64,000 bases of DNA from contig NZ_LWHM01000031.1 in NCBI RefSeq assembly GCF_001642735.1, forward strand, positions 124,001 to 188,000, in the 5' to 3' direction. Every line of letters starts with the position of its first letter. Position 1 is the stretch's first letter. Below the pieces are notes generated by a model. The model had not been told where the DNA came from. It saw only the letters and a list, made by a program, of their open reading frames with translations, and ran no database searches. Shown one piece after another: positions 1-64,000 of this stretch. This DNA is from Pseudohongiella nitratireducens (GTDB lineage Bacteria; Pseudomonadota; Gammaproteobacteria; Pseudomonadales; Pseudohongiellaceae). The translations under genes and the position numbers were made by a program.

Positions 1-134
1 GCCGCAGGTTGTGTCACCTGTCCCTGTAAATCCGCAAGACGGATGCGTCGTCCATCAAGGCCAGGCCTAGCACTTGCAGGCCTGTCCTTCGCGTCGTTTA
101 CCTGACCTGAATCGTTCACCTCGTTTCTGCTCAT
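1..134 (-). CDS. Possible partial gene, N-terminal 44 residues only
   Basis: An open frame begins with ATG at 134 on the minus strand, has an AAGG-type ribosome binding site nine bases upstream, and stays open to the window edge. The visible peptide is hydrophilic and rich in Asp, Arg and Gln, with no signal peptide or membrane segment, so it looks cytoplasmic. It follows the amidohydrolase on the same strand after only 7 bases, which suggests one operon. I do not recognise the family. Because only 44 codons are visible the frame could be accidental. Confidence 0.4.
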   Translation of the reverse strand, partial: MSRNEVNDSGQVNDAKDRPASARPGLDGRRIRLADLQGQVTQPA

Positions 135-141
135 CTTTGCC

Positions 142-1431
142 TTATTCCGCATCTTGTCGAAAGATGCTGCCTTGTTTCATCACAAAACGAACATCCATCA
201 TGACAGCGATATCGTCCAGCGGGTTGCCATTAACAGCAATAAGATCTGCTGATTTGCCAGGCTCAATTGTGCCAATTTCACTACTCATGCCCAGTACCTC
301 TGCTGCCAGCCGGGTCGCCGTTGCCAGGGCCTCTTCCTCAGGCATACCCGCTTCGACCATGAACTGAAATTCTTCCGCATTATCAGCATGCGGAAATACA
401 CTGGCATCGGTACCAAACGCAATGTTGACGCCGTATTCATAAGCCCGGGCAAAAGTGTCCTGAATAAGCGGGCCGATTTCTCGCGCCTTTGGAACCACCA
501 GTGGATGATAATACCCTTCGACATCTGCCTGTTCGGCAACATACTTGCCGGCAGAAATGGTTGGAATATACCAGGTACCATGTTCCACCATTGCAGCCAT
601 GACTTCTTCATCCATGTAAGTACCATGTTCAATGGTCAGCACGCCTGCTTCCACGGCACGCAGCATGCCTTCTTTACCATGCGCGTGAGCCGCAACATGC
701 ATACCGTAATCGTTTGCTGTTTCTACCACTGCGGCCAACTCATCTCCCATAAACTGAGGGTTCTGACCAGATGCTGCAATGCTGAGCACACCACCTGTGG
801 CTGTTATCTTGATATGATCTGCGCCGTTTTTGTATTGCTGCCTGACCGCCTCCCGCGCCTGTTCCGGGCTGTTAACCACACCGTCTTCCGGACCGGGTGC
901 TCCCATTAAGTCATCACGCCAACCGTTAGTCGGGTCAGCATGCCCACCGGTTGTCGCCAGGCTTTTCCCGACAGTCAGTATGCGTGGACCTGGCACCTTA
1001 CCCTGATTAATGGCATCGCGCAGCGCAATATTGACGCCACTACCGCCTAACTCCCGAATAGTCGTAAAACCCGCCTCCAGTGTCTTTTTGGCATTAACCG
1101 CCGCATTGAAAGCAATGTCAGCAGGGTTGAGAGTGAAGCGGTTCAGGGCACCACCGGGGCTGGTTTCACTTTCGATATGCACATGCAGGTCAATCAGGCC
1201 AGGTAAAACCGTACGATTACGAAGATCAATCACGGTCTCACCTTCGGCAGCTGAGACAAACCCTTCGGTTACGGACTCGATGCGATCATCTACCACAGTG
1301 ACTGTCACGTTGCTTTGCAAGCCATTGCCGCTACCGTCCCAAAACTGGCCTGCATGAATGAGAGTCGTCGCGGCCTGAGCCAAAGCGGGTGTGATAACGA
1401 GTAAGAAAGTCAGACATATACGCTGGATCAT
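142..1431 (-). CDS. Exported amidohydrolase (imidazolonepropionase/prolidase-like metal-dependent hydrolase)
   Basis: A 429-residue protein with an N-terminal signal peptide (about residues 1-20, ending in AQA), so probably periplasmic. The amidohydrolase fold is marked by HVH at residues 83-85 (first metal ligands), a KITATGG segment carrying the likely bridging lysine, histidines in AAHAHG and IEHGT, and the catalytic Asp in FGTDAS. This set matches the Xaa-Pro dipeptidase/imidazolonepropionase-like branch, whose members cleave N-acyl or dipeptide amide bonds; the actual substrate cannot be read from sequence. It sits downstream of a thioesterase gene on the same strand, 84 bases apart. Family call is firm, substrate unknown. 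Confidence 0.85.
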   Translation of the reverse strand: MIQRICLTFLLVITPALAQAATTLIHAGQFWDGSGNGLQSNVTVTVVDDRIESVTEGFVSAAEGETVIDLRNRTVLPGLIDLHVHIESETSPGGALNRFTLNPADIAFNAAVNAKKTLEAGFTTIRELGGSGVNIALRDAINQGKVPGPRILTVGKSLATTGGHADPTNGWRDDLMGAPGPEDGVVNSPEQAREAVRQQYKNGADHIKITATGGVLSIAASGQNPQFMGDELAAVVETANDYGMHVAAHAHGKEGMLRAVEAGVLTIEHGTYMDEEVMAAMVEHGTWYIPTISAGKYVAEQADVEGYYHPLVVPKAREIGPLIQDTFARAYEYGVNIAFGTDASVFPHADNAEEFQFMVEAGMPEEEALATATRLAAEVLGMSSEIGTIEPGKSADLIAVNGNPLDDIAVMMDVRFVMKQGSIFRQDAE

Positions 1432-1515
1432 GGGTCATGGCCTCTTCTTATTGGAAGACAGTAAATGGGGACTGGATGCTTGCACTACGGACCTGCCTGT
1501 TATTCTTGCGGTTAA

Positions 1516-1968
1516 TTATCGCTGTGGCAAGCCTGTTGTCACCAGCGCCTGGCCATATCCGTCCACGAAGCTATCCGGCATTCGTTTCGGTCGCCCGTCT
1601 GATAGCGCCATACAGACAAAGTAACTCTGAGCACGTAACAAGGTCACCTCATCATGCTTGCGGACCAGTTGAAATGAACGGGTCAGGCGGGTGCGCTTGT
1701 GCATTTGCGTTATCCAGGTGGCGACCACAATTTCATCACCTGCGAATGCTGCTTGCAGATAATCCAGTTCATGGCGCCGAATGACCATGGCACGATCCAG
1801 CGCCTGATAGGATGCCAGTGACAATCCCAGACTTTCAGAGTGTCGCCAGGCGCACTGTTCCAGCCATTGTAAGTACACGGCATTGTTAACGTGCCCGAGC
1901 CCGTCTATGTGCGTGCTGGTAACGCTGGTTTGCCATAAAAAAGGGCGTTCCAGGTCCCAGTTGATCAT
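1516..1968 (-). CDS. Acyl-CoA thioesterase, hotdog fold (4HBT family)
   Basis: A 150-residue cytoplasmic protein. Residues 22-37 contain the 4-hydroxybenzoyl-CoA thioesterase signature: an Asp followed by GHVNNAVYLQWLE, in which the Asp is the usual catalytic residue and the following helix packs in the hotdog dimer. Length is normal for single-domain 4HBT/YbgC-like enzymes, which hydrolyse acyl-CoA thioesters. The start at 1968 has a GGAGAAACG ribosome binding site. It is transcribed divergently from the glycosyltransferase-like gene at 2061. The substrate chain length cannot be inferred. Confidence 0.85.
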   Translation of the reverse strand: MINWDLERPFLWQTSVTSTHIDGLGHVNNAVYLQWLEQCAWRHSESLGLSLASYQALDRAMVIRRHELDYLQAAFAGDEIVVATWITQMHKRTRLTRSFQLVRKHDEVTLLRAQSYFVCMALSDGRPKRMPDSFVDGYGQALVTTGLPQR

Positions 1969-2060
1969 TCGTTTCTCCTTACCTGTTTGCGACTGTCTGG
2001 TGTCCTGTGCGGTGATTTCTAGGTTACACTAGGGTCTGTTACGCAGTACATAAGTGATTC

Positions 2061-2948
2061 ATGGAAATATTTGTCTTCTCATACAACCGGGGTGCTTTTC
2101 TGAAGAACTGCATTGATTCCCTGCTTCGCCACACCGAAGGCTGTCGAATCTGTGTAGTAGACGATAACAGTACCTGTCCGGACACCCAGGCCTACCTGGC
2201 TGCATTACCAGCAGAGATTGAACTGATGCCAGTTCCACAGGCCAGTGAAGCCCGCCATGGCGGCCTGTATCCCAATATGCAACTGGCCCTGGATGCCGCC
2301 GCCGAAGATGTCACCATCTTTTTTATCCAGGATGACATGCAATTAGTCAGAGATTTCACCAGCGATGACAGGCAGTACATTGATGCCTTCTTCACTCATT
2401 ACGATAAAGCGGCATTCCTGCATCCTATGTTTCTGCGTGGTCGGCGAAATCGCCGGGATCGTCGCATTACCAAACTGGCCCCCGATTTTCCGGTTTACTT
2501 TCGCGAACAGCCGGAAAAGAAAAACTGGCGGGACCTCAGCTACGTGGATGGCGTGATTGCACATGCTGGCCGGCTAAAAGCGGCCAACTGGCAGTTTGTT
2601 GAAGGAGAAGCAGCTAACGCTGACCAGGCTGCCGGCCTGTTCGGTAAAATGGGCATCTGGCCTTATCCTTTGGCAATGTTCCTGCCTGAAGTGCCTGTCT
2701 ATCGCGGCAAGCACAAGACAACTGCGGTAGCGCTGGCTGAGCGCTGGGCGGGCACAGATCCCAAAGCGTTTCGTGATATGAATGAAGCCGAGGTGGAACG
2801 TTTCAAACAACGGGATTTGAATCAATTACCAGTGGCCGAACACTTCATTGACTGCGAAGCACCGGTCAAAAAACCATTCCATTATAGTGTGGTGAATGTT
2901 TACCCGCTGCTTCGAGTGTGGCATAAACTCACCCAGTGGCTGAGTTAA
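2061..2948 (+). CDS. Glycosyltransferase family 2-like protein
   Basis: A 295-residue protein starting with a GT-A type nucleotide-sugar binding fold: the first strand MEIFVFSYNRG, then VVDDNS at about residues 33-38, and a QDDMQ motif near residue 94 in the position of the metal-binding DxD. The C-terminal part has no recognisable domain and no clear membrane anchor. GT2 enzymes transfer a sugar from a nucleotide donor to an acceptor such as a lipid or polysaccharide. No other polysaccharide genes are nearby, so the acceptor is unknown. The following MAPEG gene is 37 bases downstream on the same strand. Confidence 0.7.
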   Translation: MEIFVFSYNRGAFLKNCIDSLLRHTEGCRICVVDDNSTCPDTQAYLAALPAEIELMPVPQASEARHGGLYPNMQLALDAAAEDVTIFFIQDDMQLVRDFTSDDRQYIDAFFTHYDKAAFLHPMFLRGRRNRRDRRITKLAPDFPVYFREQPEKKNWRDLSYVDGVIAHAGRLKAANWQFVEGEAANADQAAGLFGKMGIWPYPLAMFLPEVPVYRGKHKTTAVALAERWAGTDPKAFRDMNEAEVERFKQRDLNQLPVAEHFIDCEAPVKKPFHYSVVNVYPLLRVWHKLTQWLS

Positions 2949-2985
2949 TTCATAACAACACGACATTTCCCCCTGGAGGGTCAAC

Positions 2986-3372
2986 ATGCACTGGGTCAAT
3001 CTGATCGCTATTCTGGCATTACTGCAATTTATCTATTTTGGCATTCTGGTTGGCAAGGCACGGGGGAAATACAAAATCGACGCCCCGGCTGTCAGTGGTC
3101 ACCCGGAATTTGAACGTTATTACCGTGTGCAAATGAATACGCTGGAAATGCTGGTATTTTTCCTGCCCACGCTTTACCTGTTTGCGGAATATGTCAGCCC
3201 TCTTATCGCTGCCGGAGCAGGCGTCATTTACCTGATCGGCCGTTTTCTGTATCAACGCTCGTACGTCAAAGACCCAAAAACACGAAGCCTGGGTTTTGCT
3301 CTGACGATTCTGCCTTCGCTGGCTATGGCCCTGGTAACACTCATCTACATTGTCATGGGCCTGATCGTGTGA
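2986..3372 (+). CDS. MAPEG family membrane protein
   Basis: A 128-residue integral membrane protein with about four hydrophobic segments. After the first helix it has the MAPEG-type stretch FERYYRVQMNTLE at about residues 44-56, where the Arg, Gln, Asn and Glu are typical of glutathione-binding members of this family (membrane-associated proteins in eicosanoid and glutathione metabolism). The start is preceded by a CTGGAGGGTC ribosome binding site. Its last bases overlap the next gene by 4 (GTGA), so the two are translationally coupled. A glutathione transferase role is possible but not proven. Confidence 0.85.
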   Translation: MHWVNLIAILALLQFIYFGILVGKARGKYKIDAPAVSGHPEFERYYRVQMNTLEMLVFFLPTLYLFAEYVSPLIAAGAGVIYLIGRFLYQRSYVKDPKTRSLGFALTILPSLAMALVTLIYIVMGLIV

Positions 3373-4004
3373 GCAACGATCTTCGCCAGATAGCACCATC
3401 GGTCGCTCGCAACCGGCAACCGATTCTGGACATCATCAAACCCAGCCTGCCCCCCGGGGCAGCCGTGCTGGAGATCGCTGCCGGCAGTGGTGAACATGCT
3501 GTATTTCTGGCGCCAGCACTGGCTGTGAAAACCTGGCAGCCCAGCGACCTTAACCCTTCAGCACTGAAGAGCATAGACGCCTGGCGCTACTACAGCAGCC
3601 TGACAGATACCATCCGCCCTCCTTTGCAGCTGGATATGACCGCCTCCTCAGCCAAGTTGCAAAGCGTTTTAAAACAAGCCGGTGCACCTGAGGCCTATGA
3701 CCTCATCACCTGCATCAACATGATTCACATCTCTCCCTGGGAAGCCTGTCAGGGCTTAATGAAACACGCGGCGAAATTACTGAAACCTGCCGGACTATTA
3801 TTCCTGTACGGCCCATACTTCCAGGCAGAGCAGCCAGCTGCAGCCAACAACCTGGCCTTTGATGAAAGTCTGAAAAGTCGCGACCCAGCCTGGGGCTTGC
3901 GTAAACTGGAAGATGTTATTGCGTTGGCGCACTCTCATGGCCTGACCTTTCTCGATTCCCACACCATGCCTGCCAATAACCTGAGTGTTGTCTTCAGTCG
4001 CTGA
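3369..4004 (+). CDS. DUF938 class I SAM-dependent methyltransferase-like protein
   Basis: A 211-residue protein of the DUF938 family. It begins with RQIAPSVARNRQPI, characteristic of the family, followed by the SAM-binding loop LEIAAGSGEHAVFLA at about residues 36-50 and a motif II-like region DLITCINMIHISPW. The GTG start lies inside the stop codon of the MAPEG gene. Members of this family are widespread in proteobacteria but their substrate is not established to my knowledge. Coupling with a MAPEG protein hints at small-molecule or lipid peroxide metabolism, which is only a guess. Confidence 0.85.
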   Translation: MSNDLRQIAPSVARNRQPILDIIKPSLPPGAAVLEIAAGSGEHAVFLAPALAVKTWQPSDLNPSALKSIDAWRYYSSLTDTIRPPLQLDMTASSAKLQSVLKQAGAPEAYDLITCINMIHISPWEACQGLMKHAAKLLKPAGLLFLYGPYFQAEQPAAANNLAFDESLKSRDPAWGLRKLEDVIALAHSHGLTFLDSHTMPANNLSVVFSR

Positions 4005-4106
4005 ATAGAAGTCGATTGAATGATATTGAGTTTTACTCGCCATTATCAGTAAACTGATTTGGATATTGACGTTTCACGTGTTACTCATCCACCGGAGACA
4101 TACACC

Positions 4107-5087
4107 ATGCCAAACGCCAAAGATAAAGATCGCCGGGAGTCGAGCAAGCTCAACCGTCGCCAGTTTCTCGGTCAATCCCTGTTTGCTACGACAGCCCTGG
4201 CACTGGGAAGCCAGCTTTCGTGGGCTCAGGACAGCAGCCCCATCATGCGAACCATCCCGTCAACAGGCCGGCAAATCCCTGCCATAGGCCTCGGGAGTTC
4301 GGCAACGTTTTCACAAGTAGCCAGAGAAGAAGACATTGAAGCAGTCAGGGGTGTGATGTCGACTTTACACCGTTTAGGTGGTCGGGTATTTGATACAGCA
4401 CCAGGGTATGGCGCCTCTGAAGAGGTTGCAGGTCAGGTTGCTCAGAACCTGGGTATAGAAGATGACTTGTTCTGGGCAACCAAACTCAATGTCGCCCGCA
4501 ATGGCCCAGCCGATCCTGCGGCGGCTCGCGAACAATTGGAAACCTCTTTCGCCAGAGTCGGCAAACCGACCATCGACCTGGTACAGGTTCATAATATGGG
4601 TGACCCTGACGTCCAGTTGGGTATTCTGCAGGAATATAAGGAAGCAGGCCGAATACAACATATCGGTATCACCACCACACGGGAAAGTCAGTACGCAGAG
4701 CTGATGCAGGTGATGAGACAGTATCCACTGGATTTTATTGGCATTGATTACGCGGTTGATAACCGAAATGTTGAGCAGGAAATTCTGCCCCTGGCTCAAG
4801 AACAGGGTATCGCCGTCCTCGCCTATGCCCCCTTTGGTCGCACACGGCTCTGGTCGCGAGTTGGTGATCGCCCGGTACCCGGTTATGCCGCTGAATTTGA
4901 TGCGCACACCTGGGGCCAGTTCTTCCTGAAATTTGTCATCAGCCACCCGGCTATCACGGCGGCAACACCGTCTACCAGTCGCCCGACCAATATGGAAGAT
5001 AATATTGGTGCCATGATAGGACGTTTGCCGGACCAGGCAATGCGCCAGCGCATGATCGCGACAGTCGATGAGTTACCGATGGCTTGA
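4107..5087 (+). CDS. Tat-exported aldo/keto reductase
   Basis: A 326-residue protein. The frame extends upstream to a TTG at 4059, but the ATG at 4107 follows a CGGAGA ribosome binding site and puts the twin-arginine signal correctly near the N-terminus: NRRQFLGQ followed by a hydrophobic stretch and SWAQ. The mature part is an NADP-type TIM barrel of the aldo/keto reductase family; the catalytic Asp and Tyr lie in FDTAPGYG, the Lys in FWATKL, and the His in LVQVHN. Export of a folded, cofactor-loaded enzyme fits the Tat signal. The gene ends just before a strong two-way terminator. Substrate unknown. Confidence 0.88.
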   Translation: MPNAKDKDRRESSKLNRRQFLGQSLFATTALALGSQLSWAQDSSPIMRTIPSTGRQIPAIGLGSSATFSQVAREEDIEAVRGVMSTLHRLGGRVFDTAPGYGASEEVAGQVAQNLGIEDDLFWATKLNVARNGPADPAAAREQLETSFARVGKPTIDLVQVHNMGDPDVQLGILQEYKEAGRIQHIGITTTRESQYAELMQVMRQYPLDFIGIDYAVDNRNVEQEILPLAQEQGIAVLAYAPFGRTRLWSRVGDRPVPGYAAEFDAHTWGQFFLKFVISHPAITAATPSTSRPTNMEDNIGAMIGRLPDQAMRQRMIATVDELPMA

Positions 5088-5138
5088 ACGGTATCGAGGC
5101 GGGCCAGAGCTGCACCGAAAAGAAGGCAAACGGAATGT

Positions 5139-5203
5139 AAAAAGCCAGGCCTTGAGTGCAACAGCCATCATTTCATGGCTGAGCCGACAAGGCCTGGCTT
5201 TTT
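5139..5203. terminator. Bidirectional terminator with a nested hairpin
   Basis: A perfect 16-bp inverted repeat (5139-5154 and 5188-5203), starting with five A and ending with five T, separates the convergent aldo/keto reductase and cytochrome genes. Each strand therefore ends its stem in a U-rich run. The 33-base loop itself holds a second perfect 7-bp hairpin (5162-5168 and 5175-5181). Confidence 0.85.
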
Positions 5204-5254
5204 AAATAAGGGAGTAAGTACTGAGACTTGCGATCTTATCTTGTCACGTTGCTA

Positions 5255-5689
5255 TTATAACGTTTCTACGTAAGCGCCCAGATTGCTCATGTCTGTTTCA
5301 GACAAGCCACCAGCAGTCGCATACATCACACTGCTTTGCGGACCGCGAGTCTCACGGTTTTTATAAGCGGTCAGTGCTTCTACAACAAATTCTTGTGACT
5401 GGCCAACCAGGCTTGGGCCAACACCACCACTGCCATCAGCGCCGTGACAGGCCTGGCAGGCACCAAAGGCTTCGCGACCCAGTTCCGCCGGGCTAGCAGA
5501 TGCTGCGGCCTCGGCAGCGGCACGCTGCTGTTCCAGAATAGTGCCATTTTCAGCAACATATTGCTCATAGCACTCACCACTACAGTCGTGGACACGCGCC
5601 TGATTAGGCAGGTCCAGACCTGAATATCCAATAGCCAGCAAAACCGCGGCTGCCAGAAAGGCCAAACCGGGAATATAAAACTGCTTCAT
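5255..5689 (-). CDS. Membrane-anchored or exported c-type cytochrome (c5-like)
   Basis: A 144-residue protein from the ATG at 5689, chosen over upstream codons because a GGAG ribosome binding site precedes it and it starts directly with the signal/anchor (MKQFYIPGLAFLAAAVLLAIG). The haem c site is CQACH within GACQACHG at about residues 77-84, and a Met in SSVMYAT is the likely axial ligand, as in cytochrome c5 and c551/c552 types. An extra CSGEC pair near residues 35-39, outside the haem motif, is unusual. Probably a periplasmic electron carrier. Its promoter region carries several TGACAA boxes. Confidence 0.85.
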   Translation of the reverse strand: MKQFYIPGLAFLAAAVLLAIGYSGLDLPNQARVHDCSGECYEQYVAENGTILEQQRAAAEAAASASPAELGREAFGACQACHGADGSGGVGPSLVGQSQEFVVEALTAYKNRETRGPQSSVMYATAGGLSETDMSNLGAYVETL

Positions 5690-6151
5690 ATCAACTCCAT
5701 TAGGTAACATCAGGTGCCCGGCAGGATGCGCGACTAGCAATTGAAACCGGACGTCAGAGCGATCAAGACGATCAGCGCGGCATTATACCCACAAATTCTC
5801 CACTTTGCGCGTCCATATTGCCCACAATTGACAACAAGTTACCAAAATTACCGTTAGTCATTGTCAGCAGGAACCACCTGATGAAAAATCTGGTTCTTGA
5901 CATAGGACAAAAAAATGATGACATCTGCTCTTTTGACAACATTTCGACTCAAAAACGCTTTATTATCTTGTCAGTTGATTGCTTTTTACGTCATCATGCA
6001 AAAAAAGCTGTCTACATCCCCCGATCAGGGATGTTTGTACCTTTTCGCTTTACGCTATAATACGGCCATCGTAGCAGGTTGGCTGCAAGTCGAAGCGCGA
6101 CGCCTGAAGTATGGAACATCATTAGCATCAACAAGGAGTACGATAAAGCTC
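5690..6151. other. Divergent intergenic region, 462 bases
   Basis: No supported gene lies here. It is A+T-rich in the middle and holds four TGACAA hexamers in alternating orientation (5829-5834 and 5934-5939 on plus; 5861-5866 and 5968-5973 on minus). A TATAAT on the minus strand (5787-5782) could serve the cytochrome gene, and a TATAAT at 6056-6061 could serve the small peptide gene. Short open frames here lack ribosome binding sites and coding character. Confidence 0.5.
6035..6061 (+). promoter_or_regulatory. Candidate sigma-70 promoter of the small membrane peptide gene
   Basis: A perfect -10 box TATAAT (6056-6061) lies 15-16 bases downstream of a TTGTAC/TTTGTA -35-like sequence (about 6034-6040), about 90 bases ahead of the 6152 start codon. 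The spacer is shorter than the ideal 17, so the call rests mainly on the -10 match and its position. Confidence 0.45.
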
Positions 6152-6277
6152 ATGAAAGACGATAATCCCAATAAACCGAAAAAATTTTTCGGCTTTGAGG
6201 TCAGCGATACTGTAACTTATATCGTGATCGCAGTGCTTTTCGTAATTTTCATACGTCAGGTATGGGTACTCTTCTGA
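6152..6277 (+). CDS. Small single-span membrane protein, 41 residues
   Basis: The ATG at 6152 follows an AAGGAG ribosome binding site. The peptide has a basic, polar N-terminus of about 20 residues (three Lys/Pro-rich turns) and one hydrophobic helix of about 17 residues (about 22-38), ending WVLF. The positive-inside rule predicts a cytoplasmic N-terminus. I do not recognise it. It resembles short inner-membrane accessory peptides that bind larger complexes, but there is no direct evidence of a partner. A longer frame starting at 5915 exists, but its extra residues have no membrane or coding logic and no ribosome binding site. Confidence 0.6.
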   Translation: MKDDNPNKPKKFFGFEVSDTVTYIVIAVLFVIFIRQVWVLF

Positions 6278-6386
6278 CCCGTCACATGGTACATTACGCC
6301 TCTTTCTGAACCCCTTCGCCCACTCGGGCCGGGGCATTACCATGCCGGTCGCCTGTCCAAGACGCATTGCAGATCACATATCTGCT

Positions 6387-6403
6387 CCCGGCGGCGAGCC
6401 GGG
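6387..6403 (+). promoter_or_regulatory. G+C-rich hairpin in the leuB leader
   Basis: A perfect 6-bp G+C stem (6387-6392 and 6398-6403) with a five-base loop lies 29 bases before the leuB start. No U-run follows, so it is not a standard terminator; it may influence translation or mRNA stability. Confidence 0.35.
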
Positions 6404-6432
6404 TAAGTTAGCGTTAAACGACGGGAATTCTC

Positions 6433-7548
6433 ATGAGTCATTACAAAATTGCTCTGCTTGATGGCGATGGCATCGGGCCTGAAATCATGCGTGAAGCAGT
6501 CAAAGTGCTGAACCTGGTTGCCGAAAGAAACCAGGTTACCTTTGATCTGCAACATACCCCTTTTGGTGCCAGTGCCTATTTCGAGTGTGGCCACCCCTTC
6601 CCCGAACAAACCCAGAAAGTTTGTGACGAGGCTGATGCCATCCTCAAAGGCCCTATTGGCCTGAATCACGAAGACTCAAAAAAGATTCCGGTTGATCTGC
6701 AACCAGAGCGTGGCGCTTTGTTGCCACTGCGTCGTCGATACAATACTTACGCCAACTTCCGCCCGGTGTTTTTGCCACAGGGGCTGGCACACTTTTCACC
6801 ACTGAAAAAAGAAATCATCGGTGATGGTGTCGACATCATGATCATTCGTGAACTGGTCGGTGGCCTGTATTTCGGTGAGAAAGAAACCGGCACCACCGAA
6901 GACGGCGTGCGATACGTTCGCGAAACGCTGGAATATGACGAAGAACAAATCCGCCGCATCGCCAAGGTGGCTTTTGATACGGCCAGCAAGCGTAAGAAGG
7001 TGCTGCATAACATCCACAAGAGCAACGTGCTGAAATCCAGCGTACTGTGGAATGAAGTGATCGAAGAAGTGGGTAAAGATTACCCGGACGTTAAAATCGA
7101 ACACATCCTGGTTGATGCTGCCGCGACTTACCTTTGCCTGAATCCCGGACGCTTTGATGTCATGGTGATGGAAAACATGTTCGGCGATATCCTCAGTGAC
7201 CAGGGCGGCGGTATTCTCGGTTCGCTGGGTCTGATGCCTTCGGCCTGTATCGGCGACGACAAAGCCTACTATGAGCCTTCACACGGCTCTGCTCCTGATA
7301 TCGCAGGCAAGAACGTCGCTAACCCCTACTCAATGATAGGTTCAGTAGCGATGATGCTGGAGTTCAGCCTGGGCATGGAAGAGGAAGCACGTAACGTCTG
7401 GCACGCCATGCAAAGCGTGTTCGCTGATGGCTACTCAACACCTGACCTGTCCAAGCCCGGCAGCGATGTGAAAATGATCGACACTGAAGCGTTTGGTGAC
7501 CGGGTCATTGCAGCACTGAAAAAACAGCCAGTGCCGGCCAGGGCCTGA
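6433..7548 (+). CDS. leuB: 3-isopropylmalate/beta-methylmalate dehydrogenase (isocitrate/isopropylmalate dehydrogenase family)
   Basis: A 371-residue beta-decarboxylating dehydrogenase of normal length. It shows the N-terminal LLDGDGIGPEI nucleotide/active-site strand, LRRRYNTYANFRP with substrate-binding arginines, a VRE/IRELVGGLYFG loop, the conserved Lys-Tyr pair and metal-binding aspartates in FGDILSDQGG, and the NAD-binding region YEPSHGSAPDIAGK. The enzyme oxidises and decarboxylates 3-isopropylmalate (leucine route) or beta-methylmalate (citramalate route to 2-ketobutyrate). A citramalate synthase-like gene follows at 8982 on the same strand, which favours a role in the isoleucine route. 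leuC and leuD are not in the window. Confidence 0.85.
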   Translation: MSHYKIALLDGDGIGPEIMREAVKVLNLVAERNQVTFDLQHTPFGASAYFECGHPFPEQTQKVCDEADAILKGPIGLNHEDSKKIPVDLQPERGALLPLRRRYNTYANFRPVFLPQGLAHFSPLKKEIIGDGVDIMIIRELVGGLYFGEKETGTTEDGVRYVRETLEYDEEQIRRIAKVAFDTASKRKKVLHNIHKSNVLKSSVLWNEVIEEVGKDYPDVKIEHILVDAAATYLCLNPGRFDVMVMENMFGDILSDQGGGILGSLGLMPSACIGDDKAYYEPSHGSAPDIAGKNVANPYSMIGSVAMMLEFSLGMEEEARNVWHAMQSVFADGYSTPDLSKPGSDVKMIDTEAFGDRVIAALKKQPVPARA

Positions 7549-7582
7549 GCTTAAAGGCACAACCGCCTCAACACGATACTTC

Positions 7583-7614
7583 CGCTGCTGACAACCTGAT
7601 GGTGGTCAGCAGCG
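7583..7614. terminator. Hairpin between convergent leuB and RDD genes
   Basis: A perfect 10-bp stem (7583-7592 and 7605-7614) with a 12-base loop lies 35 bases after the leuB stop and directly beside the stop of the RDD gene. There is no clear U-run on the plus strand, so efficient intrinsic termination is uncertain. Confidence 0.6.
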
Positions 7615-7615
7615 C

Positions 7616-8179
7616 TTAAAACGGTCTTGTATGCTTCGGCAGCAGGACCGTTTTCGTTTCGGAGAGCTTCTCGTGGATGGCATCGCCCTGCTTATCAATA
7701 TACATCCACAAATAGCCCAGTCCCGCCAACCAGAACGCAGGCCAGGCCAGATAAAAACGAATCAGCCCCTGCCGCACCGTGACCGGCTGGTTATCAGTAT
7801 TAATGACCCGGATCCGCCAGGCAATCATACCCAGCGTCTGACCGGTACGGCGCCAGAACCAGAGGTAAAACGCTGTGACCGTACTGACCATCATGATGAG
7901 TTGCAAAAAGGACAATACCGGACTGGTCTGAATGGCGCCATCAACCACCTCGCTGGTATTGTCACCCACCAGTCCGTACAGCATCAGCAAAATGAAACCA
8001 CAGGTCACCCAGATGCCTCCCACCAGAAACATGTCATACAGCAGTGCCGCCAGGCGCCGCAGCAACCCGGCTCGAGGCAATGCAGCCAGCTCTTCGTCTG
8101 ATATCAGGCGTTTTTCCTGTTTACCGGCTTTGCTGTTGACGTTGTTACCCTCGGGGGCGGAATTGGCAGTTGAAGACAT
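7616..8179 (-). CDS. RDD family inner-membrane protein
   Basis: A 187-residue protein with a polar N-terminus of about 35 residues. The RDD signature begins at about residue 38 (RAGLLRRLAALLYDMFLV, with the Arg and Asp that name the family), followed by three hydrophobic helices, the internal RRTGQTLGMIAWRIRV motif, and a C-terminal hydrophilic tail. RDD proteins are predicted membrane proteins; some have been linked to ion transport, but no substrate can be named here. Minus strand, convergent with leuB. Confidence 0.85.
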   Translation of the reverse strand: MSSTANSAPEGNNVNSKAGKQEKRLISDEELAALPRAGLLRRLAALLYDMFLVGGIWVTCGFILLMLYGLVGDNTSEVVDGAIQTSPVLSFLQLIMMVSTVTAFYLWFWRRTGQTLGMIAWRIRVINTDNQPVTVRQGLIRFYLAWPAFWLAGLGYLWMYIDKQGDAIHEKLSETKTVLLPKHTRPF

Positions 8180-8289
8180 GATAATCCGGTTTGCGACTGT
8201 GCTGTGCGACTTTGATTCGTCTGTCTGTTGGATAGTTGGTCAAACTAGACATCTGTGTGAAATTCAAAGGAACGGCAATAATGTATTGA

Positions 8290-8850
8290 TCAGAAAACTT
8301 CCGGTGGCGGCTGATGCGTATCAACAGGCTCCGGCACCGCTGGCTGGGCGCTATTATCTGGTGTAGTCGCCTCCGATTGCAACAGGTTACGCAGGCGATC
8401 CAGTTGCGCTTCCGCCTCTCTGGTCTCAGCCTGTACCTCCTCAGGCACAGACGGCATAAGAATGGACTGAGGAAAAATCAGATTAAACGTGTGCCGGGGA
8501 TTTTGCATACACAAAATCGTAAAGGTCGGCTCATCATTCTCAGTTCTGAACTCATTGACGCTGCCGTACAACACATCACGGCAATCCGGGTTTTCCATCG
8601 CACGCAATGCGGCTGTTATCAGAAAAGGTTGCAGGCTATCTAGGCTGGGAGGAAGCCAGAGCCGGCTTTCGCGCAAAGGCTGTTTCGGAATACGTTCCTC
8701 TTCCAGCTCCACTGTGACACCCTGCTCTGCAGACAGTGCATCATTGCCATTTCCACCGGTTGGCAATGTAGCCCCACTTTCTGTCTGCGCCGTGACCTGC
8801 ATGCTGCACAACAGACTCATGAGTGCCAAAAATGCCCGGGTGATTTTCAT
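8290..8850 (-). CDS. Secreted protein of unknown function
   Basis: A 186-residue protein with a clear signal peptide (residues 1-21, ending VTAQ) and a good ribosome binding site (GGAAGCAGC before ATG). The mature part has no recognised domain; it contains two cysteines in a short central region (CRDVLYG and ILCMQ), possibly a disulphide, and a long acidic/proline-rich tail with EEVQAETREAEAQLDRLR predicted as helix. Periplasmic location is likely. It lies 110 bases upstream of the RDD gene on the same strand and could share its transcript. Confidence 0.7.
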   Translation of the reverse strand: MKITRAFLALMSLLCSMQVTAQTESGATLPTGGNGNDALSAEQGVTVELEEERIPKQPLRESRLWLPPSLDSLQPFLITAALRAMENPDCRDVLYGSVNEFRTENDEPTFTILCMQNPRHTFNLIFPQSILMPSVPEEVQAETREAEAQLDRLRNLLQSEATTPDNSAQPAVPEPVDTHQPPPEVF

Positions 8851-8981
8851 GCTGCTTCCTACTGCCAGATCTCGCTTAATGGATTACGCTGTTCACATCA
8901 TTTATATCGTCCATTTCGCGACAATCTTAAACTCTGTTAGAATCGCCACCCTTGTCTTTGACCTCTCAGGTAATTGATTTC

Positions 8982-10535
8982 ATGAGTCAGACTGTGACGC
9001 AATCGTCGCCAACCATCCACCTGCTGGATACTACCCTGCGCGATGGTGAGCAAACCCAGGGCGTGTCTTTCACTCCCAAAGAGAAACTGCAGATAGCCCG
9101 TGCCTTGTTGCAATCCCTGAAAGTGGATCGCATCGAAGTGGCTTCAGCACGTGTTTCTGCGGGCGAGCAAAAGGCAGTCGCTGACATTATCGAGTGGGCG
9201 GCACAAGAAAAGCTGGCCGACCGGGTTGAAGTTCTGGGGTTTGTCGACCACCACCGCAGTGCCGACTGGATTCTGCAGGCCGGCGGCAAGGTCATTAACC
9301 TGCTGGCCAAGGGCAGCGAAAAACACTGTCGTGAACAGTTAGGCAGAACGCTGGAAGCCCATGTCGCTGACATCAAAAAGACCGTTGAGTATGCCCAGGC
9401 TAATGGCCTGTACGTCAACATGTACCTGGAAGACTGGTCAAACGGCTATAAAGACAGCCCTGAGTATGTGTACCAACTGATCGAACTGGTGTCCGACCTC
9501 GGTATTGGTCACTTCATGCTGCCTGACACGCTGGGCGTGATGACGCCTGATGAGGTCTACACTGCCCTGTCAGACATGACCAGCCGTTTCCCGGCACAGC
9601 GTTTCGACTTTCACCCGCATAATGACTACGGACTGGCCACTGCCAATGTCATGGCTGCCGTCAAAGCAGGCATCGACACCGTCCATTGCACCATCAACTG
9701 CCTGGGAGAACGGGCCGGCAATGCTTCACTGGCTGAAGTCGCCGTCGTTCTGAAGGACAAGATGAATGTCACCCTGGGTATCGATGAAACCCGCATTGCC
9801 ATGATCAGCCGCATGGTAGAAAACTTTTCCGGCAAATGGGTAGCTGCCAATACGCCGATTGTCGGCGCTGATGTCTTCACCCAGACAGCAGGTATCCATG
9901 CAGACGGTGACCTCAAAGGTGGACTTTACATCACGGCATTGGGCCCGGAGCGCTTTAACCGCAAACGCAGTTACGCGCTGGGCAAAATGAGCGGCAAGGC
10001 ATCCTTGCAGAACAACCTGGAAGAGCTGGGACTGGAGCTTTCCGAAGAAGATCAGAAGAAGGTGCTGGACAAGATTGTCAAACTGGGTGATTCCAAGGCG
10101 GTTATCACGCCCGAGGACTTACCTTTTATTATCGCTGATGTGCTGGAGAGCAGGGAGCTGCGTGATGTTGAATTGCTCAACTGCTATATCGGCAGTGGCC
10201 TTGATGTCGACAGCACCGCCAGCATTCGCCTGAAAATACAGGACGAAATCCGCACCGCTACCGGCACAGGCAATGGCGGATTTGCCGCATTCATGGATGC
10301 CATCACCCGGGTACTTGATCCTCAGCAATTTGCCATGCCGGCTTTGCTCGATTATGAAGTCCATATTCCGCGCGGCGGCCAGATCAATGCCTTGACCGAA
10401 TGTATCATCACCTGGCAGGTAGAAGAGAAAGAGCTGAAAACCCGGGGCATCGATGCCAACCAGGTCCTGGCAGGCGTCAAGGCGACTTTGCGCATGATCA
10501 ACATGCTGATTGCCTCACAGCGTCCAGAAGCCTGA
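8982..10535 (+). CDS. cimA: (R)-citramalate synthase, Leptospira type (alpha-isopropylmalate synthase family)
   Basis: A 517-residue protein from the ATG at 8982 (the frame runs back to a TTG at 8952 without added homology). It has the catalytic barrel LLDTTLRDGEQT, metal-binding FHPHNDYG and NCLGERAGN, a linker with TAGIHADGD, and a C-terminal alpha-isopropylmalate synthase regulatory domain from about residue 390. From memory, the residues that select pyruvate in Leptospira interrogans CimA are all matched: the Leu and Phe in VLGFVD, Leu in NLLAKGS, Tyr and Glu in YLEDWSNG, and Leu-Tyr in GGLYI. It would condense pyruvate with acetyl-CoA to citramalate, the entry to threonine-independent isoleucine synthesis. 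A 2-isopropylmalate synthase remains the alternative. Confidence 0.78.
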   Translation: MSQTVTQSSPTIHLLDTTLRDGEQTQGVSFTPKEKLQIARALLQSLKVDRIEVASARVSAGEQKAVADIIEWAAQEKLADRVEVLGFVDHHRSADWILQAGGKVINLLAKGSEKHCREQLGRTLEAHVADIKKTVEYAQANGLYVNMYLEDWSNGYKDSPEYVYQLIELVSDLGIGHFMLPDTLGVMTPDEVYTALSDMTSRFPAQRFDFHPHNDYGLATANVMAAVKAGIDTVHCTINCLGERAGNASLAEVAVVLKDKMNVTLGIDETRIAMISRMVENFSGKWVAANTPIVGADVFTQTAGIHADGDLKGGLYITALGPERFNRKRSYALGKMSGKASLQNNLEELGLELSEEDQKKVLDKIVKLGDSKAVITPEDLPFIIADVLESRELRDVELLNCYIGSGLDVDSTASIRLKIQDEIRTATGTGNGGFAAFMDAITRVLDPQQFAMPALLDYEVHIPRGGQINALTECIITWQVEEKELKTRGIDANQVLAGVKATLRMINMLIASQRPEA

Positions 10536-10554
10536 TCTTTCTGCGTTACCAGAG

Positions 10555-11643
10555 CTATACTCGGCGCAGCAGCAACAAACCTATCCCGGCTGAAATCACG
10601 ATGGGTATCAGCACGGCGACGGAGGGGCTGATGCCGTAAAGCACGGTGGCTGGCCCCATCGTGCGCTGAAAAATGGTGAAAGCCAGCGATATCCCGATGG
10701 CAACAAACACCCGGTACCCCATCGTTGCTTCACGCAACGGCCCGAACACAAAAGACACAGCCAGAATCACCAGGCTCAAGGTTGCCAGCGGTTGCAGCAG
10801 CTTTTTCCAGAACGCCAGGTAGTAGCTGCTGCTGTCCAGCCCTTCGCTATCGAAGTAACGTGCCAGTTGATACAGCCCACTGATCGACTGCCGGTCCGGG
10901 CGCACCAGCAACACACTCAATAGCGAGGGCGACATATCCACATCCCAGCGCATGGAAGGGTAGGAATCGGCCACCAGGTGCGTACTGCCAAACTGCGTTT
11001 CATCAATATCGCTGAGCACCCAGTACTGCTCCACTGCTCCATCAGACCGGGTACGCTCCACATAGTTACCCTGACGGGCAAACAAGGCACGATTCATTTC
11101 GCGATTTTCATTCAACTCGTAAATCGTAATACCAAACAGCTCAGTGCCGCCCGGTGCGATGGCATTGATATGAATAAACTGGTTGCCAATTTTGCGCCAG
11201 TCACCACCATCTTCGGCAATCACTTCCCCACCACTACGGATCATGGCGCGTTCACTTTGTGCCGTTTGCTGCATTGCTGGAGCAATCCACTGCCCCAGCA
11301 CCAGGCTGAATAACATGACGGCCCAGACCGGCCAGAGTACCCAGGTCACCAGCTTCCAGGTATGAATGCCTGCCGCCTGCATGATCAGCAGCTCATGACT
11401 GGAAGCAAGCACCCCCAGGCCAATCAGGGCACCGCCCAGCGCCACATAAGGCAGCAGTTCATAAATACTGGTGGGCAACGTTCTGAGCACATACAGAACA
11501 GCATCGATTGCGGTGTAAAACTGGTTGGTATCAGCCAGCTCATCGGCCATGGAAAAAACCAGGTCGATGGTAACAATCACTCCCAGCACTACCAGCATGG
11601 CAAAGAAAACGGTTCGGGCAATGTATCGGGCCAGACGTGGCAT
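10555..11643 (-). CDS. lptG: LPS export permease LptG
   Basis: A 362-residue inner-membrane protein from the ATG at 11643, which overlaps the lptF stop by one base (TGATG). It has the N-terminal helix pair, a large periplasmic beta-jellyroll domain (about residues 95-265) and three to four C-terminal helices, as in the LptF/LptG permease family. With LptF and the ATPase LptB it extracts lipopolysaccharide from the inner membrane and feeds it to LptC-LptA. The arrangement lptF then lptG, divergent from pepA, is the standard gammaproteobacterial one. Confidence 0.93.
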   Translation of the reverse strand: MPRLARYIARTVFFAMLVVLGVIVTIDLVFSMADELADTNQFYTAIDAVLYVLRTLPTSIYELLPYVALGGALIGLGVLASSHELLIMQAAGIHTWKLVTWVLWPVWAVMLFSLVLGQWIAPAMQQTAQSERAMIRSGGEVIAEDGGDWRKIGNQFIHINAIAPGGTELFGITIYELNENREMNRALFARQGNYVERTRSDGAVEQYWVLSDIDETQFGSTHLVADSYPSMRWDVDMSPSLLSVLLVRPDRQSISGLYQLARYFDSEGLDSSSYYLAFWKKLLQPLATLSLVILAVSFVFGPLREATMGYRVFVAIGISLAFTIFQRTMGPATVLYGISPSVAVLIPIVISAGIGLLLLRRV

Positions 11644-12773
11644 CAGTGTCCCCCTGCCAGTTTGGCTGAATGATTGGCTGCCCGGCGGAAGGAAGCACGC
11701 TCTTTGGCAACCAGGTACAAACCCGCAATAAAGAACACGGCATGCACCCACCACAGGCCTATCACAGCCGGGATATCACCATCTTCCAGGGCATCCCGGG
11801 ACACTTGCAGCAACATAAAGTACAGGCCATACAACAGCGCAGCAGGCACCAGGCGGGCAAATCGCCCCTGACGCGGATCCACTTTACTTAGCGGTACCCC
11901 CAGCAAAGTCAGCACCGGCAGCAGACAAATCACGGAAATACGCCACTGTAACTCGGCGGTATGAGCCAGGTCAGAGCTGCCAATCAGTTGGGTGGTAGGC
12001 ATCGCTTTTTCACGCAATATGGGTGCAATCGAGGTCGCTTCGGGCAATAAAACACCTTGCACGTCGAACTCTGTCACCGCGTAATTGCCCTGCCCGGGCT
12101 GCCCATCATAAAAATGGCCATTCTCAAGCAGCATGTAACGGCGCCCGCTTTCTTCATCCATCACTGGCCGGGCGGTATCAGCCACCATCACGCGCAAACC
12201 GCCTTCACCTTCCTGTGCGGTTGACCCGTCACGCAGCACGACAAAGGCATTATTCAATTGCCGTCCCTGCTCTGTTTCCGTGATCGCTTCTGCATAAGTG
12301 ACCCGGCTGCCTCTGGCAAATGCCTGAAACTGTCCGGCAACAATCAGATCAATCTCGGTCAACTCTTCCTGCGATTGCCGTAAGCGTTCCGTTTCCTGCA
12401 GTCCCGTAGGCGCGACATACAAACTGACAATGGCCATCACTATCGTCAGTATGGTGGCTATACCCAACGTCAAGGACAACAGCGACTTGCGGCTAAAGCC
12501 ACAGGCATGCAGAACCACCAGCTCGTTCTCTGCATACATCCGTCCATAAGCCAGCAGGATGGCGAGAAACCAGGCAAACGGGACAATGATCATCAGGAAT
12601 TCAGGCAACCGGAACAGCATGAGCATCAGCAGGATATCCGTGGTCATTTGTCCTGCGACCGCATCTGCCAGGTATTGCAGAAAACGTGAGGTAAAAGAAA
12701 CCACGAGTAATATCAAAGTCACTGCAGCAGTGACCTGCAGCAGTTGGCGGGCAAAATAGCGAAATAAAATCAC
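11643..12773 (-). CDS. lptF: LPS export permease LptF
   Basis: A 376-residue inner-membrane protein of the LptF/LptG family. The N-terminus MILFRYFARQLLQVT, the coupling-helix-like GRMYAENELVVLHACG at about residues 76-91 (which contacts LptB), the periplasmic jellyroll domain (about 125-265) and the C-terminal helices are all visible. It forms the LptB2FG exporter with the next gene, to which it is translationally coupled. The gene follows the hotdog thioesterase at 12788-13222 on the same strand after 14 bases, so three genes probably share a transcript. Confidence 0.93.
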   Translation of the reverse strand: MILFRYFARQLLQVTAAVTLILLVVSFTSRFLQYLADAVAGQMTTDILLMLMLFRLPEFLMIIVPFAWFLAILLAYGRMYAENELVVLHACGFSRKSLLSLTLGIATILTIVMAIVSLYVAPTGLQETERLRQSQEELTEIDLIVAGQFQAFARGSRVTYAEAITETEQGRQLNNAFVVLRDGSTAQEGEGGLRVMVADTARPVMDEESGRRYMLLENGHFYDGQPGQGNYAVTEFDVQGVLLPEATSIAPILREKAMPTTQLIGSSDLAHTAELQWRISVICLLPVLTLLGVPLSKVDPRQGRFARLVPAALLYGLYFMLLQVSRDALEDGDIPAVIGLWWVHAVFFIAGLYLVAKERASFRRAANHSAKLAGGH

Positions 12774-12787
12774 CTGGAATGGCTCAC

Positions 12788-13222
12788 TTATTCTTCCGAC
12801 TCGCCAACCAGGCTTTTAAACGCTGGCGGCACAGCCGCTATTTTGTGTTTATCGAAATCGAAGAATACAACGCCCTGTTTCGCGTTACACACCACCCGCT
12901 CCAGGGCCGAGTTGGTCACCTGAAAGCAGATATCGCATCCGTATTTGTTGAAACGATGAACCCCTACCTCTATGACCAGCACGTCATTGGCAAAGGACTC
13001 GGAGCGGTAATCAATACCCAGATCGGTAACAACCATACCCAGACCAAAGATATTGGCCTCTGTCAGGCCCAGACTGGCCAGGAACTGCAAACGCGCTTCG
13101 TGCAGGATATGCACCATGGCAACACTGTTGAGATGCCGTGCATAATCGAGATCACTGAACCGTACGGCATATTCCATACTGAACAGAAACTCTTCCGGCA
13201 TACTGACTTTTACGCGTGCCAT
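12788..13222 (-). CDS. Thioesterase-like hotdog protein
   Basis: A 144-residue protein from the ATG at 13222, which has a GGAGAG ribosome binding site; the upstream extension in the same frame lacks one. The hotdog signature RFSDLDYARHLNSVAMVHILHEAR at about residues 18-41 is a 4HBT variant: the Asp is present and the usual HVNN is replaced by HLNS. It probably hydrolyses an acyl-CoA or acyl-ACP thioester in the cytoplasm. It is the first gene of a likely operon with lptF and lptG and is divergent from pepA. Confidence 0.8.
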   Translation of the reverse strand: MARVKVSMPEEFLFSMEYAVRFSDLDYARHLNSVAMVHILHEARLQFLASLGLTEANIFGLGMVVTDLGIDYRSESFANDVLVIEVGVHRFNKYGCDICFQVTNSALERVVCNAKQGVVFFDFDKHKIAAVPPAFKSLVGESEE

Positions 13223-13296
13223 GATCTCTCCACACCATTGACGGCAAAATGAGCCGCCAATTTTAATCGTCCCGCGTCGCAAAGTACACCAACCGG

Positions 13297-13323
13297 TGCC
13301 TGTATTGCCTTGGCAGGCATTTT
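13297..13323 (+). terminator. Terminator-like hairpin in the pepA leader
   Basis: Arms at 13297-13302 and 13314-13319 form a 6-bp stem with an 11-base loop, followed at once by a run of five T. It lies 60 bases before the pepA start, on the pepA strand. It could terminate readthrough or act as a leader attenuator if transcription begins upstream. Confidence 0.45.
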
Positions 13324-13382
13324 TATCTAGCATGACAGTAATTTATTCGTTTCAGTAGATAGACTTAAGAAGGCCAATTGCT

Positions 13383-14873
13383 ATGAAGTTTCAGTTGCTC
13401 ACTGAAAAAAACCGCCACAAGAAAACCGACTGCCTCATCGTTAACGTGCTGGATGACGGTTCACTGGCTGATACCACGCTTAAAGCCGTGGCTGGTATCC
13501 AGACAGTGGTCGACAAAGTACGCAAGTCCGGTGACTTCTCTGGCAAACTCGCAGAAACTGCAGTCATCAGCCTCACCGATGACCTGTTTGCCAGCCGCTT
13601 ATTGCTGGTCGGCGGTGGAGCGCCTGATAAGTTCGACGCAAAAAGCAGTATCAAAGCGATCCGCGCCGCAGTGTCAGCTCTGGCGAAAACTGCCGCCAAA
13701 ACAGCGACTGTGTCTGCCAGCGGATTTCAACCGACAGATCGTGAAATTGACTGGACCATCACCCGTTTGGTCCAGGAAGCAGGTAATACTGCCTATCAGT
13801 ACGACCGCACCAAAAGCAAAAAGGCCACACCAGCCAAACTCACCACTGTTCAGGTGATGCCCTGTGACCAGATGCCACGCAAAGCACAAAGCGCGGCCAT
13901 TGATCTTGGTGAAGCCATCAGCCTGGGTATGTCGACAGCCCGGGAACTGGGGAATCTGCCTGGCAACATCTGTACGCCTTCTTTTCTGGCCCAAACTGCC
14001 ACGGAAATGGGTCTTAAGTACAAATCACTGAAAGTCAAAGCCCTGACCGAAAAACAGATGGAACGTTTAGGCATGGGTTCACTGCTCTCAGTGGGTCATG
14101 GCTCGAAAGAAGAATCCAGATTAATCGTCATCGAACACAAAGGTGCCAAGAGCACGACCGAAAAGCCATACTGCCTGGTGGGCAAAGGCATTACCTTCGA
14201 TACTGGCGGCATCAGCCTGAAACCCGGCGCTGGCATGGATGAGATGAAGTTTGACATGTGTGGCGCCGCATCCGTCATTGGCACCATGAATGCTGTCGCA
14301 GAACTGAACCTGCCAATCAATGTGGTGGCTGTTGTAGCTGCCGCTGAGAATATGCCCGGCAACCAGGCAACCAAACCCGGTGACGTGGTCACCAGCATGT
14401 CAGGCAAAACCATCGAGGTGCTCAACACTGATGCCGAAGGTCGCCTGGTACTGTGTGATGCCCTGACATACGCTGAGCGTTTCAAGCCAAAATCCGTTAT
14501 TGATGTCGCCACCCTGACCGGCGCTGCCGTGGCTACCTTCGGTAATGTGAACACCGCCATGCTGAGTAATAACGAAGCCCTGGCACAGGAACTGTTTGCC
14601 CTGGGCCAGGACGTCCGCGATACGGTATGGCAGCTGCCACTGGATGATGAGTATCAATCGTTGCTGGATTCCAACTTTGCCGATATTGCCAATATTGGCG
14701 GCCCACGCGCCGGCACCATCACTGCGGCGTGTTTCCTGTCACGGTTCACGGAAAACTTCAACTGGGCCCACCTCGATATTGCCGGCACAGCCTGGAACAG
14801 TGGCGCACAAAAAGGAGCCACTGGACGCCCGGTACCATTATTGGTCGAGTACCTTAAACGACAAAGCAACTGA
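13383..14873 (+). CDS. pepA: Leucyl aminopeptidase PepA
   Basis: A 496-residue cytosolic M17 metallo-aminopeptidase of normal length. The N-terminal alpha/beta domain (to about residue 170) precedes the catalytic domain with the metal ligands in VGKGITFDTGGISLKP and the family signature NTDAEGRL at residues 348-355. It removes N-terminal residues from peptides; in E. coli PepA also binds DNA at cer and carAB, which is not testable here. Ribosome binding site AGAAGG precedes the ATG. It is divergent from the lptFG operon. The usual next gene, holC, is not present. Confidence 0.95.
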   Translation: MKFQLLTEKNRHKKTDCLIVNVLDDGSLADTTLKAVAGIQTVVDKVRKSGDFSGKLAETAVISLTDDLFASRLLLVGGGAPDKFDAKSSIKAIRAAVSALAKTAAKTATVSASGFQPTDREIDWTITRLVQEAGNTAYQYDRTKSKKATPAKLTTVQVMPCDQMPRKAQSAAIDLGEAISLGMSTARELGNLPGNICTPSFLAQTATEMGLKYKSLKVKALTEKQMERLGMGSLLSVGHGSKEESRLIVIEHKGAKSTTEKPYCLVGKGITFDTGGISLKPGAGMDEMKFDMCGAASVIGTMNAVAELNLPINVVAVVAAAENMPGNQATKPGDVVTSMSGKTIEVLNTDAEGRLVLCDALTYAERFKPKSVIDVATLTGAAVATFGNVNTAMLSNNEALAQELFALGQDVRDTVWQLPLDDEYQSLLDSNFADIANIGGPRAGTITAACFLSRFTENFNWAHLDIAGTAWNSGAQKGATGRPVPLLVEYLKRQSN

Positions 14874-14929
14874 ACTGACCGACCAGGCACTGTGCAGCAG
14901 CTGTCTGCCGGACAGCGAGGGTTTACAGT

Positions 14930-15796
14930 ATGACCGGTCATACGCTGCGCAGTGCCATCATCCTGCTTATTGTGGGAAACGCGCTGGCGGTCCTTTCCGA
15001 TGTCGTCATCAAGATAATGGGGGCAGGCGTCCCGGTTTTTCAGTTCATGTTCTTGCGAACGGTACTGACTGTTGGTGTGTTACTGCCTTTTTCCAGGCAT
15101 TTTAGCTGGCGTTCATTGCCACAGGGGTTTGGTATTCACCTGATACGGGCGGCTCTGAGTCTGCTCGGGGTGTTTTGTATGGTCATTGCCCTGACGACTT
15201 TACCCCTGGCAACAGCCAATGCTGTATTCTACCTGGCACCCCTGCTGATCATGCTGTTTGCCTGGCTCGGCTTCAAAGAGCGCCTGACCCTGCTCAGCAT
15301 CAGCGCAGTCGCCAGCGGTTTGATCGGTACCCTGGTGATACTGCAGCCGTTGAATTTCGGCTGGGGCGCTCTGGCGGCGCTGGGTGGCGCCCTATCAATG
15401 GCGCTTAATTCCGTGCTGGTTCGCCTGTTGCCGGATAACCAGACCTCTGTGCAGCAATTGCTGATTAATGCACTCCTGATGCTGCCCTTGTCAGCCATAT
15501 TTTTCGGAATCGAATGGCAATTGACAGCCCCCGGGTTCCGCCCCGACCTGGCCATCTTTGCCTTGACTTCAGGTGTGCTGATCATTTGCTATAACTGGAC
15601 CGTACTACTGGCATACCGCCATGTTGCCGCCAACGCAGTGACCAGCGCCGAGTACACTGGTCTGATCTGGGCGATACTGATCGGCTGGCTGGCTTTTGCT
15701 GAAACACCGGGCTTGGGTTTCCTGCTGGGCAGTGCCATGATTGTAGTACCGTTGGTCGCATTGAGCTTTCGGCAACATAAATACCAGCCATACTGA
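14930..15796 (+). CDS. DMT superfamily (EamA) transporter
   Basis: A 288-residue integral membrane protein with ten predicted helices in two EamA repeats of five. Typical features: an early conserved FMFLRTVLT segment, LATANAVFYLAPLLIMLFAW at the end of the first repeat, and a matching VTSAEYTGLIWAILIGWLAF in the second. Such proteins usually export or exchange metabolites across the inner membrane. The substrate is unknown. It begins 57 bases after pepA and 57 bases before the radical SAM gene, so it may belong to the inserted block between pepA and valS. Confidence 0.85.
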   Translation: MTGHTLRSAIILLIVGNALAVLSDVVIKIMGAGVPVFQFMFLRTVLTVGVLLPFSRHFSWRSLPQGFGIHLIRAALSLLGVFCMVIALTTLPLATANAVFYLAPLLIMLFAWLGFKERLTLLSISAVASGLIGTLVILQPLNFGWGALAALGGALSMALNSVLVRLLPDNQTSVQQLLINALLMLPLSAIFFGIEWQLTAPGFRPDLAIFALTSGVLIICYNWTVLLAYRHVAANAVTSAEYTGLIWAILIGWLAFAETPGLGFLLGSAMIVVPLVALSFRQHKYQPY

Positions 15797-15853
15797 AAGA
15801 ATGCGGGTATTGCTGCGGTCACCTGCAAAAATCACAACAAGGTCCTGATACAG

Positions 15854-16930
15854 ATGGAATCCATATATTACGTGCTTTGCTGGCACTGTCACCGCCGCTG
15901 CAAACACTGCTATGACGATCGCTTTCACCCTTACGTCCGGGATGAACTTGATCAGGTTGTCAGCGAAGCACGGGACAATGCCCCCAGGATTATTGCCAAC
16001 TTACCTGACAGCATGCGTTTTCTGGATGCGGAGGCATCAGGTGATGAAGCAGTATATCGCACAGGCCGGATTATTCTTTCTGGTGGTGATGTGCTGACTG
16101 ACCCTGTCCGGGAAAATGTGCTTTACCCCACGCTGGAAGCGATTCAAGATAAATATAGGGACAAAGGCGGCGTTAAAGTCATCGTTCAGACCACTGGCGA
16201 CCTGCTGACTGAAAAAATCCTTGCTGAACTGCTCGACCGGGGTGTCTGGTCAGTCTCAGCAGCCGGTATGGATGATTATCATGTTGGCATGCAGGGTGAA
16301 AAACGCCAGCCCCTGATCGAAAAGCTCCGTGATATGTTTGAATCTGCGGGCATGATCAGTATGGCGGAACATGCTCAGCGACGCCTCAGTGATGCAGATT
16401 CAACACCCGTCTATACTTTATTCGGCGCCACCGACGAAAGCTGGATTGGCAAGCTCTGGCCCAGAGGGCGTGCCTGGCGCAATGACCTGTCTAAGGCGAC
16501 TATGGCAGATAATTTCTGTAACGCCTGGTCAGGCGGTCTGGGCTTTCTGCAGCAGGGCAAAAGCGGCTCTGAGGTTTCAATCGACCCGGACGGCAATGTC
16601 TACCCCTGTTGTATCAAGACTGCCACACCACTGGGCAACCTCGCCGAAGAGCCATTGACAGAGATCCTCTACAGCGTCGCTGAGCTGCCTGCTATTCAGG
16701 CCATCAACCAGGGACAGCCACAATTGATGGGACTGGATGACGGCTGGCAGGAAAACGATTTCCTGAATGCCTGTCATACGCAAACCCCGACAGGCAATGA
16801 GTATGCAAACCTGTGCATCGGCTGCGACAAGTTTCATCAAACGGTACTTGGGCCTCAACTCAATCAACTGCAGTCACAGCGACGCGCCAAACGCCTTGGC
16901 GTCATCGCCAGCACAGGCCAGCCGGCATGA
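15854..16930 (+). CDS. Radical SAM protein with SPASM-like C-terminal cysteines
   Basis: A 358-residue protein. The 4Fe-4S radical SAM motif CxxxCxxC is C12, C16, C19 (HCHRRCKHCY), followed by a GGD segment (ILSGGDVLTDP) for SAM binding. Beyond the barrel, a SPASM/twitch-like region has IDPDGNVYPCC (C252, C253), a GNLAEEPL stretch and a terminal CIGC pair (C321, C324), consistent with an auxiliary cluster. Relatives modify peptides or small molecules by radical chemistry; the substrate is not recognisable. Its TGA overlaps the ATG of the next gene, so it is coupled to the ABC importer genes 16927-20577. This association is the main clue to function. Confidence 0.85.
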   Translation: MESIYYVLCWHCHRRCKHCYDDRFHPYVRDELDQVVSEARDNAPRIIANLPDSMRFLDAEASGDEAVYRTGRIILSGGDVLTDPVRENVLYPTLEAIQDKYRDKGGVKVIVQTTGDLLTEKILAELLDRGVWSVSAAGMDDYHVGMQGEKRQPLIEKLRDMFESAGMISMAEHAQRRLSDADSTPVYTLFGATDESWIGKLWPRGRAWRNDLSKATMADNFCNAWSGGLGFLQQGKSGSEVSIDPDGNVYPCCIKTATPLGNLAEEPLTEILYSVAELPAIQAINQGQPQLMGLDDGWQENDFLNACHTQTPTGNEYANLCIGCDKFHQTVLGPQLNQLQSQRRAKRLGVIASTGQPA

Positions 16931-18201
16931 ACCACCAGCGTTGCACACAAGCAGCCATTGCTACTGTCGTTGCAAAAGCGACGCTGGCTGCCATAGTTAC
17001 GATAGCAACGATCGCCGCGATAATTTTCTGGGCAACGATGCCGAGGGTGTTTGCAGACGAAAACGCAACCTGGCAAAACACAGTCAGTCGAGCTCAGGGA
17101 CAGTCTGTCTACTTCCACGCCTGGGGTGGTGAACAGCGCAACAATGCTTACCTGGCATGGGTCGCTGAGCAGGTTGAGGCAGAGTTCGACATTGTTCTTA
17201 ACCACGTAAAAATCCGTGATACCGCCACGTCCGTTTCTCGTGTCCTGGCAGAGAAGGAAGCCGGTAACACAGAAAACGGCGCAGTCGACCTGCTGTGGAT
17301 CAATGGCGAAAATTTTGCCAGCATGAAAACCAACAACCTGCTGTATGGCCCCTGGGCGGAGCAGTTGCCCAACTTTCGACTGGTCAATGCCGACGCAAAC
17401 CCGGAAATGCGACACGACTTTTCTGTACCGGTCGAAGGATACGAATCACCCTGGTTACGTGCACACCTGGTATTTTATTATGACAGCGACTACCTGGAGG
17501 TTCCTCCCCGCAACATGCAGGAACTGCTGCGCTGGGCCAGGGCAAACCCGGGTGAATTCACCTATCCAAAACCACCGGATTTTCTCGGCTCAACCTTTCT
17601 GAAACAGGCGCTGGCAGAACTCAGCACGCAGCCGGAGGCACTACAGCAGCCAGTTACCGAGACTGACTTTGACGCAGTCACTGCACCGCTGTGGGCATTC
17701 CTCGATCAATTGCATCCGCATTTATTGCGCCGTGGTCGAACCTTTCCTGCCAATGGTCCTGAAATGAGACGTCTGTTAGCCGATGGGGAAACCTTGCTGG
17801 CTTTCAGCTTTAACCCGAATGATCCGGTCAACCGCGTTCAGCGGGGAGAGCTGCCTGACAGCATTCGCAGCTATACAATGCGTACCGGCACCCTGGCCAA
17901 TGTCAGTTTTGTTGCCATTCCTTTCAATGCGACCAACCCGGAGGCCGCTATGGTGGTCGCCAATTTCCTGCTGTCTCCGCAAGCCCAGCTTCGCGCGCAG
18001 GACCCCGAGCATCTGGGCAGCACCAGTGTGCTTGATCCCAAGATGCTGACAGCCAGACAACGCCAGGCTTTCGCGGCAATGACACAATCACATCCGGCTG
18101 CACTGCCGGAAGGTGAAAGAGGCAACGTATTGTCGGAGCCACACCCGGACTGGATGCCTGCACTGGAGACTGCATGGATGCGGCGTTATGGTGTCAACTA
18201 A
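16927..18201 (+). CDS. ABC transporter substrate-binding protein, YnjB-like
   Basis: A 424-residue exported protein. The start chosen is the ATG of the ATGA overlap with the radical SAM gene; the longer frame from 16813 would add residues inside that gene. A long hydrophobic N-terminal segment ending VFADE acts as signal peptide. The mature part is a two-lobed periplasmic binding protein (SVYFHAWGGEQRNNAYLAW near its start, DLLWINGENF in the middle) of the YnjB type, related to thiamine/iron-type binding proteins of extracellular family 1. It would deliver a ligand to the permease at 18188. In E. coli ynjBCD is of unproven substrate. Confidence 0.82.
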   Translation: MNHQRCTQAAIATVVAKATLAAIVTIATIAAIIFWATMPRVFADENATWQNTVSRAQGQSVYFHAWGGEQRNNAYLAWVAEQVEAEFDIVLNHVKIRDTATSVSRVLAEKEAGNTENGAVDLLWINGENFASMKTNNLLYGPWAEQLPNFRLVNADANPEMRHDFSVPVEGYESPWLRAHLVFYYDSDYLEVPPRNMQELLRWARANPGEFTYPKPPDFLGSTFLKQALAELSTQPEALQQPVTETDFDAVTAPLWAFLDQLHPHLLRRGRTFPANGPEMRRLLADGETLLAFSFNPNDPVNRVQRGELPDSIRSYTMRTGTLANVSFVAIPFNATNPEAAMVVANFLLSPQAQLRAQDPEHLGSTSVLDPKMLTARQRQAFAAMTQSHPAALPEGERGNVLSEPHPDWMPALETAWMRRYGVN

Positions 18202-19945
18202 AGACCTGAAAGCTGCGCAGGCATTGGCTCCCTGGCTTTTACTCATTTTTCTGGCGATACCGGTGCTGGTCGGACTCGCCGGTGTATTACTCCCCAGCAT
18301 CGGGTACTCCTCTGCTGCTGATCAGCAGGCGTTGTCGCTGCAAGCATGGCAATCCTTATTTAGTACACCCGGCCTTTTTCACAGTGTACTGCTCAGTGTG
18401 ATACCGGGCCTCTTGTCTGCCTTGATCGCCTTTATCATTGTGTTCAGTTTTCTGGCTACCACCAGCGGTGGCAGAACATTGAACTGGATACGCCGGATGA
18501 CAGCCCCTCTGCTGGCATTTCCGCATGTCGCAGCAGCATTTGGCATCGCCTTCCTGCTGACTCCTTCGGGTTTTTTATTCCGGCTGGTTTCTCCCCTCGT
18601 CAGCGGCTGGGAGCGACCACCCGACTTGCTGATAATCAATGACCCCTGGGCACTCACCATGACGCTGGCACTGATCATGAAGGAAGTGCCGTTTCTGCTA
18701 TTAATGGCATTGGCTGCCCTGCCGGCGATCCAGGCCGACCAACGACTGGCCGTGGCGCGCTCGTTGGGATATCAACGCTCTACGGCCTGGCTGTGGACCG
18801 TTGCGCCCGCACTGTACCCGGCCTTGAGACTGCCGATTTTTGCTGTCATTGCCTACGCCTCCACTTCCGTGGAAGTTGCCCTGATACTTGGGCCATCATT
18901 GCCGGCGCCACTCAGTGTACGCACCCTGTCATGGTTTAATGACCCGGACCTGTCACTACGTAACCTGGCCTCGGCAGGCGCCTTGCTGCAAGTGGCTATC
19001 ACAGCCGCTACGATCGGCCTCTGGATACTTGGGGAGCGAATGATCAGCCGGGTTCTGGCGTATTACCAGCAATCAGGGCAGCGTGACTTTGGGGCTCGCC
19101 CACTGGCATTGCTGGGGCGTACCGGATTTATTGTCACGTTTTCCATGCTGACCCTGGCATTAGTCATACTGATCATTCAGGCTTTTGCGGGGCGCTGGCG
19201 ATTTCCCGACAGCTTTCCTGACAGTCTGACTCTTGGACACTGGCGTGCGCAGCTGCCCTTGTTATGGGATTCGCTGGCAACGACAGTGACCATCGCTGTG
19301 ACCACTGTCCTTATTGCTTTTGTTCTGATCGTGCTCACCCTGGAACAGCAGGTGAGCTCTGCCCGGGTTCATATCGGCACCGGTACTCATGGGAATGCTC
19401 TTACCAGAGTAAATCACCACCACATCATCAGCCGCTTGCTTTATCTGCCTTTGTTAACGCCGCAGATCGCTTTTCTGTTTGGTTACACCGTGTGGCTGGA
19501 GAAGATGCAGATCCCACCCGGTTTGCTGACGGTTGTCCTGGCTCACCTGGTTTTTGTTATTCCATACATGTATTTGTCACTGGCTGACGCTTACCGGGGG
19601 CTGGACAAACGCTGGCCCATGCTGGCGGCATCGTTACGCATCACACCCGCACGTTTTTTCCTGCGTATCAAATTACCGATGCTGATCGCTGCTTTGCTCA
19701 GTTCTCTGGCCATTGGTTTTGCTGTCAGCAACGGACTTTATTTACCGACACTGTTGGCCGGGGGCGGCCGTGTCAACACAATCACCACCGAAGCGATGAC
19801 CATGGCAGCAGGTGGCAGCCGCAGTACCATCGCTGTCTGGGCACTGATCCAGGCGGCGTTACCTGTGCTAGGCTTTGCCACAGCGTTATTACTCCCCAGG
19901 CTGATTTGGAAAAACCGCCGCGGCATGAAAGGGTTTATGCAATGA
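18188..19945 (+). CDS. ABC transporter permease, fused two-domain, YnjC-like
   Basis: A 585-residue inner-membrane protein, long enough for two fused permease domains, as in YnjC and ThiP/FbpB-type permeases. Two coupling (EAA-like) loops are seen, ARSLGYQRSTAWLWTVAPAL near residues 190-210 and AASLRITPARFFLRIKLPML near 480-500, each before the last helices of its domain. The start at 18188 overlaps the upstream binding-protein gene by 14 bases. A Ser/His-rich loop in the second domain (about residue 395-420) is an unusual insertion-like stretch. It would form the channel of the importer with the ATPase at 19942. Confidence 0.82.
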   Translation: MVSTKDLKAAQALAPWLLLIFLAIPVLVGLAGVLLPSIGYSSAADQQALSLQAWQSLFSTPGLFHSVLLSVIPGLLSALIAFIIVFSFLATTSGGRTLNWIRRMTAPLLAFPHVAAAFGIAFLLTPSGFLFRLVSPLVSGWERPPDLLIINDPWALTMTLALIMKEVPFLLLMALAALPAIQADQRLAVARSLGYQRSTAWLWTVAPALYPALRLPIFAVIAYASTSVEVALILGPSLPAPLSVRTLSWFNDPDLSLRNLASAGALLQVAITAATIGLWILGERMISRVLAYYQQSGQRDFGARPLALLGRTGFIVTFSMLTLALVILIIQAFAGRWRFPDSFPDSLTLGHWRAQLPLLWDSLATTVTIAVTTVLIAFVLIVLTLEQQVSSARVHIGTGTHGNALTRVNHHHIISRLLYLPLLTPQIAFLFGYTVWLEKMQIPPGLLTVVLAHLVFVIPYMYLSLADAYRGLDKRWPMLAASLRITPARFFLRIKLPMLIAALLSSLAIGFAVSNGLYLPTLLAGGGRVNTITTEAMTMAAGGSRSTIAVWALIQAALPVLGFATALLLPRLIWKNRRGMKGFMQ

Positions 19946-20577
19946 CCATGCAGTCTCTACAGCTAAAGCAGCTGACGCTGTATCTGCAACAGAAATGTCT
20001 GCTGAAACTGGATACGCAGATTGCCCCGGGGGAGATACTGACCGTGATGGGGCCATCCGGCTCCGGCAAATCCAGTCTGCTCGCTGCCATTGCCGGCTTT
20101 CTCACGCCCGAATTTAAACTCGAGGGCCAGGTCCATCTGGGCAACCGGCGCATTGACCAGCTCCCTCCTGAGCAGCGCGGCGCCGGCCTGCTTTTTCAGG
20201 ATCCCCTGCTCTTCCCCCATCTGTCTATTGCCCAGAACCTGGTATTTGCCATGCCTGCCAGCACCAGGGATAAACAGGAAAAAGTCAGCGCCGCATTAAT
20301 GCAGCTGGGTTTGGCAGGCTATGAGCAACGCGACCCGGAAACCTTATCAGGTGGCCAGAAAACGCGTGTTGCACTGCAGCGGCTGTTATTTTCGCAACCG
20401 CAAGCCGTGTTGCTGGACGAACCTTTCAGCAGCCTGGATACTGACTTGCGACAAGAAATCCGCAAGCTGGTTTTTGATGCGCTGACAAAAGCCGGGTTGC
20501 CGGCCGTGCTGGTCACCCATGACCAGGCTGATGCGGATGCAGCTGACGGCAGAATCATTAATCTCCAGGACAGCTGA
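19942..20577 (+). CDS. ABC transporter ATP-binding protein, YnjD-like
   Basis: A 211-residue ATPase starting at the ATG that overlaps the permease stop (ATGA). Walker A is GPSGSGKSS, the Q-loop lies in LLFQDPLLFPH, the ABC signature is LSGGQKTR, Walker B is AVLLDEPFSSLD, and the switch His is in LVTHDQ. It energises the importer. With its three upstream partners it forms a four-gene unit in which every junction overlaps. No other gene follows on the strand before valS, 192 bases downstream. Confidence 0.9.
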   Translation: MTMQSLQLKQLTLYLQQKCLLKLDTQIAPGEILTVMGPSGSGKSSLLAAIAGFLTPEFKLEGQVHLGNRRIDQLPPEQRGAGLLFQDPLLFPHLSIAQNLVFAMPASTRDKQEKVSAALMQLGLAGYEQRDPETLSGGQKTRVALQRLLFSQPQAVLLDEPFSSLDTDLRQEIRKLVFDALTKAGLPAVLVTHDQADADAADGRIINLQDS

Positions 20578-20711
20578 ACCTCGCAGCATACATGCACCAT
20601 GGCGGCTCATCGGGTATACTTGACGGATTTCCCGGAATGTTGTTGAACCGCGCCTGTTAATGGTCGTGGTGGCATCACTTTCTTCCCGACCTGGTGGGTC
20701 TTGCGTAAAGC

Positions 20712-20739
20712 TTAGTGGCTCTAGCGCAGGGGCCACTAA
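20712..20739 (+). promoter_or_regulatory. Hairpin in the valS leader
   Basis: A perfect 8-bp stem (20712-20719 and 20732-20739) with a 12-base loop lies 30 bases before the valS ATG. No U-run follows. It may end in front of the ribosome site as a leader structure; T-box elements are not expected in gammaproteobacteria and no T-box sequence was seen. Confidence 0.4.
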
Positions 20740-20769
20740 CAAAGCCGACGGAGCTGATCAGACAGGACC

Positions 20770-23580
20770 ATGGATAAGACGTATCAACCCCAGCAAATTG
20801 AACAACAATGGTATGAGACCTGGGAAAAAGGTGGCTACTTCACCCCCAGCGGCCAGGGTGAATCCTACAGCATCGTGATTCCCCCACCCAATGTCACCGG
20901 TCGTTTGCACATGGGGCATGGTTTTCAGAATGCCATCATGGACGCCCTGATCCGCTACCAGCGCATGATGGGCAAGAACACCCTCTGGCAGGTCGGTACT
21001 GACCATGCCGGCATTGCCACGCAAATGGTGGTGGAGCGGCGCCTGGAAAAAGACGGCGTCAAGCGCACCGATCTGGGCCGAGAAACGTTCAACGACGAAG
21101 TCTGGAAGTGGAAAGAGCAGTCCGGCGGTATCATTACTCAGCAAATCCGTCGCCTGGGTGGCTCCATTGACTGGTCACGTGAGCGCTTCACCATGGACGA
21201 GGGTCTGTCTGCAGCCGTGGAAGAAGTGTTTGTTCGCCTGTTTGACGAAGGCCTGATTTATCGCGGCAACCGCCTGGTGAACTGGGACCCGAAACTGCAC
21301 ACCGCCGTTTCCGACCTGGAAGTCATCAACGAAGAAGAAGACGGGCATTTCTGGTACTTCAAATACCCACTGGCTGATGGTGCCACCACTGACGATGGCA
21401 AAGACTATATTGAAATAGCCACCACTCGTCCGGAAACCCTGCTGGGTGACACAGCGGTTGCTGTCAGCCCCGAAGATCCCCGTTTCAAGTCACTGATCGG
21501 CAAGTTTGTTGACCTGCCCTTGTGTGACCGACGTATCCCAATTGTAGGTGATGATTACGTCGACCCGGAGTTTGGTACCGGCTGTGTAAAAATCACCCCG
21601 GCCCACGACTTCAACGATTATGAAGTTGGCAAGCGCCATGATCTGCCCATGATCAACATCTTCACCATTGATGCGGCTATCAATGACAACGCCCCGGAGG
21701 CCTACCGCGACCTGGACCGTTTTGATGCCCGTAAAAAACTGGTCGCTGATATGGAAGCCGCTGGCCTGCTGGTCAAAGTCGAGCCTCACAAGCTGAAAGT
21801 GCCTCGCGGTGATCGCAGTGGCGTGGTGATTGAGCCTTACCTGACCAATCAGTGGTACGTTGCTGTTCAGGAACTGGCCAAACCTGCCATCAAAGCCGTG
21901 GAAGACGGTGATATCGAGTTTGTTCCCAAAAACTGGGAGAACACCTATTTCTCATGGATGCGTGACCTGCAGGACTGGTGTATTTCCCGGCAGTTGTGGT
22001 GGGGGCACCGTATTCCGGCCTGGTATGACGCAGACGGCAATATCTATGTCGGGCGCAGCGAGGCGGAAGTACGCAGCAAATACAAGCTGGCAGATGACCT
22101 GGCACTGGAACAGGACGAAGACGTTCTGGACACCTGGTTCTCGTCAGCGTTGTGGACCTTTTCGACGCTGGGCTGGCCAGATGATCCGGAAACTCTGAAA
22201 ACATTCCATTCCACGGACGTGCTGGTGACTGGCTTCGACATCATTTTCTTCTGGGTGGCCCGGATGATCATGATGACCCTGAAGTTTACCGGCGAGATCC
22301 CTTTCAAAAAGGTGTACATCCACGGCCTGATTCGTGATGGACAAGGTCAGAAGATGTCCAAGTCCAAAGGTAATGTACTCGACCCGATCGACCTGATCGA
22401 CGGTATCAGCCTGGACGACCTGATCGCGAAACGCACCGAAGGTCTGATGCAGCCACAACTGCAGAAGAAAATCGAAAAAGCGACTCGCGATGAATTCCCG
22501 GACGGGATTGTGGGATATGGCACCGATGCACTGCGCTATACCTATTATTCACTGGCGTCGACAGGGCGCGACATCAAATTTGACGTCGGCCGCATGGAAG
22601 GTTTCCGTAACTTCTGCAACAAGATCTGGAATGCCTCGCGCTATGTGATCATGAATACCGAAGAAAAAGGCATTCAGTTCACACCGCAAGACGTTCAGTC
22701 ACTACAGTCAGACCCGAACCTCAGCCTGGCGGATCGCTGGATCCTGTCACGCTTGCAACAGACTGTGACCCAGGCTCATGAGCACATGGCCAGCTACCGA
22801 TTTGATTTGATGTCACAGGCGATCTACGACTTCTTCTGGAACGAGTACTGCGACTGGTACGTTGAACTGTCCAAGCCGGTTCTCTGGGATGCTGACAACC
22901 AGCCAGAGCGCGCTCGTGCCGCTCGCTTAACGCTGCTGACGGTTCTGGAAAGCAGCCTGCGCATGGTGCACCCGCTGATGCCGTTCATCACCGAAGAGAT
23001 CTGGCAGAAGATCGCCACGCTGACCGGACAGCGCCAGGATGGCGACAGCATCATGCTGCAGCCCTACCCCATGGCCAACGAGGCATTAATCAACGAAAGT
23101 GCTGAAGCGGATATCGAATGGGTCAAAGGCGTCATCGTTGGTATTCGTAACATCCGTGGTGAAATGAACATTCCACCCGGCAAGGCTTTTGCTGCCCTGT
23201 TACGCAACACCAGTGAAGCGGATCGTCGCCGACTGGCAGAAAACCAGGCAACCTTGTTGAAACTGGCCAAGCTCACCGAGCTACGGGCTGTTGAAGACGG
23301 AGAAACAGTGCCGGCAAGCGCCACCCAGCTTCACCAGGACATGGAAATTCTGGTACCACTGGCTGACCTGATTGATAAAGACGAGGAAATTGCGCGTCTG
23401 AACAAGGAAATTGCCAAGCTGGAAAAAACCATGCAGGGTATCAGCAGCAAGCTCGGCAATGAAAAATTTGTTGCCAAAGCGCCGGCCGAACTGGTTGAAA
23501 AAGAAAGAGAAAGAAAAGAATCTACTGAACGTGCTATGGCAGCGTTACAAGACAAACTTGCAGAGATCAAGGCACTATAA
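20770..23580 (+). CDS. valS: Valyl-tRNA synthetase
   Basis: A 936-residue class I synthetase of normal length. It has the HIGH-type motif HMGH in [12 protein letters not shown] near residue 46, the editing (CP1) domain about residues 200-340, KMSKS at residues 528-532, the anticodon-binding domain, and the C-terminal coiled coil of ValRS (from about residue 870, rich in Lys/Glu heptads). It charges tRNA-Val and hydrolyses mischarged Thr-tRNA. It is normally preceded by holC and pepA; here six kilobases of other genes separate pepA from it. An intrinsic terminator follows. Confidence 0.97.
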
Positions 23581-23607
23581 CGCCCTCGATCCAAACCACG
23601 GCAAACA

Positions 23608-23647
23608 AAAAAAGGCCAGCTGACACTTTTCGTCACTGGCCTTTTTT
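23608..23647. terminator. Bidirectional terminator after valS
   Basis: A 12-bp stem (23608-23619 and 23636-23647) begins with six A and ends with six T and continues, after a one-base bulge, into a 4-bp inner stem. It sits between valS and the convergent DUF5916 gene and can work for both strands. Confidence 0.9.
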
Positions 23648-23694
23648 AAGAGCAATCCAATCGATCAGATCTCTTTCATCAAATACCTAATACA

Positions 23695-26127
23695 TCAAGT
23701 ACCTAGTCTGTACCGAAGTTTTATTACCAACTGACTCAGCAAGGGGTTCTGCCAGGCATCATCAAACTGATCACTGAAGTCATACACACCTTCACGTCGG
23801 TTAGCATTTCTTGTATAGACAATAAACAGATCAGACAACGGCGCGATTTCCCAACGATATCGCATCTGGAAGTTCATTTGCGAGATTGAGAAATCACCTG
23901 GCGTAGAAGCGTGCTGAGGCACTTCGATCAAGTCACGGTTCCGGGTAGGTGCATCAGCAGGTAATATGAAGTAGCGATCCCCCAGGGCTTTAATGCCTAC
24001 CCACTGCATACCGGCACTGAACTGCTGTTTCGCAGTCAGATAATACTCCATGCGCAAACCGGTTTCCCACTGACTGGTTTTAAAGGCCGTGAAGCGTTGA
24101 TCACCCTGGTGCAGTAACCAGCCATCCCGATCCTGATAGGTACCCTCAACAGAAAAATTGAGATTATCCATAGCACGCCAGTTGAACGATGCGTCATATT
24201 TCTCGCTGTTACCGCCCGCCAGCTCTTCAGAACGTCCGACACCAACTTTCCAGCTAAACGGCAATGCCGTGTTTGTGCTGTAGCTGATATTTGAATTTAC
24301 ACGCTCACGTGTTGCAAACGTTCCATTACCAAAGCTGTTACGATCATCGTATCGCTTGGGGAAGTACATGAAACTGAAGTCGACCTTATCCAGGTTATTC
24401 AGGGTAACCGTTGTACTCACCACAGGAATCGCATTATTGGTGCGATCACCATCGAGGTTTTCTTCATAACGCAGGAATGGGCTTACCCGAATATCGCGGA
24501 CTCGCGTCAAACCGGTTTTGACCCAGGAAAAACGATACCAGGCTTCCCAGACATTGTTTCTTTCCTGGTAACCAAAGTCGTTCACATCAATGGTGTCATC
24601 GAGATAAGTCAGGTTCAGCGTGTGAGTGAAACCCTGACGAGGGGTATACACAATATCCGTATAGGCACCATAGCCTTCACCATGATCACCGGAGTCGGAG
24701 TTAACAACGGCACCATCAAAACTCCAGATACCGCCCTGGGTCAGGTAGCGGTAATCCACGGCATGAACTTCTGCATCTGACTCCTCATGCCCAACCAGCG
24801 TGCCAATGTAACCCAGACTGCGATACGCTGCGCCCGTATTGTTGCCGTTATCTTCATACAGCATACGAAAGGCAGTAAAATCACGACCGGTTTGTTCAAC
24901 AGTCTGACCAGCCACATCAAAATTAGTATCATCTTCAGAGGCCGCCAGCACACCATAGCGGAAACTGCCGGCCTGCCCGGTTGCTTTGACGGCACCTAAC
25001 AGATCCGCATTGACGGTTCGTTGACGCTGCGATAATCCAGTACCCGGTGGCAGGTCATCCGGTTGTCTGGGTCGCCCACCGATGCGGCGCGTGTTGAGAA
25101 TGGTAAAACGCTTACCGGAACTGCCATTGGCCCGTGATGTGACGTTAAAGATTTCCTGGCCTTCCTGGAAAAACAGACGTTTATCCGGGAAAAAGGTTTC
25201 ATTCGCGGTCAGGTTAACATCCACGTCATCCGCTTCGGCGGAACCAAAGTCAGGATTCAAGGTGGCGGTGAGCTGGAAGTTGCTCGATGGACGCCAGAAA
25301 ACGTCCGCACCGGCTCTGTGCTTCCAGCTTGAATCCACTTCGTCATAGGTAGAAGCCACTGAAGGGAATAAACTCCACTGTTGCTGAGGGTTCACCCCTT
25401 CCAGTTCCAGTAGCGGAAAATTACTCAGAAAAATCGGGTCTGATTTGGCAATAGTCGGCCAGGAAGAATTCTGGTTCAGGTGGGCAATAACCCGCTCTGC
25501 ATAAAAACCGATCTGTCGGGCACCTTCACGCGATGGCATTGCCAGTTGCCCCCAGGGGACATAGAACTCTGCTGACCAGCCATTCTCAGTTTCAGCGGTG
25601 GCGCCAAACCAGGCCCCGTCCCACTGACTGTTGTACTGTCGCTCCGGGAGGATAGTACCGTCTAGCTGATTATCACCCAGTGCCAGGCTCACCCAGTATC
25701 CGTATTGGCCTTCACCTGAACTATCGAGGGTAATGGAGATTCTGTCCCGGTTTACATTCCGGTTATCACGGCCCGTAATACGTCGAATCAAGGTTTCAGA
25801 CGGCTGCTCCATCTCAACACCAATATAGATTCCATCATCGGTATAGAACGTCTTGATTTGCGTATCGTAAGGAGATGGCAGCAATGTTTCCGGCTCAACC
25901 GTGCCCATACCGCCATAAGACGTCGCGGTATTCCATACCGCATCATTAAGGCGACCATCCAGGTCGATGTCTACATTATCAGGTGCGCGGGTCAGTGATA
26001 TGCGCAGCTCCTGGCCGACTCTGGCAACGGGTTCGTTCGCCTGACTGTCAGCATTTTGCGCATTAACGGCCTGTGCGACCGTTAATGCCAGCATGCCTGC
26101 CAGCGATACACGGAACGGTAAAGACAA
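23695..26127 (-). CDS. DUF5916 outer-membrane protein with N-terminal CBM9-like domain
   Basis: An 810-residue protein with a signal peptide (about residues 1-23, ending NAQ). Residues 50-230 form a CBM9-like sugar-binding fold (DIDLDGRLNDAVW at its start), and the rest, rich in alternating aromatic strands and ending in a strand KLRYRLGT, is a predicted outer-membrane barrel of the DUF5916 family. Such proteins often neighbour TonB receptors and hydrolases; function is not established. It is divergent from the secreted protein at 26318. The -10 candidates and TGACAA boxes lie between them. Confidence 0.82.
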   Translation of the reverse strand: MSLPFRVSLAGMLALTVAQAVNAQNADSQANEPVARVGQELRISLTRAPDNVDIDLDGRLNDAVWNTATSYGGMGTVEPETLLPSPYDTQIKTFYTDDGIYIGVEMEQPSETLIRRITGRDNRNVNRDRISITLDSSGEGQYGYWVSLALGDNQLDGTILPERQYNSQWDGAWFGATAETENGWSAEFYVPWGQLAMPSREGARQIGFYAERVIAHLNQNSSWPTIAKSDPIFLSNFPLLELEGVNPQQQWSLFPSVASTYDEVDSSWKHRAGADVFWRPSSNFQLTATLNPDFGSAEADDVDVNLTANETFFPDKRLFFQEGQEIFNVTSRANGSSGKRFTILNTRRIGGRPRQPDDLPPGTGLSQRQRTVNADLLGAVKATGQAGSFRYGVLAASEDDTNFDVAGQTVEQTGRDFTAFRMLYEDNGNNTGAAYRSLGYIGTLVGHEESDAEVHAVDYRYLTQGGIWSFDGAVVNSDSGDHGEGYGAYTDIVYTPRQGFTHTLNLTYLDDTIDVNDFGYQERNNVWEAWYRFSWVKTGLTRVRDIRVSPFLRYEENLDGDRTNNAIPVVSTTVTLNNLDKVDFSFMYFPKRYDDRNSFGNGTFATRERVNSNISYSTNTALPFSWKVGVGRSEELAGGNSEKYDASFNWRAMDNLNFSVEGTYQDRDGWLLHQGDQRFTAFKTSQWETGLRMEYYLTAKQQFSAGMQWVGIKALGDRYFILPADAPTRNRDLIEVPQHASTPGDFSISQMNFQMRYRWEIAPLSDLFIVYTRNANRREGVYDFSDQFDDAWQNPLLSQLVIKLRYRLGT

Positions 26128-26317
26128 AACAGCAATCCCCTTTTTATATTATATGTTCTGATGACAACCGAGCGAGTATACAGATATTGTCAAGGGGGCG
26201 CCGCCCGCAATTGCAGCAAAGTTTGTCTGAAACGTAACGAGACTGCTGATAATTTGACAACTTTTGTCATAAAGACCAAGATCTGACTTACCGCTCGGTA
26301 TAAATCACAACTATCCC
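26128..26317. promoter_or_regulatory. Divergent promoter region with TGACAA boxes
   Basis: In these 190 bases the hexamer TGACAA occurs twice on plus (26162, 26255) and its complement TTGTCA twice (26187, 26264). The pair at 26255-26269 forms a perfect palindrome with a 3-base centre. In addition CGCTCGGT (26292-26299) is repeated inverted as ACCGAGCG (26167-26174), one copy near each gene start. The layout suggests an operator shared by the DUF5916 gene and the 26318 gene. Confidence 0.45.
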
Positions 26318-27379
26318 ATGGAGGGAGGTAAGGTGTTTCATAATAACAATGACGTAGCAGAGATAAAAACAACAAGCATATTTGATAGTTTTCAAAAGCT
26401 TGCAATAACATCAAGCATCAGCCTGGCTGTACTGCTGCCCGGTATGGCAACGGCAGATGAAGGCATTCCCAGGCTTGGTAACGGGCAGCCAGACCTGCAA
26501 GGTGTCTGGAGCAACCGCACGCTGACACCACTGACCCGCGACCGGGAACTGGGTGAGACGCTGATTCTCTCAGAGGCTGAGGCCCGTGCCTGGGAAAGCG
26601 ATCATGCCGAATTCATTGATTCAGAATATGCGCCCAGCGATCCAGACCGGGAAGCCGGGGCCGGCGCTCAGGGCAGCAACGACGGAGACACCGATGACGG
26701 TTACAATGAGTTCTGGAAAGACGTCGGCAGCCAGTTGCTGCAAATCAACGGCGAATACCGCTCCTCTATTATTGTCAGTCCGGCCAGTGGTCAGATTCCT
26801 TTTGCTGAAGGGGCTCGCAGTGCCATGTTTGGCAACCTGCCCGAAGGTGTCTCCCGTAACGATGGCCCGGAAGGACGCCCTTTGTCTGAACGTTGCCTGA
26901 TTTCCTTTGGTACCCATTCCGGTCCTCCCATGCTGCCGGTGATGTATAACAATAACTATCAGATCGTGCAGACGGACGACTATGTGATGATTCTGGCTGA
27001 AATGATCCATGATGCCCGTATCATCAGGCTACACGGAGAGCACCGGCCTGAACTGGACAAGTGGATGGGCGATTCAGTGGGGCACTGGGAAGGCGATACC
27101 CTGGTCATTGAAACGCAGGGTTTCCACCCACAACACCGTATTTATGGCGCCAATGCGGAACTGTCTGTCACTGAGCGTTTGACTCGAACCTCCGAAGACC
27201 AGATTCTTTATCAGTTTACTGTTGAGGATCCCACTGTCTTCAGCGAACCCTGGCAAGGGGAACTGGTGATGAATGCGCGCCCGGACGATGAGCCAATCTA
27301 TGAGTATGCCTGTCATGAAGGCAACTATGCTCTGCCAGGTGTCCTTGCGGGGGCCCGCCGCGACGAGGCCAGTCAGTAA
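26318..27379 (+). CDS. Secreted protein, paralogue 1 of a three-member family
   Basis: A 353-residue exported protein. The ATG at 26318 is in frame; a GTG at 26333 follows GGGAGG and may be the true start, which would shorten the unusually long n-region of the signal peptide (hydrophobic core about residues 28-43, cleavage after MATA). The mature part begins with GQPDLQGVW, has GHWEGDTLVIETQGF near residue 250 and ends YEYACHEGNYAL, features shared with genes at 37350 and 38230. The family is common in marine and soil bacteria but I know no function. It lies just upstream of recC, 99 bases apart. Confidence 0.75.
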   Translation: MEGGKVFHNNNDVAEIKTTSIFDSFQKLAITSSISLAVLLPGMATADEGIPRLGNGQPDLQGVWSNRTLTPLTRDRELGETLILSEAEARAWESDHAEFIDSEYAPSDPDREAGAGAQGSNDGDTDDGYNEFWKDVGSQLLQINGEYRSSIIVSPASGQIPFAEGARSAMFGNLPEGVSRNDGPEGRPLSERCLISFGTHSGPPMLPVMYNNNYQIVQTDDYVMILAEMIHDARIIRLHGEHRPELDKWMGDSVGHWEGDTLVIETQGFHPQHRIYGANAELSVTERLTRTSEDQILYQFTVEDPTVFSEPWQGELVMNARPDDEPIYEYACHEGNYALPGVLAGARRDEASQ

Positions 27380-27418
27380 GCTTCTGCACACAAATGGCGA
27401 TAAAGTCTTTATACTGGG

Positions 27419-27454
27419 GCGGGTTGTCAGGGATATTTAACCTCGGCAACCCGC
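27419..27454 (+). promoter_or_regulatory. Hairpin between paralogue 1 and recC
   Basis: A perfect 8-bp stem (27419-27426 and 27447-27454) with a 20-base loop lies 24 bases before the recC ATG, just after a TATACT (27410-27415) that could be a -10 box. With no U-run it is more likely a structured leader than a terminator. Confidence 0.35.
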
Positions 27455-27478
27455 TGGTATTAAGGACGATCACATCGC

Positions 27479-30400
27479 ATGGCTGTAGACGACGCAAACA
27501 ACATTGAATCTGGCTTCATGGTGCTGCACAGCAACCGCATCGAAAGCCTGCGCAGCCTGCTGGTGGACTGGTTACGTAAACATCCACTTGAACCCTTGGA
27601 AAATGAGGTAATGCTGGTTCAGAGTAACGGCATTGCCCAGTGGCTGCAGCTGTCTCTGGCTAAGAACCCGGATGCAGACCAACCCGGCTGTGGTATTGCT
27701 GCCGCCATGGAGATCACCCTGCCCGGCCGATATCACTGGCAGGCCTATAGATCAGTGTTAGGCAACCTGCCCGCGCAATCCCCTTATGACAAAGATCAAC
27801 TGACCTGGCGTATTTTCCGCTTATTGCCCGATCTGCTGACAGAGCCGACATTTGCCGCACTCAAGTACTTCCTGGCAGATAGCTCGGATGGCCGCAAACG
27901 CTTCCAGCTTGCCGGACGACTGGCTGACCTGCTGGATCAGTACCAGGTCTATCGTGCTGACTGGCTGAGCGAATGGTCCGCCGGAGATGACCAGTACACC
28001 CGCCGGGAAACCTGGCAGGCCATTCCCGAGAGCGAATCCTGGCAGCCAGCATTATGGCGAAGCATTGTTAACGATATTCACGGCAGTGCTTCAGGGGTTG
28101 CTAACGATGACAAGACAATTGACGCGCTCAGCAGCCGCGCCCAAATCCATCAGCATTTTTTGAATGTCTGCAAGCAACTGGCTGAACAGGGCAACCGCCC
28201 CCAGGGTCTGCCCCGGCGCATCGTGGTGTTTGGCCTGTCCTCGTTGCCCCGGCAAAGCCTTGAGGTGCTGTCTGCATTGTCCGCGTTTACCCAGGTACTG
28301 CTCTTCGTGCACAACCCCTGTCAGTTTTACTGGGGAGATATCATTGACCCGGTGCAGGCCCAACGCTGGTTTGCCAAACCTTTTCGCCGCCAGGCACACA
28401 AACAGCAATATCAGACCAGTGATCTGTTGAGCCAGGACACACAGTATCTGCAAAGTAACCCGTTACTGGCCAGTTGGGGCAAGCAAGGGCGGGATTACAT
28501 ACGGCTTCTCGATGAGCACGACGAACGCAAACACTACGAGTCAATGTTTCACGAGAACGAGCTGTCCATTGATGTATTCGAACCACCTGAAGAGTCCACA
28601 TTACTCGGTCAGGTCCAATCGGATATTTATCACCTGCGCTCAGTCACCGAGGCAATGACGCTGGCGCAAAGCCCTCACAGCGAAGCAGGCCTGAGCTTTC
28701 ACCTGGCTCACGGCAAACAACGTGAGGTGGAGGTCCTGCAGGACCAGTTGCTAAGCTGGCTGGAAGCAGACCCAACCCTGAAACCCCGGGACATTCTGGT
28801 GATGGTGCCTGATATCAATGAGTTTGCACCTCACATTCAGGCCGTATTTGCTGGCATAGATCACCATGACGAGCGTTATATCCCATTTTCCATCAGCGAC
28901 CAGGGGCAGCGCAGTCAGTCATTGCTGATGCAAGCATTCGAAATGCTGCTCAACATTGCCCATTCACGGCTACCCGTTACCGACGTCCTGGACCTTCTCG
29001 ATGTACCGGCATTGCGTCAGGCCTTTGGGCTGAGCGAAGAAGATATCGCCCTGCTCAACCAGTGGATTGAAGGCGCTGGAGTGCGCTGGGGCTTCAACGC
29101 CGAGCATCGCATCACTCACGGCTTCGCAGCGGAATACAACCCCGATACCCTGACGCTGAACACCTGGCTGTTCGGACTTAAACGTATGCTGCTCGGTTAC
29201 GCCAGTGGCAGCCGGGAAAGCTGGCAGAGCGTTGAACCCTATACAGAAGTTGGGGGACTGGGTGCCGCATCTGTCGGCAAACTGGCCCACCTGATCAGTG
29301 AACTAGAGCACCTCTGGCAGTTATTTCTTCAGCCTGCTCAGGTCACGACCTGGGTTGAGCGTATCCATCAGCTGATGCAGACTTTCTTCACAGTCAGCGA
29401 TGACGCGGATCAGGCCGCTCTTAACCGTATCGCTAAACGCCTGGAGCAATGGCAGGCAACCTCTGAGCTGGCAGCCTTCGACGACGCCATTGAAGTCAGC
29501 ATTGTTCATGACCACCTGCAGGACCTGTTTGAACAACGCGAACTCAGTCAACGCTTTTTGAGTGGGTCACTTAACTTCGCCTCCCTGATGCCCATGCGTG
29601 CCATCCCCTTCCGCCGTATCTGTCTGCTGGGGATGAATGATGCGGATTACCCACGACAGGTCACTTATTCTGATTTTGACTTGATGCGGGACGATTACCG
29701 GCCAGGGGATCGCTCACGGCGTGAAGATGACCGGTATCTGTTTCTTGAGGCCATGCTCTCAGCACGCGAGCACCTGTATATTTCCTGGAGTGCCTATAGC
29801 ATTACCGACAATGCATTCTGCCCTCCTTCGGTGCTGGTCGCCCAGTTACGGGACTATTTAACAGACACGCGCGGCCAGCGGCTGTTGGAAGCAGTGACCC
29901 ACAGTTACCCCTTGCAGCCATTCAGTGCCCGCTACTTTGACCTCGACAGTCAACTGAGCACCTTTGCCCGGGAATGGGAACCACCTGAAATAGCCAGCGA
30001 CGCAGTGCATCAACCGGCGCAGGACGAGTCAGCTTCAGCTGAAAGCAGCACCCAGGCCCAGGAGCCCATTTCCATTGGACTGGCCGAGCTCAGTCAAATG
30101 ATGCGTAACCCTGCCCAGGAATTTTTCCGGCAGTGTCTGCACGTTAACTTTGCCAAACCAGACGAAGAGCAATCGATAGATGAACCCTTCTCTCTCAGCA
30201 ATCTGGAAAGGTGGCAGGTAAACCAGTCAATACTCGAACAAAGCATCTACCGTCTGGCTGAGTCAGCAACGCAATCAGCGAGTACACTCAACCGCATGAT
30301 GGATCAGATTCAGGCAAGTGGCACCTTACCGCTGCCACCATTTGACCGGGAAGTTAAACAGCAGATCGCTCACACCATCAGCCATACGCTTGAGCAGATA

Positions 30401-31180
30401 CATGAACTGCTGTCCAGACATAGTCGCAGACTCTCCCTGACAGTCTCTGTGCAAGCTGAACAAGGCCATATTCAACTTGAAGACAGTATTGCTGATGTCT
30501 GGGCTGCCAGTGATGATACCGCTACAGCTATTCGACTGGTCAACACGGGCAGTAGCATCTGGGCAGGGAAACAAGGCAACAAAGGCAAGCCCAAGTGGCA
30601 CTATATTGCCCGGCACTGGCCATACCATCTGGCTTGCCAGCTCAATGGCCCCGTGACAACCTGGCTGGTATCTGCCGAATCCAGCTCGGCACTGCTACCG
30701 CTAACCCCGGAACAAGCCAGACAAGAGCTGCAGACATTAATGATGCTCTATGCCAGCAACCTTCAGGCACCACTCGTTGCTGAGCCAGCAACCAGCTGTG
30801 CCCTGATTGCCAGCTGTGCCCTGATTGACGGTACGGCAACAGATGCAAAGAAAGATGCAGGGACAGATGCCGGGTCAGAGAAGAGCACAGAGAGCCTATC
30901 CACATACGATGCCAGAATCGCCTATGAAGGCAATGCCGGAAACGACCGCAGTTTTCCAGCCGTACAAAACAGCTACGCATTACAACGGCTCTGGCCTGAT
31001 TTTGACAGTTTACTGGCTGCCACCACACCCTATCGTGCCGAGGAAGCATCAGGCCCGGCAACTGATATACTGCCGGTTGAAGACAGCCTGCTGTATGCCC
31101 ACAGTCAGTCACTGTACCGGGCTATGTGTGAACACTGGCACCACAGCCGGGCACAACTGAACAAGGCAGAGGTACCCTGA
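27479..31180 (+). CDS. recC: Exodeoxyribonuclease V subunit gamma (RecC)
   Basis: A 1233-residue subunit of RecBCD, somewhat longer than the about 1120 of E. coli. It starts MVLHSNRIESL after a 13-residue extension, matching the RecC N-terminus; a degenerate helicase fold and a FRRICLLGMNDADYPR region (about residue 705) are typical. RecC recognises Chi and splits the duplex for RecB and RecD. An Ala/Ser/Gln-rich linker sits near residue 845, and an 18-bp tandem repeat near residue 1104 adds low-complexity sequence. It overlaps recB by one base (TGATG). No ptrA lies between recC and recB, unlike E. coli. Confidence 0.93.
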   Translation: MAVDDANNIESGFMVLHSNRIESLRSLLVDWLRKHPLEPLENEVMLVQSNGIAQWLQLSLAKNPDADQPGCGIAAAMEITLPGRYHWQAYRSVLGNLPAQSPYDKDQLTWRIFRLLPDLLTEPTFAALKYFLADSSDGRKRFQLAGRLADLLDQYQVYRADWLSEWSAGDDQYTRRETWQAIPESESWQPALWRSIVNDIHGSASGVANDDKTIDALSSRAQIHQHFLNVCKQLAEQGNRPQGLPRRIVVFGLSSLPRQSLEVLSALSAFTQVLLFVHNPCQFYWGDIIDPVQAQRWFAKPFRRQAHKQQYQTSDLLSQDTQYLQSNPLLASWGKQGRDYIRLLDEHDERKHYESMFHENELSIDVFEPPEESTLLGQVQSDIYHLRSVTEAMTLAQSPHSEAGLSFHLAHGKQREVEVLQDQLLSWLEADPTLKPRDILVMVPDINEFAPHIQAVFAGIDHHDERYIPFSISDQGQRSQSLLMQAFEMLLNIAHSRLPVTDVLDLLDVPALRQAFGLSEEDIALLNQWIEGAGVRWGFNAEHRITHGFAAEYNPDTLTLNTWLFGLKRMLLGYASGSRESWQSVEPYTEVGGLGAASVGKLAHLISELEHLWQLFLQPAQVTTWVERIHQLMQTFFTVSDDADQAALNRIAKRLEQWQATSELAAFDDAIEVSIVHDHLQDLFEQRELSQRFLSGSLNFASLMPMRAIPFRRICLLGMNDADYPRQVTYSDFDLMRDDYRPGDRSRREDDRYLFLEAMLSAREHLYISWSAYSITDNAFCPPSVLVAQLRDYLTDTRGQRLLEAVTHSYPLQPFSARYFDLDSQLSTFAREWEPPEIASDAVHQPAQDESASAESSTQAQEPISIGLAELSQMMRNPAQEFFRQCLHVNFAKPDEEQSIDEPFSLSNLERWQVNQSILEQSIYRLAESATQSASTLNRMMDQIQASGTLPLPPFDREVKQQIAHTISHTLEQIHELLSRHSRRLSLTVSVQAEQGHIQLEDSIADVWAASDDTATAIRLVNTGSSIWAGKQGNKGKPKWHYIARHWPYHLACQLNGPVTTWLVSAESSSALLPLTPEQARQELQTLMMLYASNLQAPLVAEPATSCALIASCALIDGTATDAKKDAGTDAGSEKSTESLSTYDARIAYEGNAGNDRSFPAVQNSYALQRLWPDFDSLLAATTPYRAEEASGPATDILPVEDSLLYAHSQSLYRAMCEHWHHSRAQLNKAEVP
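30792..30827. repeat. 18-bp perfect tandem repeat inside recC
   Basis: Two adjacent, identical 18-base units (30792-30809 and 30810-30827) encode a repeated six-residue block (SCALIA/SCALID). It keeps the reading frame and is followed by an Asp/Lys/Ala/Thr-rich stretch. This looks like a recent slippage duplication in a surface linker. Confidence 0.9.
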
Positions 31181-34100
31181 TGCAGACACTGGATGTCTTT
31201 GCTTTTCCACTACGTGGCAGCAGCCTGATTGAAGCCAGTGCGGGCACGGGTAAAACTTTCACTATCGCTCTGCTTTATACCCGTTTGATCCTTGGCAATG
31301 GCACTGATGAGCCAGAGCGCATACCACTGGCCACCGACCAGATTCTGGTGATGACGTTCACTGATGCCGCGGCTGAGGAACTTCGGGACCGTGTCCGCGC
31401 CAGATTGACTGAAGCGGCACGCTACTTTGCTGATGACAACCTGAATGATGACAGCATGCTGGTCAGCTTACGCAGCCAGTATGACCAGACGCATTGGCAA
31501 GAGTATGCACAGCGTTTGTCGCTGGCGGCGCAGAACATGGATCAGTCGTTTATCAGCACCATTCACAGCTGGTGCCTGCGCATTCTGAAAGAGTATGCGT
31601 TTCGCACTCAAAGCCTTTTTCAGCAGACACTGTTAACCGATATCGCTGAACTGAACCTGGCGCTTTGCAAGGATTACTGGCGCCAGGTTTTCTATCACCT
31701 GGATGATAACAGTGCTGCCCTGGTCAGCCGTGTTTTCACCTCTCCGGAAGACCTGAAGTCGTATGTGGAACCATTACTGAATCAGAACCTTAATCACGTT
31801 ACCCTCGATGGCATCCCGGTAACGCCAGCGCTATCAATTGCCGAGGAACTGAAAACGCTATCCAGCATGCTGCAGCACATCATCGATGCCGAAAACACAG
31901 CACGCAAGGCCTGGCTTGCTCAACATGACTCACTGGTTGAACTGATTGCGCCTTACCGGCACAAACTCAGTGGCACCACTTACCGGGGCTTTAAAAACGA
32001 TGACACCTTTGCTGCCCGCATGCAGGAAATACATGACTGGGCAAGCACCGGCAGCGAAGCCCCTAATGTGCTGTTCCGCTTTGCCACCGGCAACTGGAAC
32101 CTGAATAAAAACCAGGGAGATCCACCTTGCCACAAGGTGTTTGATCTCCTGGCAGACTGGCTGGCTGTTAAATCCCAATACTCACCCGAGAACATCAAAC
32201 GCGATGTGCGCAGCAGTGTGTCACTGCACGCCGCCAAGTGGCTGAATCAGGCACGCCTGGAACATATGCAGAGCCAGGGTGAAATGGGCTATGACGACTT
32301 GCTGCTGCAGCTGGATCGCGCCTTGCAGGGCCCACATGGTGGTCTGCTGGCAGAGCAGCTCCGGCGGCGTTTACCCGCAGCCATGATCGACGAATTCCAG
32401 GATACCGATCCAGTACAGTTCCGGATTATTCAATGTATTTATCGCATGGATCAAAACGCGGCTGATACCTCTCTGGTGCTGATTGGCGACCCTAAACAGG
32501 CGATTTACTCTTTCCGAAACGCGGACATCCATACCTACCTTTACGCCAAGCAGCTTTGTGGCGACAGGCTGTATAGCCTGGGCACTAACTTTCGCTCCAG
32601 CCAGTCGCTGGTAGACAGTGTTAACTGCCTGTTTGAGTCGGCAGAAGACAGCCCCCAGGGTGCGTTTTTGTTCCGGCAGCCCACTGACAATCCGCTGCCC
32701 TTTCACCCGGTCAGGGCCAACGGTTTGCAAGAGACACTGGTTCACCCCAAAGCACCTGCCGTCCTGACATTCTGGCATGCTCGGGCTGACCAACAGGAAA
32801 AAGGCGTGCTAAGCCGATCGCTGTACCAGGAGGCGATGGCACAGCGCTGCGTCGCCACGATCAAGACGCTTTTACTGGACGAAGCTCGTTGCCACTTTGC
32901 CGAAGATGCGACCAGACAATCTGACGTTGACGTTAGCACTAAATCCCGACGGGCCATTCAGCCGCGTGACATTGCCTTGCTGGTCAGAAACCGCAACGAA
33001 GCCCGGCTGATCCAGGAGGCATTACAACAAGCAGGGCTGGCATCGGTCTTCCTGTCTATCCAGGACAGTGTCTTCAGCACGCAGGAAGCGGAAGATGTCT
33101 GGCACTGGCTGCGTGCCTGTGCGCAGCCAGGCAACGAATCCCGGGTGCGTGCAGCATTAGCGACCAGCACATTACGGCTCAGCCTCAAGGAAATGCAGCA
33201 GCTGCTGACTGACGAGATTCAGTGGGAATCCCAGATGGAGCGCTTCAGGGAATTTGAGCGTATCTGGCAAACGCAGGGAGTGCTGGCAATGCTCCGACGC
33301 TTCATTCATGACTACGCCATCGACCGGCGCCAGCTTGAAGACCCCTTGAATGGCGCCCGCACGCTGACCAACCTGCTCCACCTGGCCGAATACCTGCAAA
33401 AAGCCAGTCGACAGCACCAGGGTACCCAGGCACTTATCCGTCATTACAGCGATGTCCTGCAAAACCACACGAAAGAGGAACTGCTAAGACTGGAAAGTGA
33501 TGATGATTTGATCCGCATCATCACTATCCACAAATCAAAAGGCCTGCAATACCCCCTGGTGTTTTTACCCTTTATCTGCTCGCCGCCTTTTCAGGGTACC
33601 AGAAGCCCAAGGGCGCATATCGCACAGATTCCTGGCGAACCAGGTGCGGCGCGCAGAATCGAGCTTGATGCGAGAAACAGTGAAGAAGCAACCGACATCA
33701 TGCAGCGAGAACAGCTGGCTGAAGACCTGCGCCTGCTCTACGTAGCCCTGACGCGTGCTGAACATGCTCTCTGGCTGGGTTGCGGCTCCGTTGGGCAACA
33801 AGCGAATGCCAAAACCTCATCCTTGCCCGGTACCGCTTTGGGTTACTTGTTCAAGAGTCAGCTCGACATTAAGGGTGCACAGCTGGTCAGTGATGACACT
33901 CTGCTTAACCAGGCTCTCCAGCAACTGGCGAGCAGGCACCCAGGTATTGTTGTGGAAAGTTTTGCTGCAGAGAATCCGACACCTGAAAGCCTGAATGCTG
34001 AAGGCCTGACAGATGGCAGCGGAGAGCATACAACATTACAGGCGTGGCACAAGGCCTCGGCACCACTTAAAAAAGCCAGACGTGTCAGCCGACCAATTGC

Positions 34101-35094
34101 CGATCACTGGTGGATTGCCAGCTACTCTGCCTTAAAGAAAGGCGGTAAGACACAACCGGAGCCCGAGCAGGCAATGATTGACCAGCAACGCGAAGAGCAG
34201 GAAGCCCAGCAAGATCTGGCGTTACGCGAAAGGTCAGAGGAGAAAGCAGGCAACACATTTACGACCACCTTGCCGGGCTTGCATGGCATGCACCGCGGCG
34301 CTGAAGCCGGCACGTTGCTTCACGAATTATTGGAGTGGTCGTTTGATTACGGTATAAGCAACGCCTTAACGGAATCGGACCCACGCCGTACCTACCTTGA
34401 GCAAAGGCTGGCAAGGCACGGCTGGCAGGACGAACTGGATCGAGTAGACACCTGGCTTAATGGCTTCCTGCAGATGCCGTTCACCTTGCCTGGAGAGAAA
34501 CTGCCTTTGAGCATGGCTGATATCGATACCTTTCAGGTCGAACTGGAGTTTTTATTTCCCGTTGATAACGTCAGCACGCAGGATATTGATCAGCTATGCC
34601 AACAATATCTGCTACCGGGTCAGCCCAGGCCCGCACTGTCAGCAATCGATCTTAATGGCATGATGAAAGGCTTTATTGACCTGGTATTCAGCTATCAGGA
34701 AAAATACTTTGTAGTGGACTGGAAATCCAACTGGCTGGGTGGCCAAAACACGGATTATCACTCAGACTCCATGGCCAGAGAAATATTAGATAAACGTTAT
34801 GATGTGCAGTACGCCCTGTACCTGCTTGCCCTGCATCGTTTGCTCAGTTACCGCAAAGCGGATTATGACTATGAGTCTGACATCGGTGGCGCACTGTATT
34901 TTTTCCTGCGTGGCTGGCAATCAGACACACAGGGGCTCTTTGCTGACAAGCCTGACAACAGGTTCATCGAGAAACTGAACGCCGTCTTCCTGGGGCAATC
35001 ACTGTCACAGCGCACGCAGCCTGAGAAACATGAAGTGTCTGGAAAGCAAAGGGAGCCTGCGGAGCAAAGCGAGAAAGGGGAATCTGCCTCATGA
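31180..35094 (+). CDS. recB: Exodeoxyribonuclease V subunit beta (RecB)
   Basis: A 1304-residue helicase-nuclease. Helicase motif I (Walker A) is EASAGTGKT at residues 18-26; UvrD-type motifs include DEFQDTDPVQF and GDPKQAIYSFR (motifs II/III) and ITIHKSKGLQYPLVFLP and LLYVALTRAEHALW (V/VI). The C-terminal nuclease domain has the catalytic set D1167 (GFIDLVF), D1180 and K1182 (VVDWKSNWLGG). It is a 3'-to-5' helicase that degrades DNA until Chi and then loads RecA. A charged Glu/Lys/Ser tail of about 25 residues ends the protein. It overlaps recD by 4 bases (ATGA). Confidence 0.96.
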   Translation: MQTLDVFAFPLRGSSLIEASAGTGKTFTIALLYTRLILGNGTDEPERIPLATDQILVMTFTDAAAEELRDRVRARLTEAARYFADDNLNDDSMLVSLRSQYDQTHWQEYAQRLSLAAQNMDQSFISTIHSWCLRILKEYAFRTQSLFQQTLLTDIAELNLALCKDYWRQVFYHLDDNSAALVSRVFTSPEDLKSYVEPLLNQNLNHVTLDGIPVTPALSIAEELKTLSSMLQHIIDAENTARKAWLAQHDSLVELIAPYRHKLSGTTYRGFKNDDTFAARMQEIHDWASTGSEAPNVLFRFATGNWNLNKNQGDPPCHKVFDLLADWLAVKSQYSPENIKRDVRSSVSLHAAKWLNQARLEHMQSQGEMGYDDLLLQLDRALQGPHGGLLAEQLRRRLPAAMIDEFQDTDPVQFRIIQCIYRMDQNAADTSLVLIGDPKQAIYSFRNADIHTYLYAKQLCGDRLYSLGTNFRSSQSLVDSVNCLFESAEDSPQGAFLFRQPTDNPLPFHPVRANGLQETLVHPKAPAVLTFWHARADQQEKGVLSRSLYQEAMAQRCVATIKTLLLDEARCHFAEDATRQSDVDVSTKSRRAIQPRDIALLVRNRNEARLIQEALQQAGLASVFLSIQDSVFSTQEAEDVWHWLRACAQPGNESRVRAALATSTLRLSLKEMQQLLTDEIQWESQMERFREFERIWQTQGVLAMLRRFIHDYAIDRRQLEDPLNGARTLTNLLHLAEYLQKASRQHQGTQALIRHYSDVLQNHTKEELLRLESDDDLIRIITIHKSKGLQYPLVFLPFICSPPFQGTRSPRAHIAQIPGEPGAARRIELDARNSEEATDIMQREQLAEDLRLLYVALTRAEHALWLGCGSVGQQANAKTSSLPGTALGYLFKSQLDIKGAQLVSDDTLLNQALQQLASRHPGIVVESFAAENPTPESLNAEGLTDGSGEHTTLQAWHKASAPLKKARRVSRPIADHWWIASYSALKKGGKTQPEPEQAMIDQQREEQEAQQDLALRERSEEKAGNTFTTTLPGLHGMHRGAEAGTLLHELLEWSFDYGISNALTESDPRRTYLEQRLARHGWQDELDRVDTWLNGFLQMPFTLPGEKLPLSMADIDTFQVELEFLFPVDNVSTQDIDQLCQQYLLPGQPRPALSAIDLNGMMKGFIDLVFSYQEKYFVVDWKSNWLGGQNTDYHSDSMAREILDKRYDVQYALYLLALHRLLSYRKADYDYESDIGGALYFFLRGWQSDTQGLFADKPDNRFIEKLNAVFLGQSLSQRTQPEKHEVSGKQREPAEQSEKGESAS

Positions 35095-37184
35095 GCATTG
35101 TGTCAGCACAGCATAATCACCTGACTCTCACGTCTGTGGACACCTTACTGGTCGAGTGGACAGCAGCCGGCTGGCTGCGCCGACTTGACTTGGAGCTGGC
35201 CCGGTTTGTCTGCCAGAATCTGCCCGACGTTGAGGGTCATGGCAATGAGGATCAGAATAAAGCGCTGATTTTTTTGAGTGTGGCACTGGTCAGTCTTTAT
35301 GCCGGCCAGGGGCATGTCTGCCTGGATCTGGCACGATGCCTGAAAGCACCTGAAGGCATTTTGCTTTCCCCGGTGGACAGCAACCCATCTTTACCGGAGT
35401 ACCAGCCCAACCCCGCCGCGCTGCTGTCAGGACTACAACTGGCTGAATGGGTAGAGGCGTTATCGCTGTCGTCATTATCCGGACTTGAAGAGCCAGGTTC
35501 CCCCCTTGTACTGAATACCACCGAACCTGAGCGCCCCCTGCTATACCTGCGACGGATGTGGCAGTACGAACAGGACATTATTACCGGCATCAGCCAGAGG
35601 CTCTCAGCGGATAATGCTGCCCCGGATACCACTCAGATTCTGCAGGTACTGAACGACCTCTTTCCGGACAATACAACCACCGACACTTCAGCAAATACTT
35701 CCGTCGACTGGCAAAAGATTGCCTGCGCCCAGTCGATACGCGTGCCCTTCTCTATCATTACCGGCGGTCCGGGCACAGGCAAGACAACAACTGTGGTCAG
35801 GCTGTTGGCTGCCCTGACTGACCTGCAGGAAAAAGGCAACCCGTTGCGTATCAAACTGGCAGCCCCCACTGGCAAAGCTGCTGTGCGGCTCAGTGATTCC
35901 ATCAACGCCCAGCGCAGCAAGCTGGCTAACGCCGAAGCCATTCCGGGACGGGTCACCACCATTCACCAGTTGCTTGGCCCTAAAGCTGGCAGCCGGGAGT
36001 TTAAGTACCATGCAGCACACCCCTTACCTGCTGATGTGGTGGTGATTGATGAAGCCTCCATGGTGGATGTCGAAATGATGGCCCGGCTGATATCCGCCCT
36101 GCTGCCAAGCTGTCGCCTGGTGCTACTCGGCGACAAGGATCAGTTGGCATCCGTGGAAGCCGGCGCGGTACTGGGCAGCCTCTGCCAGCGTGCCATGCAG
36201 ATGCATTACCTGCCTGCCACAGCGCAATGGCTTTACCAGGCAACGCGGCAAACCATTCCTGATGCAGGACTGGACCAGCAGGGCTACCCACTGGACCAGG
36301 CCATCACCATGCTGCGTTTCAGTCACCGCTTTGGCAGGATTCCGGGCATCGGTGAGGTAGCCATAAAAGTGAACCATGGCGATCCGTCATCGTTAACCTG
36401 CTTCGACGGCAGGTACCCTGAACTGACTCGGCTGGTGGTTTCCCGTGATAGTCAGGACGCTGTCCTGGCCCGGCTGGTCACTGATACCGAGCAAGGCTTT
36501 GGATATTACCTGGGCGTGATGCAGAGCGGGCAGCCAGTCAGCTCTGATAACCGCAGTCCTGATCAGGCAGAAATCGATCACTGGGCGCAGCAGGTGCTGG
36601 ATGCCTACTCCCGATTTCAGTTACTCGCCGTATTGCGACAGGGGCCGACCGGCGTTGCCGGGTTGAATACCCGCATCGAAGCACACCTGGCATCTCGTCA
36701 CCTGATTCAGCGATTGCACCTGGACAATACCGGGCAACCCAGTCGCTGGTATGCGGGGCGCCCCGTCATGATGACCCGCAATGATTACAGCCTTGGCCTG
36801 ATGAACGGTGATATTGGTATCACCCTCTGGTACCCGGCTACGCGTCACTCACCGGCACGCCTGAGTGTGGCCTTCCCTGATCCGAAGCGCCCCCAGGGTG
36901 TTCGCTGGGTGTCGCCCAACCGACTGCCCCAGGTGGACACCGTATTTGCCATGACCGTGCATAAATCCCAGGGGTCCGAGTTTGCTCATACCGCACTCAT
37001 TCTGCCAGGTGCCGATAACCCGGTCATGACCCGCGAGCTTATCTATACGGCCATCACGAGGGCGTCCAGACGCTTCACCCTGATCGATCGTGACAATGGA
37101 ATCTTCCTGCGCGCCATTACACGACAGGTGCTACGACTTGGCAATTTGTCGGCCGCTACTTGCAGCCGAACCGATCCATATTGA
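35091..37184 (+). CDS. recD: Exodeoxyribonuclease V subunit alpha (RecD)
   Basis: A 697-residue superfamily 1 helicase with 5'-to-3' polarity. Walker A is GGPGTGKTT with K231; motif II VVIDEASMVD and motif III LLGDKDQLAS follow, and motif V/VI appear as AMTVHKSQGSEF and YTAITRASRRFTL. The N-terminal domain (to about residue 160) contacts RecC. It is the last gene of the recC-recB-recD operon; both junctions overlap. With the other two it repairs double-strand breaks and degrades foreign linear DNA. Confidence 0.96.
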   Translation: MSIVSAQHNHLTLTSVDTLLVEWTAAGWLRRLDLELARFVCQNLPDVEGHGNEDQNKALIFLSVALVSLYAGQGHVCLDLARCLKAPEGILLSPVDSNPSLPEYQPNPAALLSGLQLAEWVEALSLSSLSGLEEPGSPLVLNTTEPERPLLYLRRMWQYEQDIITGISQRLSADNAAPDTTQILQVLNDLFPDNTTTDTSANTSVDWQKIACAQSIRVPFSIITGGPGTGKTTTVVRLLAALTDLQEKGNPLRIKLAAPTGKAAVRLSDSINAQRSKLANAEAIPGRVTTIHQLLGPKAGSREFKYHAAHPLPADVVVIDEASMVDVEMMARLISALLPSCRLVLLGDKDQLASVEAGAVLGSLCQRAMQMHYLPATAQWLYQATRQTIPDAGLDQQGYPLDQAITMLRFSHRFGRIPGIGEVAIKVNHGDPSSLTCFDGRYPELTRLVVSRDSQDAVLARLVTDTEQGFGYYLGVMQSGQPVSSDNRSPDQAEIDHWAQQVLDAYSRFQLLAVLRQGPTGVAGLNTRIEAHLASRHLIQRLHLDNTGQPSRWYAGRPVMMTRNDYSLGLMNGDIGITLWYPATRHSPARLSVAFPDPKRPQGVRWVSPNRLPQVDTVFAMTVHKSQGSEFAHTALILPGADNPVMTRELIYTAITRASRRFTLIDRDNGIFLRAITRQVLRLGNLSAATCSRTDPY

Positions 37185-37349
37185 TTTCACACCAGTCTCG
37201 TGTGATAGTGATTAATGCAGGATCCGATCGGCTATAAACACTAATAATTAAATCAAATTGCCGGAAGTACTTAAAACCTCACCGCCATGAGTTGCCACAG
37301 CAACGGCGCTGATCGTTTTAACCCCGGTAGATACGACCGGAGAGACAAT

Positions 37350-38210
37350 ATGCCCCGATTGCTGGCCAACCTGGCCTTCATCTGCTGTATAGGCACCGTT
37401 TCAGGCACCTCAGCGCACTCCTTTGCTGATGACATCCCACGCACCCCGGATGGCAAACCCGACTTGAGCGGACTCTGGCAATCCATGAGCCGGGCGCACT
37501 GGAACATTGAACCCTCAGCTGCGAAAGCACCACCAGACTGGCAAATGGGAGCCTGGGGCGCCGCCCCCGCTTCACTGGGTGTTGTTGAGGGCGGCCCACT
37601 GCCATATACCGAAGAGGGCCTGGCAACACGGAATGCCAACCAGGCAGACTGGTTGGCCCTGGACCCACTGGTTAAATGCTATATGCCAGGCGTACCACGC
37701 GCCAATTACCTGCCCTTCCCGTTTCAGATTGTTCAGTCAGATGACCATATTGCCATGGCCTACGAGTTTGCCAGCGCCATGCGTATCGTCTATATGGATC
37801 AGCCGGATTTTGATGGCCCGGTTCCGGCCTGGATGGGACACTCCCGAGGACACTGGGAAGGTGACACACTGGTCATTCGTGTGACTGATTTTATGCCCTA
37901 CACCTGGTTCGACCATGCCGGCAATCACCACAGTGATCAACTGGAAGTCATCGAACGTTACACACCACAGGGTGAACACCTGATTATGTACGAGGCGGAA
38001 ATTCGTGACCCGGTGACCTATACCCGTCCCTGGACAATGAGTTTTCCGCTGTATCGTCGCCAGGAAGCCAATGCACAATTGCTGGAATTCAAGTGCGTCG
38101 AATTTTCCGAGGAGCTTATCTATGGCTACCTCAACAAAGATGCCCCTGAAGATCGCAGAGCACCAAAAGGGCTGCCCTTTTCCATCGACAACATCAACCC
38201 GGCACCTTAA
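37350..38210 (+). CDS. Secreted protein, paralogue 2 of a three-member family
   Basis: A 286-residue protein from the ATG at 37350, preceded by GGAGAG; this places a signal peptide at residues 1-27 (cleavage near AHSFAD). It shares the family core: IPRTPDGKPDLSGLW at the mature N-terminus, FPFQIVQSDDHIAM in the middle and GHSRGHWEGDTLVIRVTDF in the second half. It lacks the C-terminal YACHEGNYAL motif; instead LLEFKCVEF aligns roughly. It is the shortest and most divergent of the three. It follows recD by 165 bases and precedes paralogue 3 by 19 bases, likely in one transcript with it. Confidence 0.75.
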   Translation: MPRLLANLAFICCIGTVSGTSAHSFADDIPRTPDGKPDLSGLWQSMSRAHWNIEPSAAKAPPDWQMGAWGAAPASLGVVEGGPLPYTEEGLATRNANQADWLALDPLVKCYMPGVPRANYLPFPFQIVQSDDHIAMAYEFASAMRIVYMDQPDFDGPVPAWMGHSRGHWEGDTLVIRVTDFMPYTWFDHAGNHHSDQLEVIERYTPQGEHLIMYEAEIRDPVTYTRPWTMSFPLYRRQEANAQLLEFKCVEFSEELIYGYLNKDAPEDRRAPKGLPFSIDNINPAP

Positions 38211-38229
38211 GCCGCAGAGGAGGTTGATC

Positions 38230-39264
38230 ATGCAGGATGTGAACGCTACCAATAAGACCTGTCATAACGACAGGAAGTCACTATCGACGCTAGTGACCGT
38301 AACAGCAATGACGCTGACACTCGGGGCAACAGCCTGGGCGCAGGAAAATTATGAAGTACCACGTACACCCCATGGCCATCCAGACCTGCAAGGTGTGTGG
38401 GCGAACAACAGCAGTACGCCTCTGGAGCGCCCGGAGATATTTGGTAACAAGGCCACACTGTCTCCGGAAGAGTTTGAAGACCTGCAGCAACAGGCTCAGG
38501 AAATTCTGGACAGCGGCGGTGATGCCCTGTTTGGTGATGGTTTTTTAAATGCTGTTATCAGTGGAGAAGTCGAGTCCTATGACCCGGCAACAGGCAATTA
38601 CGATGCCGCCTGGATGGCAGACCGAAATCTGGAAAACCGAACCTCCCTGATTGTCGATCCACCGAATGGACGCATTCCACCGTTGACGGAAGAAGGCAAA
38701 GCCAGGGCGGCTGAACGTCGCAGTGGCCGCATCAGTCCAACCGACTCATACCAGGGGCGCCCCTTGCAGGAACGTTGTATCACATGGGGCATGCCCTACA
38801 TCATGGCGGGCTACAACAGTTATTATCAAGTCATTCAAAGCGAAGACACTGTCGCTATCATCCAGGAGATGATCCACGATGTGCGTGTGATTCCCCTAAC
38901 GGAAAAACCGGCACTGGATGAGCGGATTGAGCTCTGGCACGGGGACTCACGCGGCTGGTGGGAAGGTGACACCCTGGTGGTGGAAACGAAAAATTTTTCC
39001 GATGACAGCCTGTTTCGTGGTGCCGGCAAGAACCGAGTCTTTACCGAGCGCTACACCCGAACCTCGGATGATGTACTGCAGTACCAGTTTACCGTCGAAG
39101 ATCCAACCACATGGGAGCGCCCCTGGACGGCCATCATCAACTACACAGCCAGTGACGGCCCGATATTTGAGTACGCCTGTCATGAAGGCAACTATGCACT
39201 GATGGGAATTCTGTCAGGTGCCCGCGCGGAGGAAGCCAAGCAGGCAGCCCAGGGCAGTGACTGA
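38230..39264 (+). CDS. Secreted protein, paralogue 3 of a three-member family
   Basis: A 344-residue exported protein from the ATG at 38230, preceded by the strong ribosome binding site GAGGAGG; the longer frame from 38071 overlaps paralogue 2. Signal peptide residues 1-38, ending AWAQ. The mature part starts VPRTPHGHPDLQGVW and shows RCITWGMPY, GDSRGWWEGDTLVVETKNF and a C-terminal FEYACHEGNYALMG, almost the same order as paralogue 1 (26318). The family has conserved Trp, Asp and two Cys, suggesting a periplasmic or secreted domain stabilised by a disulphide. No catalytic motif is recognisable. Confidence 0.75.
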   Translation: MQDVNATNKTCHNDRKSLSTLVTVTAMTLTLGATAWAQENYEVPRTPHGHPDLQGVWANNSSTPLERPEIFGNKATLSPEEFEDLQQQAQEILDSGGDALFGDGFLNAVISGEVESYDPATGNYDAAWMADRNLENRTSLIVDPPNGRIPPLTEEGKARAAERRSGRISPTDSYQGRPLQERCITWGMPYIMAGYNSYYQVIQSEDTVAIIQEMIHDVRVIPLTEKPALDERIELWHGDSRGWWEGDTLVVETKNFSDDSLFRGAGKNRVFTERYTRTSDDVLQYQFTVEDPTTWERPWTAIINYTASDGPIFEYACHEGNYALMGILSGARAEEAKQAAQGSD

Positions 39265-39330
39265 TCCCCGGACCGGACACTCGCCCTCGTCCAGGTCAGT
39301 TCATCGCTGAGCTGGCTTAGCTGTGAGGGA

Positions 39331-40371
39331 TTAGCTTTGCGGGGAGTGGGCCAGCTCACGCGGCATACGGAAAACGATATTTTCCTCGACACCGGGCAGC
39401 TCTTTAGGGGCTGTACCGGTGATCTCATGCAATTTCTCAACGACTTCTTTGACCAGTACTTCGGGTGCGGAAGCGCCGGCGGTAATACCAAAGCGGGATT
39501 TTCCTGCAAACCACTCCGTCTTCAAATCACCCACACGGTCAATCAGGTAGGATTCACACCCCATCCGTTCAGCCAGTTCGCGCAGACGATTGGAGTTGGA
39601 ACTATTGGGGGAACCGACCACCAGCAACAGCTCGCATTCCAGCGCCAGCTGTTTGACCGCATCCTGACGGTTTTGCGTGGCGTAACAGATATCTTTTTTG
39701 CGCGGCCCTTCAATCAACGGGAAGCGATCACGCAGTGCATCAATCACTTTTGCCGTATCGTCCATCGACAGAGTGGTCTGCGTGACATAAGCCAGTTTTG
39801 AGGCATCTTTGACCGCCAGTGTTTGCACATCTTCCACGGACTCGACCAGATAGATCTCACCACCATTGGAACGATCATACTGCCCCATGGTGCCCTCCAC
39901 TTCCGGATGACGGGCATGACCGATCAGGATGCATTCACGCCCTTCTTTACTGAACTTGGCCACTTCAAGGTGGACTTTGGTGACCAGCGGGCAGGTAGCA
40001 TCGAAGATCTTAAAGCCGCGACTTTCTGCCTCCAGCACAACCGCTTTGGACACCCCATGGGCACTGAATATCACGATAGGCTGGCGACCACGCTCATCTG
40101 TCACCGGGACGTCTTCAAGCTCATCCACAAAGATGGCACCGCGCTTGCGCAAGGTATCGACCACAAACTTGTTGTGAACCACTTCATGCCGTACATAGAT
40201 TGGCGCGCCATAAACATCCAGCGCCCGATTCACAATATCAATGGCACGATCCACACCGGCACAAAAACCACGCGGGTTGGCCAGGCGAATTTGTGCATCG
40301 CCGGACGGTTGCTGTCCGGGTGTGTGATGAGAAACTGCTGACACTGTCGATTCATTAGCCATATCGGACAT
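39331..40371 (-). CDS. ispH: 4-hydroxy-3-methylbut-2-enyl diphosphate reductase (IspH)
   Basis: A 346-residue 4Fe-4S enzyme that makes IPP and DMAPP at the end of the MEP isoprenoid pathway. The three cluster cysteines are in [21 protein letters not shown] and CYATQNRQ; the catalytic Glu/His region [10 protein letters not shown] is also present. The N-terminus is about 27 residues longer than in E. coli, where the protein starts at the LANPRGF strand; the ATG at 40371 was kept because an AGGT site lies just upstream. It is the last gene of the ribF-ileS-fkpB-ispH block. Confidence 0.95.
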
Positions 40372-40392
40372 AAAACCTGCTTGCTCCTGCCG

Positions 40393-40890
40393 TCAGACGG
40401 ACTGGATATTGACTGTTTGCGTACCCGGCGGAATGACCGCATGGATATCCGCTTTAAACACAATATCATGTCCGGCCAGCGGATGATTAAAATCGATGAC
40501 GATATTCAGTTCACCGATCTGCCTGACAATACCCGGCATGTCATTGCCATTGGCATCGGTAAAGGACAGCACCGTGCCTTCCTGTACAGGGTCTGTGGTA
40601 TTGGCCAGCAGGCCCGAAAAGCGTTGTCTTGGCATGCTTTGTACGTTTTCCGGATTAACGGCACCAAAAGCCATTTCCGGGGCCAGCGTGATTTCCACGC
40701 TGTCGCCCTGGGAAAGTCCCTCCAGGGCGGCTTCAAACCCCGGCAGCATATTGCCGTCACCAATCACAAAAGTAACCGGATCACGGCCGTAGTTACTATC
40801 GATGACTTCGCCATCTGTCAGCGCCAGCTCAAAATTCAGGGTAACCCGGGCGCCAGCAGAAATTTCAGCCAGTTGCGTTTGTTCAGGCAT
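40393..40890 (-). CDS. fkpB: FKBP-type peptidyl-prolyl isomerase, SlpA-like
   Basis: A 165-residue protein from the ATG at 40890, overlapping the ileS stop by 8 bases. The FKBP core runs from about residue 10 ([19 protein letters not shown]) with the [15 protein letters not shown] turn; the inserted-flap domain, typical of SlyD/SlpA, spans about residues 70-130 and ends near [10 protein letters not shown]. It catalyses prolyl isomerisation and has chaperone activity. The short His-rich tail of SlyD is missing, which fits SlpA/FkpB. In most relatives lspA lies between ileS and this gene. Confidence 0.88.
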
Positions 40891-43780
40891 AGAGACGTTC
40901 TTCCCCGTCACCATCAATATTGGTAACACAGCGCTGGCACAGCTCAGGATGAGCTTCATCACTGCCCACATCGGGACGGTGATGCCAGCAACGTACGCAT
41001 TTCTCGCTGTCGCTGGCTGTCACACGGATTGTCAGCCCTTCCACTTCCGTTGCCACTGCATCGGCACCGTTAGCGGTTGCGGCATCTTCAACCGTGGCAG
41101 CGGAGACAATCAGCACAAAGCGCAGCTCATCACCGAGCCGGGTCAATTCGGCTTTCAGGCTTTCATCACAGTACAATACCACTTCCGCAGACAACGCCGC
41201 ACCGACACGTTTCTCGGCACGCTGACGCTCAAGTTCTTTGTTTACCGCGGTTTTCACCGCCATCACCTTGGTCCAGTAAGCATCATCAAACTCACCGTGA
41301 GGCGCCAGTGTCGGCAAGCCGTCAGCAAACAGTGACAAGAATACCGATGCCGGACGCTCGCCCGGTAACGACTGCCAGATTTCGTCAGCTGTGAAACTCA
41401 GCACAGGAGCGATCAGACGCACCAGTATTTCGCTAACGTGATACATCGCTGTCTGTGTAGAGCGTCGCGCCAGACTGTCACCCTTGGTGGTGTACTGGCG
41501 ATCCTTAACGATATCCAGGTAGAAACTGCCCAGTTCGATGACACAGAAATGGTGTATTTTCTGGTACAAGTTGAGGAACTGATATTGCTCATATTCGGCC
41601 ATGACTTCGTCGCGAAGCTGCTGGGCACGCCGGCAGATCCAGTGATCCAGTGCCAGCATGTCTTCAGCTGCCACCACATCCTGGGTCGGTTCAAAACCAC
41701 TCATGTTGGCGAGCATAAACCGTGCGGTGTTGCGGATACGTCGATAGGCATCGGCAATACGCTTGAGGATCTCCTGGGACATGGGGATCTCACCACGGTA
41801 ATCCGTCGCCGCCACCCAGAGTCGCAGGATATCCGCGCCATACTGGTTAAAGATTTCCTGGGGAGAAATCGTATTTCCCAGCGACTTGGACATTTTGTAG
41901 CCCTTGGAGTCCACCGTAAAACCGTGCGTCAATACCTGGCGGTAAGGTGCCACACCGTTCATTGCGATCGAGGTTTTCAGCGAGGACTGAAACCAGCCGC
42001 GGTGCTGATCGGACCCTTCCAGGTACAGATCGGCCGGGAACGACAACTCTTCCCGCTGTGCCAGTACTGAAAAGTGCGTCACACCCGAATCAAACCAGAC
42101 ATCCAGAGTATCGCTGACTTTGTTGTACTGATCCGCCTCATCACCCAGTAACTCGGCAGCATCCAGCTCAAACCAGGCTTCAATACCTTCCGCTTCAATG
42201 CGTTTGGCGACTTCCTCGATTAAACGGGGAGTTTCCGGGTGCAGACTGCCATCGGCTTTGGCAACAAACAGCGTGATCGGCACGCCCCAGGTGCGCTGAC
42301 GCGATACACACCAGTCAGGGCTGCCTTTGAGCATCAGTTCAATACGGGCTTTACCCCAATCTGGAATCCATTGCACGCCCTCGACAGCTGCCAGTGATTT
42401 ATCCAGCAGACCATTCTCTGTCATGCTGATGAACCACTGCGGTGTTGCCCGATAGATCAGCGGTGTTTTGGTGCGCCAGCAGTGCGGATAGCTATGGTGG
42501 ATTTTTTCCATGTGCACCAGTGCTGATTCGCGGCGCAGAATATCCAGCACCTGCTCATCCGCCTTGTAGACATGCACACCGGCCAGCTCACCTGCCGCGT
42601 CGGCAAAAACACCGTTTTCATCAACCAAGTTCAGTGTCTTCAGCCCATAGGCCTGGCCGACAACAAAGTCTTCCATACCGTGATCGGGAGCCGTATGTAC
42701 GGCACCGGTACCGGCATCGGTTGTCACATGGTCGCCCAGCAGCACGGGAACCTGCTTGTCGACAAAGGGGTGTTGCAGCAACTTGCTTTCCAGCGCATTA
42801 CCACGGGCAATACCAATCGTTTCCCAGCTCTCGATGCCGTAGCGCTGCATAACTGATTCGACCATATCTGTAGCCAGAACCAGCAACTCATCGCCCTGCC
42901 CGGCATTCTGCAAGGCGACAGAGGTATCCGGTTCAGCGCCTTCACTGTCATCACCCGCACTGGGCGGCACGTTCACTTTGACCAGGCTGTATTCCAGGTC
43001 TGCATTAAGGCTGACAGCCTGGTTGGAGGGCAATGTCCACGGTGTTGTCGTCCAGATAACCAGCGATGATGGCAGCGCTGCCAGGGTATTGCTGTCAGCG
43101 CCAAATGCAGACAGCCAGGCAGCCGCATCCACCAGTGGAAAACGCACATCTATGGCAAAGGATGTTTTATCCTGGTACTCAACCTCGGCCTCGGCCAGCG
43201 CCGACGCGCCGACCACACTCCAGTAAACCGGTTTGAACCCTTTCACCAGGTGACCGTTTTCGACGATTCGACCCAGAGCGCGAACGATGTTCGCCTCGGT
43301 ATCAAAGTTCATGGTCAGGTAGGGGTTTTCCCAGTCACCAATTACGCCCAGACGCACGAAATCTTTCATCTGGTTATCTACCTGGCGACTGGCATAATCA
43401 CGGCAGGCCTTGCGGAAATCGGCATAAGAGATCTTCTGGCCAGCTTTGCCTTTCTTTTTCTCGACGTTGTGCTCGATCGGCAGACCATGACAGTCCCAGC
43501 CCGGCACATAAGGCGCGTCATAACCAGCCAGCGTTCGGGCCTTGACGATGATGTCTTTCAGCGTTTTGTTTACTGAATGACCCAAGTGAAGATCACCGTT
43601 GGCGTAAGGAGGGCCATCATGAAGAATGAAAGAGGGACGACCTTTACTGACGCGACGAATTTCCTGGTACAGGTTCATGTCCTGCCAGCGCTTCAGCATA
43701 CCCGGCTCACGTTGAGACAGGCTGGCTTTCATCGGAAAGTCGGTATTGGGCAAATTCAGGGTCTGTTTATAGTCACTCAT
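40883..43780 (-). CDS. ileS: Isoleucyl-tRNA synthetase
   Basis: A 965-residue class I synthetase. It has [11 protein letters not shown] (HIGH motif, near residue 60), a CP1 editing domain, KMSKSLGNT (KMSKS), and a C-terminal zinc site with four cysteines (CVRCW near residue 924 and CQRC near residue 949). It charges tRNA-Ile and clears Val-tRNA. The ATG overlaps the ribF stop (ATGA), so it is coupled to ribF. Length is close to the bacterial norm of about 940. Confidence 0.97.
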
Positions 43781-44775
43781 TTCACATCACTTGTTGGTTC
43801 AGAGTCAGCATCGGCCGATTGTGTGGCAAACCAGGCTTTAGCAGCCTCAATGTCACGGGCAATCTGAGCCTGCAACTGCTCGAGAGAGTCAAATTTCTGT
43901 TCCGGTCTGACCAGATGACAAAACGTCACCGTCATATCGGCATCATATATATCCTGTTCAAAATCCAGCAGGTGAACTTCCAGCATGGCTTCGCCCTGCT
44001 TTTCCACCGTCGGCCGGTAGCCGATATTTGCAACTCCGCGCACAGACTGTTCCTGACCCGTTGCTGTGCGGATCTCGCAGCAGCAGGCATAGACCCCGTG
44101 CAGCGGAATATTACGTCGATTCAATGCCAGGTTGGCAGTCGGAAAACCGAGCTGTCGGCCTAACTGGCGCCCTTTCATGACACGCCCACCAATACTGTAG
44201 GCTCGGCCCAGGGCCGCTTCGACAGTCCGGAAGTCGGCCTTCGCCAGGCATTCGCGGATAAACGTACTGCTGATCCGCTGTTCACCGAGCTGTACGCTCT
44301 CGGTCTCCACCACCGAGAAGCCATGCTGTTCTCCCATCACCTGCAGGAGTGCATAGTCGCCCCGACGCTGATGCCCAAAACGGAAATCATTGCCGATAAT
44401 CAAACACTGAACATTAAGCGTTTCTGCCAGTATCTCAGTAACATAGGCCTCCGGCGAAAGCTGACACAAGGCCTCGTCAAAGCGCAGCAGATAAATCAGG
44501 TCGGCCTCGGCGTTCTTAAGTAAATCTACCTTCTCAGCAGCCTCACTCAACCGGGGCGGGCAATCGCGGACGTCTTCAGCAAAAAACTCTTCCGGGTGCG
44601 GTTCAATCACAATGACCAGCGAAGGCACATTATATTGTTGCGCATGCGCATTTAGCTGTCTGACAATCTGCAAATGCCCACGATGAACCCCGTCAAACTT
44701 GCCAATACTGGCCACACAACCGCCATAGGTTTCACGGAAACCATCGAGTGTCTTCAGTTGCTTGCCAGAGGTCAT
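43777..44775 (-). CDS. ribF: Bifunctional riboflavin kinase/FAD synthetase
   Basis: A 332-residue protein. The N-terminal FAD synthetase (adenylyltransferase) domain shows [15 protein letters not shown] near residue 24 and [15 protein letters not shown] near residue 126; the C-terminal flavokinase domain shows [12 protein letters not shown] and GVYACCCEI. It makes FMN and then FAD. The gene order ribF-ileS is conserved in many bacteria. A TATAAT on the minus strand just beyond the previous gene (44801-44806) could be its promoter. The gene ends in an ATGA overlap with ileS. Confidence 0.95.
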
Positions 44776-44801
44776 TGCATCGGCGCCGTAAAAAACGGCG
44801 A

Positions 44802-45065
44802 TTATAACGCGTCTCCGCCCATGTTCCCACCACTGCTAAGCAGCTGTCGACCCGTGCGGAAAAGCCAGCGGGACAGGACTAACGCAGCCACAATGACGAC
44901 AAACTGGCCAACAAAGGTATTGGCCACTGAAATGGAATCAGGGCGCATGAATATAAAGCCCAGGTTAATTACTGTCGCCAGCGCTGCCAGCAGACAGCAC
45001 AGACTGCCCAGTAAACAGAGCCCTCCCAGCAACTTCCGCCAGACACCGGTTTGATGTTCCTGCAT
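44802..45065 (-). CDS. Small two-helix membrane protein
   Basis: An 87-residue protein with two hydrophobic segments (about residues 11-40 and 48-67) separated by a short loop MRPDSISVANT, a basic stretch after the second helix, and a Gly-rich tail GGNMGGDAL. Three cysteines lie in the first helix. No family is recognised. The upstream AGGTGT is a modest ribosome site. It sits just before ribF on the same strand, where murJ or rpsT is often found in other gammaproteobacteria. Confidence 0.6.
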   Translation of the reverse strand: MQEHQTGVWRKLLGGLCLLGSLCCLLAALATVINLGFIFMRPDSISVANTFVGQFVVIVAALVLSRWLFRTGRQLLSSGGNMGGDAL

Positions 45066-45196
45066 ACACCTGCACCCCTATGACCTGTTTTTCCTGAGAT
45101 TATGTCAGCATGACCGGCTGGCGACAATCCTGCAGACTGGCGCCAGGGCGTTGACAAAGGTATGATGCGCCCTTCGAATCAGACAGCGAAACAGTT

Positions 45197-45631
45197 ATGC
45201 TAAGCAAATTGCTGATTACCCTGCTCGTCATGGTGGTCGCTGTTATTTACCTGCGTTATCGCCGAAGAGCAGCAAATCATTCTGCTGCATCGGGCAGACA
45301 ATCGGAACAGGCTTCAGGCAGCACCAAAGTCACCGCTTTCCTGGGCCAGGCCGAACAAATGACGCAGAAACAGGCCAGTCGCAAGAACCGGCTTACCATC
45401 CTGTTTTGGATCGTCATGACAACAATTTTGGTCAGCGCCATGGCATGGACGCTTTGGAGCTGGCGAGAACAACAACAAGAACTCACCATTTTACTGCACG
45501 ATTCAGGCAGTGCCTCTCCAGTGGTCTACCGGGTCAGACGAAAAGATCTGCACGACGACTTCTTTATCACGACAGATGGCGTTCGTGTCGTCGTCTCACA
45601 AAGTGAACGCATGGAAGTCATCGGCCTATAG
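45197..45631 (+). CDS. Membrane protein of unknown function, 144 residues
   Basis: The protein has an N-terminal helix (about residues 3-19), a polar basic segment with Ser/Gln/Ala-rich composition (20-65), a second helix (about 68-88), and a C-terminal soluble domain of about 55 residues with alternating strands (VVYRVRRKDLHDDFFITTDGVR). This layout suggests both helices in the inner membrane with the C-terminal domain in the periplasm or cytoplasm. I do not recognise a family. It is divergent from the small protein at 44802; 131 bases separate their starts. Confidence 0.6.
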   Translation: MLSKLLITLLVMVVAVIYLRYRRRAANHSAASGRQSEQASGSTKVTAFLGQAEQMTQKQASRKNRLTILFWIVMTTILVSAMAWTLWSWREQQQELTILLHDSGSASPVVYRVRRKDLHDDFFITTDGVRVVVSQSERMEVIGL

Positions 45632-45885
45632 GCAAAATCCGGTCGGCTATCGAATGTCGAGTGTGATTGGTCGTTTCTGCCCTGTCTATGCAATTCTGAT
45701 CTGTTAATCTAAGTTTGCAAGTCATGGCTTAGTTTCAGGCCTGATACACGGCTACGCCATGTGACACATGTTGTGATTTATGAATTTTATAGCATGACGA
45801 CTTGATATTTTTTTTATTTATTTTGCTTTTTTTACTGAGTAATTCGTTTCTTCAATTTACAGCGTACCGTGTGATACCAATTTTC
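45632..45885. other. A+T-rich gap between two plus-strand genes
   Basis: About 250 bases with low G+C and no supported gene. A T-rich tract (about 45808-45835) lies just ahead of the hydrolase start. I see no convincing terminator or operator. Confidence 0.4.
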
Positions 45886-46620
45886 ATGAAAGTCGTACCG
45901 AAACAAATACTGACAGCACTTTTTTCAATAGCACTGCTCACGCTGATCTATTCATCACCAGCCAGTGCTACCGAAAGGCTGTTGAACATCACGCTGGATG
46001 ACGGCAGTGACATAAAGGTTTTTTTGTTTGAACCTGACGATCACGGTGACGGGCCATGGCCACTGACTATTCTGATTTCCGGGGGCACGGGCAACGAGTA
46101 CATTGCCCGCGCCCAGTTCTGGCTCGGGCGCAAACTGGCTGAGCACGGCTGGGCTATCGCAGTACCCGTCTCACCAGACAGCAAACCTTTCACGGGAGAA
46201 AATGCCAAGCGCATCCCCAAGGTAATTGCCAAATTACAAAAAGACGAAAAAGTGATGTATGGCAAATCCCTGCTGGTCGGGGTGTCATCGGGCGGCTCTG
46301 CCGCCCTGGAAATTGCCACGCAAGAGCCAACTCAGTACCTTGGCGTGATTGCGGCCCCCGGCGTGCTACGACCAGGACTTGAGTTTGACAACCTGCACGA
46401 TCTTCCTATCTATCTGCGCATTGCAGAGGGCGACACCTTTAACTGGGATGAGCAACTGCCGGGCATGATGCTACGGCTGACTCGCGCCAACGCCAACGTG
46501 GACGCAGAACTCATCAATAACGGCAGTCATGTCTTCCAGCTGGACTGGCAGGACCTGGGACGCTGGCTCGACTCTCTCAAGGTTCCACTATCCGCCCCTG
46601 CCCTTGAGTATATTCCTTGA
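45886..46620 (+). CDS. Exported alpha/beta hydrolase-like protein
   Basis: A 244-residue protein from the ATG at 45886 (a TTG at 45802 would add a second hydrophobic stretch and is less likely). Signal peptide residues 1-27 end SSPASA. The alpha/beta hydrolase core shows an oxyanion-type ISGGTGNEY loop, the nucleophile elbow GVSSGGSAA, a probable acid in EGDTFNW and the catalytic His in NNGSHVFQ. It is likely a periplasmic esterase or peptidase with unknown substrate. It precedes the PII gene on the same strand by 89 bases; no functional link is obvious. Confidence 0.75.
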   Translation: MKVVPKQILTALFSIALLTLIYSSPASATERLLNITLDDGSDIKVFLFEPDDHGDGPWPLTILISGGTGNEYIARAQFWLGRKLAEHGWAIAVPVSPDSKPFTGENAKRIPKVIAKLQKDEKVMYGKSLLVGVSSGGSAALEIATQEPTQYLGVIAAPGVLRPGLEFDNLHDLPIYLRIAEGDTFNWDEQLPGMMLRLTRANANVDAELINNGSHVFQLDWQDLGRWLDSLKVPLSAPALEYIP

Positions 46621-46679
46621 CCGCAACGATGACTTGCTTGGTCTAATCTGGCTGTTCATGCTAAAGTTCGCACCCTTGA

Positions 46680-47048
<369 letters not shown>

Positions 47049-47110
47049 CATAACTGCAACATAAACATTGCTGCAAGATAGCTGCTGAATCATCACTGAT
47101 GATTGCGAAT

Positions 47111-47140
47111 AACCGGGGTGCGTTATTGAGAAACCCGGTT
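47111..47140. terminator. Weak hairpin between PII and the convergent barrel gene
   Basis: A perfect 7-bp stem (47111-47117 and 47134-47140) with a 16-base loop overlaps the last codons of the minus-strand gene. It lacks a good U-run; termination is uncertain. Confidence 0.45.
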
Positions 47141-48154
47141 TGAAGCCTGGGAGGGATCAAAAAAGTAAACTTCCAGGTTTAACTGAACACGCGGATCAAT
47201 ATCCCAGTTATGGTGCTCCTCACTGATCAGCTGCGGCACCAGCTCCATCACCAGCCAGTCTTCATACACAGCCCGACGATACACCATCTGCATGTAGTAG
47301 TTATCGACTTTTGAGATCGGCCTGTTCTGACCGATCAAACCCATCTCATAAGTCAACGTCTCCAGATCTCCTAGCTGATGATGCAGAGAAAGCGACTGTC
47401 CAAATTCAGTCAAACGCTCTTTATGCCGGTAATTGACCTCAGTCTGAATTCTGAGATTGAGCGAAGGGTTGAAAATACGGTTCAGATAAAAGCGCGAGTC
47501 CTGCCCCCAACCGTCGTTATGAAAGTAAAATAGCTTGGTATTAATTCCGGCATACCACTCTTCGCTGATATCCCGGTCAAAACGGATTCGGAAACGATAA
47601 AATGGATCCAGCGGTATTCTGGCTTTCAATCCGACATCATGGTTGAAACGCCAGCCATTACGTTCAGGGTGCTCATAGCTGAAGCCCCCTGTAAACGATG
47701 ATGCATTGATGTTACTCAGACGCTGATCACGCAGCGAATTATTCTCCTGTGTTTCCGACTCGAAAATCAGTTTCCAGCGCTCTGACGCCCGGGGCAGATC
47801 CACCCTGCCACTGATTCGCACATTCGAATAATAGGTATCTTTGTGTCCGACCCGCTGATTCAGTTTCAATCGGACATAACTCTCATTAGTCCGTTCACCG
47901 ACAACCTCTCCTGCCAGCCAGTCATCCAGGTTGCGACCTACCAGAGAAACGCGACGCGACATATCATCCCGCTGCTCTTCCAGCCAGCGAAAAGTTCGAT
48001 CCAGTTCAATCTGCTCGACTGTACGTTGAAAAATGCTGTCAAAAGTAGGAGCCGTTTCGCCTTCAGGCTGGGACTGCATATCCTGAGCCACAGCCGAATG
48101 CAAAGTAACACCGGCTGCTAACATCAGAAAAAGCAGTTTTGACCTGAAAGACAT
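47123..48154 (-). CDS. Predicted outer-membrane beta-barrel protein of unknown function
   Basis: A 343-residue protein from the ATG at 48154, preceded by GGAG at good spacing; this leaves a signal peptide of about 23 residues ending AVAQD. After a helical stretch (about 35-75) the rest shows amphipathic strands rich in Tyr, Trp, Arg and Asp (for example YYSNVRISGRVDLP and FRIRFDRD), as in outer-membrane barrels. The last residues, RVSQ, are not the classical terminal Phe. It follows the M56 gene on the same strand with a 98-base gap. I do not recognise the family. Confidence 0.65.
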   Translation of the reverse strand: MSFRSKLLFLMLAAGVTLHSAVAQDMQSQPEGETAPTFDSIFQRTVEQIELDRTFRWLEEQRDDMSRRVSLVGRNLDDWLAGEVVGERTNESYVRLKLNQRVGHKDTYYSNVRISGRVDLPRASERWKLIFESETQENNSLRDQRLSNINASSFTGGFSYEHPERNGWRFNHDVGLKARIPLDPFYRFRIRFDRDISEEWYAGINTKLFYFHNDGWGQDSRFYLNRIFNPSLNLRIQTEVNYRHKERLTEFGQSLSLHHQLGDLETLTYEMGLIGQNRPISKVDNYYMQMVYRRAVYEDWLVMELVPQLISEEHHNWDIDPRVQLNLEVYFFDPSQASNRVSQ

Positions 48155-48252
48155 CACACAATTCTCCAATACCGCCATGGTCACATCGACAAAGTAAAAT
48201 GCCGGGCCAATGCGCGATACCGCAAATATCCAGATTTCAGGGAAAATTTGCA

Positions 48253-49212
48253 CTAGCTCCCATACGTTTCCAGCAGCTCGATGAGCCATTCAACACCATG
48301 ATGTAAGGGACTGAGTGCACAGTAAAGCAGGATCGCTGTCAGGCCGAGCAGCATACCCAGCTGCCAGTTGGCAAGTCGCTTGCGCTGAGAAATATCCAGC
48401 AACGCCTGCACCCGAAGCTCCAGATCACTACCATCAAAATGACTGGTCAGCGCTTCGTATCGGGAGCTTTGCGATTTCAGCAACCGGCCAATGCGCACCA
48501 GTGTCTCGGCGACCTGCACAGGCTTATGGCGCCTGGCTGAAACAAAGTCACAAGCCTGCTCACAAAGCAGGTGCATATCCGCCAGAACATCCGACTGCCA
48601 GCGCCTTGGCAACATTAGCGTGAACACTCTGACCAATAGCAGAGCCAGATTATCACGACGCATTAAATGTGCCTTTTCGTGCGCGAGGATGACCGACAAG
48701 TCCTGTTCCTGACAATGCGATAACAGCGCACTGCTGACATAGACCTCTGGCCGCCACCAGCCTAACGTGAACACAGCCGCAACACCGGTATTCACCCGTT
48801 GAAAACCTTTGTCCGGTGTCGTCAGCATTTTGAGTCGACGACGCATTTTGATACCCCGGAACAATGCAGCAGAGAAATGGATCGCAAGCGCCACAACCAC
48901 AATCACCAGTAAAGCAAGGCCGGTTCCGGCAAGCCAGGGGGAGTTAATCAATGGCACATGGTCGCCGCAGTCGCCGTGACAGTGATCGCTGACAACCACG
49001 CCTTCCAGCGGCGCTATAAACAACAACAGGGTTGTCACCAGACTCAAAATGACCGGGCCAGACCAGAAATAAAGTAACAGCACACTCCCCTGACCTGGAT
49101 GAATGCGACGAAAACCATTACGTAATAAGGGATAAATCAGACCAAACAGGCAGGACAGCACCAGCCAGATAAGTAGCCAAACCAGGGAAAAGCTGCCCGC
49201 CAGGCTCAGCAT
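48253..49212 (-). CDS. M56 family (BlaR1/MecR1-like) membrane metallopeptidase
   Basis: A 319-residue protein from the ATG at 49212, which has GGAGAG upstream; the frame opens earlier inside blaI. It has two N-terminal helices, a third after a Cys/His-rich periplasmic loop (HCHGDCGD, about residues 75-82), and the zinc protease site VILAHEKAHLMRRDN (HExxH, His, Glu) in the cytoplasmic domain. No penicillin-binding sensor domain follows; the protein ends after a final helix. In BlaR1-type pairs the peptidase inactivates the BlaI repressor on signal. It lies 4 bases after the BlaI-like gene. Confidence 0.83.
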   Translation of the reverse strand: MLSLAGSFSLVWLLIWLVLSCLFGLIYPLLRNGFRRIHPGQGSVLLLYFWSGPVILSLVTTLLLFIAPLEGVVVSDHCHGDCGDHVPLINSPWLAGTGLALLVIVVVALAIHFSAALFRGIKMRRRLKMLTTPDKGFQRVNTGVAAVFTLGWWRPEVYVSSALLSHCQEQDLSVILAHEKAHLMRRDNLALLLVRVFTLMLPRRWQSDVLADMHLLCEQACDFVSARRHKPVQVAETLVRIGRLLKSQSSRYEALTSHFDGSDLELRVQALLDISQRKRLANWQLGMLLGLTAILLYCALSPLHHGVEWLIELLETYGS

Positions 49213-49216
49213 GACA

Positions 49217-49630
49217 TTACTCTCCATCCTGGTTTTTATGGCGCTGAATGAGTTGCTCAAGCCGATCCAGCGAGACCTCATCCATATCGGAGGCTACCTG
49301 GACAAAACTGCTGAGTATGGTTTCCATTTTCCCATCATGGAGAAGTTGAATCACCTCGCCCATCATCCTGCCCAGTAGATTCCCACGACTCACAGTAGCG
49401 TGGTAGGTAAAGGCATGGCCTTGTTTGAGACGGGCGACATAATCTTTCCGGTGTAAACGCTCCAATGCAGATTGCACGGTACTTAAAGACGGCACTCTGA
49501 CGCCCTGCAAACCTTCTCGGAATTTTTTGGCATCCAGGTGTGATTGTTGCCACAGAACCTGCATAACCTGCAATTCCAGCTCACCCAGGTTAGTAGGCAT
49601 GATGTTGGAAGATGAGCGTGTTTTGATCAT
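49217..49630 (-). CDS. BlaI/MecI/CopY family transcriptional repressor
   Basis: A 137-residue protein with the winged-helix DNA-binding domain of the BlaI family: LGELELQVMQVLW followed by the recognition helix PSLSTVQSALERLHRKDYVARLKQG and the strand HAFTYHATVSR, then a dimerisation helix at the C-terminus (about 95-130). The first 10 residues before MPTNLG may be non-native; Met11 (49600) is a plausible alternative start. It probably represses its own operon with the M56 peptidase and perhaps the divergent TonB receptor. A GTAGCTAC palindrome (49636-49643) lies just ahead of it. Confidence 0.83.
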   Translation of the reverse strand: MIKTRSSSNIMPTNLGELELQVMQVLWQQSHLDAKKFREGLQGVRVPSLSTVQSALERLHRKDYVARLKQGHAFTYHATVSRGNLLGRMMGEVIQLLHDGKMETILSSFVQVASDMDEVSLDRLEQLIQRHKNQDGE

Positions 49631-49635
49631 GAGTT

Positions 49636-49763
49636 GTAGCTACCCGGCCGCGCCGACTCCGTCAATTGCGTTAAAAACCGACTCAGTATCGGCCACCAAA
49701 ACTTATATAATTATATTATATTTCAGAATCTTACAAAAAACCCTGCCCCTCGGCCAGTATAAT
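49636..49763. promoter_or_regulatory. Divergent promoter/operator region of blaI-like and TonB receptor genes
   Basis: A perfect 8-bp palindrome (49636-49643) adjoins the blaI-like start; an AT-rich perfect 12-bp palindrome (49705-49716) overlaps two minus-strand TATAAT boxes (49710-49720), and a plus-strand TATAAT stands at 49758-49763, about 70 bases before the TonB receptor start. A dimeric BlaI-type repressor could bind one or both palindromes and control both directions. Confidence 0.5.
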
Positions 49764-49833
49764 TCACGTACACCATACAAGCGGGTTCTAAAAACAACAA
49801 TATACCCGAACCTACTCAAGGGGAACAACAACA

Positions 49834-51882
49834 ATGAAGTTGACTTACCAACTGCCAGCAGCATTACTGCTGCTGAGCTCTGCTCATGTACTGGCGCAAT
49901 CATCAGCCAGCGAAAATGACATCCAGGAAGTCCTGGTACTGGGCAATGACTTCCGCCTTTCCGGAGATACACAAACTGCGACTGAAGGCATGGTGTTCAG
50001 CCAGCAGCTTGAGCAGCGCCCGATTTCCCGTACAGCTGAATTGCTCGAATTTGTTCCTGGCATGATCGCCACCCAGCATAGCGGTGAAGGCAAAGCCAAT
50101 CAGTATTTTGTACGCGGTTTTAATCTGGATCACGGCACTGACTTTGCCATCTCACTGGATAGCATGCCTGTGAACATGTCGACCCATGCACATGGCCATG
50201 GGTATGCCGACATGAATTTCATTATTCCGGAGCTGGTCAACTCGATGCGTTATCGCAAGGGGCCTTATTACGGTAATAAAGGTGATTTCGCCACTGCTGG
50301 CAGCGCCGACATTGCATACGCTGACCGTCTTAACCAGGGACGCGCTCACCTGACGCTGGGTGAGTATGATTACCAGCGTCTGTTCGCCGGGCAAAGCGTC
50401 GATGCTGGTGCAGGTGCTATTACCATTGCCGGTGCAGTCACCCGGTACAACGGACCCTGGGACCTTGACCAGGATCTGGATAAACAGAATCTGTTGCTGA
50501 AATACCACGAAGGCGATGAAACCTATAACCTGGGTGTTTCCCTGATGACCTACAACAATGAGTGGCAGGCCAGTGACCAGATTCCCATGCGTGCCGTGCA
50601 ATCCGGACAGATCAGTGAATGGGGCAACATCGACCCCAGTGACGCAGGCAAATCCAACCGCTACAGCCTGTCACTGAATTTTGATCAGCAACTGGATAGC
50701 AACCGTAGCTGGGAATTCAACAGCTACCTGATGGATTATGGACTGGACCTGTATTCCAATTTCACTTATTTCGCGGCTGATCCGGTTCGTGGCGATCAGT
50801 TCCAGCAGAAAGACAGTCGCAAGGTTGCCGGTTTCGATAGTGCTTACCGACTCGCGCTGGCCGATGCAGCCATCCCTTCCACACTGACGGCAGGGGTCCA
50901 ACATCGTTATGATGACATCCGTGTTGGCTTGCATCAGACTGAAGCTCGCGAACGTTACGCCAGTGTTCGTGATGATGAAGTTGAACAGTCCATCAGCAGT
51001 GCCTATCTGAGCCTGGAGAGTCGCTGGTCCGATACCATCCGGACAGTAGCGGCTGTTCGCGCAGATCACTACCGCTACGAAGTTGATGACCTGCTGGGGA
51101 GTAATTCGGGCAAAGGCGACGACACATTAGTGAGCCCTAAACTCAGCCTGATCTATGCACCCATGGACGGTGTTGAGACTTTCATCAGCGCTGGCCAGGG
51201 CTTTCACAGTAATGATGCACGCGGCGCTACTGCCCGTTTTGCACCAGACGGCACGCCAGTCGATCCGGTTGACCCGCTGGCCGAAGCCAGAAGCATAGAG
51301 GCAGGTTTCCGAACTGCGCTGATACCTAAAACCCAGCTCTCAGTCACTGCGTTCAAAATGCGCATGTCTTCCGAATTGATATACGTCGGCGATGCAGGCA
51401 GTACTGAAGCGCTGACAGGCAGCGACCGTGAAGGTGCGGAAGTCAGCGTACTCTATACACCAACCGACTGGTTGCTGATGGATGCTGATTTCACTTATAC
51501 CAATGCTCACATGCGTGATGTTGGCAGTGACGACCGGATCCCAAATGCTGTCGAGAAAACCGCGTCGATGGGACTGACGCTGGAAAATCTCGGCCCCTGG
51601 ACTGCCGGGCTGCGTTTACGATATCTGGGAGAGGCGCCATTGAACGAAGATAATTCGGTGCGAACCGATGGTACGTTCCTGACCAATGGACAGGTCAGTT
51701 ATGCTTTCAGCGAGAACATCAGTGCCAGCCTGGAAGTCTTAAACATACTCGACAGTGATGATTACGATATCAGCTACTACTACGCTTCGCGCCTGCCGGG
51801 TGAAGCCGGAGAAGTTGAAGATATCCATTTCCATCCGGCTGAACCACGTAATGTCAGACTGAGTCTGGAACTCAAATTCTGA
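49834..51882 (+). CDS. TonB-dependent outer-membrane receptor
   Basis: A 682-residue receptor. Signal peptide residues 1-21 (ending VLAQ); the plug domain (about 30-150) shows IQEVLVLGN and RTAELLEFVPGM, then YFVRGFNLDHGTDF and a His-rich STHAHGHGYADMNF near residues 112-125; the barrel follows and ends LSLELKF, with the terminal Phe. Ligand transport across the outer membrane is driven by TonB. The HxHGHG stretch is seen in one branch of TonB receptors; metal or metal chelate ligands are a guess. A TATAAT lies at 49758. It is divergent from the blaI-like/M56 pair. Confidence 0.9.
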   Translation: MKLTYQLPAALLLLSSAHVLAQSSASENDIQEVLVLGNDFRLSGDTQTATEGMVFSQQLEQRPISRTAELLEFVPGMIATQHSGEGKANQYFVRGFNLDHGTDFAISLDSMPVNMSTHAHGHGYADMNFIIPELVNSMRYRKGPYYGNKGDFATAGSADIAYADRLNQGRAHLTLGEYDYQRLFAGQSVDAGAGAITIAGAVTRYNGPWDLDQDLDKQNLLLKYHEGDETYNLGVSLMTYNNEWQASDQIPMRAVQSGQISEWGNIDPSDAGKSNRYSLSLNFDQQLDSNRSWEFNSYLMDYGLDLYSNFTYFAADPVRGDQFQQKDSRKVAGFDSAYRLALADAAIPSTLTAGVQHRYDDIRVGLHQTEARERYASVRDDEVEQSISSAYLSLESRWSDTIRTVAAVRADHYRYEVDDLLGSNSGKGDDTLVSPKLSLIYAPMDGVETFISAGQGFHSNDARGATARFAPDGTPVDPVDPLAEARSIEAGFRTALIPKTQLSVTAFKMRMSSELIYVGDAGSTEALTGSDREGAEVSVLYTPTDWLLMDADFTYTNAHMRDVGSDDRIPNAVEKTASMGLTLENLGPWTAGLRLRYLGEAPLNEDNSVRTDGTFLTNGQVSYAFSENISASLEVLNILDSDDYDISYYYASRLPGEAGEVEDIHFHPAEPRNVRLSLELKF

Positions 51883-51926
51883 TCTGCCAGAGCATTACCG
51901 GATAATATCTGATAGTTTGGCCAACG

Positions 51927-51954
51927 CTGTGCGGCACAACCGTGTGTCGCACAG
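51927..51954. terminator. Hairpin between the convergent TonB receptor and methyltransferase-GNAT genes
   Basis: A perfect 7-bp stem (51927-51933 and 51948-51954) with a 14-base loop lies 45 bases after the TonB receptor stop. No U-run follows. Confidence 0.4.
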
Positions 51955-52015
51955 TGACGCCACAAAACGTCCTGCCCTTGCACCGGTGATCTTTGCTGTA
52001 GCCGGTAGCAAACCT

Positions 52016-53791
52016 TTACAGAAAATCAGTATCGCCTGCCGTCAGCCACCAAGCCCCTTGTAAAGATTCTACGTCCGGTCCGCGACTCCAGGCATTACAG
52101 GGAATCTGAATGGCCGTATCTGCGACCAGGAAGTTTTCTGTGCCAAACCGTTGCAACTGCCCTCGGGTTATCCAGCAGAACATCTCCCGACCCTGACCCT
52201 CCACATACCGCATCGCTGCCTGCAATACAGCCTGGACATCATCTGCCGCGGCTATCACATCCATCACCATTTCCTGCTCACCATGGCGACGATACACTAC
52301 CAAGCCAGGTGTCTTTCCTTCTTCATCGACCACCAATAACTGATAATCCTGACCAGGACGTTGCTGATAGCGAAAACGCACATAGTCAGCATCCCTGACC
52401 CCCACGATGCCATCTGTCAGGCTTGATTTCATTCGCTCCCAGACATGGTTAATACAGTTATCTTCAATCGTTGACCAGTCTTTGGCCTGCACTGGCAAAG
52501 CGCTTTCTGTGGCCTCCCGGGCAATTTCCGGTTTCAGGGTCAGGGAAACCAGGTCATCAGTCTTCTGATAAAGTTTTAATCGCAGTGCCACATGCATGGC
52601 CTTGATATTGGGAAAACCGAACCCCAGTAAATGTCTGGCGGCATACCCCGCATGCTGCTCCAGCATTGCGGTAGCGGTTCTGAAAAACAAACCACTGCGA
52701 CTAAAAAACCCGCGTTCTTTGGGCAGCACCATCACATCACCGATCTGAACAGCGCTTTCGGGGGTTCCAAAATACACTATTGCTCTGACGATGCCGCCAT
52801 AATGAGCAACTAACCGCCCTTCTTTTAGGGCTGCAACCGAAGCACCCCGCCCCTCACCGTACTTCCATTGCCATAAGTCTGCCGAAAACGGGCTGTCGAA
52901 GCACGCTTCAAACAAGGCGGCATAATCTGTTGATGATTTAAGTTCAGCAGGAATAATCAGAGGGCGTTCCGTGACTCGGTCCGGATCGTAGGACGACATA
53001 TCAAGCTGCAATAACTGATGCGACCTGTTCCCCTGCTGCATCTCGGTGAGGTCATGCTCGATGCCCTGCTGTACTTGCTGCCAGGTCGACTCACTCATCA
53101 GGTGATCTGCAATCATGCCAGCGGCCTGACGTTCCAGGCGAGCACTGAAATCTTGCATAAAACCGATAACACCTGCACTTAAATCCATGCGTCGGGAGAG
53201 CTGCAAACCGTTGCGTTCAGCTTCTGCCAATGTGTAATCCAGAGCGGGTAATTCTCGTTGTTTCCGGTGTTCAGCGTGCTCCACGTCAAACTCTTCCGAG
53301 ATAATCAGCCGCCCACCTGGCGCTAACAAATGAAGCGCCGCGGAAAAGATCAATGAGGAAGGGAAATATCGAAAACTGTTCTGCAAAATGACAACATCGA
53401 AGCCACCGGCCTCCATCGATTGCCAGGCTCGCGAAAAATCATCGTGTATGACGTTTGCTGAAAGACCAGATGACCGAACTGTATCGCGGGCCAAAGCCAC
53501 AGCCTGCGCATTATTATCGATACCATGGACTTCAAAACCGCTGCCCGATAACGCCAGCATGAGTTGTCCGGTACCACAGCCAATATCCAGCACCCGGGAG
53601 CCGGCTGGTTTATTGACCAGCGCCAGAATCTGATCTGCCAGTGCCTGTTGCGCTTCCAGTGGCGTGACTGCCTGCGACAATTCGCCGCCTACCCAACCAT
53701 AGGAAAGATAAGATATTCTTCCTTGATCCCGCAGCATGCCTGTAGCATATATATTTAACGGGTAAAGCAATTGTTGCAGACCTGTCTCCAT
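52016..53791 (-). CDS. Fusion of SAM methyltransferase and GNAT acyltransferase
   Basis: A 591-residue protein from the ATG at 53791; a TTG at 53821 would add ten residues. The N-terminal half is a class I methyltransferase: VLDIGCGTGQLMLAL for SAM near residues 88-102 and VVILQNSFRYFP (motif IV-like) near 150. The C-terminal half (about 295-590) is GNAT-like, with FDSPFSADLWQWKYGEG at its start and AARHLLGFGFPNIKA, typical of these acyltransferases. One enzyme could methylate and acylate the same substrate, or modify a lipid or peptide. A minus-strand TATAAT (53799-53804) only 8 bases before the ATG suggests a leaderless mRNA. It is divergent from the regB-like gene. Confidence 0.78.
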   Translation of the reverse strand: METGLQQLLYPLNIYATGMLRDQGRISYLSYGWVGGELSQAVTPLEAQQALADQILALVNKPAGSRVLDIGCGTGQLMLALSGSGFEVHGIDNNAQAVALARDTVRSSGLSANVIHDDFSRAWQSMEAGGFDVVILQNSFRYFPSSLIFSAALHLLAPGGRLIISEEFDVEHAEHRKQRELPALDYTLAEAERNGLQLSRRMDLSAGVIGFMQDFSARLERQAAGMIADHLMSESTWQQVQQGIEHDLTEMQQGNRSHQLLQLDMSSYDPDRVTERPLIIPAELKSSTDYAALFEACFDSPFSADLWQWKYGEGRGASVAALKEGRLVAHYGGIVRAIVYFGTPESAVQIGDVMVLPKERGFFSRSGLFFRTATAMLEQHAGYAARHLLGFGFPNIKAMHVALRLKLYQKTDDLVSLTLKPEIAREATESALPVQAKDWSTIEDNCINHVWERMKSSLTDGIVGVRDADYVRFRYQQRPGQDYQLLVVDEEGKTPGLVVYRRHGEQEMVMDVIAAADDVQAVLQAAMRYVEGQGREMFCWITRGQLQRFGTENFLVADTAIQIPCNAWSRGPDVESLQGAWWLTAGDTDFL

Positions 53792-53798
53792 GGCAGGA

Positions 53799-53804
53799 AT
53801 TATA
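53799..53804 (-). promoter_or_regulatory. Candidate -10 box of the methyltransferase-GNAT gene
   Basis: The minus-strand sequence reads TATAAT, 8 bases upstream of the ATG at 53791. Transcription from it would begin at or just before the start codon, giving a leaderless transcript. It also lies only 17 bases from the start of the regB-like gene on the other strand, so the two promoters must overlap. Confidence 0.45.
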
Positions 53805-53820
53805 CGATAGAATTCAGACA

Positions 53821-55146
53821 ATGACTAAAGTACAGGATTACAATCAGCGCAGTCTGTTCGCGCTTAGAACCGGGGAGCGTCGAGGGTCCACACGCGTCGG
53901 CCTGCAGCGCCTGCTGCTATTACGCGGCCTGGTGACACTGGCAGGTCTGATCGGCACATTTGTCTTTCATGCTTTCTCACCTCTGGCATTACCGTTCCCG
54001 GCAGTAGCAGTGCTGTTGCTGGTTATTACCATCTCTCTGGCGATTGGCGCCTGGCGAGTGCGTCACGCCAGCCTGATCACCCAGAACGAGCTGATACTCA
54101 ACCTGTTCCTGGATGTCGCACTGATCGTTTTCTTGCTGATCTTTACCGGCGGCGCATCCAACCCGCTTATTTCCTATTTGCTGGTCACACTGGCCGTCGC
54201 TGCTACGCTGCTGAGCACAGTCTGGGCGAGCCTGTTTGCCTTGATAGCCATGGCCGTTTACACCACTTTTCTGGTTATCGGCATGACCACTGATGTGCAC
54301 AGCAGCCACATGATGCAAAGCTTCCAGACCCACCTGGTCGGCATGTGGGTGACATTTATGGTCAGCGCGCTGCTGATTACACTGTTTGTCGGCCGGATGG
54401 CCTCCGCGATCAGAACCCGTGAAATGACGCTGGCATCATTTCGGGAAAATGAGATGCGCAACGAGCAACTGGTAGCAATAGGCACGCTGGCTGCAGGGAC
54501 GGCTCATGCGCTGGGGACACCCCTGTCAACGATGTCTGTTTTGCTTTCCGACGCAGAGGATTTATCAACAGAAGATACGCAACTGCTGCGCGAGCAAGTC
54601 AAACGCTGCCGACGCTCCCTTGACCAGCTCACCGGCTATTATCATAAATCCGGTGAGCAGAATCAGCAGGAAACGATTGCCCGGATGCAATCGGAAATTG
54701 CTGACTATATTACCAACATCCACCCCAAGGCTCCTGTTGAGTTCAACATCAGTAACGACTGTCTGGAAGCAACGGTCAATCATGACCTGACAATTCGCCA
54801 TGCCATTATCAATATCATTGAAAATGCGATTCGCGCCGCCTTGAAAGAAGTCAGCGTGTCTTTTGCCCGCGATGAACGACAACCAGAGATGCTACTCATA
54901 GACATTGAGGATGATGGCCCCGGTATTCCAACCCAGGTCATGGAAAACATGGGAGACCCCTTCATCTCCACCAAGCAGGGCAACATGGGATTAGGGATTT
55001 TTCTGGCCAATGCCTCAATCCAGCGACACAACGGTACTATTGAAATGTATAACAAACCCGGCGGTGGCGCGCGAACCCTGATCAGGGTGCCGCTAGCAAC
55101 CTCGGACAGTTCGGCTACCTCTCCGGATTCCTATCAAGAGGATTAA
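53821..55146 (+). CDS. RegB/PrrB-like redox sensor histidine kinase
   Basis: A 441-residue inner-membrane kinase. About six hydrophobic segments span residues 30-195. GGASNPL at 110-116 matches the GGxxNP ubiquinone-binding motif of RegB. The H-box AGTAHALGTPLSTMSVL carries His229; Cys263 in EQVKRCRRSL occupies the place of the redox-active cysteine of RegB. The ATPase domain (N-box ENAIRAAL, G-boxes DIEDDGPGIP and GNMGLGIFLA) follows. In RegB, oxidised quinone and disulphide formation lower kinase activity. It precedes its response regulator by 3 bases and is divergent from the methyltransferase-GNAT gene. Confidence 0.88.
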   Translation: MTKVQDYNQRSLFALRTGERRGSTRVGLQRLLLLRGLVTLAGLIGTFVFHAFSPLALPFPAVAVLLLVITISLAIGAWRVRHASLITQNELILNLFLDVALIVFLLIFTGGASNPLISYLLVTLAVAATLLSTVWASLFALIAMAVYTTFLVIGMTTDVHSSHMMQSFQTHLVGMWVTFMVSALLITLFVGRMASAIRTREMTLASFRENEMRNEQLVAIGTLAAGTAHALGTPLSTMSVLLSDAEDLSTEDTQLLREQVKRCRRSLDQLTGYYHKSGEQNQQETIARMQSEIADYITNIHPKAPVEFNISNDCLEATVNHDLTIRHAIINIIENAIRAALKEVSVSFARDERQPEMLLIDIEDDGPGIPTQVMENMGDPFISTKQGNMGLGIFLANASIQRHNGTIEMYNKPGGGARTLIRVPLATSDSSATSPDSYQED

Positions 55147-55149
55147 ACC

Positions 55150-55734
55150 GTGGACAATCAGACGATGACGCCCAGCAAACCATTAGGAAGTCTGCTCTTG
55201 GTGGAAGACGACGAGGTATTTGCTTCCGTACTGTCCAGGGCGCTGACCCGCCGTGAATTTGCGGTAGATCACGCCAGCTCACTTGACCAGGCCAGAATGA
55301 TTATTGAGTCACAGCGCTTTGATAACGCCATCGTCGACCTGAACCTGTCAGGAGAGTCCTCGCTTGAGCTTATACCCGCGTTACGCAAGCTCAACCCGGA
55401 AGCATCCATCCTGATGCTGACTGGTTACGCCAGTATTGCCACAGCTGTTGAAGCCATCAAACTGGGAGCTGACAATTATCTGGCAAAACCCGCTGATGTC
55501 AGTGAGATATTATCTGCGTTAGGTGTAACAAGAGAGACCAGTACCGAGCTTGCAGATTCAGAACACAGACCTAACTCCATTCAGGAACCGATGTCAGTCC
55601 GCCGCCTGGAATGGGAGCATATCCAGAAAGTACTGAAAGAAAACCACGGTAATATTTCCGAGACTGCCCGACAGTTGAAAATGCACCGCCGGACACTGCA
55701 ACGGAAACTGCAAAAAAAGCCGGTTTCAGGCTGA
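55150..55734 (+). CDS. RegA/PrrA-like response regulator
   Basis: A 194-residue regulator with a GTG start behind AGAGGA. The receiver domain (about 12-120) has the acid pair EDDE, phospho-acceptor Asp63 in AIVDLNL, Thr in MLTGYAS and Lys in LAKPAD. A Fis-type helix-turn-helix follows (about 150-190: NISETARQLKMHRRTLQRKL), as in RegA/ActR/PrrA. It is expected to bind DNA when phosphorylated by the upstream kinase and to adjust respiration and carbon or nitrogen genes to redox state. Target sites are not evident here. Confidence 0.9.
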   Translation: MDNQTMTPSKPLGSLLLVEDDEVFASVLSRALTRREFAVDHASSLDQARMIIESQRFDNAIVDLNLSGESSLELIPALRKLNPEASILMLTGYASIATAVEAIKLGADNYLAKPADVSEILSALGVTRETSTELADSEHRPNSIQEPMSVRRLEWEHIQKVLKENHGNISETARQLKMHRRTLQRKLQKKPVSG

Positions 55735-56074
55735 ATGAAATCAGGTACACTACCCCCTGGCCGTTTGTAGCATTCCTTCGCGCGGGGGATAATGACTTTC
55801 GGCACTCATTCACCAGGCCTATAAATGCTATAACGCTCACCGCCAGATCGTAAAGGCACGCCAACGCGTGCCTCACCTTACTATAGCGTCTTCAAAATAA
55901 TAATATCAATTCGGCCTAGCGGCCAGCCTGGTGAATCGATCTGGTGAACCGGCAGTATCCGCCAACTGATCTTTTTGCATATATAACGAGTAAATACACG
56001 ACAGGTTTACTTTCTAACCCGCGCTTGAGGGCATCAATCATGCCTGTACAGACGGGCATCACACGGAGTCAGAC
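55735..56074. other. Intergenic region before the RND operon, 340 bases
   Basis: No supported gene. It contains a nested inverted repeat: an inner perfect 8-bp stem (55854-55861 and 55866-55873) inside outer 6-bp arms (55838-55843 and 55883-55888), and a direct repeat CTGGTGAA at 55928-55935 and 55941-55948 (13-base period) that could be a regulator site for the RND genes. Short open frames here look like shadows. Confidence 0.45.
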
Positions 56075-57190
56075 GTGAAGAAACAGTACTTGATAGCAGT
56101 TAGTATTCTGGCCTTGATCATTGTCTGGATGATCATCCCCCGGGGGGAACGGGAAAGTGTCGATACCTACGCTAACACCAGTGAACCCGCATCCGTCAAT
56201 GTTATCGCCGAAGGTGAGCAAATGGCGGATGTGACAGGTTTTACTGTCAGAGCAAAGCGCATCACACCAGCCCTGTATACCCAGACTGTTGATGTCCGGG
56301 GCAGGACGCGAGCTGACCGCCTGGTCAGCATTCGGGCCGAGACAGCGGGCAGGATTGTTGGCACCCCTGTGCCACGAGGCGGTCGTGTTGAAGCGGGTGA
56401 CCTGCTTTGTGAACTTGCCGTTGATAACCGTGAAGTCGACCTTCAGGAAGCCGTTAGCCGACAGGAACAGGCTCGCCTGGAGTATAAGGGCGCTGTTGAT
56501 CTGCAAAATCGCAACCTCGCCTCACGTGGTGATCTCGCTCAGGTTAAAGCCAGTTTTGACGCCGCAACAGCGGCCGTCAGCCGGGCCGAGCTGGCGCTGG
56601 AACGAACACGAATCAGAGCTCCTTTCAGCGGCATCATGGAAGATCGCATGGTTGAAGTTGGCGATTACATGAATGTCGGCGGTGAATGCGCCACCCTGCT
56701 GGACGACGACCCCATGATCCTGATTGCCGAGGTCCCGGAAGAAGATGTGGGTAACATTTCCCTGGGAAGCGCTGTTCAGGCCAGCCTGACCACCGGCACG
56801 GTTGTCGATGCCTCACTGACTTATGTGGCGCGCGCCTCCGACCCGGTGACTCGCAGCTACCGTATTGAGGCTGAAATCACCTCAGATACAGAAGTACGCC
56901 AGGGTATCAGTGCTGACATCAGTATCGATGCCAACCAGATCGAAGCTTACCTGGTACCGCCCTCTTCACTTTCTCTGGATGATGAGGGTCTGGTTGGTGT
57001 TAAAACACTCTCGGAAGAAGATGTGGTGTCCTTTAACAGAGTCACTATCGTGGGTGAGAGTACTGATATGACGAACCCTGGATTCTGGGTCACTGGCCTG
57101 AATAACGAGGCAGTGGTGATCACACTGGGGCAGGAGCTGGTTGTGGCTGGCCAGCAGGTAAATGTCAATTTTGACTGGGCAACGCTATGA
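56075..57190 (+). CDS. RND efflux pump periplasmic adaptor (HlyD/MFP family)
   Basis: A 371-residue membrane-fusion protein with a GTG start behind CGGAG. An N-terminal anchor (residues 1-22) is followed by the barrel-sandwich/lipoyl half-motif (GRIVGTPVPRGGRVEAGDLLCEL near 90-112), a coiled hairpin (about 120-175) rich in Glu/Arg/Ala, the second lipoyl half (RTRIRAPFSGIMEDRMVEVGDYMNVG cut here into about 180-205) and the beta-barrel and membrane-proximal domains. It links the pump to an outer-membrane channel that is not in the window. It overlaps the pump gene by 4 bases (ATGA). Confidence 0.9.
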   Translation: MKKQYLIAVSILALIIVWMIIPRGERESVDTYANTSEPASVNVIAEGEQMADVTGFTVRAKRITPALYTQTVDVRGRTRADRLVSIRAETAGRIVGTPVPRGGRVEAGDLLCELAVDNREVDLQEAVSRQEQARLEYKGAVDLQNRNLASRGDLAQVKASFDAATAAVSRAELALERTRIRAPFSGIMEDRMVEVGDYMNVGGECATLLDDDPMILIAEVPEEDVGNISLGSAVQASLTTGTVVDASLTYVARASDPVTRSYRIEAEITSDTEVRQGISADISIDANQIEAYLVPPSSLSLDDEGLVGVKTLSEEDVVSFNRVTIVGESTDMTNPGFWVTGLNNEAVVITLGQELVVAGQQVNVNFDWATL

Positions 57191-60100
57191 CATATCTAAA
57201 GGCAGCTGTATCACGTGCCAGAACCACGCTCAGTATTTTTGTGGTGATCATACTGGTGGGATTCGCCTCCTACCGGGCCATCCCTGTGGAGCTGAACCCT
57301 GATGTGACGGTTCCTGTGATTATCACCACCATCATCCACCCCGGTATTTCCCCGGAGGATGCTGAGCGGCTGCTGGTTCGTCCCACAGAGATCGAACTGA
57401 AAGATGTTGAAGGCATCACGCAAACTCGTGCTTTCGCCAACGAAGGCGCGGCAACGGTAATCACCGAGTTTGATGTCGAAATGGACCCGGATATCGCCAT
57501 GCAGGACATACGCACGGCGGTGGATCGAGCCCAGGCGCGCTATCCAGCTAATACTGAAGAACCCATCATGCAGGAGGTCTCTGCGGCCACCATGCCAGTG
57601 GTTCAGATTGCCATTGGTGGCGAAGGTGTGTCCGAACGCGTGCGTTTACAGATTGCCCAGGAGTTACAACGGGAAATTGAAAACCTCACGGAGATACTTT
57701 CTGCCGACATGATCGGCGCGCGCGAAGAGTTGCTGGAAATCATCGTTGATCCTGCCAAGCTGGAAACCTATGGTGTTTCCAACCAGCAGGTCATCCAGGC
57801 GGTTACCAATAATAACCGGTTGATCCCTGCGGGTACGCTGAACACCGGCTCAGGCAGTTTCTCAGTCAAAGTCCCCGGCCTGATCGAAACAGCCGATGAT
57901 CTGTATGAATTGCCGATTGCCGCAACCGCCCAGGGTACCCTGGTGCTAAGCGACCTGGCAGAAGTCAGGCGCACGTTCAAAGACGCTGAGCGCTACGCCT
58001 ATGCCAATGAGCAGGCAGCCATCTCGCTGAACGTACAAAAACGCAAAGGTGCCAATCTGATCGATGCCATGGATCAGATTGATGTGATCGTTCAGGAGCT
58101 GCGACAGCGCATCCCCCCTGCCGTTACCATCAGTTACCTGAATAACACCATTCCGCTGGTGATTGAACAAAACTCTGGCCTGCAGGGCAATATGGCCACG
58201 GCAATGGCACTGGTCATGGTGGTGGTTGTCGCAGCTGTTGGCATGCGATCAGGCATTCTGGTGGCAATGGCAGTGCCGTTCTCCTTCTTCTTTGCCTTCA
58301 TCATCATTTCTTTGCTGGGCTTTACCTATAACTTTATGGTGATTTTCGGTCTGCTGCTCGGGCTGGGTATGCTGATTGACGGTGCCATCGTGATGGTGGA
58401 ATTTGCCGACCGGAAAATGGCAGAGGGTTTCTCCCGTGTTGATGCCTTTCAGGAATCCGTTTCCCGCATGTTCTGGCCGATTCTGGCATCAACCGGCACA
58501 ACGCTGGCCGCTTTCCTGCCGATGCTCTTCTGGCCGGGAGTTTCAGGTGAGTTCATGGGCTACTTGCCAGCAACCGTCTTTGCGGTGCTGGTTGGTTCAT
58601 TGTTATATGCCCTGCTATTTGCCCCCACTATTGGCTCAATGCTGGGCAAACCGACCTCTCGCATCCAAAGCAAATCTGCTGCCAGTGACAGCTCAGATGA
58701 GCGCCCGGAAGAAGCACGCGGTATCGTGGGCATTTATGCACGCGTTCTTAAAGCGGCGGTGCATTCTCCAGCGCTGGTGACATTAGGCAGTGTACTGTCA
58801 CTGGTCGTTATCGTAGCTGCTTACGGTACGTTTGGTCGTGGTGTTGAATTCTTCACAGCCGTTGAGCCTGCGCAGACGCAAGTACAGATCTTCACTCGCG
58901 GCAACTATTCTCCAGAGGAAATCCGCGACATCATGCTCGATGTCCAGGATCGTATTGCTGAAGTCGGATACTACAAAAGTATCGTGACGCAATCCGGTGC
59001 CGGCCGAAGTATTGGCGGTGGCCAGGGTGCGGCGCCAGACCTGGTGGGTACCATATTCCTGGAGTTCACGGATCGGCGCACCCGGGACCTGAATGGCTTT
59101 GAAGTCGAAGACGCCTACCGGGAAGCCATCAGCGATATCCCTGGTGTCAGAGCCGAGATTGCGACGCCGGAACAGGGTCCTCCCGTCGGTAAGGAACTGC
59201 AGTTAGAGCTGTATGGGGAAAACCTGGACGGCCTGATCAGTACGGCCCGTGAGATACGGGACCATATCGAGAATGAAATGACCGGTCTGATTGATATCGA
59301 TGACACCACACCGGTACCCGGTATCGAGTGGGAAATCACGGTAGATCGGGCCAGAGCTGCCATGTCAGGCGCTAACATGAATGAGATCGGTACGGCTGTG
59401 CAATTGCTGACGACAGGTGTCTTCATGGGAGATTACCGTCCTGATGACAGCGAAGAGGAAGTTGAAATTCGTGCGCGCTACCCTCGGGAATACCGCGGTA
59501 TCGAGCAAATCGACAACATTCGCATCAACACTCAGGGTGGTGGCCTGGTGCCTATCAGCAGCTTCATCCAACGTGAGCCACGACCCAGTGTCAGCTCCAT
59601 CCAACGCGTTGATGGCAGCCGTGTGGTATATGTCCGGGCTAATCCGGCGCCAGGCGAAGTGACCAGCAATAAGGTTGCAGAGCTGCAACAGTGGTTAGAT
59701 CAGAACCCGATGCCTCCTGGTGTTGAATACCGTTTCCGCGGCGCCAATGAAGAACAGGAAGAGTCATTTGCCTTCCTGCTGGTTGCTTTCGGACTGTCAA
59801 TGTCATTGATGGCTATTTTGCTGGTTACACAGTTCAACAGCTACTATCAGACCATTCTGATTCTGTCCTCCGTGCTGCTCTCTACAGCCGGCGTGCTGCT
59901 GGGACTGTTGCTGACCAACCAGACCTTCAGTGTCATTCTCACTGGGGTCGGTATCGTTTCGTTGGCCGGTATTATCGTGAACAACAACATTGTTCTGATC
60001 GATACCTTTAACTACCTGCGAAACAGGCATCGTGACTGGGATATCCGGGATGTCATTATACAGACCGGCGTGCAGCGCTTACGCCCCGTGTTCCTGACGA

Positions 60101-60363
60101 CCTTTACTACCGGTTGCGGCCTCTTGCCATTGGCGATGCACGTATCCGTTGACCTGATTGGCGCTGAAGTTGAAGTCGGTGGGCCGATTACGTCACAGTG
60201 GGTACAGTTGGCTAATGCGATTGTATTCGGACTGACATTTGCAACGATTCTGACGTTGATTGTCACGCCAGCCATGCTGGCATTGCCCGAACAAATGCGT
60301 AGGCACCGTGACCGGATTCGCCGCATGTTGCCAGGAAGGAAAACGCCCCAACCTTCCATGTAA
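57187..60363 (+). CDS. RND superfamily efflux pump
   Basis: A 1058-residue inner-membrane pump with the two-fold repeat of RND proteins: helix 1, a periplasmic porter domain (about 35-330), helices 2-6, helix 7, a second porter domain (about 560-860) and helices 8-12. In helix 4 the proton-relay AcrB Asp407-Asp408 pair aligns with D398-G399 (GMLIDGAIVMVE), so only one Asp is kept, and the helix 10 lysine (AcrB Lys940) aligns with N932 (VNNNIVL). This suggests a proton path unlike AcrB. Substrate cannot be read; the pump is coupled to the adaptor upstream, and the outer-membrane factor must come from elsewhere. Confidence 0.9.
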   Translation: MTYLKAAVSRARTTLSIFVVIILVGFASYRAIPVELNPDVTVPVIITTIIHPGISPEDAERLLVRPTEIELKDVEGITQTRAFANEGAATVITEFDVEMDPDIAMQDIRTAVDRAQARYPANTEEPIMQEVSAATMPVVQIAIGGEGVSERVRLQIAQELQREIENLTEILSADMIGAREELLEIIVDPAKLETYGVSNQQVIQAVTNNNRLIPAGTLNTGSGSFSVKVPGLIETADDLYELPIAATAQGTLVLSDLAEVRRTFKDAERYAYANEQAAISLNVQKRKGANLIDAMDQIDVIVQELRQRIPPAVTISYLNNTIPLVIEQNSGLQGNMATAMALVMVVVVAAVGMRSGILVAMAVPFSFFFAFIIISLLGFTYNFMVIFGLLLGLGMLIDGAIVMVEFADRKMAEGFSRVDAFQESVSRMFWPILASTGTTLAAFLPMLFWPGVSGEFMGYLPATVFAVLVGSLLYALLFAPTIGSMLGKPTSRIQSKSAASDSSDERPEEARGIVGIYARVLKAAVHSPALVTLGSVLSLVVIVAAYGTFGRGVEFFTAVEPAQTQVQIFTRGNYSPEEIRDIMLDVQDRIAEVGYYKSIVTQSGAGRSIGGGQGAAPDLVGTIFLEFTDRRTRDLNGFEVEDAYREAISDIPGVRAEIATPEQGPPVGKELQLELYGENLDGLISTAREIRDHIENEMTGLIDIDDTTPVPGIEWEITVDRARAAMSGANMNEIGTAVQLLTTGVFMGDYRPDDSEEEVEIRARYPREYRGIEQIDNIRINTQGGGLVPISSFIQREPRPSVSSIQRVDGSRVVYVRANPAPGEVTSNKVAELQQWLDQNPMPPGVEYRFRGANEEQEESFAFLLVAFGLSMSLMAILLVTQFNSYYQTILILSSVLLSTAGVLLGLLLTNQTFSVILTGVGIVSLAGIIVNNNIVLIDTFNYLRNRHRDWDIRDVIIQTGVQRLRPVFLTTFTTGCGLLPLAMHVSVDLIGAEVEVGGPITSQWVQLANAIVFGLTFATILTLIVTPAMLALPEQMRRHRDRIRRMLPGRKTPQPSM

Positions 60364-60701
60364 CTGTGTTTTTCATGTCAGAGCATTTGTCATGTAACCG
60401 CCTTTGTAACGCCGGATATATTGAATCTGGCGTTATAAAATGTAGCAATTGCATGATTTCGTGACAGTTCTGCAAGCGCATTGCAACAATTTGTCACCCA
60501 CCCTATCCAGTCATAACCCCTATGCTAGTATCAGGGTTGTGGCTGGTCAGGCGGTGGGACGGCATTCTCTGTTCCCCCCTTAGTCAACTCAGGATCGGTC
60601 CTGCTGCTTTACCGCCACGCCTGCCTAAGCAATCTCTGTTACACAATCTGATTAACTCAAGCACACACCGGTTTGCGCGACTCAACAGCCGCAGCTGTCT
60701 G
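60364..60701. other. Intergenic region between RND pump and BatA-like gene, 338 bases
   Basis: No supported coding frame. After the pump stop there is a stem of 7 bp (60407-60413 and 60429-60435, with three further pairs inside) that may terminate the pump transcript. Further on are a TTGCAA-17-TATCCA pair (60481-60509) and two more small hairpins, for example 60590-60603. A small RNA is possible but not shown. Confidence 0.4.
60407..60435. terminator. Hairpin after the RND pump
   Basis: Arms 60407-60413 and 60429-60435 form a perfect 7-bp stem, extended by GAT/ATC inside after one mismatch. A/T-rich bases follow but no continuous T run; a moderate terminator. Confidence 0.5.
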
Positions 60702-62801
60702 TTATCGATAAGTACGATTGGCAATAAAGGATTCAGCCAGCAAGAGGAAAAACGCCAGCAGTGCTATCCACCACCAGAGACGCTGGGGAGATTCCAAAGC
60801 AGATTGAAGACTGGCGACCCGCACATCTTCGCTGATGACCGGATCGGTTTCCGGGTTTATATAACGATCATAAATGCGGTCTGTTGCGACGGAGCTCAGA
60901 TCGGTCGAACCCGGCCGTAAATTTACCGCCAGCTGTAACTGAGCCGGCCCCGACAATAACCCTGGCCGATCCAGCGCCAGACGCGAAGCCTCGCGATTTA
61001 CAACCAGCTCTTCCCCATCAGACCATCGCAGTGTCATTCGCTCGGCAGCAGACATATCAAACCAGGAAGCAAGGTCAACGCTGTCACCGACATAATGGTA
61101 GGACGGAACATCAGCAGGATTGCTCAGGTAGGTCAGTATCTCGTGAACGAAAGGTACGTAAAGTGCCTGCAGCGGAAAATTATTCCAGCCCTGGTCCAGT
61201 GAAGACGCAAATAACATCACCCGGCCGCCATCTGGCGCGCTGCTGAAACTCTCACCAGGCTGCTCTGCTTGCGATGCTCGGGTTGCCTCAATTAATAATG
61301 GCTCACCAGAATCCAGTCGCATCAGTACATCGTTACCGCCACCCGGTGCAATCTGCCAATACTCATTGAATTGTGTTCCCCAATCCACATCCAGGTACTG
61401 CAATGCCGGGTGCCGCCAGTTAATATCGGCCATCAGGCGATAATCATTGCCTGGCATTCTGGTTCGTCGTTGAAGCTGTACTCCTGTCATCGAACCAAAC
61501 GCTGTATTAAACCATGATGCTTCGACGCGATCGCCAGGTACCAGCCACAAAGCGCCCCCCCCATTAACAAAGTTCCTGACTGCTGTCATCTGGGCACTGT
61601 TCAGCCCACCAGCATTCAGTAGCACCAATACATCCTGGCTCTGCAAATCGCCGGCGCTAAAGTCTGCCTCGGATACCGAAAGCAGCTCAAAGGGCGAAGT
61701 ATCGACACCTCTGACAGCCAGATTAAACCAGTGAGCTTCATCATCAAACCATTGCTCCGCGGGCGATCCGTTGACAACCAGAACCTGCATCGGCTGATTG
61801 ACCTGGGCAGCAAAATACCAGGTGTTATCAATATTGAAATCGTCATCGCTCAATTCAATACGCCCTGCCACACGGTTAACCGGTGTGTCGCTGGATAGCA
61901 ATTCTGCCACTGAGGCGGGCAGGTCCATACTCACGACCCGCTCTGATTGTGTCGCCAGATCGACTGGCAGCGCGGCAGAAGCACCTTGTTCTGTCAGCAG
62001 TTCAATCTCACCCGACTGCAGGCCCATGGTGCCGGTACTTCGCACGCGCGCCAGAATTTCTGGCAAATCTTCACCGCCGGGACGAAGTTCCGGGACACGC
62101 ACATCGGTCAATGTCAGGTTTTCGCTTTGTTCTCCACCCAGGCTAACCAGTTCAAGGGCCGTTCCCGGTGCCAGTTGTAACTGTGAGTTTTCGTTCGGCA
62201 ATGTCTGGGCCGGAAAGGCAGAAAACACCACGATGCGCCGGTTTTCATGCAGCGAACTGGCCAGCAAATCATCAGCCAGTTGCAAGGCACCCGTCAGACT
62301 GGCCTGATGGTAACCTGGCGGCGCCATTGTGGCAGCCTGGTTGCGCAGGGCATTAATATCCTGAGACAGTGGCGCCGCCAGACGGGCTTCCTGACCAAAG
62401 GTAATCAGCGCGGCTTCGTCCCCTTCTGACAGCCTGTTGATGCGATCCTCAACGGCTTCTATAAGGCGCTCGTCACGATCCGAAAACTGCATGGTAACTG
62501 AACGATCAGCAATGATGACCAGCGACTCCGGATTACCAGCCAGCAATTGGGAGACACCACTTTGATAAATCAGTGGCCGGGCAAATACCAGCACCAGCAG
62601 TACCACCAGCAAAGTACGCAACAGCAGCAGTAGCCACTGTTGCACTTTCTGGAACATCAGTAATCGTCGGCGCGTCTGTTTGATAAAGCGTAATGTACCG
62701 AACATGACCGTTGGCGGGTTATCACGGCGAATAAAGTGGATGGCCACCGGTATGGCTGCTGCGAGCAAACCCAGTAGAAACAGTGGTGCCAGAAAACTCA
62801 T
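60702..62801 (-). CDS. BatA N-terminal domain and VWA-containing membrane protein
   Basis: A 699-residue protein. Residues 1-78 are the BatA-type N-terminal domain: a first helix, the polar IHFIRRDNPPTVMFGTLRFIKQ linker and a second helix. A von Willebrand A domain follows with MIDAS-like D99-x-S101-x-T103 (IIADRSVTMQF). A large middle region of periplasmic character and a final helix (WWWIALLAFFLLLAESF) complete it. It follows the DUF58 gene (62829-63770) and moxR (63838 on) on the same strand, the usual MoxR-DUF58-BatA grouping, thought to act as a chaperone/metal-insertion or stress system. Function not established. Confidence 0.82.
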   Translation of the reverse strand: MSFLAPLFLLGLLAAAIPVAIHFIRRDNPPTVMFGTLRFIKQTRRRLLMFQKVQQWLLLLLRTLLVVLLVLVFARPLIYQSGVSQLLAGNPESLVIIADRSVTMQFSDRDERLIEAVEDRINRLSEGDEAALITFGQEARLAAPLSQDINALRNQAATMAPPGYHQASLTGALQLADDLLASSLHENRRIVVFSAFPAQTLPNENSQLQLAPGTALELVSLGGEQSENLTLTDVRVPELRPGGEDLPEILARVRSTGTMGLQSGEIELLTEQGASAALPVDLATQSERVVSMDLPASVAELLSSDTPVNRVAGRIELSDDDFNIDNTWYFAAQVNQPMQVLVVNGSPAEQWFDDEAHWFNLAVRGVDTSPFELLSVSEADFSAGDLQSQDVLVLLNAGGLNSAQMTAVRNFVNGGGALWLVPGDRVEASWFNTAFGSMTGVQLQRRTRMPGNDYRLMADINWRHPALQYLDVDWGTQFNEYWQIAPGGGNDVLMRLDSGEPLLIEATRASQAEQPGESFSSAPDGGRVMLFASSLDQGWNNFPLQALYVPFVHEILTYLSNPADVPSYHYVGDSVDLASWFDMSAAERMTLRWSDGEELVVNREASRLALDRPGLLSGPAQLQLAVNLRPGSTDLSSVATDRIYDRYINPETDPVISEDVRVASLQSALESPQRLWWWIALLAFFLLLAESFIANRTYR

Positions 62802-62828
62802 CGTGACTCGACTCCTAGTGGCAAGGTT

Positions 62829-63770
62829 CTAACTCAACCGTGAGCGACTGCTCAGATAGGCAGCCAAAGCCCGGTCAAGTGGCTGCGCCGTATTCAACAA
62901 ACAATAATCCACGCCGCCACGTTGACATTGTGAGCGGCAATAATCCAGGTAAAGCTGCAGGTTCTCCAGATAGGAATCGCGGATAGCACCCGGTGTTGTC
63001 AGGTAACGCTCTCCCGTTTCCAGGTCCACAAAGGCTGACGACTCATTAAACGCAAAACCAAGCTCCTGTTCATCAAGTACATGAAAGACAATGACTTCAT
63101 TACCCATGGCTCGCAACTGTCTAAGTGTGCGGATGGTTTCAACCTCATCACTGAGCATGTCACTGATCAAAACAATCTGGCTGCGTTGCCGCAATGACGC
63201 AGCCAGTTCCTGAAGCGGTTTTACACTATTGGTATGGCGTGCCGCCTGTAAGCGGTGAATGGAGCGCAGCAATGTCAGCAAATGCTGCTTGCGGGCTTTG
63301 GCTGGCACATAATCGTTGACCACTTCATCATAGGCGATCAGCCCTACCGCATCGCGTTGCTGAATCATAAAGTAAGCCAGTGCGGAGGCCAGGGTTTTGG
63401 CATAGTCCATTTTCGTCATCGCCTGCTCACCACAGGCCATGGATGCCGAACTGTCTATCACCACGAAACTGCGGACGTTGGTTTCGTCTTCATACTGGCG
63501 AATATAGAGCTTGTCCGTACGGCCATAGAGCTTCCAGTCCACATGCCGCAAATCATCGCCGCGCACATAATGGCGGTAGTCAGTAAATTCGACACTGAAA
63601 CCCCGCTTGGGGCTTTTGTGCAAACCAGCCAGGAAGCCCTCCACAACAACCCTGGCACGCAGCTCCAGATTGTCCAGAGATGCCAGGATAGCCGGATCGA
63701 TAAAAGTGCTGCGACCAGTATTGGAGCTACTGCTACGGTCAGTGTTACGATCGGCGCGTTCTGTTTTCAT
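62829..63770 (-). CDS. DUF58 domain protein
   Basis: A 313-residue protein from the ATG at 63770 (a TTG at 63788 is less likely). The DUF58 signature region is present near residues 48-85: LHKSPKRGFSVEF, YVRGDDLRHVDWKLYGR, then a VWA-like fold with FVVIDSSASM (DxSxS). It is cytoplasmic, without membrane helices. DUF58 proteins are found with MoxR AAA ATPases and VWA proteins; they are thought to be substrates or partners of MoxR. It starts 67 bases after the moxR stop and ends 27 bases before the BatA-like gene. Confidence 0.88.
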   Translation of the reverse strand: MKTERADRNTDRSSSSNTGRSTFIDPAILASLDNLELRARVVVEGFLAGLHKSPKRGFSVEFTDYRHYVRGDDLRHVDWKLYGRTDKLYIRQYEDETNVRSFVVIDSSASMACGEQAMTKMDYAKTLASALAYFMIQQRDAVGLIAYDEVVNDYVPAKARKQHLLTLLRSIHRLQAARHTNSVKPLQELAASLRQRSQIVLISDMLSDEVETIRTLRQLRAMGNEVIVFHVLDEQELGFAFNESSAFVDLETGERYLTTPGAIRDSYLENLQLYLDYCRSQCQRGGVDYCLLNTAQPLDRALAAYLSSRSRLS

Positions 63771-63837
63771 AAGTTTCTCAGTCAGCAACGGTCTACTTTG
63801 CGTTTCGGTGTTCCGCGGACCCCGGAATCAGAATCAG

Positions 63838-64000
63838 TTAACTGGCTATTTCCTGGGGCACGTCATTCAACAACCGTCGCACCAGTTCGTCCGGAGTGAT
63901 ACGTTCCGCTTCGGCATGGAAATTCAGAATAATCCGGTGTCTCAGCACCGACGGCGCAAGTGCCTTTATGTCACTGTAGGCGACATTAAAACGGCCGTGC
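63838..64000 (-). CDS. MoxR-family AAA ATPase, C-terminal fragment
   Basis: The last 53 residues of a gene that continues beyond the window edge; the stop codon TAA is at 63838-63840. The segment HGRFNVAYSDIKALAPSVL with RHRIILNFHAEAE is the typical lid-domain end of MoxR AAA+ ATPases, in which the arginine-histidine-arginine stretch RHRI is strongly conserved. It would be the first gene of the MoxR-DUF58-BatA cluster. The Walker motifs lie outside the window. Confidence 0.85.
   Translation of the reverse strand, partial: HGRFNVAYSDIKALAPSVLRHRIILNFHAEAERITPDELVRRLLNDVPQEIAS

Follow-up and report, generated by a model that had tools for sequence, protein, structure and literature searches.

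A predicted Twitch-type radical SAM enzyme forms a conserved operon with a YnjBCD-type importer in several groups of proteobacteria

The gene for a radical SAM enzyme and the genes for an importer of the YnjBCD type form a conserved operon, which was observed in the window (viz. the whole stretch of 64,000 nucleotides from Pseudohongiella nitratireducens that was analysed here) and in many other loci. The enzyme and the importer very probably constitute a functional unit. A fuller account, in which this conserved operon has YnjF as the alternative partner of the importer and a headgroup-like cargo is oxidised or epimerised by the enzyme, is put forward as a possibility whose chance of being correct is somewhat less than even. 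YnjBCD is, to our knowledge, an orphan importer for which a cargo has never been shown.

In the window, the operon consists of four open reading frames (ORFs) on the + strand. The first of these (positions 15854..16930, from the ORF list) codes for the radical SAM enzyme of 358 aa, in which the cluster motif reads CHRRCKHC (C12, C16, and C19). It is followed by the genes for a YnjB-type periplasmic binding protein (16927..18201; ATG at 16927, with the mature part taken from 17056), a YnjC-like permease encoded by a single long ORF (18188..19945, from the ORF list; ATG at 18188) and a YnjD-like ABC ATPase (19942..20577; ATG at 19942), which matches PF00005 with 104.5 bits. The radical SAM and binding-protein genes share an ATGA stop/start overlap of 4 bases (16927..16930), the binding-protein and permease genes overlap by 14 bases (18188..18201), and a second ATGA overlap of 4 bases (19942..19945) joins the permease gene to that for the ATPase; the coordinates and the overlaps at all three junctions given in the initial annotation were thus confirmed. 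A promoter and terminator scan revealed promoter-like sites only at the level of shuffled sequences. Elsewhere in the window, genes for an aminopeptidase and a valyl-tRNA synthetase were named by eye.

The description of the last three genes as a YnjBCD-like importer was also borne out. The binding protein scored 519.8 bits against the NCBIfam model NF008633/PRK11622 for the YnjB group (cut-off 203), and the order of the binding protein, a single long permease ORF, and the ATPase is the same as in the ydjXYZ-ynjABCDE/ynjF region of E. coli, which also has a binding protein of the NF008633 group and was the only control genome with a YnjB match in our survey. However, the E. coli region contains no radical SAM gene, whereas the window operon is without ydjXYZ, ynjA, ynjE, and ynjF. 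The window permease had no Pfam hit and its C-terminal half showed a weak likeness, below the NCBIfam cut-off, to PhnV/ModB permeases; tblastn matches of this permease adjoin YnjB in the surveyed loci. In the ATPase, the Walker A sequence GPSGSGKS and the LSGGQ motif could be read.

Before de-duplication, 80 stretches carrying the radical SAM gene were available, in which it was linked to a YnjB-type gene in 53, unlinked in 21, and undecidable in six. After dropping four duplicates (L063, L064, L065, and L106) and leaving out of the unlinked count a relative of 31% identity from outside this radical SAM family (L098), the gene was present beside a YnjB-type gene in 49 stretches, apart from it in 20, and undecidable in six. 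The linked stretches span the Gamma-, Alpha-, and Betaproteobacteria and also include one Acidobacterium; in L096 (one genome, from the Acidobacteriota sample) the order is altered to radical SAM, ATPase, binding protein, and permease. Among the 49 linked stretches, the nearest possible start of the binding-protein gene overlaps the stop of the radical SAM gene by 1–20 nt in 18 and lies 0–30 nt downstream of it in 15, while no ATPase was visible in four and fewer than 700 nt lay beyond the ATPase in two more. In a tree of 86 binding proteins, constructed without the duplicate or partial sequences from L062, L063, L064, L065, L106, L058, L008, L022, and L060 and without L174, where a stop is present in the matched stretch, the radical SAM label recurs on several branches and requires 6 changes, at least four of which are forced by the starred branches. 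When the labels were shuffled the mean number of changes was 29.2 and none of 500 shuffles gave a number as low as 6. The distances between the radical SAM enzymes also correlate with those between the binding proteins (rho 0.77 for 43 loci), in a comparison from which L111, L058, L008, L022 and the loci missing one of the four genes (L062 and L107) were omitted. The enzyme is the most conserved of the four proteins, with a mean identity of 65% in comparison to 55, 53, and 60% for the other three parts. With 49 linked versus 20 unlinked stretches and with three proteobacterial classes represented, the linkage is not due to chance and the operon is a conserved one. In keeping with the initial annotation, whose author knew of no such system, no account of a radical SAM enzyme combined with an ABC transporter and ynjB was found in the open-licence PMC literature that was searched.

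The enzyme is one of several recurrent partners of YnjBCD. In a phylum sample of 299 genomes, YnjF, a CDP-alcohol phosphatidyltransferase, was present in 28 of the 30 genomes that have YnjB and lack the radical SAM enzyme versus six of the 268 genomes without YnjB, these being (as for TIGR04283 below) raw genome counts that are not corrected for kinship. This sample is assumed to be nested in a survey of 349 genomes, with G1149 assumed to lie inside it. The almost invariable co-occurrence of YnjF with YnjBCD where the radical SAM enzyme is lacking is a new observation. Among the 22 unique genomes with linked radical SAM and YnjBCD genes, YnjF was found in four, one of these being a fragment, and some of the absences may represent gaps, as these genomes are mostly drafts or metagenome-assembled. 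They were drawn from 34 radical SAM genomes, a subset of all those bearing the enzyme, which were probed for TIGR04283, ArsS, and YnjF and from which two apparent second copies (G1219 of G081 and G1224 of G283, with identical TIGR04283 coordinates) were removed. In the window's family, none of the five near-complete genomes with the operon has YnjF, and the window's own genome gave no hit at E 1e-20. YnjF is the most frequent other partner of YnjBCD in the survey and is mostly missing from the genomes with the operon. The two partners coexist at the same locus in L006, L052, and L033 and in the same genome for L032. In L003, a YnjF remnant of 62 residues follows the ATPase, and its relatives keep ynjF in this position, whole in L052 and cut by the contig end in L006. 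A gene for a CDP-alcohol transferase is near in three of the 43 linked stretches with an ATPase and at least 700 nt beyond it. Elsewhere, DedA/VTT proteins, which can be lipid translocases, and CDP-alcohol phosphatidyltransferases recur with YnjBCD.

The radical SAM protein had been described as having SPASM-like C-terminal cysteines; the cysteines are well supported, but the assignment to the SPASM class is not. The CX3CX2C cluster motif of the radical SAM superfamily (C12, C16, C19) is invariant in 27 aligned rows, and the match to the Pfam model PF04055 (Radical_SAM) is below threshold (24.4 vs 29.5 bits). The Pfam SPASM model is matched with 30 bits (cut-off 21.5), and C222, C252, C253, C321, and C324 are likewise invariant in the 27 rows. 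An excerpt of PMC6231123 gives the seven-cysteine SPASM motif as CX9-15GX4C-gap-CX2CX5CX3C-gap-C. In the window enzyme only C222, GX4C252, and C321X2C324 are found, CX5CX3C being absent after C324, and the first cysteine spacing is longer than in the motif, with 24 residues from C222 to G247. The first four SPASM cysteines, which characterise Twitch proteins, correspond to C222, C252, C321, and C324, and from its sequence the enzyme is predicted to be of the Twitch type with one auxiliary cluster rather than a full SPASM protein with two. C253, which forms a pair with the cluster-type C252, is additional to these. No NCBIfam model matched the enzyme above cut-off, and membership in a known family with an unrelated role, which the initial annotation had considered, was not found.

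No sequence relative with a solved structure was found for the enzyme. Its AlphaFold model (mean pLDDT 89.8) aligns as a partial TIM-barrel with EpeE, the best match (Z 16.3, 3.5 Å over 251 residues), and with BtrN (Z 15.1, 3.3 Å over 219 residues), and an excerpt of PMC6231123 states that the likeness of radical SAM folds does not determine the reaction. BtrN, the Twitch-type dehydrogenase of 2-deoxy-scyllo-inosamine, oxidises an aminocyclitol (PMC9012708, in excerpt). The window enzyme likewise appears to have a barrel and one auxiliary-cluster domain with four candidate cluster cysteines; it differs from BtrN in giving no sequence-level match, in its length (358 aa vs 246 solved residues), and in the extra invariant C253. 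EpeE/YydG is a radical SAM peptide epimerase, for which an excerpt of PMC8326336 reports leader-independent activity and a catalytic cysteine, and in the window enzyme the additional invariant C253 directly adjoins C252, a cysteine of the cluster type. The two differ in that their identity is 12–14% and no gene for a peptide substrate was seen in the window operon; for comparing C223 of EpeE with C253, the sequence-level search gave no radical SAM hit to align through.

We tentatively propose for this system a substrate class, namely a polyhydroxylated headgroup-like compound, and a reaction type, namely oxidation or epimerisation by the radical SAM enzyme. YnjB would deliver a small compound of the cyclitol, sugar-phosphate or glycosyl-glycerol type, and in most bacteria with YnjBCD this compound (or its phosphate) would be joined to lipid from a CDP-activated donor by YnjF. 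The radical SAM enzyme of the window's lineage would instead abstract a hydrogen from a carbinol carbon by means of the 5'-deoxyadenosyl radical, in line with general radical SAM chemistry. An electron could then pass to the single auxiliary cluster, leading to oxidation of a cyclitol or aminocyclitol at an alcohol carbon in the manner of BtrN, which the predicted fold resembles; or the hydrogen could be returned by a conserved cysteine such as C253, leading to epimerisation as in EpeE/NeoN. In other lineages, nearby kinases and TIGR04282/TIGR04283 transferases might activate or glycosylate the product, and their presence fits with the import of a hydroxylated headgroup-like compound. The kinases include an APH-type kinase between the radical SAM and binding-protein genes in L029 and L107, an FGGY kinase after the radical SAM gene in L030 and, in the same position in L045, a two-domain kinase (PF07005/PF17042) of a kind that we take to act on sugar acids. 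It is doubtful that the enzyme takes the place of YnjF in function, such that two unrelated chemistries, namely transfer of a CDP-alcohol headgroup and oxidation or epimerisation by a radical mechanism, alternate on one and the same YnjBCD-imported molecule. If this were true, the orphan importer would gain a first substrate class (polyols or sugars that resemble lipid headgroups), and the enzyme would define a novel family of radical SAM proteins working on imported nutrients. The linkage and the YnjF co-occurrence narrow the hunt for the YnjBCD cargo, and the presence of this importer even in E. coli K-12 makes it testable there. The radical SAM group is well conserved and has no NCBIfam model above cut-off; its reaction would either be new or have a new setting in nutrient uptake.

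Several similarities of the importer proteins bear on a different cargo, viz. a nitrogenous or cofactor-type compound such as a polyamine, 2-aminoethylphosphonate or a thiamine precursor, which the radical SAM enzyme would transform, e.g., by dehydrogenation or by C–C or C–N cleavage. Relatives of the binding protein with solved structures were not found with the single sequence and only far ones were detected with a profile, the best of them being polyamine binders (3ttk, E 0.0019; PotD, E 0.005). For its predicted model (pLDDT 91.7), the top Foldseek match was 4r6y, annotated as a 2-aminoethylphosphonate binder, and metal-citrate, polyamine, and ferric binders were also among the first-ranked matches. 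YnjB is placed among the polyamine binding proteins in a table seen in an excerpt of a review (PMC9397018). The ATPase and permease were nearest to the PhnT2, ThiQ, and PhnV models, all far below cut-off. However, the proteins compared are all distantly related members of a single large class of importers. No recurring polyamine, phosphonate or thiamine gene was recognised among the annotated neighbour clusters, in which annotation of the gammaproteobacterial loci is partial, and such a cargo leaves the association with YnjF unexplained; we consider it unlikely. By Z score, in which larger targets score higher through their length, the modelled fold is nearest to sugar binders, with SmoF (sulfoquinovosyl lipid) and UgpB (glycerophosphocholine) close behind, and this predicted fold does not settle the ligand class.

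A peptide matured by the enzyme or a metallophore made by it, either of which would be secreted and then re-imported by YnjBCD, had been among the suggested products and found little support. The peptide epimerase activity of EpeE is in keeping with it, as are a weak match to the NCBIfam model for DynA, below cut-off and confined to a short SPASM stretch, a leucyl-aminopeptidase-like gene (family named by eye) upstream in the window's genus, and a gene for an EamA-type transporter, which could export, preceding the operon on its own strand both in the window and in L007, with a different member of that family in seven further loci. However, no RRE/PqqD-like domain was found on the enzyme by Pfam at E 0.001, its chain beginning directly at the radical SAM barrel, and the overlapping genes leave no intergenic space for a precursor gene inside the window operon. 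Not every RiPP enzyme has an RRE, and even so this origin of the cargo is decidedly unlikely.

The gene association could also reflect shared inheritance, in a mobile or "selfish" operon, of an enzyme and an importer serving different pathways. Each gene occurs without the other: at E 1e-5, YnjB gave no match in nine of 12 tested genomes where the radical SAM gene either stands apart from YnjBCD (10) or ends a contig with no YnjBCD in sight (2), although in such drafts a gene may be missed, and the enzyme was found at none of 39 other YnjB loci of the 349-genome survey, for which 16–17 kb were fetched. The coupling is thus not obligate, and in some cases the target of the enzyme may be something other than the imported molecule; the initial proposal that it makes, modifies or consumes this molecule is favoured by the recurrent linkage but not upheld as a strict dependence. 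Unlinked copies have varied neighbours, including acetate kinase, an FGGY kinase, a two-domain sugar-acid-type kinase, an Ldh2-type dehydrogenase, an RND pump, and a Rieske protein, which were dropped as functional clues for being too inconsistent, only some kinases being kept as weak support. Shared inheritance alone is quite improbable, as the linkage persists on several branches at a mean binding-protein identity of about 55% and outlasts the altered order in L096 and the insertion of genes in L029, L107, and L111. No PHROGs matches or plasmid-borne copies of the system were found.

An organoarsenical (arsenosugar) pathway has only a slight probability. Both TIGR04282 and TIGR04283 are labelled "arsenosugar biosynthesis glycosyltransferase" in NCBIfam, and in Alphaproteobacteria members of these families lie within the operon or next to it. 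Among all loci, TIGR04283 was seen within it in L031, L032, and L033 and next to it in L107 and L111, and a TIGR04282-like ORF, below the family cut-off, overlaps the radical SAM stop in L094. Such companions near a radical SAM gene resemble the ArsS (TIGR04167) gene sets, which, going by the family names, we take to hold both. The window's own genome encodes ArsS and has one ORF that matches TIGR04283 as well as TIGR04282. However, family names are labels and not tests, and ArsS, which was found in only three of the 34 radical SAM genomes and not in the other 31, belongs to another radical SAM family. ArsS identity was rejected for the window enzyme, which had no hit to that family and an hhalign probability of 10% against the ArsS of its own genome. 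TIGR04283 was over its cut-off in 27 of 32 unique radical SAM genomes versus 127 of the 298 other genomes sampled from the phylum; as a marker of the system it is weakened by its presence over cut-off in 128 of the 299 background genomes.

In 17 of the 49 linked loci, the window not among them, the radical SAM gene is preceded on the same strand by three genes, which encode MadL, MadM, and an enzyme of the AMP-binding type that resembles malonyl-CoA synthase (in L018 with 360 bits, under the cut-off of 558). In L018 the gap to the radical SAM gene is 2 nt; a gene for an HpcH/HpaI-type aldolase is near in eight loci. The headgroup reading does not explain these malonate-uptake genes, and they slightly lower the probabilities given above for the substrate class, for the account as a whole, and for the enzyme as a stand-in for YnjF. 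Breakdown of the imported compound by the enzyme and others to malonate, followed by activation to malonyl-CoA, is nevertheless very unlikely, as the arrangement is essentially that of one gammaproteobacterial clade of the binding-protein tree and two loci outside the tree and may represent an inherited gene order, as far as the neighbour clusters show the genes are absent from the window and from the Alphaproteobacteria and Acidobacteria examined, and MadLM would import malonate itself, making YnjBCD redundant for it. In two other cases, namely the ORF that precedes the ABC importer genes of L055 and the Dpp-like genes of L103, the assignment was made by eye.

In the window, the gene for a radical SAM enzyme (rSAM) of 358 aa (15854-16930) is followed by those for a YnjB-type binding protein (16927-18201), a permease encoded by a single ORF (18188-19945) and an ATPase (19942-20577), all four on the + strand, and the overlaps that the initial annotation reported at all three junctions (ATGA, 14 bases and ATGA) are present. 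With 519.8 bits against a cut-off of 203, the binding protein clearly belongs to the YnjB group, NCBIfam NF008633/PRK11622. An EamA-type transporter gene (14930-15796) lies 57 bases upstream of rSAM, as in locus L007, and a gene read as valyl-tRNA synthetase (20770-23580) lies downstream of the ATPase. A more distant EamA-type ORF was observed upstream of rSAM in seven other loci by neighbour clustering.

One scan of GTDB genome contigs yielded 59 rSAM loci. Adding the window and stretches taken from other genomes gave a set of 80 that carry rSAM, and each was scored as linked if a YnjB-type gene lay within 8 kb on the strand of rSAM. Of these, 53 were linked, 21 were unlinked and 6 end too soon; upon removal of four duplicates and one distant relative, 49 linked and 20 unlinked stretches remained, and the association that had been noted in the window recurs in its relatives. 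Going by record title or sample, linkage is found in the Gamma-, Alpha- and Betaproteobacteria and in a single genome from the Acidobacteriota sample (L096, with the gene order rSAM-ATPase-binding protein-permease), and the unlinked rSAM genes are from Kordiimonas, Parvibaculum, other genomes sampled from the class of Bosea, and Acidobacteria. Counted from its nearest possible start, the binding-protein gene overlaps the end of rSAM by 1-20 nt in 18 of the 49 linked loci and begins 0-30 nt beyond it in 15. The linked label requires 6 changes on a tree built from 86 binding proteins, at least 4 of these changes being forced by starred branches, versus 29.2 in shuffles; the association has therefore either persisted or been remade several times. 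Functional coupling of rSAM and YnjBCD is well supported. In agreement with the earlier statement that no system of this composition is known, radical SAM, ABC transporter and ynjB were not found together in open-licence PMC papers, nor were ynjF and CDP-alcohol phosphatidyltransferase. Matches to the ynjBCD gene names in these papers were mostly unrelated words; among the relevant passages, YnjBCD is labelled "uncharacterized" in a Marinobacter pangenome study (PMC9207381), where it ranks with the most enriched functions of one clade, and YnjB appears with the polyamine binding proteins tabulated in a review (PMC9397018).

The linkage is not obligate. The rSAM was detected in 5/293 genomes of the window's order, 6/297 of the Acidobacteriota sample (one of the six being a distant relative) and 13/289 of the Bosea class. 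In the NF008633 survey YnjB was present in 40 of 349 Pseudomonadota genomes, and the fetched 16-17 kb around it contained no rSAM in any of the 39 genomes other than the window's. Twelve rSAM genomes (10 unlinked, 2 with rSAM at a contig end) were tested for YnjB; nine gave no match at E 1e-5 and three had one elsewhere in the genome. In an acidobacterial stretch (L055, 4368-9050) rSAM directly follows a different ABC importer, with an ATPase and two separate permeases assigned by Pfam and a binding protein recognised by eye. Close by are a gene of the aminotransferase-V family (Pfam) and ORFs that, by eye, resemble CobW, GcvH and lipoate ligase. In another stretch of the Acidobacteriota sample (L094), which contains no YnjB, a TIGR04282-like ORF (9999-10742) shares 4 bases with the end of rSAM; it scores 82.5 bits, below the 134 required by the family.

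In the enzyme itself, C12, C16 and C19 of the radical SAM cluster, and likewise C222, C252, C253, C321 and C324, are invariant among 27 aligned relatives. The C-terminal cysteines called SPASM-like in the initial annotation are thus present, but a full SPASM motif is not: as published it has seven cysteines (PMC6231123), of which only the first four positions are occupied, and therefore the enzyme is, judged from its sequence, of the Twitch type, with one auxiliary cluster expected. No NCBIfam model reached its cut-off for this protein or four relatives, nor, among the best 25 of 43 matches listed, for a distant fifth (L098). The nearest fold to its predicted structure (pLDDT 89.8) is EpeE (Z 16.3, 251 residues, 3.5 A), also ranked first by Foldseek (E 7.3e-8), with BtrN (Z 15.1, 219 residues, 3.3 A) also near. 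BtrN, described as being of the Twitch type too, catalyses the oxidation of an aminocyclitol (PMC9012708), and a cysteine is reported as hydrogen donor in both EpeE (PMC8326336) and NeoN (PMC10991966); the invariant C252-C253 pair could be a candidate source of such a donor beside a cluster ligand. Some rSAM copies (L091/L111, L076/L095, L078+L080/L097 and L058) carry an in-frame stop or frame break, reflecting either decay or assembly error.

The neighbours of YnjBCD provide some insight into its cargo. In 28 of the 39 survey loci, YnjBCD has a CDP-alcohol phosphatidyltransferase nearby that is related to E. coli YnjF (PF01066 confirmed in the two tested). Other recurrent neighbours are DUF547 proteins and VTT proteins, the latter either on their own or as fusions with a MerA-like flavoprotein. 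The annotated order in E. coli MG1655 is ydjX-ydjY-ydjZ-ynjA-ynjB-ynjC-ynjD-ynjE, followed by ynjF on the other strand, and YdjX and YdjZ are named as VTT/DedA family members in a structural paper (PMC7818093). A profile built from nine YnjF-like proteins matched 34 of 299 genomes of a phylum sample, comprising 28/30 YnjB genomes without rSAM versus 6/268 without YnjB (Fisher p 3e-31). This close co-inheritance suggests that the cargo is a lipid-headgroup-like alcohol. The fold of the binding protein (model pLDDT 91.7, periplasmic binding-protein fold) does not decide the ligand, since the rankings differ: by Z, maltose/trehalose and other sugar binders lead (28.4 and below), closely followed by SmoF-sulfoquinovosyl lipid (26.9), the tied 2-aminoethylphosphonate-annotated 4r6y and UgpB-glycerophosphocholine (26.8), whereas Foldseek places 2-aminoethylphosphonate-annotated, metal-citrate and polyamine binders first.

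By co-occurrence counts, rSAM and YnjF were compared as ALTERNATIVES. YnjF was matched in 4 of 34 rSAM genomes. When each genome is counted once and only those in which rSAM and YnjBCD are linked are kept, the figure is 4 of 22 (one match being a 61-position fragment) versus the 28/30 above (Fisher p 2.6e-8); neither this p-value nor the preceding one is corrected for kinship, and draft assemblies are frequent among the rSAM genomes. On the binding-protein tree the pattern extends over several branches. No YnjF was detected at E 1e-20 in the window's own genome or the four family members tested, and YnjF lies near YnjBCD in 4/49 rSAM-linked stretches (3/43 with enough flank) versus 28/39 without rSAM. 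In L003 a 62-residue YnjF remnant (about 12688-12873) directly follows the ATPase of the rSAM/YnjBCD operon, a place where its relatives keep YnjF whole (L052) or cut by a contig end (L006); the two genes coexist in L033, L006, L052 and the genome of L032.

YnjF is mostly missing from lineages in which the Twitch enzyme is present, and the enzymes closest to the latter in fold carry out cyclitol oxidation or epimerisation; we therefore propose that the imported polyol would be oxidised or epimerised by rSAM, and that recurrent kinases and transferases may act on it. In this reading the operon, its conservation, the placement in families and the co-occurrence are observed, and the cargo, the reaction and the sequence of events are inferred. 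In order-mates without rSAM (L145, L146, L150), an APH-type kinase lies upstream of the binding protein and TIGR04283/TIGR04282-like genes follow the ATPase (by tblastn in all three, by family models in L145). In Bosea vaviloviae (L033) the run is VTT-flavoprotein, CDP-alcohol transferase, rSAM, binding protein, TIGR04283-like, TIGR04282-like, permease and ATPase.

The malonate genes count against a headgroup-like cargo, which does not explain them. MadL (PF03817), MadM (PF03818) and an AMP-binding enzyme precede rSAM on the same strand in 17 of 49 linked loci (L018, 5274-8003; L011, 4639-7840; 15 others), the families being tested on L011 and the other loci assigned by clustering. A lipocalin-like ORF often lies between them and rSAM; in L018 just 2 nt separate the end of the AMP-binding ORF from the start of rSAM. 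These AMP-binding enzymes are nearest to acyl-CoA/malonyl-CoA synthase models, below their cut-offs, and those of the 17 loci in the tree are placed within one gammaproteobacterial clade. Another gammaproteobacterial subset carries glycosyltransferase, Nramp-like and ferritin-like ORFs, with an EamA-type transporter just upstream of rSAM; of all these kinds of gene, the window has only an EamA gene.

TIGR04283, of the NCBIfam "arsenosugar biosynthesis glycosyltransferase" families, occurs in 30/34 rSAM genomes (29 above cut-off) versus 153/299 (128 above cut-off) in the phylum sample, or, counting only scores above cut-off and leaving out second copies and the own genome, 27/32 versus 127/298 (Fisher p 7e-6, uncorrected for kinship). 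In the own genome both TIGR04283 and TIGR04282 lie in one 446-codon ORF (G000:C28; L216, 7590-8930, - strand), on another contig than rSAM; in the other rSAM genomes examined the two mostly match side by side, away from rSAM. As ArsS (TIGR04167) was found in only 3/34 rSAM genomes, the family name should not be transferred. A stand-alone ArsS gene is present in the own genome (L235, 7815-8765, contig C14), with no other arsenosugar gene recognised beside it by eye.

Near YnjBCD operons, a TIGR03169 (N-terminal-to-SelD) oxidoreductase (L173, 4199-5296) and a TonB-dependent receptor (L151, 1654-4155) were also observed. The MAG titles of L005 ("Klebsiella pneumoniae") and L006 ("Rhodoferax sp.") look misassigned, because on the tree both binding proteins fall among uncultured relatives within the clade of the window.
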